From positions 133,142 to 167,351 of the forward strand of contig JAPLXL010000002.1 in assembly GCA_026396115.1 (NCBI GenBank): DNA of 34,210 nucleotides, written 5' to 3'. This document shows, piece after piece, positions 1-34,210 of this stretch; position 1 is the first letter of the stretch, and the number at the start of each line of letters is the position of its first letter. This DNA comes from Candidatus Nealsoniibacteriota bacterium (GTDB taxonomy: Bacteria; Patescibacteriota; Minisyncoccia; Minisyncoccales; RBG-13-42-11). The translations under genes and the position numbers were made by a program. Below the pieces are notes generated by a model, which did not search any database, was not told where the DNA came from, and saw only the letters and a list, made by a program, of their open reading frames with translations.

Positions 1-758
1 TTAGCGATGCTAACGCAATGTTTAGAAAAAACGTCCTTAGAAAATTAGTTAGAAATTTTAATGATTTTCGCATTGGTTGTGTTTCCGGAGAATTGAAATA
101 TATTAATCCCCAAAAGGCGGCCGTCGGAAAAAGCGAAGGAATCTACTGGAAATATGAAATTTTATTAAAAAGATTGGAGAGTAAAATCCACTCGGTTTTA
201 GGAGCAAACGGCTCCATCTATGCTATAAGGAAAAAACTTTACAGCCCTTTGTCAAAATATCGAGGTGATGATTTTGATTTACCAATCAGAATTCTCCAAC
301 AAAAATATGGAGTAGTCTGGGAACCCGAAGCTGTTTCCGAAGAAGAGGTTTATCCTGAAACAATTAAGGAATTTAAGAGGAAAGTAGTAATTGTCGGTTG
401 GCATTTTAGGGGGGCATTTATTTTACTTAAAGACAGTATCAAAAAATTTCAGTTCTTACTAATTTTCCAGCTTATTTCTCATAAGATTTTAAGATGGTTT
501 GTTTCCTTCTTTTTAATTTTAATATTTTTAAGTAATATTTTTCTATTAAATAATAATTTTTACTTAACCCTATTTGTCGGCCAGATCCTTTTTTATCTGT
601 TAGCTTTAGTGGGATATCTGCAGGAAAAAAGAAAGAAAAAAATCAACCAGATAGTTAATCTGGCTTATTATTTTTGTATGGTTAACTTTGCTGCCTTGAT
701 TGGAGTAATAAAAGGATTATTCGGTTTACAGAAAACTATTTGGGAGAAAGTTCGCTGA
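1..758 (+). CDS. Glycosyltransferase family 2-like, C-terminal part (truncated by window edge)
   Basis: Open frame continues upstream of ATG 18 (…SDANAMFRKNVLRK…); catalytic-half motifs SVLGANGSIYAIRK and RGDDFDLPIRI, then C-terminal TM helices. Confidence 0.75.
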   Translation, partial: SDANAMFRKNVLRKLVRNFNDFRIGCVSGELKYINPQKAAVGKSEGIYWKYEILLKRLESKIHSVLGANGSIYAIRKKLYSPLSKYRGDDFDLPIRILQQKYGVVWEPEAVSEEEVYPETIKEFKRKVVIVGWHFRGAFILLKDSIKKFQFLLIFQLISHKILRWFVSFFLILIFLSNIFLLNNNFYLTLFVGQILFYLLALVGYLQEKRKKKINQIVNLAYYFCMVNFAALIGVIKGLFGLQKTIWEKVR

Positions 759-2066
759 TTATTCTCTTTTGAAAAATAGTTGGGAGGTTTTAAGCAAGAT
801 TCGGAGGTCTAAAAAGAGAGAGCGATTTTTAAGGTAATAAAGATCGTATTGGAATTTTTCAAAACTGTCTATTACACTTCTTCCGTATCTAAATTTTATT
901 TGAGCCCAGCCGGTAAAGCCGGGTTTTATTATGTGGCGCAAGTGATAATGAGGAATTTCTTTTCCAAGTTGAGAAACAAATTCCGGTCTTTCCGGTCTTG
1001 GACCGACCAAAGAAATGTCTCCGATTATCACATTGAACATTTGGGGAAGTTCATCAAGATGGATTTTCCTTAAAACTTTGCCAATTTTAGTTACTCTTTC
1101 GTCTTCTTTCTCTGCCCAGATCGGTCCCGTTTCTTCTTCTGCTTCTTTTCTCATTGACCTGAACTTTATTAAAAGAAAAGGAATTTCTGCTTTGCCAATT
1201 CTTTCTTGAGAATAGAATATCGGACCCCGATCTTCTAATTTGATGGCTGCGGCAATAAAAATCCAAAGAGGAAAGGTGAGTAAAAGCAGAAGGGAAGCTA
1301 AAACAACATCTGTTATTCTTTTTAATTTGTCATAAAACCCTTTCTCTTTTTCCCTTAGATTTTCCAAAAACCAAATTTGATTGACAAAAGATATTGGAAT
1401 TTTTTCGCAGATTATTTCATAAGCCCTGGCCAAATCCATAAAATTTATTTTTAAAGAAAGGCACTGATATAAATTTTTAGCCAGAAGAGAATCGGGCAAA
1501 ACGTTTTCAGCCAAAATTAGGATGTCGATTTTTTTTTCTTTTATTTTTTGGAAAACATTTTCGTTTGATTTAAAGAAGGCGCTTAATTTATAACCGAGGT
1601 GGGGATTGTTTTGAATGGTTAAAGATAATTCTTCTGCCTGAGGATTTTCTCCAATTATAGCTACTTTATTTTGAAAATGAGAAGAAAATAGAAAGTAAAA
1701 AAATTTTCTCCAGATGAAAAGAAAAATTCCAAAAAATACGACGTTTAAAAGCAGGTTTGTTTTGGGCGTAATTTCAAAAAAAGGAATAAGATAGAAAAAG
1801 GTTATTCCCAGAATTAAACAAAAGCCGAGGCCGGCTAAAAACTGAGCATAAAAGGCCAAGGGATTTTTAAAAAGAGAGAGGTCATAAAAGCCAAAGATAT
1901 AAAAAATAATTAACCAAAAAAAGTAGATAATAGAAAAAGGAAAAAGATGCTCTAAAAAAATTGTCCAATTAAAACCTCCCCGGAAACTAAAAAAGAGAGC
2001 CCAAAATAAGGCAAAATACAACAAAAAGACATCTCCCAGAACAAGTAATATTTGTCGGCTTTTCAT
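759..2066 (-). CDS. Polyprenyl-phosphate sugar phosphotransferase (WbaP/WcaJ-like exopolysaccharide glycosylphosphotransferase)
   Basis: N-terminal TM helices; C-terminal signature KRITDVVLASLLLLLTFPLW…GPIFYSQERIGK…KFRSM…KIHLDELPQMFNVIIGDISLVGPRPERPEFV…KPGFTGWAQI. Confidence 0.93.
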   Translation of the reverse strand: MKSRQILLVLGDVFLLYFALFWALFFSFRGGFNWTIFLEHLFPFSIIYFFWLIIFYIFGFYDLSLFKNPLAFYAQFLAGLGFCLILGITFFYLIPFFEITPKTNLLLNVVFFGIFLFIWRKFFYFLFSSHFQNKVAIIGENPQAEELSLTIQNNPHLGYKLSAFFKSNENVFQKIKEKKIDILILAENVLPDSLLAKNLYQCLSLKINFMDLARAYEIICEKIPISFVNQIWFLENLREKEKGFYDKLKRITDVVLASLLLLLTFPLWIFIAAAIKLEDRGPIFYSQERIGKAEIPFLLIKFRSMRKEAEEETGPIWAEKEDERVTKIGKVLRKIHLDELPQMFNVIIGDISLVGPRPERPEFVSQLGKEIPHYHLRHIIKPGFTGWAQIKFRYGRSVIDSFEKFQYDLYYLKNRSLFLDLRILLKTSQLFFKRE

Positions 2067-2116
2067 TCTTTCATTTTATGATAAAATAGAATAAATTCAA
2101 TATAGAAATAAATTCA

Positions 2117-4147
2117 ATGGGTAAAAGAGCCAGAGAAAAAAGAGAAAGACGGTTAAGTGGGGAGAAAAAACCACGTCTTGAAAAAGAGGAGGGGAGTAGT
2201 TCTATTTTTTTAAGAATCATCAGGTGGGGGACTTATTTAATTTTATTTACCCCTCTTATTCTAAGCGGAAAATATTTTTTCCCTTTTGTCGGGCCAAAGA
2301 GCCTTTATTTTATGGGTATGGTGGAAATTATTTTTTTTGCCTGGCTTTTATTGATAATTTCTAATCCCAAATACCGTCCCAAATTAAACGCTTTATCAAT
2401 AGCTTTAGTTTTATTTCTGTTTGTCTTGATTTTAAGCTCCTTTTTGGGCGAAGATTTTTCTCGCAGTTTTTGGTCAAAGTATGAGAGAATGACCGGACTT
2501 TTAATGTGGTTTCATTTATTTGCTTTTTTCTTGGTAATTTCGACTGTTTTCAGAAATCTGGCAGATTGGTTTAAAATTTTCTCCGTTTCAATTTTCGCTG
2601 CCATTTTAATAAGCGTAATAAGTCTTTTTGCTAAAGCGGGAGTAGACCTTACGGGCCTGGGGCAGGCTGCCCGGGGAGGAGCGACCATTGGCAATACTTC
2701 TTTTATGGGGACTTATTTGTTGTTTAATATTTTTCTGGCTTTGTATTTGATTTTGAAATCAGCCGGGGGCTTGAGAATATATCTTGGAATTTCTTTGCCA
2801 ATAATGTTATCTGCCTTATTTTTAAGCGGCGCCAGAGCAGCTACTTATTCGGTTGTGGGCGGATTAGTTTTGTTGTTTTTGCTTTATTTGAGTTTTGTTC
2901 CACAAAAGCGCTATTTAAATATTCTGGGCAAAATTAGCTTGGTTGGAATTTTAATGGTTTCTTTGATAAGCGCTTTTTATCTTTTCCAGCCGGATAACAT
3001 CGTTCACAACTGGTTTATAGAAAAGGCAACCTATGCCAGATTAGTAGTTTGGGAAGGAGGCTGGCAAGGGTTTTTGGAAAGGCCCTGGCTGGGGTGGGGC
3101 CCGGAAAATTTTGAATTGGTTTTTACCAGGCACTTTAATCCTTGTATGTTTTTGGGGGAGTGCGGAGGAGAAATTTGGTTTGACCGTAGCCATAATATTA
3201 TTCTGGATACTTTGGTGGCCAACGGCATTTTGGGGCTGTTGGCTTATTTTGGAATTTTTCTTTCCGTTTTCTATATTTTATGGCGGAGATATTTTTTAAA
3301 AAATTCTATTGATTTTTGGACAACCGGAATTTTTTTCGTAATTTTAATTGCTTATTTTATTCAAAACCTTACCGTTTTTGATATGATTAATTCTTATTTA
3401 ATGTTCTTTTTGGTTTTGGGATTTGTCGGAAGTTTGACCGTTTCCGGGCCGGAACAAGATGTTAAACCCCGGGTTAATTCTGTTAAGGAATGGATTTTGG
3501 CAGTTATTTTAATTTTCTTTATTTTTTCCTTTTTTAAATTTGTTGTTCAGCCGACCAAAGCCAATAGAGGTGTTATTAACACTATTCGCGTTCAAAGTCC
3601 TAATGAAAGAGCCTTGCTTGGCGAAAAAACCTTAGAGACCTCTCCCCTTGGGAAATATCAAATCAGGGAAATGTTTGCCGACACGGCAATTAGTTTTTCC
3701 CAAAGCGAACAAGCAAAGAATTTTTCGGCAGAAGAGTTTAAAACAGAACTTGACTTTTTAAGCAAAGAGTTAGAAAAAAGCATAAAAGAATCGCCTTTAG
3801 ATTTTAGGCCTTATCTTAAATTGGGGAAAATTTATAATCTTTATTTCCAAATTGATCCGACAAAACTTCCTTTGGCAGAAGAAGTTTTGAAAAAAGCCAT
3901 AGAGATCAGCCCGACCAATCAGCAGGGATATTGGGAATTGGCTCAGACGCGGGCTTTCCAGGGAAATTTTCAAGAAGCTTTGATTTTGGCAGAAAAAACA
4001 GTAGAGCTTGAACCGCGAGTTATCAATTCTCATTGGATAGTAATTCAAGTAGCTAAAATAATAGGAGATAATGATTTGATAGAAGAGAAAATTAAAGAGG
4101 CAATAGAGATTAATCCCGAATGGGAAGAAAATTTAAGAAGTATTTAG
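2117..4147 (+). CDS. O-antigen ligase/polymerase-like membrane protein with C-terminal TPR-like repeats
   Basis: Multi-TM protein with Wzy_C/WaaL-type loop (GWGPENFELVFTRHFNP…WFDRSHNIILDTLVANGILGLLAY) and C-terminal TPR-like helices. Confidence 0.85.
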   Translation: MGKRAREKRERRLSGEKKPRLEKEEGSSSIFLRIIRWGTYLILFTPLILSGKYFFPFVGPKSLYFMGMVEIIFFAWLLLIISNPKYRPKLNALSIALVLFLFVLILSSFLGEDFSRSFWSKYERMTGLLMWFHLFAFFLVISTVFRNLADWFKIFSVSIFAAILISVISLFAKAGVDLTGLGQAARGGATIGNTSFMGTYLLFNIFLALYLILKSAGGLRIYLGISLPIMLSALFLSGARAATYSVVGGLVLLFLLYLSFVPQKRYLNILGKISLVGILMVSLISAFYLFQPDNIVHNWFIEKATYARLVVWEGGWQGFLERPWLGWGPENFELVFTRHFNPCMFLGECGGEIWFDRSHNIILDTLVANGILGLLAYFGIFLSVFYILWRRYFLKNSIDFWTTGIFFVILIAYFIQNLTVFDMINSYLMFFLVLGFVGSLTVSGPEQDVKPRVNSVKEWILAVILIFFIFSFFKFVVQPTKANRGVINTIRVQSPNERALLGEKTLETSPLGKYQIREMFADTAISFSQSEQAKNFSAEEFKTELDFLSKELEKSIKESPLDFRPYLKLGKIYNLYFQIDPTKLPLAEEVLKKAIEISPTNQQGYWELAQTRAFQGNFQEALILAEKTVELEPRVINSHWIVIQVAKIIGDNDLIEEKIKEAIEINPEWEENLRSI

Positions 4148-4170
4148 AAGCAGTCAACCCAATTTTTCAC

Positions 4171-4199
4171 TTGACAGAAAAACTTTAATCTGCTATTAT
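4171..4199 (+). promoter_or_regulatory. Sigma-70 type promoter for candidate small RNA
   Basis: TTGACA (4171-4176), 17-nt spacer, TATTAT (4194-4199). Confidence 0.7.
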
Positions 4200-4204
4200 T
4201 GAGG

Positions 4205-4278
4205 CAGTGAGTGTTCCGCAAGGAATTCTATCTAAGTCGACAGTAACCCTCCCTCGAGCGAGGGTTGCTGTTTTTTTT
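4205..4278 (+). ncRNA. Candidate small non-coding RNA (~70 nt) with its own promoter and terminator
   Basis: Follows the promoter; contains GTTCC-GCAA-GGAAT tetraloop hairpin; ends in CAGTAACCCTC/GAGGGTTGCTG hairpin plus T8. No ORF. Confidence 0.5.
4241..4278 (+). terminator. Intrinsic terminator
   Basis: CAGTAACCCTC-CCTCGAGC-GAGGGTTGCTG followed by TTTTTTTT. Confidence 0.85.
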
Positions 4279-4313
4279 ATTGAAGTTTTTTTTGACTTTG
4301 ATACAATATAATT

Positions 4314-4375
4314 GAGCCGGGAGGTAGCACTCACTAAAGACTTAGTTTGGAGTTAACTCTCCCGGCTCATCCGGG
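4314..4375 (+). promoter_or_regulatory. Structured murB 5' leader with mutually exclusive stems
   Basis: GAGCCGGGAG (4314-4323) pairs with CTCCCGGCTC (4359-4368); alternatively CCCGG (4361-4365) pairs with CCGGG (4371-4375). Start codon at 4383. Confidence 0.5.
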
Positions 4376-4382
4376 ATTTTAT

Positions 4383-5351
4383 ATGGAGTTTCAAAAAAAT
4401 GTTTCGCTGAAAAATTATACCACTTTTAAGATTGGCGGAATGGCGAAATATTTTTTTAAGGTCAGAACAAAAGAAGATTTGATTAAAGCGGTAAATACGG
4501 CAAAGAAATTAAAATTGCCGTTTTTTGTTTTGGGCGGAGGAAGCAATCTATTGGTTTCGGATAAAGGATATGATGGCATAGCCATTAAAATTAAAAATGA
4601 AAAATTAAAAATTAAAAACAAAAATAAAAAATTCAAAAATATCTATTGCGAAGCAGGTGTATTATTGGGGGAGATTGTGGATTTAGCGATACAAAATAAT
4701 TTGACTGGTTTGGAATGGGCGATTGGAATTCCGGGAACTGTCGGAGGAGCGGTTTTTGGGAATGCCGGGGCATTTCAAAAATCAATGAAAGACATTGTTA
4801 AAGAAGTTGAAGTGTTGGATGCAAAAGATTTAAGATTTAAGATTTACGATTTTAAAAAATGTAAATTTGGTTATAGGAACAGCGTTTTTAAACGCAAAAA
4901 AAACTTGATTATTCTTTCTGTTGTTTTTAAACTTAAAAAAGAGAAAAAATCAGAAATTAAAAAAAAGATTAAAAAATGTTTAAATTATAAAAAAGAAAGA
5001 CAACCTTTGGATTATCCTTCGGCAGGAAGTATTTTTAAAAATCCTTCTGGATTTTCTGCCGGAGAACTGGGCGAAGAAAGTAAACTTTCTTCTTCCCCTT
5101 TCGCTGCGGCTCGGCAGGGCGAAGAGGATGAATCCTCTTCTTCAACCATCGCTGCTGCTTGGCTGATTGAAAAGTGCGGCTTGAAAGGAAAAATAATTGG
5201 TCAGGCAAAAATTTCTGAAAAGCATGCCAATTTCATTGTTAATTTAGGAAATGCCCGGGCAAAAGACGTCAAAAAATTAATAAATTTGATAAAAAAAGAA
5301 GTAAAAAAGAAATTTGGGGTATTGCTTGATGAAGAAATTCAATTTTTGTAA
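4383..5351 (+). CDS. murB: UDP-N-acetylenolpyruvoylglucosamine reductase
   Basis: NYTTFKIGG, VLGGGSNLLVSDKGYDG, IGIPGTVGGAVFGNAGAF, PSAGSIFKNP. Start moved from 4347 to ATG 4383 because the upstream codons lie in the leader hairpin. Confidence 0.93.
   Translation: MEFQKNVSLKNYTTFKIGGMAKYFFKVRTKEDLIKAVNTAKKLKLPFFVLGGGSNLLVSDKGYDGIAIKIKNEKLKIKNKNKKFKNIYCEAGVLLGEIVDLAIQNNLTGLEWAIGIPGTVGGAVFGNAGAFQKSMKDIVKEVEVLDAKDLRFKIYDFKKCKFGYRNSVFKRKKNLIILSVVFKLKKEKKSEIKKKIKKCLNYKKERQPLDYPSAGSIFKNPSGFSAGELGEESKLSSSPFAAARQGEEDESSSSTIAAAWLIEKCGLKGKIIGQAKISEKHANFIVNLGNARAKDVKKLINLIKKEVKKKFGVLLDEEIQFL
5069..5145 (+). repeat. Palindromic element family: two tandem units in frame within murB
   Basis: GAAGAAAGTaaACTTTCTTC (5073-5092) + TTCCCCTTCGCTGCGGCTCGG, then GAAGAGGATgaATCCTCTTC (5121-5140). 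Confidence 0.88.
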
Positions 5352-5465
5352 AAATTTCACTTATCCACACTTGACAAAGTTCTTCAAAATGAAAAAATAA
5401 AATAAAGGATGCAAATAGTTAGTCGACTATTTGTTGCAACTCTTTTAAAAATTGTTAATACTTTC

Positions 5466-5498
5466 ATGGCAAAGAAAAAAGCAAAGAAAAAGAAATAA
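5466..5498 (+). CDS. Micro-ORF MAKKKAKKKK (10 aa) in its own small transcription unit
   Basis: ATG GCA AAG AAA AAA GCA AAG AAA AAG AAA TAA; TTGACA at 5371-5376 upstream, strong terminator directly downstream. Confidence 0.4.
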   Translation: MAKKKAKKKK

Positions 5499-5511
5499 AT
5501 TCTTTTCGTCA

Positions 5512-5549
5512 CCCGAGCACATAAGTTTTATGTGCTCGGTTGCTTTTTT
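5512..5549 (+). terminator. Intrinsic terminator after the micro-ORF
   Basis: CCGAGCACATAAgttTTATGTGCTCGG followed by a T-rich tract. Confidence 0.85.
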
Positions 5550-5573
5550 TACTGGATTTGTTATTTTAATAGT

Positions 5574-5627
5574 CGAAAGAGAATTTCATTCTCTTTCTTA
5601 CCTTCGCTTTCTTTGAAAGTTCGGTAT
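5574..5627 (+). repeat. Palindromic element family, forward copy abutting the raiA start codon
   Basis: GAAAGAGAAtttcaTTCTCTTTC (5575-5597) + TTACCTTCGCTTTCTTTGAAAGTTCGGTAT; ATG at 5628. Confidence 0.88.
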
Positions 5628-6077
5628 ATGAAAATAGTTATTAAAACAAAAAATTTAAAATTGGATCAAACTCTAAAAGATTTTATTGAAGAAAAAATAA
5701 ATTCTCTTGAAAAATTTGCCGAAATTTTACAAAATCAAGAAAAATATTTTGATAATTTTTTTGGAAAGGGAAAACCGAGTATTGAGGCTTGGGTAGAGAT
5801 TGGAAAGGAAACCTTGCATCATCAAAAAGGACCTGTTTTTTGGGCTGAATGCCAAATGAGATTTCCCAAAAGAAGTTTAAGATCAACTGCTCAATCAGAA
5901 AATTTAAAAACAGCAATCAATGAAGTAAAAGACGAACTGCAAAGACAATTAAAACAATATAAAAATAAATTAACTGCCAAAAGAAAAAGAGGGGCGAGAG
6001 TTTTAAAAAAAGAAATTCGTTTGTCTTCCCAAGCAAGATTTTATAGAAAAGGAAGAATTAGAGAAGAAGGAATTTAA
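5628..6077 (+). CDS. raiA: Ribosome-associated inhibitor / hibernation-promoting factor family
   Basis: MKIVIKTKNLKLDQTLKDFIEEKINSLEKF…; the 5532 start in the ORF track reads through a repeat. Confidence 0.8.
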   Translation: MKIVIKTKNLKLDQTLKDFIEEKINSLEKFAEILQNQEKYFDNFFGKGKPSIEAWVEIGKETLHHQKGPVFWAECQMRFPKRSLRSTAQSENLKTAINEVKDELQRQLKQYKNKLTAKRKRGARVLKKEIRLSSQARFYRKGRIREEGI

Positions 6078-6102
6078 AAGACCTTTACATAACTTTAATA
6101 TC

Positions 6103-6501
6103 ATGACTGAGAAAACAAAGAGACTCATTCAAAGGGTCATAGAAAAAAGAAAACAAAAATATGCGGGCATTCATTTAATTGTTGAATTTTGGAATGGAAA
6201 AATTATTGAAGACCCAGATAAAATTAAACAAATTTTGATAGAAGCAGCAAAAAGAGCAAAGAATATTCCATTAGAAGTAACCATCCATAAATTTTCACCC
6301 CAGGGAATAACCGGGGTTGTTTTGTTGCAAGAATCCCACATTGCCATTCATACATGGCCTGAAATTAATTATGTGGCGATTGATATTTTCACTTGCGGAG
6401 AAAAATCAATGCCCCATAAGGCTCTTGCTTATTTGAAAAAGGTATTTGAGCCAAAAAGAGTGAAAATTCAAAAAATAAAAAGAGGAAAAATAAAAAGATA
6501 A
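6103..6501 (+). CDS. speD: S-adenosylmethionine decarboxylase proenzyme
   Basis: Self-processing motif ESHIAIHTWPE, YVAIDIFTCG, MPHKALAYLKKVF. Confidence 0.93.
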   Translation: MTEKTKRLIQRVIEKRKQKYAGIHLIVEFWNGKIIEDPDKIKQILIEAAKRAKNIPLEVTIHKFSPQGITGVVLLQESHIAIHTWPEINYVAIDIFTCGEKSMPHKALAYLKKVFEPKRVKIQKIKRGKIKR

Positions 6502-6523
6502 AAAATTTAATAAGAAAGTTAAA

Positions 6524-6553
6524 AGGAGGAGCGTAAGTCGCTCTTTATTTTTT
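6524..6553 (+). terminator. Possible intrinsic terminator between speD and secA
   Basis: GAGCG-TAAGT-CGCTC followed by TTTATTTTTT. Confidence 0.55.
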
Positions 6554-6582
6554 ATCAAAAAGTTATAAAATAAGAAAGTGTT

Positions 6583-9120
6583 ATGTCGATAATTGATAAA
6601 ATTTTTGGTGATGCTAACGAGAAATATTTAAAAAAACTTCAGCCAACTATTGATAAAATAAATTCACTGGAGCCGGAACTCCAGAAATTTTCTAATGAAA
6701 AATTAAAAGAAAAAACTCAGGAATTTAAAGAAAGATTGAAAAAAGACCAAACTCTTGATGATTTATTGCCAGAGGCCTTTGCTTTGGTTAGAGAGGCCTC
6801 AAAAAGAACTCTTTGTCAGAGGCATTTTGACGTTCAGTTAATTGGCGGAATTGCATTACACGAGGGGAAAATAGCCGAAATGAAAACCGGCGAGGGAAAA
6901 ACTCTGGCTGCTACTCTGCCTTTATATCTAAACGCTTTGGAAGGAAAGGGCTGTAATTTGGTAACGGTTAATGATTATTTGGCTCGCAGAGATACTGTTT
7001 GGATGGGGCAGATATATCATCTTGTAGGATTAAGCGTAGGTTGTTTGAATCACGAGCAATCTTTTTTATACGACCCCGATTTTAAGAAACCTCCGGAGGG
7101 CGAAGAAAATAGATTTTCTTCTTCCCCCTTCGCTGCGGCTCGGGAAGAGAAAGAAAAAACAAGAGATGAATTAGGAGGTTTTTTTGTTGTTGAGGATTTT
7201 TTAAGACCCTGCCAAAGGAAAGAGGCATATTTGGCCGATATTACTTATGGCACCAATAATGAGTTTGGATTTGATTATTTGCGAGACAATATGGCTTATG
7301 ATTTGTCTCAGCAGGTTCAGCGTGAATTTAACTATGCCATAGTTGATGAGGTTGATTCTATTTTGATTGATGAAGCCAGAACTCCTTTGATTATTTCGGC
7401 TCCGGACATGGAAAGCTCCAAATTTTATCAGGAATTTGCCAGGATTATTCCTCGATTGAGTCCGAAAGAAAACTATGAAATGGATGAAAAAATGAAGGCG
7501 GTTACTTTAACAGAAAGCGGAATAAATAAAGTAGAGAAAATTTTGGGAATAAAAAACATTTATGAAGAAAAAGGAACAAAATATTTGCGTTATCTGGAGC
7601 AATCTTTAAGAGCCCAGGCAATTAATCCTGCTGACGGGAAGCCATTTTTTGCCAAAGACAGGGAATATGTAGTTAAAGACGGTGAAATTATAATTGTTGA
7701 TGAATTTACGGGAAGATTGATGCCGGGAAGAAGATGGTCCGGCGGTCTTCATCAGGCCATTGAGGCCAAAGAAGGAGTTAAAGTAAATCCTGAATCTTTG
7801 ACTTTAGCTTCAATCACTTTTCAGAATTATTTCAGAATGTATAAAAAATTAGCCGGAATGACAGGGACAGCGGCCACTTCGGCCGAAGAGTTTGACAAGG
7901 TTTATAAGTTGGAGGTGATTATTGTTCCGACAAACAAACCGATGATTCGGAAAGATTTGCCGGACAGAATTTATAAAACCGAGAAAGGAAAATTTGATGC
8001 AGTGGTTAAACAAATAAAAGAAAAACATAAAGACGGGCAGCCGGTTTTGGTCGGAACTACTTCAATTGATAAAAATGAGTATCTGGGAAAATTATTAGAA
8101 AGAGAGGGGATTCCTCACCAAATTTTAAACGCCAAGCATGATGAAAAAGAAGGCCAAATTATTGCTCAGGCAGGTAAATTAGGGCAATTGACCATAGCTA
8201 CCAATATGGCCGGAAGGGGAGTTGATATAATCTTGGGCGGCAATCCGCCGGACCAAAAAGAAGCACAAAAAGTCAAAGAATTGGGAGGATTGCACGTGAT
8301 TGGCACGGAACGACATGAGGCAAGGAGAATTGACAATCAGCTGCGGGGAAGAACTGGAAGACAGGGTGATTCCGGCTCTTCTCAATTTTTTGTTTCTTTG
8401 GAAGATGATTTGATGAGAATTTTTGCTTCGGACAAAATAAAATCCTTGATGACAGTTTTGAAAATTCCGGAAGACCAGCCGATTGAAGCAAAAATGCTTT
8501 CTGGCGCCATTGAATCAGCCCAAGGAAAAATTGAGGGAATGAATTTTGATTTGAGAAAACATATTTTAGAATATGACGATGTCATGAATAAGCATAGAGA
8601 GATTTTTTATAAAAAGAGAAGGGAAATACTTGAGAAGAACGACGAAAACAGTTTAAGAAATTACATTTTAAATATAGTAAAAAAACACGGATACAAAGAA
8701 GAGGATTATAAGAAGAAAGAAAAAGAAATTGGTGAAGAAAGAATGAGGCAGGTTGAAAAAGTTGTTGCCTTAAGAATTTTAGACATGCTTTGGCTGGAGC
8801 ATCTGGAAAATATGGATTACTTGAGAGATTCGGTCAGGTTGAGAGCTTACGGCCAGAGAGATCCTTTGGTTGAATATAAATCAGAAGGCCATAAAATGTT
8901 TCAGGAATTGTTAAGCAGAATAGAGATTGGCATTGCCAATACTATTTTTAAGGTTAGTTTGGCAGAGCAGCCCCATCAGCCCCAGCCGGTTGAAGTTTCA
9001 GGAGCTGGTTTGCTCACTGAAGCTCGAAAAGCGAAGGTGGGCAGAAATGACCCCTGTCCCTGCGGAGCGAAAAAACCTGACGGATGTCCAGTAAAATATA
9101 AACATTGCCACGGCAAGTAA
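6583..9120 (+). CDS. secA: Preprotein translocase subunit SecA
   Basis: MKTGEGKTLAATLPLYLNAL, VNDYLARRD, YGTNNEFGFDYLRDNM, GMTGTA, MAGRGVDI, QLRGRTGRQGD; C-terminal zinc motif NDPCPCGAKK…CHGK. Confidence 0.98.
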   Translation: MSIIDKIFGDANEKYLKKLQPTIDKINSLEPELQKFSNEKLKEKTQEFKERLKKDQTLDDLLPEAFALVREASKRTLCQRHFDVQLIGGIALHEGKIAEMKTGEGKTLAATLPLYLNALEGKGCNLVTVNDYLARRDTVWMGQIYHLVGLSVGCLNHEQSFLYDPDFKKPPEGEENRFSSSPFAAAREEKEKTRDELGGFFVVEDFLRPCQRKEAYLADITYGTNNEFGFDYLRDNMAYDLSQQVQREFNYAIVDEVDSILIDEARTPLIISAPDMESSKFYQEFARIIPRLSPKENYEMDEKMKAVTLTESGINKVEKILGIKNIYEEKGTKYLRYLEQSLRAQAINPADGKPFFAKDREYVVKDGEIIIVDEFTGRLMPGRRWSGGLHQAIEAKEGVKVNPESLTLASITFQNYFRMYKKLAGMTGTAATSAEEFDKVYKLEVIIVPTNKPMIRKDLPDRIYKTEKGKFDAVVKQIKEKHKDGQPVLVGTTSIDKNEYLGKLLEREGIPHQILNAKHDEKEGQIIAQAGKLGQLTIATNMAGRGVDIILGGNPPDQKEAQKVKELGGLHVIGTERHEARRIDNQLRGRTGRQGDSGSSQFFVSLEDDLMRIFASDKIKSLMTVLKIPEDQPIEAKMLSGAIESAQGKIEGMNFDLRKHILEYDDVMNKHREIFYKKRREILEKNDENSLRNYILNIVKKHGYKEEDYKKKEKEIGEERMRQVEKVVALRILDMLWLEHLENMDYLRDSVRLRAYGQRDPLVEYKSEGHKMFQELLSRIEIGIANTIFKVSLAEQPHQPQPVEVSGAGLLTEARKAKVGRNDPCPCGAKKPDGCPVKYKHCHGK
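7098..7144 (+). repeat. Palindromic element family, in frame within secA
   Basis: GAAGAAAATagATTTTCTTC (7102-7121) + TTCCCCCTTCGCTGCGGCTCGGG; encodes GEENRFSSSPFAAARE. Confidence 0.9.
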
Positions 9121-9208
9121 AAAGCGAGTGGAAATTACGCCCCGTAGTGTATGCCAAAATATCAACGAGAACTGTTCTCGTTGATAGTCGTTGATAAAGT
9201 TAAAGATT

Positions 9209-9871
9209 ATGATTTTTTTGCCTATTGGGTGTTTAATATTTGTTCTTTTTATTTTATTCTTGCCCATTTTATTTATTTTGGGTTATTTTCATATTCTAAC
9301 TCTTGGTTTTGAAAAACTTGGAATTTCTCCGGAAGCAACCCTGTTCCTGCTCTTGGCAATTTTAATCGGTTCTGCCATTAATATTCCTTTGGGCAAGAAA
9401 AAGTTGATATATGTTCAAGAGCCAAGGTTTTTTGGATTGTGGCACGTTCCAAAAATTAAAGCTCAAGGCATGGCCATAAATTTAGGGGGAGCTTTAATTC
9501 CGATTTTGCTTTCTTTTTACTTTTTATATCTAACCTGGCTGCAGGGCCTTGAAATAAAACCAATTTTGATAGCTACTGCTTTAATGATTATAGTTTCTAA
9601 ATTTTTAGCCAGAGTTATTCCCGGAGTTGGAATTTCAATGCCTGCTTTAATTCCTCCGATATTTTCTGCGATTTTCGCTTTAATTTTTGCACCCAATTTT
9701 GCCGCTCCTTGCGCTTTTGTGGCAGGAACCATGGGTGTTTTAATTGGAGCCGATATTTTAAATTTGAAAAAAGCTCAGAAATACGGCGGATTTTTATCAA
9801 TCGGGGGAGCCGGAGTGTTTGATGGAATATTTTTAGTAGGCATTGTCTCTGCGCTTTTAACGGGCTTTTAA
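9209..9871 (+). CDS. DUF1614-like multi-pass membrane protein
   Basis: Multiple TM segments, INIPLGKK, VPGVGISMPALIPP, GVLIGADILNL, SIGGAGVFDGIFL. First ATG is at 9209; 9191 is a TTG. Confidence 0.6.
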   Translation: MIFLPIGCLIFVLFILFLPILFILGYFHILTLGFEKLGISPEATLFLLLAILIGSAINIPLGKKKLIYVQEPRFFGLWHVPKIKAQGMAINLGGALIPILLSFYFLYLTWLQGLEIKPILIATALMIIVSKFLARVIPGVGISMPALIPPIFSAIFALIFAPNFAAPCAFVAGTMGVLIGADILNLKKAQKYGGFLSIGGAGVFDGIFLVGIVSALLTGF

Positions 9872-9895
9872 ATGTGCTAAGATAAAAAAATTCTC

Positions 9896-11308
9896 ATGAC
9901 CTCAAAAAAGAAAATTTATATAACAATCTTTTTTATTCTTATTCTGACGTTTTTTACCGGAAATTTTAGTTATCCTTATTATTTTAATCGGGCGATAGAT
10001 TTTATTAATAATTTTAAATTTTCAGTTTTGGGTTTTCAAGTTCAACTGCCTTATTTTCCGGATGTTCCTTTTAGGTTAGGATTGGACTTGCAGGGCGGCA
10101 CCCATTTAGTTTATGAAGCAGATTTGTCCAATATTAAAGGAGAAGATCATAAATCTTCAATGCAGGGCTTAAGAGATGTGATTGAAAGAAGAGTTAATCT
10201 TTTTGGCGTTCAAGAGCCAATGGTTCAGGTTCAGGAAGGAGTAGGGCATTATCGGTTAATTGTGGAGCTGGCCGGAGTGCATGATCCGGCTGAAGCCATT
10301 AGAATGATTGGCGAGACTCCTTATCTTGAATTTAAAGAGCTAAGGGACGAAGAGCAAACCCAAATGATTCTTGATAAAAAAGAAGAAATTAAAGGAAAGG
10401 ATCAGGAAGAAATTTCTAAAATTCCTGACTGGCATCTGGCATTTGAAGACCCTTATTTTAAATCAACTTCCCTGACCGGCAAATATTTAAAAAAAGCCGA
10501 ACTGGGATTTGACCAAACAACTTACAAATCTTTGGTTTTACTTGAATTTGATGATGAGGGGGCAAAAATTTTTGAGGAGTTAACCGAAAAAAACGTTGGA
10601 AAAGTTTTAGCCGTATATATTGACAATATACCAATTTCTATGCCGACAGTTCAGGAGAAGATTTCCGGAGGAAAAGCTCAAATTACCGGAAATTTTACCA
10701 TAGAAGAAGCCAGAGCTTTATCTAGAAATTTAAGCGCCGGAGCTTTGCCCGTACCCATTGTTTTAATATCTCAACAGACGGTCGAACCAACTTTAGGAGC
10801 AATTTCTTTGGAAAAGTCTTTAAGGGCAGGGATGTTGGGGTTTTTGGCAATAATTATATTTATGATTATTTTTTACAGAATACCCGGTATTCTGGCTTCG
10901 CTAGCCCTAATTATTTATGTCTTTTTAATTCTAACCGTTTTTAAGCTCGTTCCCGTGACTTTAACCCTGGCCGGTATTGCTGGTTTTATTTTATCTACAG
11001 GAATGGCGGTTGATGCCAATGTTTTGATTTTTTCAAGAATGAGGGAAGAACTGGGGGAGGGGAAAAATCTCGGTCTGGCAATTGAAGATGGTTTTAGCAG
11101 GGCCTGGCCATCAATCAGGGACGGTAACATTACCACTTTAATTGTGACCGTAATCTTGTTTGCTTTTGGCACAAGTTTTATTAAAGGATTTGCTTTAACT
11201 TTGAGTTTCGGCATTTTAATCAGCATGTTTTCCGCCATTATTATCAGTAAGAATTTTCTCAGGTGTTTTGTTGAGACAAAGCTTGGGAAAATCAGATGGT
11301 TATGGTAA
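9896..11308 (+). CDS. secD: Protein translocase subunit SecD
   Basis: [20 protein letters not shown]-like P1 domain, [18 protein letters not shown]. Confidence 0.97.
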
Positions 11309-12459
11309 AAAACAAAACTTTGATTACTACAGAGGCGGTAGTCCCCGGCCATCCTGACAAAGTTGCCGATATAATTGCTGATGCGGTTTTAGACGCTGCC
11401 TTAAAAGACGATAAATACAGCCGGGTGGCTTGCGAGGTAATGGTTGGTAATGGTTATGTGATAGTTGGTGGAGAAATGACCACCAAAACTTGGGTGGATA
11501 TTAATAACTTAGTTAGAGAGGTGATTGGAGAGATTGGGTATAACAAACCTGAATATGGTTTTGATTGTCGCACTATTGCGGTGTTCAATACTATTCACGA
11601 GCAATCTCCGGATATTGCTCGGGGAGTCAGAAAAACAGGGGCTAAAAAACAGGGGGCGGGCGATCAGGGAATTAGCGTTGGTTTTGCCTGCAAAGAAACG
11701 CCAGAATTAATGCCCTTGCCTTTTTCTTTAGCCCAAAAATTGGCAATGAGATTAACCGAAGTCAGGAAGAAAAAAATTCTGCCTTATTTGAGACCGGATG
11801 GCAAGACGCAGGTAACTGTTGAGTATTGGCAAGGAAAGCCAAAAAGATTAAGCAATATAGTAATTGCCGCCCAGCACGAGCCTTATGTTTCTATAAAAAA
11901 ACTTAAATCAGACATTATTAAAAAAGTAATTAAACCGATTTGCCAAAAATATTTAGATAAAAAAACAAAATACTACATTAATAATACCGGCCGCTTTGTT
12001 ATCGGCGGTCCGGTTTCAGACACCGGTATGACCGGCAGGAAAAATGTGGTTGATGCTTACGGTCCCCGGATTCCGATTGGCGGAGGGAGTTTCAGCGGCA
12101 AAGACCCGACAAAAGTAGATAGATCGGGAGCTTATATGGCTCGTTACATTGCTAAAAACATTGTTGCTTCGGGTCTTGCCGAGAAATGCCAAATTGAATT
12201 GTCTTACGTCATCGGCGGGACAGAGCCACTTTCGGTGAATATAAACACTTTTGGCGCGGATAAAATTTCCGAAGAAAAAATAGAAAAAATTATTAAAAAA
12301 GTATTTGATTTATCTCCGGGAGGAATAATTAAACAATTAAATCTTCTTAAGCCAATTTATCAAAAAACAGCTTGTTTTGGTCATTTTGGCAGAAATGACC
12401 CGGACTTTACCTGGGAAAAGACCGACAAAACAAAAGAAATTCTCAAATATGCCAATTAA
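11296..12459 (+). CDS. metK: S-adenosylmethionine synthetase
   Basis: [84 protein letters not shown] 11302 is an alternative start. Confidence 0.98.
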
Positions 12460-13345
12460 ATATTTAAAATATTCCAAAATTTATTTTATTTTTTCAGGAA
12501 TTTTAATTTTAGGAAGCATATTTTTTCTTTTTGTTTTTGGCTTGAGGCCAGGAATTGATTTTACCGGCGGCAGTATTCTGGAGATAGAATACAAAGACGA
12601 GCGGCCTTCAAACCAAATAATCAGAGAAGCATTAGGGATTGATTTTGATTTGGGAGAATTTTCTATTCAACCGACCGGTGAGAGGGGATTAATTTTAAGA
12701 ATGAAAGAGATTTCCGAGGAAACCCATCAAAAAATTGTTGAAAAACTAAGAGAAAACAAAGAATTAGAAGAGCTTCGTTTTGAATCAATCGGACCAGTTA
12801 TTGGCAAAGAATTAAAAGAGAGGACCGGCATAGTTATTGTTTTATCTTTATTGGCAATTTTATTTTATATTGCCATTGCTTTTGGAAAATTGAACTTTCC
12901 GGCCAAGTCCTGGCAGTATGGCTTAGCTTCTGTAATTGCTTTGCTCCATGATGCCTTAATTCCCCTTGGAATTTTTTCGGTTTTGGGCAAAATCTACGAA
13001 ATTCAAATTACCATACCGGTTATTATCGCTCTTTTGACGCTTTTGGGATATTCAATCAACAACACGGTGGTGGTCTTTGACAGGATCAGGGAAAATTTAT
13101 TGAAGAGGATCGGAAGCAATTATGAAAATACGGTTGACATTTCTTTAAACCAGACCTTAAGCCGTTCGCTTAATACATCATTAACCACCCTTTTTCCTCT
13201 GCTGGCTATTTTTTTCTTTGGCGGAGAAACATTAAAATATTTTTCTTTAATGCTTATTTTGGGACTTATTGCCGGTACTTACTCTTCTTTTTTTCTGGCC
13301 GGTCCCATGTTGGTAGCTTGGTTAAAGTGGAGGAAGAAGATTTAA
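12449..13345 (+). CDS. secF: Protein translocase subunit SecF
   Basis: [36 protein letters not shown] 12449 chosen; the 12377 ORF start lies inside metK. Confidence 0.95.
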
Positions 13346-13349
13346 ACAC

Positions 13350-13434
13350 TCAAAGAGCGCTGTGCGCTCTTTTCGACCTTCGCTTCTACATATATAGTAT
13401 AATTTATGAATAGAAGCTTGGTATTTGACAAAGA
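13350..13434 (+). repeat. Palindromic element family copy with interrupted second hairpin
   Basis: AAAGAGCGCtgtGCGCTCTTT (13352-13372) + TCGACCTTCGCTTCTA…TAGAAGCTTGGTAT; an AT-rich stretch splits hairpin 2. Confidence 0.65.
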
Positions 13435-13458
13435 TTTTATAAAATGTTAAAAAAAATG

Positions 13459-13582
13459 AATAATCAATGAATCTTCAATTATCGAGCTTCCGAAGGAAGC
13501 GAAGATGAAGAAGAGATTTATCTCTTCGACCCATTTCAATTTTCAATAATCAATGAATTTTCAATTCATTTCAATTTTCAAT
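13459..13582 (+). repeat. AT-rich direct repeats flanking a palindromic element
   Basis: AATAATCAATGAATYTTCAATT at 13459-13480 and 13545-13566 (21/22); CATTTCAATTTTCAAT exact at 13532-13547 and 13567-13582. Confidence 0.8.
13482..13531 (-). repeat. Palindromic element family, reverse copy
   Basis: TCGAGCTTCCGAAGGAAGCGAAGATGAAGAAGAGATTTATCTCTTCGACC; GAAGAGATttATCTCTTC at 13510-13527. Confidence 0.88.
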
Positions 13583-14690
13583 GATAAAGGTTAATTATAT
13601 ACAAATTTGTTCTAAAATTTTAAAAACTTTATCTCCAAGACAAAAAGAAGTGATTTTGCGCCGTTTTGCTTTATTTACCACGGCCTTTCCCGGCAAAGGC
13701 GGAGCTAAAAGAGAAACATTGGAGTCTATCGGAAAAGACCTTGGCATTACCAGAGAAAGAGTCCGTCAGATTGAAGAAGACGGTTTTTTAAGGTTAAAAC
13801 CGGAAATCAAAAAATATCAAAAAATTTTTAATTATTTTAAAAATTGCCTTAAAAAAACAGGAGATTTAAGAAAAGAAGAGTCGCTTTTGTTGGAGTTGGC
13901 TGGCAGAAGATTGCAGAGCGAAGAGGATAAATCCTCTTCGACTTCGCCTTTGCTGCGCGAAAGCTCGATGAATGAAGTTTACTTTTTATTAACATTAGGA
14001 GAGGACTTTGAAAGGTTCGGAGAAACAAAGGACTTTTATTGTTTGTGGACAATTGATCAAAAATCTTGGAATCTTGCTCAAAAAATCATTAACGCCGCTT
14101 ACGAAAAATTTAAGAAAGTTGGCAAACCTTTAAAATTAGAAGAGCTAGTCGAAGAAGATTACTTCTTCTCCACCTCTCGAGCAACAGCGAAAGGGGAAGA
14201 AGAGGATTTATCCTCTTTAACCCCGAAAATTTTAACTTCTTATTTGGAAATTTCAAAAAAAATTCAAAGAAACGCAGAAAATTTTTGGGGCTTAAAAGAT
14301 TGGCCGGAAATTAACCCAAAAAGAATCAAGGATAAGGCCTATTTGGTTTTCAAAAAAGAGCAAAAACCTCTTCATTTTACTCAGGTAGCTAACTTAATTG
14401 GTTTGGCTCTTCCCCAAACCGTTCATAACGAACTGATTAAAGATTCAAAATTTGTTTTGGTTGGAAGGGGCATCTACGCCTTAAAAGAATGGGGATATGA
14501 AGAAGGTGTGGTTAAAGATGTTATTTTGAATATCTTAAAGACGGCCGGCCGGCCACTTAAGAAAGAAGAGATTTTAGAAAAGACTTTAAAACAAAGACTA
14601 GTTAAAGAAAACACAGTTTTATTGAATTTAAGCAATAAAAAATATTTTTTAAGAAATTCTGAGGGTCTCTATACAATCAGAGAAGCCTAA
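13581..14690 (+). CDS. Sigma-70 region 4-like HTH protein with C-terminal HARE-HTH-like domain, carrying inserted repeat peptides
   Basis: TLSPRQKEVILRRF…ESIGKDLGITRERVRQIEEDGFLRLK; C-terminal KPLHFTQVANLIG…FVLVGRGIYALKEWGY…. Confidence 0.75.
   Translation: MIKVNYIQICSKILKTLSPRQKEVILRRFALFTTAFPGKGGAKRETLESIGKDLGITRERVRQIEEDGFLRLKPEIKKYQKIFNYFKNCLKKTGDLRKEESLLLELAGRRLQSEEDKSSSTSPLLRESSMNEVYFLLTLGEDFERFGETKDFYCLWTIDQKSWNLAQKIINAAYEKFKKVGKPLKLEELVEEDYFFSTSRATAKGEEEDLSSLTPKILTSYLEISKKIQRNAENFWGLKDWPEINPKRIKDKAYLVFKKEQKPLHFTQVANLIGLALPQTVHNELIKDSKFVLVGRGIYALKEWGYEEGVVKDVILNILKTAGRPLKKEEILEKTLKQRLVKENTVLLNLSNKKYFLRNSEGLYTIREA
13917..13970 (+). repeat. Palindromic element family, forward copy in frame within the sigma-like gene
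   Basis: GAAGAGGATaaATCCTCTTC (13920-13939) + GACTTCGCCTTTGCTGCGCGAAAGCTCGATG. Confidence 0.88.
14151..14217 (-). repeat. Palindromic element family, reverse copy in the sigma-like gene plus adjacent 7-bp palindrome
   Basis: CTCGAGCAACAGCGAAAGGGGAAGAAGAGGATTTATCCTCTT (14176-14217) is the reverse complement of the lepA-type unit; GAAGAAGattaCTTCTTC at 14151-14168. Confidence 0.82.
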
Positions 14691-14695
14691 ATATT

Positions 14696-16018
14696 ATGTT
14701 TCTTGAATTGTCGTCTATTTATCCTTTTTTAAGTACTCTCTTACAGATATTTAAAAACTGGTGGTGGATTCTTTTGTTTTTTATTCTGTGGAAACCTTTT
14801 TTATTTTTGTACTGGTGGTGGAGAGTAGATGGCTTTCTTAAAAAACAGCAGATGGTTTTGCTTGAAATTAAACTGCCAAAAGAAATATTAAAACCAATAA
14901 GAGCGATGGAAGTGGTTTTTTCAAGTATTCATGGCGCCGTTTACCAGCCGCCCGATTTGTGGGAAAAATGGATAGACGGCCAGGTTCAGCTTTCCATAGG
15001 GTTGGAGATGGTTTCAATTGATGGTCAGCCCCATTTTTTTATCAGAACCCCAAAACAATACAGGGACAGCGTGGAATCCAACCTTTATGCCCAATATCCG
15101 GAAATTGAAATTATAGAAGCAGACGATTATATAAAGTATGTTCCGCAAAGCATTCCCAACAAGGATTGGGATCTTTTCGGTTCCGATTATAAATTAATGA
15201 GAGATGACCACTACCCGATTAAAACTTATAGCGAGTTTGAAACGGAGCGGGAAAAAGAAGAAGAGGAAGTGGTTGATCCAATTGCCACTCTCTTGGAAGG
15301 AATGGCTAAAATCAAAAAAGGAGAACAGCTTTGGATTCAGTTTTTAATTGATCCAATTGGAGACGTGGATTTGACAAAGTCTCTTAGTAAGTGGCGCAAG
15401 TCAGGAGAAGAATTAAGAGATAAGTTGGCCAGAAGGCCGACCCTGGGACGTCCGAAATCCATGATTCAAGAAGCAGCTGAGATTTTAATAACCGGCAAAG
15501 TTGAGGAAGGAAAAAAGGAAGAAAAAGAAATTTTTCCGCCGGAAATGAAGTTAACTCCGGGAGAAAGAGAAGTGCTGGCAGCAATTGAAAAGAAAATGTC
15601 AAAACCAATTTTTAAAACAACGGTCAGGTTTATTTATCTCGGCAGAAGAGATGTCTGGTTTAAGCCCAATTTTAGATTGGCTTTTTCTTTTTTAAATCAA
15701 TATACAACTGGTAACCTTAATGCGCTATTTCCTGAAGGCAGAACTTTTACTAAAATACGCAAAGCTTTGATTTTTCAATTTCTTAATATTGATTTTATTC
15801 GCGGCCGAAGACACTATGTAAGATGCAGAAAATTATTTAGAAAATATATTAAAAGATTAAGCCCCTTTTTTCCAAATCCGAAAGGAACTTTTATGCTGAA
15901 TACGGAAGAGGTTGCTTCTCTTTTTCATTTTCCAAGTGAAAGAGTGGCTCCCGCTCCCGGCTTATCTAGAATAGAAGCAAAAAAGAGGAGAGTGCCGCCA
16001 TCTTTGCCAGTTGAGTAA
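14696..16018 (+). CDS. Uncharacterised membrane-anchored protein, partner of the downstream VirD4-like ATPase
   Basis: Complete ORF; N-terminal Trp-rich TM region and large soluble domain; directly upstream of the ATPase. Confidence 0.6.
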   Translation: MFLELSSIYPFLSTLLQIFKNWWWILLFFILWKPFLFLYWWWRVDGFLKKQQMVLLEIKLPKEILKPIRAMEVVFSSIHGAVYQPPDLWEKWIDGQVQLSIGLEMVSIDGQPHFFIRTPKQYRDSVESNLYAQYPEIEIIEADDYIKYVPQSIPNKDWDLFGSDYKLMRDDHYPIKTYSEFETEREKEEEEVVDPIATLLEGMAKIKKGEQLWIQFLIDPIGDVDLTKSLSKWRKSGEELRDKLARRPTLGRPKSMIQEAAEILITGKVEEGKKEEKEIFPPEMKLTPGEREVLAAIEKKMSKPIFKTTVRFIYLGRRDVWFKPNFRLAFSFLNQYTTGNLNALFPEGRTFTKIRKALIFQFLNIDFIRGRRHYVRCRKLFRKYIKRLSPFFPNPKGTFMLNTEEVASLFHFPSERVAPAPGLSRIEAKKRRVPPSLPVE

Positions 16019-16029
16019 ATAAAATAGTC

Positions 16030-16184
16030 AAAGAGAACTTCGTTCGGCAAGTCGAAGATGAGACGGCTGAAGAGATAAATCTCTTCTTCATCTTCGTCCC
16101 GCTATAGCGGGACTTGATGAAAGAAGAAAAACTTTTCTTCGCACTCTTTTCCATCTTCGCTTTCGCTGCGCGAAAGCTCGATTT
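16030..16184 (+). repeat. Cluster of palindromic elements filling the intergenic gap
   Basis: GAAGAGATaaATCTCTTC (16069-16086), GTCCCGCtataGCGGGAC (16096-16113), GAAGAAAAacTTTTCTTC (16123-16140), GCTTTCG…CGAAAGC (16159-16177), then TCGATTT and ATG 16185. Confidence 0.85.
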
Positions 16185-17909
16185 ATGGATAAAAATTCGG
16201 TCAATAACGAAATTAATTTTTTTGGTCTAACTACCTTCAGAAACCAAAGGAAAAAATTTGGGATTAAAACCGATGATAGACGTCGGCATGTGTATGTTAT
16301 TGGTAAGACCGGTATGGGCAAGACCGAAATGTTAAAGAACATGGTAATTCAGGATATTCAGAAAGGGAACGGAATTGGTTTTGTTGATCCCCACGGCGAG
16401 GCGGCCGAGGAATTATTAGATTTTATTCCTTCAAACAGAGTTAATGATGTAGTTTATTTTAATCCGGCTGACTTAGATTATCCCATCGCTTTCAATATTA
16501 TGGAAAAGGTTGATCTGGAGCATCGGCATTTGGTTGCCTCGGGCTTAATGGGGGTTTTTAAGAAAATTTGGCCCGATGTCTGGTCAGCCAGAATGGAATA
16601 CATATTAAATAATTCAATTTTAGCGCTTTTGGAATATCCTGGCTCTACTCTTTTGGGAATAAATAGAATGTTGGCTAACCCGGAATACAGAAAAAAAATA
16701 GTAGACAAGGTAACCGACCCCGTAGTAAAGTCTTTCTGGATTCAAGAATTTGCCAGATATACCCAGAGATATGAAGTGGAAGCAACCGCCGCCATTCAAA
16801 ATAAAGTGGGACAGTTCATTTCCAACCCTTTGATTAGAAACATTATCGGCCAGGTAAAATCCAATATTGATATGAGAAAGATTATAGATGAAAAGAAAAT
16901 TTTAATAATGAACATATCTAAAGGAAGAATTGGTGAAGACAATTCTCGTCTTTTGGGCGCGCTTTTAATTACCAAGTTGCAGTTGGCAGCAATGTCCAGG
17001 GTAGATGTTCCGGAAGAAAAAAGAGAGGATTTTTTCCTTTATGTTGATGAATTTCAAAACTTTGCCACTAAAGCTTTTGTTAATATTTTATCTGAAGCCA
17101 GAAAATATAGGTTATGTTTGACTTTGGGTAATCAGTATATTGCCCAATTAGAAGAAATGACTCCAACCGGAAGAAGTGCTGATGTTAGAGATGCTATTTT
17201 TGGTAACGTTGGAACAATTGTTGTTTTTAGGGTGGGCGCTGAAGATGCCGAGTTTTTGGAAAAAGAATTTGCTCCGGAGTTTACTGCCGGAGATCTGGTC
17301 AACCTGCCAAAGTATAACATTGATTTAAAGTTAATGATTGACGGAGTTGCCGGCTCCGCCTTTTCGGCTGAAACCTTGCCGCCGTTTCCAAAGTCCGAGG
17401 AGTCAAATCGAGAAAAAATAATTAAGGCTTCCAGAGAAAGGTATAGCGTTTTAAAGAAAATTGTTGAAGAAAAAATCACTAAATGGTTAGGAGCGTTAAA
17501 ATCGCCGGAAGTTCCATTACAAGAATTCCGACAGGTTTTATATGATGCTAAATGTTCTTTATGCGGCAAATGGACAAAAGTGACCTTTGAGCCTGATGCC
17601 TCCAGGCCGGTTTATTGTAAAACTTGTTTAAAAAAAGTCCGCCCCGCTGCGGCTCGGGTAAGCGAGGCCGAAGTTGAAAACGAAAAAAGGGATTTTTCTG
17701 AAAAGAAAAAAACATCTTCCACCTTTTCCCTTCAAGAAGCTGTTGGCAGAGAACCGATTTCTTTTTTTGGCAAAAGGGAAGTTAAAAAGACAAAAGAAGA
17801 AAAAAAGACAAAAAGAAAAGAAGTTAATTTAGAAGAGTTAAAGAAAACTTTAGAAGAATCTTTAAAAGGAATAGAAACAAAAAAAGATGAGAACAATCAA
17901 GGAGTTTAA
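16185..17909 (+). CDS. VirD4/TraG/HerA-type DNA-translocase-like ATPase with C-terminal Cys motifs
   Basis: Walker A VIGKTGMGKTEMLKNM; Walker B FFLYVDEFQNFA; CSLCGKW…VYCKTCLKK. Confidence 0.82.
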   Translation: MDKNSVNNEINFFGLTTFRNQRKKFGIKTDDRRRHVYVIGKTGMGKTEMLKNMVIQDIQKGNGIGFVDPHGEAAEELLDFIPSNRVNDVVYFNPADLDYPIAFNIMEKVDLEHRHLVASGLMGVFKKIWPDVWSARMEYILNNSILALLEYPGSTLLGINRMLANPEYRKKIVDKVTDPVVKSFWIQEFARYTQRYEVEATAAIQNKVGQFISNPLIRNIIGQVKSNIDMRKIIDEKKILIMNISKGRIGEDNSRLLGALLITKLQLAAMSRVDVPEEKREDFFLYVDEFQNFATKAFVNILSEARKYRLCLTLGNQYIAQLEEMTPTGRSADVRDAIFGNVGTIVVFRVGAEDAEFLEKEFAPEFTAGDLVNLPKYNIDLKLMIDGVAGSAFSAETLPPFPKSEESNREKIIKASRERYSVLKKIVEEKITKWLGALKSPEVPLQEFRQVLYDAKCSLCGKWTKVTFEPDASRPVYCKTCLKKVRPAAARVSEAEVENEKRDFSEKKKTSSTFSLQEAVGREPISFFGKREVKKTKEEKKTKRKEVNLEELKKTLEESLKGIETKKDENNQGV

Positions 17910-19059
17910 TCTAAAAGGAAAAAGAGTGTTGGTAAGGTGCGATTTTAATGTCCCTTTATCAGATAAAGGGGAAATTTTGGATGATTTCAGAATTAAAGAA
18001 AGCACAAGGACCATAGAATATTTAATTAAAAAAGAAGCTAAAGTGATTTTAATGAGCCATTTGGATCGGCCAAAAAATAAAGACCCAAGATACAGTTTAA
18101 GGCTTCTGACGAAAAGATTAGAGAAATTGTTGAATGAAAAAGTTAAATTTCTAGATGATTGCCTTGGAGAAAAAGTTGAGAGAGAAATCGAAAAGATGAA
18201 ACCGGGAGAAATTTTGCTCTTGGAAAACCTGAGATTTCATAAAGAAGAAGAGAAAGGAGATTTAAATTTTGCCAAAAAATTAGCCAAGTTGGGAGATGTT
18301 TATATTAATGATGCTTTTGGCGCCTCGCATAGATCTCATGCTTCAATTGTGGGCGTTCCAAAATATCTACCATCTGGAGCAGGTCTTTTATTAGAAAAAG
18401 AAATTAATGTTTTATCCCAAGTTCTGGAAAGACCCTGGCGGCCTTTGGTGGCGATAATCGGAGGAATAAAAATAGATACCAAAATTAAATTAATTGAGAA
18501 ATTTCTAAAGAAAGCAGATCATCTACTTTTGGGGAGCAAGCCAGCCGAGAGCCTTTTAATTGTAAAAGGAATCTTGATTGGCCGGCCTTTTTTTGGAGGA
18601 AAAGAGGTTTTAGAAAAAATTGAAAAAATTAACTTGGCTAATCCTAAACTTCATTTACCCGTAGATGGTCAAATGGCACTCTCAACATTACAAGAGCAAT
18701 ATTTTAGGATAGGGGCTATAGGAACTTTGAGAAAAGAAGAAGAAGTTTTTGATATAGGTCCGGAAACAAGAAAGGTTTTTGTTGGGATAATTAAGTCAGC
18801 TAAAATGATCATTTGGAACGGCCCCTTGGGTATGTTTGAAAAAAAACCTTTTGATAAAGGAACTAAAGAAATAGCCGAAGCAATTGTCAGAAATCACACT
18901 GCTTTTAAAATTGCCGGAGGAGGGGATACCGTTTCACTGATATCAAAATTAGATTTGTTAGATAAATTTGATCACGTTTCTACCGGCGGCGGGGCGATGC
19001 TGGAATTTTTGGCCGGTGAGAAACTGCCGGGACTTGAAGCGTTAAATTATGGAGATTAA
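17887..19059 (+). CDS. pgk: Phosphoglycerate kinase
   Basis: GKRVLVRCDFNVPLSDKGEILDDFRI, LMSHLDRPK, LLLENLRFHKEEEKGD, NDAFGASHRSHAS, GGGDTVSL. Confidence 0.97.
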   Translation: MRTIKEFNLKGKRVLVRCDFNVPLSDKGEILDDFRIKESTRTIEYLIKKEAKVILMSHLDRPKNKDPRYSLRLLTKRLEKLLNEKVKFLDDCLGEKVEREIEKMKPGEILLLENLRFHKEEEKGDLNFAKKLAKLGDVYINDAFGASHRSHASIVGVPKYLPSGAGLLLEKEINVLSQVLERPWRPLVAIIGGIKIDTKIKLIEKFLKKADHLLLGSKPAESLLIVKGILIGRPFFGGKEVLEKIEKINLANPKLHLPVDGQMALSTLQEQYFRIGAIGTLRKEEEVFDIGPETRKVFVGIIKSAKMIIWNGPLGMFEKKPFDKGTKEIAEAIVRNHTAFKIAGGGDTVSLISKLDLLDKFDHVSTGGGAMLEFLAGEKLPGLEALNYGD

Positions 19060-20191
19060 AAATATTAAAAAAGCGGCCCAGCGAATAATTAAAGCAATAA
19101 AAAATAAAGAAAAAATTATTCTTTATGGAGATGCTGATTTAGACGGAGCGACTTCAGTAATTATTTTACAAGATTCTATCAGAAGCTTGGGAGGGGAAAT
19201 CTCAGCTGTTTATTTTCCTGATAGAGAGATTGAAGGCTACGGAATCACAGAAAAAGGTTTAAACTTTTTAAAAAAAGAAACTCCGGCCTTGTTAATTGCT
19301 TTAGATTGCGGAATAGGAAATTTTAAAGAAGTCAAATTGGCAAAAAGTTTGGGCTTTGAGGTGATGATAATTGACCACCATGAAATTTTAGATAAGTTAC
19401 CGGCGGCAAAAATCATAATTGATCCCAAGCAGAAAGATGACCGATACCCCTTTAAGTATTTTGCTTGCGCCGGCGTTGTATTTAAACTATCTGAGACCAT
19501 TCTCGGAAATAAATTAACAGAAAGCTTAAGAAGAAATTTTTTGGAGTTGGTGGCTCTGGCCACTATTGGCGATATGATGCCTCAAGAGTCAGAAAATAAA
19601 ATTTTTATTGAAGAAGGACTTTCTTTTTTAAAAAGCTCCTGGCGACCGGGTATTAAGACCTTCCTAGAAATAGAGCCGTTTAAAAGTTACCCTGGCATAA
19701 ATCAAAAAGTTTCCAAAATTATTTCAATTTTAAATATTAGAGACGTTAAGAGCAATCTGCCGGCCAGTTTTAGACTGTTAAGCTCTTATTCTTCAAAAGA
19801 GGCAGAGGGAATTGTTAAAGATTTGCTGAAAAAAGCAGAAAGAAGAAAAGAAAAAATTGAAGAAATTAAAGCCGAGGTTGAAAAAAGATTAGAAGTCAAG
19901 GAGGATCCGATAATTTTTGAAGGAGGCGCTGATTTTGATTTAACCTTGATTAGTTCCGTTGCTTCATCAACTTGCCAAAAACATCTCAAACCCGCTTTTT
20001 TATATAAAAAAATGATGAAAGAGAGTCACGGTACGGTCAGAGTGCCAAAAGGAATAAATAGTGTTTCTTTGATGAAAAAATGTTCGGAGTATTTATTGAC
20101 TTACGGCGGCCATGCTCAAGCTTCGGGATTTAGGATAAAAAACGAAAACTTAGAAAAATTTAAGAAATGTTTAATTAAGAACCTTCGTTAA
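19049..20191 (+). CDS. DHH-family phosphoesterase (RecJ-like)
   Basis: ILYGDADLDGATSVIIL, ALDCGIGN, MIIDHHE, CAGVVFKL; C-terminal YGGHAQASGF (DHHA1). Confidence 0.88.
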   Translation: MEIKNIKKAAQRIIKAIKNKEKIILYGDADLDGATSVIILQDSIRSLGGEISAVYFPDREIEGYGITEKGLNFLKKETPALLIALDCGIGNFKEVKLAKSLGFEVMIIDHHEILDKLPAAKIIIDPKQKDDRYPFKYFACAGVVFKLSETILGNKLTESLRRNFLELVALATIGDMMPQESENKIFIEEGLSFLKSSWRPGIKTFLEIEPFKSYPGINQKVSKIISILNIRDVKSNLPASFRLLSSYSSKEAEGIVKDLLKKAERRKEKIEEIKAEVEKRLEVKEDPIIFEGGADFDLTLISSVASSTCQKHLKPAFLYKKMMKESHGTVRVPKGINSVSLMKKCSEYLLTYGGHAQASGFRIKNENLEKFKKCLIKNLR

Positions 20192-20282
20192 GCGAAGAGG
20201 ACTTCGTCCTCTTCTTCACCTACCGAAGCTTCAGCTGAGGTGGAGAAGAAGGAATCTTCTTCGACTTCGCTTCGCTCGGTTT
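20191..20282 (+). repeat. Palindromic element family, compound copy spanning the whole intergenic gap
   Basis: AGCGAAGAGGActtcgTCCTCTTC (from 20191) … GAAGAAGgaaTCTTCTTCGACTTCGCTTCGCTCGGTTT, next base is ATG 20283. Confidence 0.87.
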
Positions 20283-20729
20283 ATGAAAAAGATTATCATT
20301 TACACAGATGGCGGCTCCCAGGGAAACCCGGGGCCGGCAGCCATAGGAATTGTTTTTCGTAATGAGAAATATCAGTCCTTTAAAAGCTATTCAGAATATT
20401 TGGGGGAAAATTTAACCAACAACGAAGCCGAATATCAGGCAGTAGTTTTTGCTTTACAAAAATTTAAGGCCCTCTTTGGAAAAAAATTAGCAAAAAATAC
20501 CGATATTGAAATAAAATCGGATTCAGAATTGCTAATCAAACAATTAAAGGGAGAATATAAAATTTTAGACTCCAAAATTCAACCCCTCTTTTTAAAAATT
20601 TGGAACTTAAAGATTGACTTTAAGAAAATCAAATTTACTTTTATTTCCCGAGAAAAAAATAAAGAAGCTGATGGATTGGCAAATGAGGCCTTGGAAAACC
20701 AAAAAAAGAGCCAAAAATTAATCATTTGA
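20283..20729 (+). CDS. rnhA: Ribonuclease HI-like protein
   Basis: IIYTDGGSQGNPGPAAIG, NNEAEYQAVVFAL, IKSDSELLIKQLKGEYK, EADGLANEAL. Confidence 0.92.
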   Translation: MKKIIIYTDGGSQGNPGPAAIGIVFRNEKYQSFKSYSEYLGENLTNNEAEYQAVVFALQKFKALFGKKLAKNTDIEIKSDSELLIKQLKGEYKILDSKIQPLFLKIWNLKIDFKKIKFTFISREKNKEADGLANEALENQKKSQKLII

Positions 20730-20753
20730 CAGATGTTTTTAGTCTGCTATAAT
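20726..20753 (+). promoter_or_regulatory. Promoter of RNase P RNA
   Basis: TTGACA (20726-20731), 16-nt spacer, TATAAT (20748-20753). Confidence 0.85.
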
Positions 20754-20759
20754 CAGTTT

Positions 20760-21132
20760 GCCTAAGTAGGTAAGGTAATCGCTCTCCACCAATATATCGG
20801 TGGGGGGAGGAAAGTCCGAACACCCTCGAGCATATAACTCAGTTATGTGCCCGATAAAAAAATAGCGGCTAACAGCCGTCGTCCGCGAGGATAGAGGTGC
20901 GAACAGAGACGCCAAAATCCGAAAGGATTGAGGTACCCCGTTTTCGCGGGGTAATTCTTTGCAGTAATGCGAAGGGTGAAACGGTTAAATCCTTATTGGG
21001 TGCAAGAGTAAAGCCTGGTGAGATATTTCGCTATCTCATAGGGTTAAAAGTAACTCGCTTGAGCTAGAGAGTAATCTCGGGCCCAGATAGATGATTGCCT
21101 AAAACAGAATTCGGCTTATTGCCTACTTAGGC
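20760..21132 (+). ncRNA. rnpB: RNase P RNA (bacterial)
   Basis: GAGGAAAGTCCGAACACC, GGGTGAAACGG, GGTGCAAGAGTAAAGCC, CCCAGATAGATGATTGCC, ACAGAATTCGGCTTAT; closing helix GCCTAAGTAGG/CCTACTTAGGC. Confidence 0.96.
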
Positions 21133-21175
21133 TTTTTGTTTTGTAAAGTGAAGGCAAAAATATTAAGATAAAAAT

Positions 21176-22576
21176 ATGCTGAATAAAATTTTTAATTTTC
21201 AAACCAAAACCGTTACTTTTGCTGCTCTATTGCTCTCAATTTCCGCTTTAATTTCAGGAATTTTAGGTTTAGTTAGAGATCGGCTTTTAGCCGGCCGCTT
21301 TGGGGCAAGTCTTGAATTAGATGTTTATTTTGCTGCCTTCAGAGTTCCTGATTTTGTTTACAATATTTTAATTTTAGGTGGTTTAATCGTTACTTTTTTG
21401 CCTTTATTTTCTGAATATTTTTCCAGGAATAAAGAGGAAGCCTGGCAAATGGCAAACTATGTTTTAAATGCCTTTTTAATTTTTCTTATTTCAATTTCTT
21501 TCATTCTTTTTATTCTTACCCCCTGGTTAATTAAATGGCTTTTTCCTGGTTTTGGTCCCGAACATTACAAATTAGCCGTTCCTTTAATTAGATTACTGTT
21601 TTTAAGTCCAATATTTTTTGGTATTTCTAATCTTCTTTCTGGAATTTTACAATACTTTAACCGCTTCTTTATTTATGGCTTAACTCCAATTTTATATAAT
21701 TTAGGAATAATTTTTGGTATTCTTTTTCTTGTTCCTTATTTTGGTATCTTTGGAGTTGGAATGGGAGTAGTTCTTGGTGCCTTTTTACATATGGCGATTC
21801 AAATTCCTACTGCAAAAAATTGCGGTTTTTCCTATAAATTCCTTTTAGATTTTAAATACCCAGCTATAAAAAGAATTTTTAATTTAATGATTCCTCGAGT
21901 TTTTGGAGTGGCAGCCCAGCAAATAAACTTAATTGTTATTACGGCCATTGCTTCGACTATAACCGCGGGCTCTATCGCCGTTTTCAGCATCTCTAATAAT
22001 TTTCAGAGTTTACCGATAGGTATCATCGGTGTTTCTTTTGCCGTCGCTGTTTTCCCAACTCTTTCTCGAACCTGGGCCCAAAATCAAAAAAAAGAATTTT
22101 TAGGAAACTTTTCATCGATTTTCCGCAAAATTCTGTTTTTTATTATTCCGATTTCAATTTTAATTTTTCTATTGAGAACTCAAATTATCGAAATTATTTA
22201 TCGAACTGGAAAATTTAGTTTGGAAGATGTTCAACTAACTTCAGCTTGTTTGGGAATATTTGCCTTTTCAATTTTCGCCCAATCTTTAATTCCTCTCCTA
22301 TCCCGGGCTTTTTTTTCCTTTCAAGATACTAAAACTCCCACCTTAATTACTATATCCACTGTTTTGCTAAATATTATTTTAAGTCTGAGTTTTATTTGGC
22401 TTCTTAAATTTCCCAACACTTTTAGTAATTTTTTCATTGAAATTTTCTCCCTCTTGAGAAAGGAAAATACTGTTGTTTTAGGGTTGCCTTTAGCTTTTTC
22501 TATTTCAGCAATTTTTCAATTTATTCTTCTTTACTTCGCCCTTAAAAGAAAAACGGCTTTGTTTATGACCAGGTGA
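21176..22576 (+). CDS. murJ: Lipid II flippase MurJ/MviN
   Basis: GLVRDRLLAGRFGASLELDVYFAAFRVPD and multi-TM MATE-like fold across the ORF. Confidence 0.95.
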   Translation: MLNKIFNFQTKTVTFAALLLSISALISGILGLVRDRLLAGRFGASLELDVYFAAFRVPDFVYNILILGGLIVTFLPLFSEYFSRNKEEAWQMANYVLNAFLIFLISISFILFILTPWLIKWLFPGFGPEHYKLAVPLIRLLFLSPIFFGISNLLSGILQYFNRFFIYGLTPILYNLGIIFGILFLVPYFGIFGVGMGVVLGAFLHMAIQIPTAKNCGFSYKFLLDFKYPAIKRIFNLMIPRVFGVAAQQINLIVITAIASTITAGSIAVFSISNNFQSLPIGIIGVSFAVAVFPTLSRTWAQNQKKEFLGNFSSIFRKILFFIIPISILIFLLRTQIIEIIYRTGKFSLEDVQLTSACLGIFAFSIFAQSLIPLLSRAFFSFQDTKTPTLITISTVLLNIILSLSFIWLLKFPNTFSNFFIEIFSLLRKENTVVLGLPLAFSISAIFQFILLYFALKRKTALFMTR

Positions 22577-22592
22577 TGAACAAACAAATAAA

Positions 22593-24443
22593 ATGAAAAA
22601 CTTTCGCAACTTCGTAATAATAAGTCACATTGATCATGGGAAATCGACTTTGGCCGATAGGTTTTTGGAATTGACGGGAACCGTGCCAAAAACCAAAATG
22701 CGGGAGCAATTTTTGGATTCAATGGACCTGGAAAGAGGAAGAGGAATTACGATAAAAATGCACCCCGTAAGAATGGAATACACCTTTGACCATAAACCTT
22801 ACATCTTAAATCTGATTGATACTCCGGGGCACATTGATTTTAATTATGAGGTTTCAAGGAGTTTGGCGGCAGTCGAGGGAGCGATTTTGCTGGTCGATGC
22901 GACCAAGGGAATTCAGGCACAGACAATACATAATTTAGATTTGGCCAAGATGCAAAATTTATTAATTATTCCGGTAGTTAACAAAATTGATTTGCCTCAA
23001 GCGAAGATTGAAGAAACAAAAATATCTTTAGCCCAATTATTGAAGATTCCCGAGGGTGAAGAAAGCAAGCTTTCTTCTTCCCCCTTCGCTGTTGCTCGGG
23101 AAAATGAGATTTTTCTTATTTCAGCCAAAAAAGGAACAAATGTTAAAGAACTTTTAGAGGCCGTAATTAAAAAAATTCCTTGCCCGAGAGGAAACATTGA
23201 AAAACCCTTTCGGGCTTTGGTTTTTGATTCAAAATACGACCCCTATAAAGGAATAGTAGCTTTCATAAGAGTGATTGACGGCAAAATAGAGTTAGGTTCA
23301 AAAATTTATTTAATTCAAAGCAAAAGCGAAGGAGAAGTTAAAGAATTGGGTTATTTCAAGCCGGAATTTCAGCCGGTTAAAGAATTAAAAAGCGGAGAAA
23401 TAGGTTATCTGGCTACCGGAATCAAAGAGCCGGGAAAAATCCGGGTAGGAGACACAATAACTAGTTACTCAGTGACTCAGCCACTTAGTCACTTAGTTGA
23501 GCCCTTGCCCGGATACAAAGTACCAAAACCGGTAGTTTTCGCTTCAATTTATCCAGAAAATCCGGACGATTTTGAAAATTTAAAAGAGGCCTTATCCAGA
23601 TTAAAACTTAATGATTCTTCTTTTACTTTTGAACCGGAAACAAAAGAAGCTTTGGGTCGGGGATTCCGCTGCGGGTTCTTGGGCTCTTTGCATACAGAGA
23701 TTGTTTCAGAACGGCTCAAGAGTGAATTTGGTCTTAATTTGATTATTTCTACGCCCTCTGTAGTTTTTAAAATTATTGACCAGAAAAACAAAGAATTTCT
23801 TGTTTTTTCTCCTTCAGATTGGCCAAATCCAGCCGAAATTAAAGAAGCTCAAGAACCCTGGGCAAAATTAGAAATTATTACCCCTTCCCAATATCTTGGT
23901 AGGGTTTTAGGAATTTTAAATAATTTAAAAGGAAAAGCAATTGAAACAAAATATTTTGGCACGGATAAAATTCTTCTAATTTACGAGGTTCCATTTAAGG
24001 AGATTATTTCCGGCTTTTACGACAATCTTAAAGGGGTTAGTCAGGGATTTGCTTCAATGAATTACGAAATTTTAGGATACAAAAAAGGTGATTTGGTAAG
24101 ATTGGAAATTCTAATTGCCGGCAGAAAGGAAGAGGCATTTTCTAAAATTGTTTATAAAGATGAGGCCCATAAAAATGGAAAGAAAATAGCAGAAAAACTA
24201 AAGGAAGTTTTGCCCAGTCAGCTTTTTTCGGTTCCCATTCAGGCCGTTGTTTCGGGCAAGGTTGTTGCCAGAGAAACAATTTCAGCCAAAAGAAAAGATG
24301 TCATAGCTCCGTTATACGGAGGAGATTACACCAGAAAAAAGAAATTATTAGAAAAACAAAAAAAGGGCAAAAAAGAACTTAAAGAAAAAGGAAGGATTAG
24401 AATTCCTTCCAGAGTATTTTTAGAAATATTCAAAAATGGCTAG
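22593..24443 (+). CDS. lepA: Elongation factor 4
   Basis: VIISHIDHGKSTLADRFLE, DSMDLERGRGITIK, LNLIDTPGHIDFNYEVSRSLAA, GFRCGFLGSLHTEI. Confidence 0.98.
   Translation: MKNFRNFVIISHIDHGKSTLADRFLELTGTVPKTKMREQFLDSMDLERGRGITIKMHPVRMEYTFDHKPYILNLIDTPGHIDFNYEVSRSLAAVEGAILLVDATKGIQAQTIHNLDLAKMQNLLIIPVVNKIDLPQAKIEETKISLAQLLKIPEGEESKLSSSPFAVARENEIFLISAKKGTNVKELLEAVIKKIPCPRGNIEKPFRALVFDSKYDPYKGIVAFIRVIDGKIELGSKIYLIQSKSEGEVKELGYFKPEFQPVKELKSGEIGYLATGIKEPGKIRVGDTITSYSVTQPLSHLVEPLPGYKVPKPVVFASIYPENPDDFENLKEALSRLKLNDSSFTFEPETKEALGRGFRCGFLGSLHTEIVSERLKSEFGLNLIISTPSVVFKIIDQKNKEFLVFSPSDWPNPAEIKEAQEPWAKLEIITPSQYLGRVLGILNNLKGKAIETKYFGTDKILLIYEVPFKEIISGFYDNLKGVSQGFASMNYEILGYKKGDLVRLEILIAGRKEEAFSKIVYKDEAHKNGKKIAEKLKEVLPSQLFSVPIQAVVSGKVVARETISAKRKDVIAPLYGGDYTRKKKLLEKQKKGKKELKEKGRIRIPSRVFLEIFKNG
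23049..23100 (+). repeat. Palindromic element family, in frame within lepA
   Basis: CCCGAGGGTGAAGAAAGCaaGCTTTCTTCTTCCCCCTTCGCTGTTGCTCGGG; outer CCCGAG/CTCGGG; encodes GEESKLSSSPFAVARE. Confidence 0.92.
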
Positions 24444-24551
24444 TTTTGTATTATAGTAATGGAGCTAACGTGAAAATAAGCATACTTAAAACAACTAAAG
24501 ATATTAAAACAATCCAAGTTATTCTAAAAATTGTCTTCGGCTTTAATTTCA

Positions 24552-24610
24552 TACACCGAGCTTTCGCGTAGCGAAAGCGAAGTTAAAGAAGAGGACGAAA
24601 TCCTCTTCGC
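24552..24610 (-). repeat. Palindromic element family, reverse copy upstream of the ftsB-like gene
   Basis: ACACCGAGCTTTCGCgtaGCGAAAGCGAAGTTAAAGAAGAGGAcgaaaTCCTCTTCGC. Confidence 0.92.
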
Positions 24611-24618
24611 CTACTACT

Positions 24619-25005
24619 ATGTTAGCAAAAAAGAAAAGAATTAAAAAGGGTGGTAATTTTCAGAATATATTTTTTTCAATATTAATTGGAGTTTTTCTTT
24701 TTGGAATTGTTGGCTTTTTACTTGTTTCTAATTTAAAAATAAACCAAAAAAGAGCAGAATTAATAGACAAAATTGAAGAAATAAAAAAAGAAATTCATCT
24801 TTTAGAAGAGAGAAACGAACAATTAAAAGCCGGAATCCTTCAGACAGAAAGCGATGCTTATTGGGAGGCCAGGCTTTATGAACAGGGATACAAAAAACCG
24901 GGAGAAGAAGCAGTAGTGGTGCTTCCACCGGAAGGAAAAGACGAGACAGCTGTACCAAAAGAGAAAAATTTTTGGGAAAACTTGTTGCAAAAAATTGGAC
25001 TTTGA
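24619..25005 (+). CDS. Septum formation initiator (FtsB/DivIC-like)
   Basis: Basic N-terminus, one TM, coiled coil, ESDAYWEARLYEQGYKKPGEE. Confidence 0.8.
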   Translation: MLAKKKRIKKGGNFQNIFFSILIGVFLFGIVGFLLVSNLKINQKRAELIDKIEEIKKEIHLLEERNEQLKAGILQTESDAYWEARLYEQGYKKPGEEAVVVLPPEGKDETAVPKEKNFWENLLQKIGL

Positions 25006-25076
25006 GCGAGAGTAGTATAATGGTATTATGTAACCTTCCCAAGGTTAAGACGGGGGTTCGATTCCCCTCTCTCGCT
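25006..25076 (+). tRNA. tRNA-Gly (CCC)
   Basis: Acceptor GCGAGAG/CTCTCGC, anticodon loop TTCCCAA, T arm GGGGGTTCGATTCCCC, discriminator T. Confidence 0.95.
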
Positions 25077-25077
25077 T

Positions 25078-25149
25078 GCCGGAGTAACTCAGTGGCAGAG
25101 TAGCTGTTTCGTAAACAGCAAGTCGTGGGTTCGAGTCCCACCTCCGGCT
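25078..25149 (+). tRNA. tRNA-Thr (CGT)
   Basis: Acceptor GCCGGAG/CTCCGGC, anticodon arm GCTGTTTCGTAAACAGC, T arm GTGGGTTCGAGTCCCAC. Confidence 0.95.
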
Positions 25150-25312
25150 CCCGAGCGACAGCGAAGCCGAAAGAAAATTTCATTTTCTTTCTTACCTTCA
25201 CTTCCTTGTGAAGTTCGATGGGGGAAGAAGAGATTTATTTCTTCGCACTCTTTTCATACCGAGCTTTTGGGAAGCAAAAGCGAGGGGTAAGAAGAGATTT
25301 ATCTCTTCGCAC
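25150..25312. repeat. Cluster of palindromic elements in both orientations
   Basis: Partial reverse CCCGAGCGACAGCGAAG (25150-25166); forward GAAAGAAAAtttcaTTTTCTTTC…ACTTCCTTGTGAAGTTCGATGG (25169-25222); GAAGAGATttATTTCTTC (25227-25244); reverse ACCGAGCTTTTGggaagCAAAAGCGAGG…GAAGAGATttATCTCTTC (25258-25308). Confidence 0.87.
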
Positions 25313-25343
25313 TTTAGAAAGAAAATGGTAGAATAATAAAAAG

Positions 25344-25400
25344 AGGCGAAGAGAACGAAGTTCTCTTATTAACCTTCGTCCCGTAAACGGGACTCGGTAT
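25344..25400 (+). repeat. Palindromic element family, forward copy abutting the prfB start codon
   Basis: GCGAAGAGAACgaaGTTCTCTTATTAACCTTCGTCCCGTaaACGGGACTCGGTAT then ATG 25401. Confidence 0.9.
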
Positions 25401-26526
25401 ATGGCGACAATTACTGAAAAAATTGAACAATTGCAAAAAAGACTCCCCAAGTTGGGAGATTGTCTTTGAGATAGGTAAAAAACGAGAAACAATTGAAAAA
25501 TTAGAAAAAGAGACTCAAAAACCTGATTTTTGGCAGGACCCCAAAGGGACCAGACAAGTCGGGGCCCATGGAATAGACAAAGAAAGAGCGATAGAAATTA
25601 CCCAGAAGTTAAATGAACTGAGAGAGGAAATAAAAGTATTTAATAATTTAAAAAAAGAATTGGAAGATATTATAAAACTGAAAGAGTTGGGAGAAAAAGA
25701 AGAAGAGTTAGAAAAAGAGATTGAAAAGTTTGAAAAAAAAATAAAAGAAGAGGAATTCCGAATTTTTCTTTCCGGAGAGTACGACAAGGGGTCTGCCATT
25801 TTTTCTATTTATGCCGGAACCGGAGGTCAAGATGCCCAGGATTGGGCAACGATGTTATTAAGGATGTATGAAAGATATTGCGTTTTAAAAAGGTTTCAAT
25901 CTAAAATTTTGCATCAGTCTTTTGGTCAAGCAGGGGGTCCCGAAGGAAGAATTGGAACGAAATCGGTTGACGTGGAAATAAAAGGGCCTTATGCTTACGG
26001 TCTTTTAAAAAAAGAAAGCGGGGTTCATAGATTGGTTAGGATTTCTCCTTTTTCAGCCAAGCAGCTTCGCCACACCTCTTTTGCTTCAGTGGAGGTATTG
26101 CCCGAAATTGAAAAAGAGGACGAGATTGAAATTAAGCCGGATGATTTAAAAATCGATTTTTACCGAGCTTCGGGCCCCGGCGGTCAATATGTCAACAAAA
26201 GAGAGACCTCGGTAAGAATTACCCATTTGCCAACCGGCATTGTTGTTGCCTGCCAATCAGAAAGATTACAAGGAATCAATAGAAAGAAAGCAATGCAGGT
26301 GCTTCTTTCCAAGATTTACCAACTTGACCAAGAAACAAAGAAAAAAGAATTGTCGGAAATTAAAGGTAAAAAAATTTCGGCCGGCTGGGGAAACCAAATC
26401 AGGTCTTATGTTTTGCACCCCTATAAGTTGGTTAAAGATCTGCGCAGCGGCGTTAAAACTTCCAATGTTGAGGAAATTTTGGATGGCAATTTAGATCAAT
26501 TCATTGAGGGGGAGATAAAACTATGA
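25401..26526 (+). CDS. prfB: Peptide chain release factor 2, expressed by +1 programmed frameshift
   Basis: ATG 25401 reads MATITEKIEQLQKRLPKLGDCL then TGA (25467-25469) at CTT TGA; the +1 frame continues EIGKKRETIEKLEKE…; RF2 SPF (RISPFSAKQLRHTSFASVEV) and GGQ (RASGPGGQYVNK) motifs. Confidence 0.95.
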
Positions 26527-27203
26527 TAAGACTTCAAAACATTACTAAAATTTATCCTCCCAAGACAATAGCTTTAGATGATGTATCTTTTGAGATTAAA
26601 CCAAAAGAATTTGTTTGCCTTGTTGGAAGATCCGGAGCCGGAAAGACCACTTTGCTTAAGCTTCTTTTGGCAGAAGAAAGACCAACCAGCGGTCGAATTT
26701 TTTTTGATAATCAAGATATCCAAAAAGTCAAGTTAGGATACCTGCCAGAGTTAAGGAGAAAAATTGGAGCCGTATTTCAAGACTACAAACTTCTTCCTTC
26801 AAAAACTGCTTATGAAAATATAGCTTATGCTATGGAGGTAATAGGTGCTTCGGATTTAGAGATTGCCAGGGATATGACTGAAGTGTTGGATATTGTCGGA
26901 TTAACAAAAAAAGCTCATAATTTTCCGGCCCAGCTTTCTGGCGGCGAAAAACAGAGAGTGGCCATTGCCAGAGCCTTAATTCATAGGCCTGAAGTTATTT
27001 TAGCCGATGAACCGACCGGCAATCTTGACCCCTATCATACCTTGGACATTATCCGCCTTTTGTTAAAAATCAACGAATTCGGGACAACTATAATTTTAGC
27101 TACCCATAATAAAGAAATAATTAATTCTTTGGGCAAAAGAGCAATTACTCTTCATGAGGGAAAAATAATTAGAGACGAGAAAATAGGCCGATTTATTTTG
27201 TAA
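26523..27203 (+). CDS. ftsE: Cell division ATP-binding protein FtsE
   Basis: Walker A VGRSGAGKTTLLKLL, LSGGEKQRVAIARAL, VILADEPTGNLD. Confidence 0.95.
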   Translation: MIRLQNITKIYPPKTIALDDVSFEIKPKEFVCLVGRSGAGKTTLLKLLLAEERPTSGRIFFDNQDIQKVKLGYLPELRRKIGAVFQDYKLLPSKTAYENIAYAMEVIGASDLEIARDMTEVLDIVGLTKKAHNFPAQLSGGEKQRVAIARALIHRPEVILADEPTGNLDPYHTLDIIRLLLKINEFGTTIILATHNKEIINSLGKRAITLHEGKIIRDEKIGRFIL

Positions 27204-27209
27204 AAAACT

Positions 27210-28118
27210 ATGTTTACTCTAATCAAAAGAATATTTCGTTCGGGATGGCAAAGCTTAACAAGAGATGGGGGAATGATTGTCGCCAATATTTTTATTATGA
27301 CAATGGCCATCTCCGTTATAACTTCGCTTTTCCTTTTTAAAGATATTAGTCAGTTTTTAATTCAAAGCCTCCAAGAAAAAGTTGATGTTTCTGTTTATTT
27401 CAAATACGAATCCTCAGAAGAAGATGTTCTAAAAGTCAAAGAAGAGATTGGTAAAATTCCCGAAGTAAAAGAAGTAAAATATGTTTCAAAAGAGGAGGCA
27501 CTTAAAAAATTCACTGAAAAACACGGAGATAATCCGGTTTTAATGGAATCTTTGGCAGAGTTGGGAACAAATCCTTTTTTGGCCTCTTTGGGCATTAAAG
27601 CTTTTCAAGCCCATCAATATGAGGCTGTGGTTAGTTTTTTGGAGGGCCCCAATTTTAATAATCTAATTGAGAAAATTGACTATTATGAAAGAAAACCGGT
27701 TATTGAGAGAATTTACGGTCTGATTTCAAATTTTAATAGAGCCGGCATTGTTTTTTCAATAATTTTAGCGCTTGTCGCCATTTTAGTTGCTTTTAATACT
27801 GTTAGATTGTCAATTTATAATTCGCGTGAGGAAATAAAAATTCAAAGATTGGTTGGCGCTTCAAACTGGTTTGTTCGGGGCCCATTTTTAGTTCAGGGAG
27901 CAATTTGCGGATTTTTTGCTGCCTTAATTTGTCTTTTGCTTTTTGCTTTATTGACCTGGGGGCTTAATTCAAAAGCAGAGGTTTTATTTCCTGGGCTCGG
28001 CCTTTTTGCTTTTTTTGTCAGCAATTTATGGTTAATTTTACTAATTCAAATAATAACCGGTATTGGCTTAGGAATGATTTCCAGTTTGATCGCCGTTAAA
28101 AAATATTTAAAAGTTTAA
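27210..28118 (+). CDS. ftsX: Cell division permease-like protein FtsX
   Basis: Directly after ftsE; four-TM FtsX layout, IKIQRLVGASNWFVRGPFLVQGAICG. Confidence 0.94.
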   Translation: MFTLIKRIFRSGWQSLTRDGGMIVANIFIMTMAISVITSLFLFKDISQFLIQSLQEKVDVSVYFKYESSEEDVLKVKEEIGKIPEVKEVKYVSKEEALKKFTEKHGDNPVLMESLAELGTNPFLASLGIKAFQAHQYEAVVSFLEGPNFNNLIEKIDYYERKPVIERIYGLISNFNRAGIVFSIILALVAILVAFNTVRLSIYNSREEIKIQRLVGASNWFVRGPFLVQGAICGFFAALICLLLFALLTWGLNSKAEVLFPGLGLFAFFVSNLWLILLIQIITGIGLGMISSLIAVKKYLKV

Positions 28119-28140
28119 ATTTTTAACCCTCAAATAATTT

Positions 28141-28211
28141 TGCGGGGTCTGCTAATGGTAGGCAAGTGGCCTCTGGAGCCATTAATCTTGGTTCGAGTCC
28201 AAGCCCCGCAG
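28141..28211 (+). tRNA. tRNA-Gln (CTG)
   Basis: Acceptor TGCGGGG/CCCCGCA, anticodon loop CTCTGGA, T arm CTTGGTTCGAGTCCAAG, discriminator G. Confidence 0.93.
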
Positions 28212-28269
28212 CAGTCTAGTACTCGGTATAGAGTGACCAAGAGACCTTTAACACATCTTCATTGCCAAA

Positions 28270-29039
28270 TGAATAAGAAAATCAATAAAATTATTAATTT
28301 AAACAAAGAGCTTGCAAACAAAACTCAAGCATCTATTTCTGTAGTCTCTCGGTCTTTGGCAAAAACAAAGTTCAGATACACAAGCAAGGCACTTTTATCT
28401 TTTATTCCTAAAAGTGGTTATTTAAATAGTTCTATTTTAGATTCATATATCAATAAAAATATATATTCTGCTGGGATTTTGTTTCGTTCCATGATAGAGC
28501 ACAGTTTTAGACATTTATACATTTTTACAAGAGCATTAAATGAAAACAGCGATTCTATAGGTAATAAATACTACAATTCGCTCAAGGCTAATGAGGATCT
28601 TGAGTCTTTCCGTGAAATTAATAACTACAATAAAGTTGTTTATCCAGAAAAAACTAAATGGAGCACAAAAGGTAATCACAATAATTTAATTCGTAAGGCA
28701 GCAAAAGAGTTTCGTATTGAGCAAATTTTTTATTATTTAATAGGAAATAATAACGGTAACAACATTGAAATCGTAGATAGATTTAAAAAAGAATACTTGT
28801 TGGAAAGATTAATACAGTACACCGAATTATCATCCGGGGTTCATGGTGGTCCATTCGGTGAGTTGATGTTAGAAAAACTTCATAAAAGTAAGGTAAGTTT
28901 AGAAAAAAAATTGTATAAATTTGCTATGGATAGCTTTATACTCCATAAAAGCACAATCGAATCGACATATCTTTTTGCCTATCTAATGGATAGTAATATT
29001 CAAAAACATTATGAGGAGATCAAAAATCTTAATAAGTAA
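28270..29039 (+). CDS. Hypothetical helical protein, accessory gene downstream of tRNA-Gln
   Basis: MNKKINKIINLNKELANK…; the ORF-track start at 28140 runs through the tRNA and is not used. No family recognised. Confidence 0.65.
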
Positions 29040-29123
29040 GATTTATACAAAACTTATAATCACACTGCGACCGAGACGGGTCGGCGGGGTAGCCCCAAAA
29101 TAGCTGGATTTTTCCTCTAAGGA

Positions 29124-29149
29124 CTTGGTTCTAGACCGGGGCACACAGC
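29124..29149 (+). repeat. tRNA 3'-end-like repeat, copy A
   Basis: CTTGGTTCTAGACCGGGGCACACAGC; 23/26 to copy B (30405-30430), 19/26 to the tRNA-Gln 3' end (28187-28212). Confidence 0.6.
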
Positions 29150-29205
29150 AAAATTGACAGAATTCGACGATGGGTTACAAATCTAAAAGATTCTGAATTT
29201 TATCT

Positions 29206-29976
29206 ATGAATTTATCTTTTGATATAAAATTAGCTAATGAATATACAAGTTCTCCGCAGAAGATAAGAGTTTTGACGGAAGATTGGGTTGATAAACAAGC
29301 GTACTGCCCGAATTGCGGGCATTTGGATATTGATAAATATGAAAATAATAAGCCTGTTGCTGATTTCTTTTGCTCGAATTGTCGAGAAGATTACGAATTA
29401 AAAAGCAAAAAAGATTCTGTTGGGACAAAAATAGTTAATGGTGCTTATCGAACAATGGTTGAAAGGTTACGAAGTACGAATAATCCAAATTTCTTTTTGC
29501 TAAATTATGATTTGAGTGATTTTTCTGTTTTGAATTTTCTCGTTATTCCAAAACACTTTTTTATCCCCGAAATTATTGAGAAGAGAAAGCCACTTGCGCT
29601 AACCGCGAGGCGCGCCGGCTGGATTGGCTGTAATATTTTGTTGCAAAGCATTCCACAAACCGGAAAAATATTTTTTATTAAGGATAAACAAGTTGAGCCA
29701 AAAGAAAAGGTGCTTGCCGAATGGCAAAAGACACTTTTCTTACGAGAAGAAAAAGAAATAAAAGCGAAGGGTTGGTTGCTTGATATTATACGTTGTGTAG
29801 AGAAGCTCGGAAAGCAAGAATTTACGCTTGACGATGTTTATACCTCTGATAAGGAGTTGGGCAGGCTTCATCCCGAGAATAAACATATTAAGGCCAAAAT
29901 TCGTCAGCAATTACAGGTCTTACGCGATAAAGGTTATCTTGATTTCGTATCGAGTGGGTATTATCGCCTCGCATAA
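29206..29976 (+). CDS. dpnI: DpnI-like methyl-directed restriction endonuclease
   Basis: KIRVLTEDWVDKQAYCPNCG…NNKPVADFFCSNCREDYELKSKK…NNPNFFLLNY…RKPLALTARRAGWIGCNI…IKAKIRQQLQVLRDKGYLDF matches the DpnI layout from memory: zinc-binding PD-(D/E)xK domain plus C-terminal winged helix. Confidence 0.93.
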   Translation: MNLSFDIKLANEYTSSPQKIRVLTEDWVDKQAYCPNCGHLDIDKYENNKPVADFFCSNCREDYELKSKKDSVGTKIVNGAYRTMVERLRSTNNPNFFLLNYDLSDFSVLNFLVIPKHFFIPEIIEKRKPLALTARRAGWIGCNILLQSIPQTGKIFFIKDKQVEPKEKVLAEWQKTLFLREEKEIKAKGWLLDIIRCVEKLGKQEFTLDDVYTSDKELGRLHPENKHIKAKIRQQLQVLRDKGYLDFVSSGYYRLA

Positions 29977-29980
29977 ATTT

Positions 29981-30154
29981 ATGAATTACAAAACTCTTCA
30001 ATTTCAATACGACAAAATTTATTCTTACTTCAAAACCACTTGTGAGTCGTTTGATTTTTTGGAATGGGACGGGAAGACTTTAGAAGTTTGGAATGGAAAT
30101 AGGGTTAAAGAAATCTATAAATATAATGATTTGAAAAACCTAATTTTTAAATAA
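29981..30154 (+). CDS. Small hypothetical protein (57 aa)
   Basis: ATG 29981, MNYKTLQFQYDKIYSYFKTTCESFDFLEWDGKTLEVWNG…, 5 nt after the dpnI stop. Confidence 0.5.
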   Translation: MNYKTLQFQYDKIYSYFKTTCESFDFLEWDGKTLEVWNGNRVKEIYKYNDLKNLIFK

Positions 30155-30162
30155 AATTATTT

Positions 30163-30363
30163 ATGGAAATCAATCTCTCGCCATTTTTCGCAAAGTTTAT
30201 TTTGAGACTTATTCCTTACCGTTTATCTCATCGCGTTTTAGTTATGTGTAAAGGATATAGCGAAGATTACGAAAGTTTTACGGAATTGGTTTGGGAAGAT
30301 GATAAAGACTTGGATTTTTACAATACAGAAACCTATCCGCAATTTCAGTTATGGTATGTCTAA
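30163..30363 (+). CDS. Small hypothetical protein (66 aa)
   Basis: MEINLSPFFAKFILRLIPYRLSHRVLVMCKGYSEDYESFTELVWEDDKDLDF…. Confidence 0.45.
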   Translation: MEINLSPFFAKFILRLIPYRLSHRVLVMCKGYSEDYESFTELVWEDDKDLDFYNTETYPQFQLWYV

Positions 30364-30404
30364 CTCATTCGTTCTCCGAAAACCACATGGATTACCCTTA
30401 AAAC

Positions 30405-30430
30405 CTTGGTTCCAGACCGAGGCTCACAGC
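30405..30430 (+). repeat. tRNA 3'-end-like repeat, copy B
   Basis: CTTGGTTCCAGACCGAGGCTCACAGC; 23/26 to copy A. Confidence 0.6.
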
Positions 30431-30478
30431 CAACAAATTAAAGGTCGTAATCAATAAAAAAATAAAACATTAAAAAAT

Positions 30479-30580
30479 ATGCCAAAGTGTAAATGTCCGA
30501 AATGCGATAAAGAAGTGGAATGTAAATGCGTGTGTGAAGAATGCGGATGCGAATGCGAGTGTGAATGCAACCAAGAATAA
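30479..30580 (+). CDS. Metallothionein-like Cys-rich micro-protein (33 aa)
   Basis: ATG CCA AAG TGT AAA TGT … TAA = MPKCKCPKCDKEVECKCVCEECGCECECECNQE; 11 Cys in 33 residues; below the ORF-track size cutoff. Confidence 0.65.
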   Translation: MPKCKCPKCDKEVECKCVCEECGCECECECNQE

Positions 30581-30678
30581 GGTTCAAAAAATCGCCAATT
30601 CGGAGGTTTTTTGTTAAGATAAAATCATAAAAGAAAAAATTAAAATTTATATATATTTTAAAACAATCTTATTTTATT

Positions 30679-31089
30679 ATGAAATTTAACAAATTAATTC
30701 CTGAGTTAAGCGTATCTAATTTTGAAAAAAGTTTAAAATTTTATACTGAGATTATTGGATTTAAAATTGAATACAAAAGAAATGAATCTAAATTTGCTAT
30801 GATTTCTTTCCAAGGAAGCCAGATAATGATTGAAGAAGTCAATAATAATTGGAGTACAGGCAAATTAAAATACCCTTTTGGAAGGGGAATTAATTTTCAA
30901 ATAGAAGTTGATAAAATCCAACCAATTTTAGATAACTTTAAGAAACATAATTATCCAATTTTTATTGAATCTAAAGAAAATTGGTATAGGCAAGATAATC
31001 AATTTCTTGGAAATAAAGAATTTCTTGTTAAAGATCCTGATGGTTATTTGTTAAGATTTGCTGAAGATTTAGGGGCTAAACCTTTGTAA
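30679..31089 (+). CDS. Glyoxalase/bleomycin-resistance (VOC) family protein
   Basis: KLIPELSVSNFEKSLKFYTEIIGFKIEYKR…FLVKDPDGYLLRFAEDLG. Confidence 0.88.
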   Translation: MKFNKLIPELSVSNFEKSLKFYTEIIGFKIEYKRNESKFAMISFQGSQIMIEEVNNNWSTGKLKYPFGRGINFQIEVDKIQPILDNFKKHNYPIFIESKENWYRQDNQFLGNKEFLVKDPDGYLLRFAEDLGAKPL

Positions 31090-31325
31090 TTTTGCAGACT
31101 TTCTATATATTATTTGAGTGAACTTAGTTTTTAATACAGGACTTTTCTTGGAACTAAAAAAGATTTAAATCAGTTATTAAACAGGTTCTAACATCGTCCC
31201 ATAGGGACAGCACTTCTTCGTTTCCTTTGTGACGGAAGCTCATCAGTGCCTCCGGATCTATATAAAAAAGAAGAAGTCCCTGAGAAGTCCCGAGAGACAA
31301 CGAGGGACGACGAAGGGCATTATCT

Positions 31326-31574
31326 ATGTTTTATACTTATCTTTTAGAATGTGCTGATGATTCTTTCTATGTTGGTTGTACTAATAACTTAGAAAAACGG
31401 TTAAAACAACACAACGAATCAAAATGGGGAGCCCATTATACCAAGCTTCGCAGACCGGTTATCTTGAGGCGTTCAGAAGAATTTAAAATATTAAAAGAGG
31501 CGAGGCAGAGAGAGCACGAAATTAAAGGCTGGCGCCGTGAAAAGAAACTAGCCCTGATCAAAGGAAAAATTTAG
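31326..31574 (+). CDS. GIY-YIG nuclease family protein (UPF0213/YhbQ-like)
   Basis: FYTYLLECADDSFYVGCTNNLEKRLKQHN…GAHYTKLRRPVIL…AREHEIKGWRREKKLALI-type pattern. Confidence 0.9.
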   Translation: MFYTYLLECADDSFYVGCTNNLEKRLKQHNESKWGAHYTKLRRPVILRRSEEFKILKEARQREHEIKGWRREKKLALIKGKI

Positions 31575-31621
31575 AGGAAAACAAAATCGCCATTCGGGCG
31601 ATTTTTTGGTAAGGTATAAAT

Positions 31622-32197
31622 ATGAAAATATTAAAAGCGGAATTTGCCAAAGGGGTTATTGGCGATGATTACAGCTTGGGAAATAATTTGCCGCAGATTG
31701 CTTTTTTCGGCCGTTCCAATGTGGGAAAATCAAGCGTAATTAACTCCCTGGTTGATAGAAAAAATCTTGTTAAGGTAAGCAAAATTCCGGGAAAAACACT
31801 CAAAGCAAATTTTTTTCGCATTAATTATTCTTTTTATTTAGTAGATTTTCCGGGATACGGCTACGCCAAGCATTCAATGAAGGACCGCAACAAAATGATT
31901 AAGAGGATTTTTTGGTATGTGAAACATTCCAATGTCAGACCTAAGGCAGTTTTTTTAATTATTGACGCTAAAGTCGGTTTAACCGTTCTTGACCGCGAAA
32001 TGATAAAAATCCTTGAAGAAAACAAGCATCAGATTGTTATTATCGCAAATAAAATCGATAAATTAGGGAAGACGATCGCGGAAAAACAGCTTTTAACTAT
32101 TCAAAAAGAAGCGCCGTGCATATTTGTTTTGCCGTATTCTGCAAAAACAAAAGAAGGGAAAGACGAATTAACCCAAAAAATTGCGAGTTTTGTATAA
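31622..32197 (+). CDS. engB: Ribosome biogenesis GTP-binding protein EngB/YsxC
   Basis: IAFFGRSNVGKSSVINSLVDRKNLVKVSKIPGKTLKANFF, YLVDFPGYGYAK, IIANKIDKL. Confidence 0.95.
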   Translation: MKILKAEFAKGVIGDDYSLGNNLPQIAFFGRSNVGKSSVINSLVDRKNLVKVSKIPGKTLKANFFRINYSFYLVDFPGYGYAKHSMKDRNKMIKRIFWYVKHSNVRPKAVFLIIDAKVGLTVLDREMIKILEENKHQIVIIANKIDKLGKTIAEKQLLTIQKEAPCIFVLPYSAKTKEGKDELTQKIASFV

Positions 32198-32291
32198 AAT
32201 ATCGACCGAGACGCATCGGCGGGGAAATCAAAGAATCGCCACTTGGGCGGTTTTTTGGTAGAATAGGGTAATAATAATTAACTACACAAAT

Positions 32292-32558
32292 ATGTCTAAA
32301 ACATTTTTTATTATCATAGTGCTGGTTATTATCGTCGCAGGATGCTTGATTTATCTATGGGTAAACAAAGAACAGACCTGTTTGATTTCAGGAGGAACTG
32401 TTGCAACTTCTTCTTGCTGCGAAGCCACGGGAGGCTTCCCGAATACCTGCCTTATTGGTGCCTGCGGCTGCCCGCCCCAATACAGCCACGAGGTGAAAAT
32501 CTGTGACTGTGGAATGGATAAATGTTTTGGCGGAATTTTCTGTAAAAAAATTGAGTAA
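32292..32558 (+). CDS. Small membrane-anchored Cys-rich protein
   Basis: N-terminal TM then CCEATGGFPNTCLIGACGCPPQYSHEVKICDCGMDKCFGGIFCKK. Confidence 0.65.
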   Translation: MSKTFFIIIVLVIIVAGCLIYLWVNKEQTCLISGGTVATSSCCEATGGFPNTCLIGACGCPPQYSHEVKICDCGMDKCFGGIFCKKIE

Positions 32559-32570
32559 ATTGAGATGATT

Positions 32571-32597
32571 AAAGCCGCCCCGAAGGGCGGCTTTTTT
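32571..32597 (+). terminator. Intrinsic terminator
   Basis: AAAGCCGCCC-CGAA-GGGCGGCTTTTTT. Confidence 0.9.
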
Positions 32598-32619
32598 AGT
32601 CTTTAGTTTAAAACCAGTT

Positions 32620-33147
32620 CTAGGGACAACACCACCGTGTCCAACTGCTTTGATGGCAACCCGCGTTATAAGCTTCACTACTTGAACGATAACAGTAACT
32701 CTTACAGTAGTATTGTGTAGAGTTGGGGCAGCAGTGCCCTTCTGTCCAACAATAACCTGGCGAACAGTGTTGGCATCCTATACTGACCTGGTTTCCCCCG
32801 TTGCCTCCGCCTCCATCTTCGCCATTTCCATTTCCTTCCCCGCCCTTAAAAGTTTCATAAAAATATTTACACATTTGGTCTCCGGTATTCGGATAGTTAC
32901 CAACAGCGCAATTATAACTGTACCAAACGAAATATAGAATCAAACCCAGAAGAAATATTTGAATACACGCTTTAATAATGTCTCTTACGATATATTTCGT
33001 AGGAGTTTTTACGGGGACCGGTGTTTTTTCGGGAGTTAATTGCTCTTTCGGAGCTTCAACTGGTCCGGCTAAATTAGCCCCGCAACTTTTACAAAATTTA
33101 TCATCTAGATTAACTTCTACTCCGCACTTTGGACAAAAATTCGCCAT
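32620..33147 (-). CDS. Zinc-ribbon / TM protein with Gly- and Cys-rich C-terminal domain
   Basis: MANFCPKCGVEVNLDDKFCKSCGANL (zinc ribbon), one TM, GGEGNGNGEDGGGGNGG linker, Cys-rich tail. Confidence 0.75.
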   Translation of the reverse strand: MANFCPKCGVEVNLDDKFCKSCGANLAGPVEAPKEQLTPEKTPVPVKTPTKYIVRDIIKACIQIFLLGLILYFVWYSYNCAVGNYPNTGDQMCKYFYETFKGGEGNGNGEDGGGGNGGNQVSIGCQHCSPGYCWTEGHCCPNSTQYYCKSYCYRSSSEAYNAGCHQSSWTRWCCP

Positions 33148-33308
33148 AATATTAATTCCTTTTATTTTAATAGATTTTCAATCCTATATTAATTTTAGTT
33201 TAAATTGGCACTTTGTCAAACAACGAATTAAACGATATGAAAAATCGCTAAGAGGGCGATTTTTTGGTAGAATAGGATAATAATTAAAATTAACCAATAA
33301 ACAAAAAT

Positions 33309-34210
33309 ATGAAAAAAAATCTTATATTTATTTTTCTAATAGTAATTATTCTTGCGGGTGCGGGAATATGGTATGCCAATAACAAGGGAAATAAAAGTCC
33401 TTCTCCCTCACCATCTCCATCTCCATCTCCCATAGCTCAAGTTACTTATATTTGTAATGGCGATAAAACAATAGATGCCGCTTTCTATAAAGGAGAATCC
33501 AAGCCGGTAGAGCCGGGCGAACCGCCGATTCCTTCGGGAAGCGTAAAAATTGTTTTAAGTGATGGACGAGATTTCGATCTGCCTCAGACCATTTCCGCTG
33601 ACGGAGCACGTTATGCCAATAGCGATGAATCGTTCGTTTTTTGGAGTAAGGGGAATGGAGCGCTTGTATTGGAAAACAACGTTGAAAAAAACTATATAGG
33701 ATGCATTGTACTTGCTAAAGATCCCGGAGGATTGCCGAAAGTTTATTTAGACGGTACGGTTGGCTTTTCAATTCGTTATCCGGCCGATTACTCAATAGAT
33801 TCTTCCTATAAATATCAGGCGCTTGGCTCGGGTAAAGATATCAGCGGTATAAAATTTACTATTCCGTCTATCCTTGCCACTGGTACCAATTTATCAAGTT
33901 TCGATACCGGCGTTTCAGTAGAAATCATTCCTGCGATTCAAGACTGCAATGCGGGTCTTTTCCTGGACGATAATACCAATGTTCAGACCATAATCGATAA
34001 TGGCAGCGAATATTCTTTTGCTTCAACAACCCAGGGTGCCGCTGGTAACCGTTATGAAGAAGAAGTTTGGGCGATTCCGGGAACTAATCCTTGTATTGCC
34101 GTGCGCTATTTCATACATTCTACGAATATCGGAAATTATCCCGAGGGCACTGTTTTGGAGTTTGATCGGGTCGCTCTCATAAATCAATTCGAAAAGATTC
34201 GCCATTCTTT
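33309..34210 (+). CDS. TM-anchored protein with MliC-like domain (truncated by window edge)
   Basis: Open frame from ATG 33309 to the end: MKKNLIFIFLIVIILAGAGIWY…SPSPSPSPSPSP…YICNGDKTIDAAFYKGE…VKIVLSDGRDFDLPQTISADGARYANSDESFVFWSKGNGALVLENN. Confidence 0.75.
   Translation, partial: MKKNLIFIFLIVIILAGAGIWYANNKGNKSPSPSPSPSPSPIAQVTYICNGDKTIDAAFYKGESKPVEPGEPPIPSGSVKIVLSDGRDFDLPQTISADGARYANSDESFVFWSKGNGALVLENNVEKNYIGCIVLAKDPGGLPKVYLDGTVGFSIRYPADYSIDSSYKYQALGSGKDISGIKFTIPSILATGTNLSSFDTGVSVEIIPAIQDCNAGLFLDDNTNVQTIIDNGSEYSFASTTQGAAGNRYEEEVWAIPGTNPCIAVRYFIHSTNIGNYPEGTVLEFDRVALINQFEKIRHS

Follow-up and report, generated by a model that had tools for sequence, protein, structure and literature searches.

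Within the 34,210-nucleotide stretch of Candidatus Nealsoniibacteriota DNA analysed here (the window), we demonstrate a 33-residue Cys-rich open reading frame (ORF), the signature of a bL32-type zinc ribbon inside it, with its statistics, and a predicted terminator hairpin behind it. We propose tentatively, at what we judge to be close to an even chance, that the ORF codes for a microprotein restricted to its lineage, with a minimal zinc ribbon as scaffold, which would most likely buffer or scavenge soft metal ions in the cytosol. The ORF is a plausible variant between a zinc ribbon and a metallothionein, with real doubt about its expression. If real, it would be among the smallest bacterial metallothioneins and would link the common zinc-ribbon module to metal buffering. 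Characterised bacterial metallothioneins are very few, and full-text searches of open-access literature turned up no description of one from the Candidate Phyla Radiation.

Cysteine-rich ORF and its predicted zinc-ribbon core

The ORF (30479..30580, + strand) runs from an ATG at 30479 to a TAA ending at 30580 and encodes MPKCKCPKCDKEVECKCVCEECGCECECECNQE, which contains 11 Cys (33%) at residues 4, 6, 9, 15, 17, 19, 22, 24, 26, 28 and 30, no His and an acidic net charge. The original prediction of a 33-residue ORF with 11 Cys was correct in both coordinates and sequence, and the CxC, CxxC and alternating CE motifs that it listed are borne out by the Cys positions (as alternating EC). The tail CECECEC (residues 24–30; 30548..30568, + strand) was read from the sequence, as were two in-frame 27-nucleotide units that are ∼74% identical (EVECKCVCE and ECGCECECE; 30512..30565, + strand) and may represent an internal duplication. 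A protein search found the ORF in single copy in its own genome.

Residues 5–23 (KCPKC-DKEVECKCV-CEECG), which cover the N-terminal two thirds, form, judging by sequence, a zinc ribbon of the type found in ribosomal protein bL32. The signature CPKC-x9-CxxCG (residues 6–23; 30494..30547, + strand) aligns with bL32 without gaps (KCPKCDKEVECKCVCEECG in the ORF and KCPKCGRPVLSHTVCSNCG in bL32), with the same nine-residue spacing between the CxxC halves. Compared with the bL32 of the same genome, the residues K, C, P, K, C, V, V, C, C and G are identical, which is about half of the 18–19 positions. The pattern CPxC-x9-CxxCG arises in 0.035% of composition-preserving shuffles; the looser zinc-ribbon pattern CPxC-x(7-12)-CxxCG, which the ORF matches with the exact x9 spacing, arises in 0.2%, or in 0.45% with the Cys positions held. 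The Smith–Waterman score against four bL32 proteins exceeds those of all 5000 shuffles, whether free or Cys-fixed, so that the similarity extends beyond the Cys residues; against another zinc-ribbon protein of the window the shuffle p value is 0.007–0.008. As bL32 was picked for comparison after turning up as a match, the shuffle p values are partly post hoc, and the fairer figure is that of the own-genome protein search, in which bL32 was the sole match besides the ORF itself (E = 0.011). Since the non-Cys residues also fit bL32, the match supports the strand and frame of the ORF as coding. The seven Cys outside the ribbon lie around it and after it (4; 15 and 17; 24, 26, 28 and 30).

No match to the ORF was found in Pfam, NCBIfam, PHROGs or the PDB sequences; curated zinc-ribbon profiles (e.g. 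PF13240) were among the Pfam families searched up to E = 10, where HMMER filters may suppress a hit. A single-sequence AlphaFold model (pLDDT 78.6, pTM 0.34) places strands at residues 3–5, 12–20 and 23–28 and has no fold match in the PDB; given this pTM and the lack of a PDB match, the model carries little weight.

Distribution and genomic setting

Protein searches of 99 relatives and of 384 class-level and 380 phylum-level genomes (overlapping samples) identified no homologue, nor did a search by Cys-spacing pattern of 247 genomes of the order, in which the matches look like shadows of other genes. The original prediction had looked to relatives for conservation or for a disrupted frame; neither was seen, in a sample without a same-genus genome. 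Apart from the ORF itself, the protein-search matches that were read, in its own genome and in relatives (L002, L003, L034 and L035), are all bL32. The genome searches were sensitive enough to pick up bL32, which is ∼50% identical across 20 residues, so that a homologue matching the whole ORF at this level or above would probably not have escaped them in the genomes covered. Exact-pattern scans are a weaker test of homology than these protein searches. The strict core KCKCPKC gave 0 matches across the genome contig collection, CKCxCxxCxCxC gave 26 across the whole collection with no homologue among them, and pattern scans of viral contigs returned zinc ribbons or unrelated proteins and no homologue, with KCKCPKC occurring at the zinc ribbons of viral-contig proteins. 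Plasmids and phages yielded no match by tblastn, which is weak evidence as the low-complexity filter was on.

The genome comprises 792 kb in eight contigs and is rated 100% complete; its size and gene content point to the Patescibacteria (Candidate Phyla Radiation). The window occupies the right end of contig C2. Upstream of the Cys-rich ORF are a DpnI-family endonuclease gene (29206–29976), a 57-residue ORF located between it and the Cys-rich ORF, and a 66-residue ORF (30163–30363); downstream are a glyoxalase-like gene (30679–31089), a GIY-YIG gene (31326–31574) and an EngB-like GTPase gene (31622–32197). In genome G008, which belongs to the same family, GIY-YIG comes almost immediately after tRNA-Gln(ctg), with a 181-residue ORF and then EngB behind it, whereas in the window ∼3.1 kb holding the Cys-rich ORF separate tRNA-Gln from GIY-YIG; in genome G012, tRNA-Gln and EngB are ∼10 kb apart. 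In view of the ∼3.1 kb that are extra relative to G008, the ORF, if a gene, is an accessory gene of a variable region. The corresponding variable insertion spot spans 28141–31300, from tRNA-Gln(ctg) to GIY-YIG/EngB, and is nearly empty in G008.

The 66-residue gene is present in nine of 246 genomes of the order, this one included, and is adjoined by DpnI in all of the others except G099, where it lies on a short contig piece. The Cys-rich ORF is found at none of the other loci of the 66-residue gene in the order. As the DpnI and 66-residue genes recur without it, linkage of the ORF to a DpnI cassette was rejected. The segment 29206–30363 (the DpnI, 57-residue and 66-residue genes) looks like a mobile cassette, of which the DpnI and 66-residue genes recur in scattered genomes of the order; the 57- and 66-residue genes are in swapped order in G008, and one copy of the 66-residue gene (L106; G099:C1:7312-7473) contains an internal TGA. 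Neither small gene has a match in PHROGs, nor the 66-residue gene in Pfam, and the glyoxalase-like gene has no match in 38 other genomes. An Rfam scan of the window returned RNase P and tRNAs only. Two other Cys-rich products are encoded nearby: an 88-residue ORF with an N-terminal hydrophobic stretch (32292–32558) and, on the opposite strand, a 175-residue zinc-ribbon protein that has a hydrophobic stretch and is rich in Cys at its C-terminus (32620–33147).

The genes neighbouring the Cys-rich ORF lie on the same strand, and its AT-rich leader resembles theirs. No promoter-like site was found in the gap upstream and no Shine–Dalgarno sequence precedes the ORF; most of the neighbour genes that were checked also have no obvious one. 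The hairpin with a T tract (30585..30613, + strand; z = −2.2, T6 in the 3′ arm) has a predicted folding energy of −9.4 kcal/mol, compared with −5.6 on the − strand, and is probably an intrinsic terminator; it is slightly longer than the hairpin originally predicted at about 30591–30612. This hairpin is a diverged copy of an element that is also present at 31583, 32236 and 33240. Straight after it, an extended −10-like site, TG-T-TAAGAT (30612..30620, + strand), can be read from the sequence and probably serves the glyoxalase-like gene; the other copies show the same arrangement of terminator and −10-like site. The four related + strand elements (30586–30625, 31583–31620, 32236–32265 and 33240–33275) each consist of a hairpin (A-tract TCGCC..GGCGA T6) with an extended −10-like TG[G/T]TA...T immediately behind it, an arrangement that resembles a fusion between one unit's terminator and the next unit's promoter.

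Alternative readings of the locus

The count of 11 Cys is far above simple chance. In 20 Mb of DNA simulated with order-2 and order-5 Markov models of the window, no open window of 33 residues contained more than seven Cys, and the next-best 33-residue window in the 167 kb contig, used as a background sample, also contained seven. Caution comes from real genomes, which are less kind than Markov DNA: frames with CxCxCxxCxCxC spacing that are unrelated to the ORF occur in 15 of 246 other genomes of the order (∼6%). Most of these frames consist of long C runs or have A, L, S and R linkers, without Lys/Glu linkers, and nearly all of them have the look of shadow frames over repetitive coding sequence. 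Since no other frame contains an ORF of more than ∼50 codons over the segment, the Cys-rich ORF is not spanned by a long gene, and its interpretation as the shadow of one was rejected. A non-functional or untranslated ORF, in which GAATGC-type repeats within a variable insertion yield a Cys-rich reading by accident, is a less likely but plausible alternative. It would account for the lack of conservation among the searched genomes, the position in an insertion spot and the GAATGC repeats with their 27-nucleotide duplication, and it gains from the ∼6% of genomes with unrelated Cys-rich frames. It fits less well with a ribbon match that rests on non-Cys residues too, with the exact framing by ATG and stop, the ordinary codon usage and the terminator-like hairpin that follows, or with the contrast to those other frames, which are mostly repetitive-gene shadows that do not share the Lys/Glu linkers.

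If instead the opposite strand were coding, the Cys frame would be the shadow of an antisense His/Ser-repeat peptide (HSHSHSHPHSSHTHLHS...). The synonymous codon score of this antisense frame (+4.9 bits) is as good as that of the Cys frame (an ordinary +2.7 bits), so that codon use by itself does not decide between the two; four of the five other frames are negative overall, the +1 and −0 frames strongly so (about −15 to −16 bits) and the +2 and −2 frames mildly. The Cys frame is favoured by its match to the ribbon, by its start at an ATG, by the direction of the neighbouring genes and by the stronger hairpin on the + strand: the antisense peptide would have only a TTG start, would end in an AT-rich stretch, would run opposite to the genes on both sides with a weaker hairpin on its own strand and would turn the sense-frame ribbon match into a coincidence. 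We consider it very improbable. A sense-strand product might also be a zinc ribbon that binds RNA, the ribosome or a protein, possibly derived from a bL32-like gene fragment, with the extra Cys being secondary. Many small nucleic-acid-binding proteins contain zinc ribbons, and the ribbon has exactly the spacing of bL32 and shares residues with it; however, the basic N-terminal part and the C-terminal part of bL32 are absent, the net charge is acidic, 11 Cys are more than a zinc ribbon needs and rpmF of the same genome gives no long exact DNA match to the ORF. We judge such a role improbable.

Proposed function and relation to known metallothioneins

Our preferred reading remains the metal-buffering zinc ribbon, for which we infer translation, metal binding, stoichiometry and physiological role as follows. 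Cys 6, 9, 19 and 22 would coordinate a single Zn(II) at a β-hairpin tip, with Cys4 beside the ribbon knuckle, Cys15 and Cys17 on the first hairpin strand and Cys24, Cys26, Cys28 and Cys30 on the C-terminal strand. Among Cys15, Cys17 and Cys19 and along the series from Cys22 to Cys30, the intervening residues are Lys, Glu, Val and Gly, so that a hairpin fold would place thiolates on one face and charges on the other. Additional Zn(II), Cd(II) or Cu(I) could be bound by the thiolate-lined face, for a total of ∼3–4 divalent ions for the 11 Cys. With one zinc in the ribbon and more ions on the additional thiolates, the protein would then be a metal buffer, by analogy with SmtA.

Partners for such a buffer were sought in the genome. 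No recognisable metal-handling gene lies beside the ORF, and a PF01022 search of the genome, with 14 of 14 controls positive, found no ArsR/SmtB-type regulator and hence no sign of SmtB/ArsR control. The genome encodes three P-type ATPases. One of 622 residues (L110; G000:C3:109000-112386) resembles metal exporters but has SCADDIAIATPLAL at the position usually taken by CPC in metal-exporting P1B ATPases; because CPC is absent from its usual place, a metal-homeostasis partner is not established. A further-reaching proposal is that a lineage-specific metallothionein arose here from a zinc ribbon by Cys enrichment and lets a small-genome, probably host-dependent bacterium without SmtA/ArsR buffer metals. 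We think this unlikely, though if true it would mean that metallothioneins can arise anew from ordinary zinc ribbons. The locus also illustrates that Cys-dense microproteins can escape gene finders and similarity searches alike.

The 33-residue ORF shows the small size, high Cys content and CxC/CxxC motifs of a metallothionein in the broad sense, for which binding of several metal ions in thiolate clusters would be a further hallmark. By sequence it falls outside the known bacterial family PF02069, which did not match it in Pfam scans up to E = 10 and was found nowhere in the genome by a search that recovered a Synechococcus control; with 11 Cys and no His, it also departs from the combined Cys and His ligands of that family. 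That it resembles no described bacterial metallothionein, as originally proposed, agrees with the lack of PF02069, Pfam, NCBIfam and PHROGs matches. The accompanying claim of metallothionein-like metal binding stands in part: metal binding through the Cys residues is the natural reading of the sequence, but the bL32-type ribbon had been overlooked, and in view of this N-terminal ribbon 'Cys-elaborated zinc ribbon' describes the ORF better than 'metallothionein-like'.

The likeness to bL32 (rpmF) lies in CPKC-x9-CxxCG with identical spacing; unlike bL32, the ORF has none of the remaining parts (the basic N-terminal one and the C-terminal one), carries seven extra Cys and is acidic. The mammalian metallothionein α domain has ∼11 Cys in ∼30 residues, and fungal metallothioneins of the CxC type carry repeated CxC; the ORF differs from both in having no CC pairs and no PDB sequence match, and the likeness is one of composition only. 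MymT, the mycobacterial metallothionein, is likewise very small and Cys-rich, but comes from an unrelated phylum and is likened to the ORF by description alone. A role of MymT in copper handling is cited in a passage of PMC7387436. In SmtA, a zinc-finger fold forms around one tight site, with four Zn in all (PMC10612145), and a passage of PMC7387436 citing Blindauer 2001 likewise describes a zinc finger within a metal cluster of four Zn. The ORF is similar to SmtA and BmtA (PF02069) in being small and Cys-rich, and in SmtA, too, a zinc-finger fold is joined to a metal cluster; the ORF differs in having a bL32-type ribbon in place of the SmtA zinc finger, no His and no SmtB/ArsR partner found. 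Our best reading by analogy is that the microprotein would work somewhat like SmtA, while being unrelated to it.
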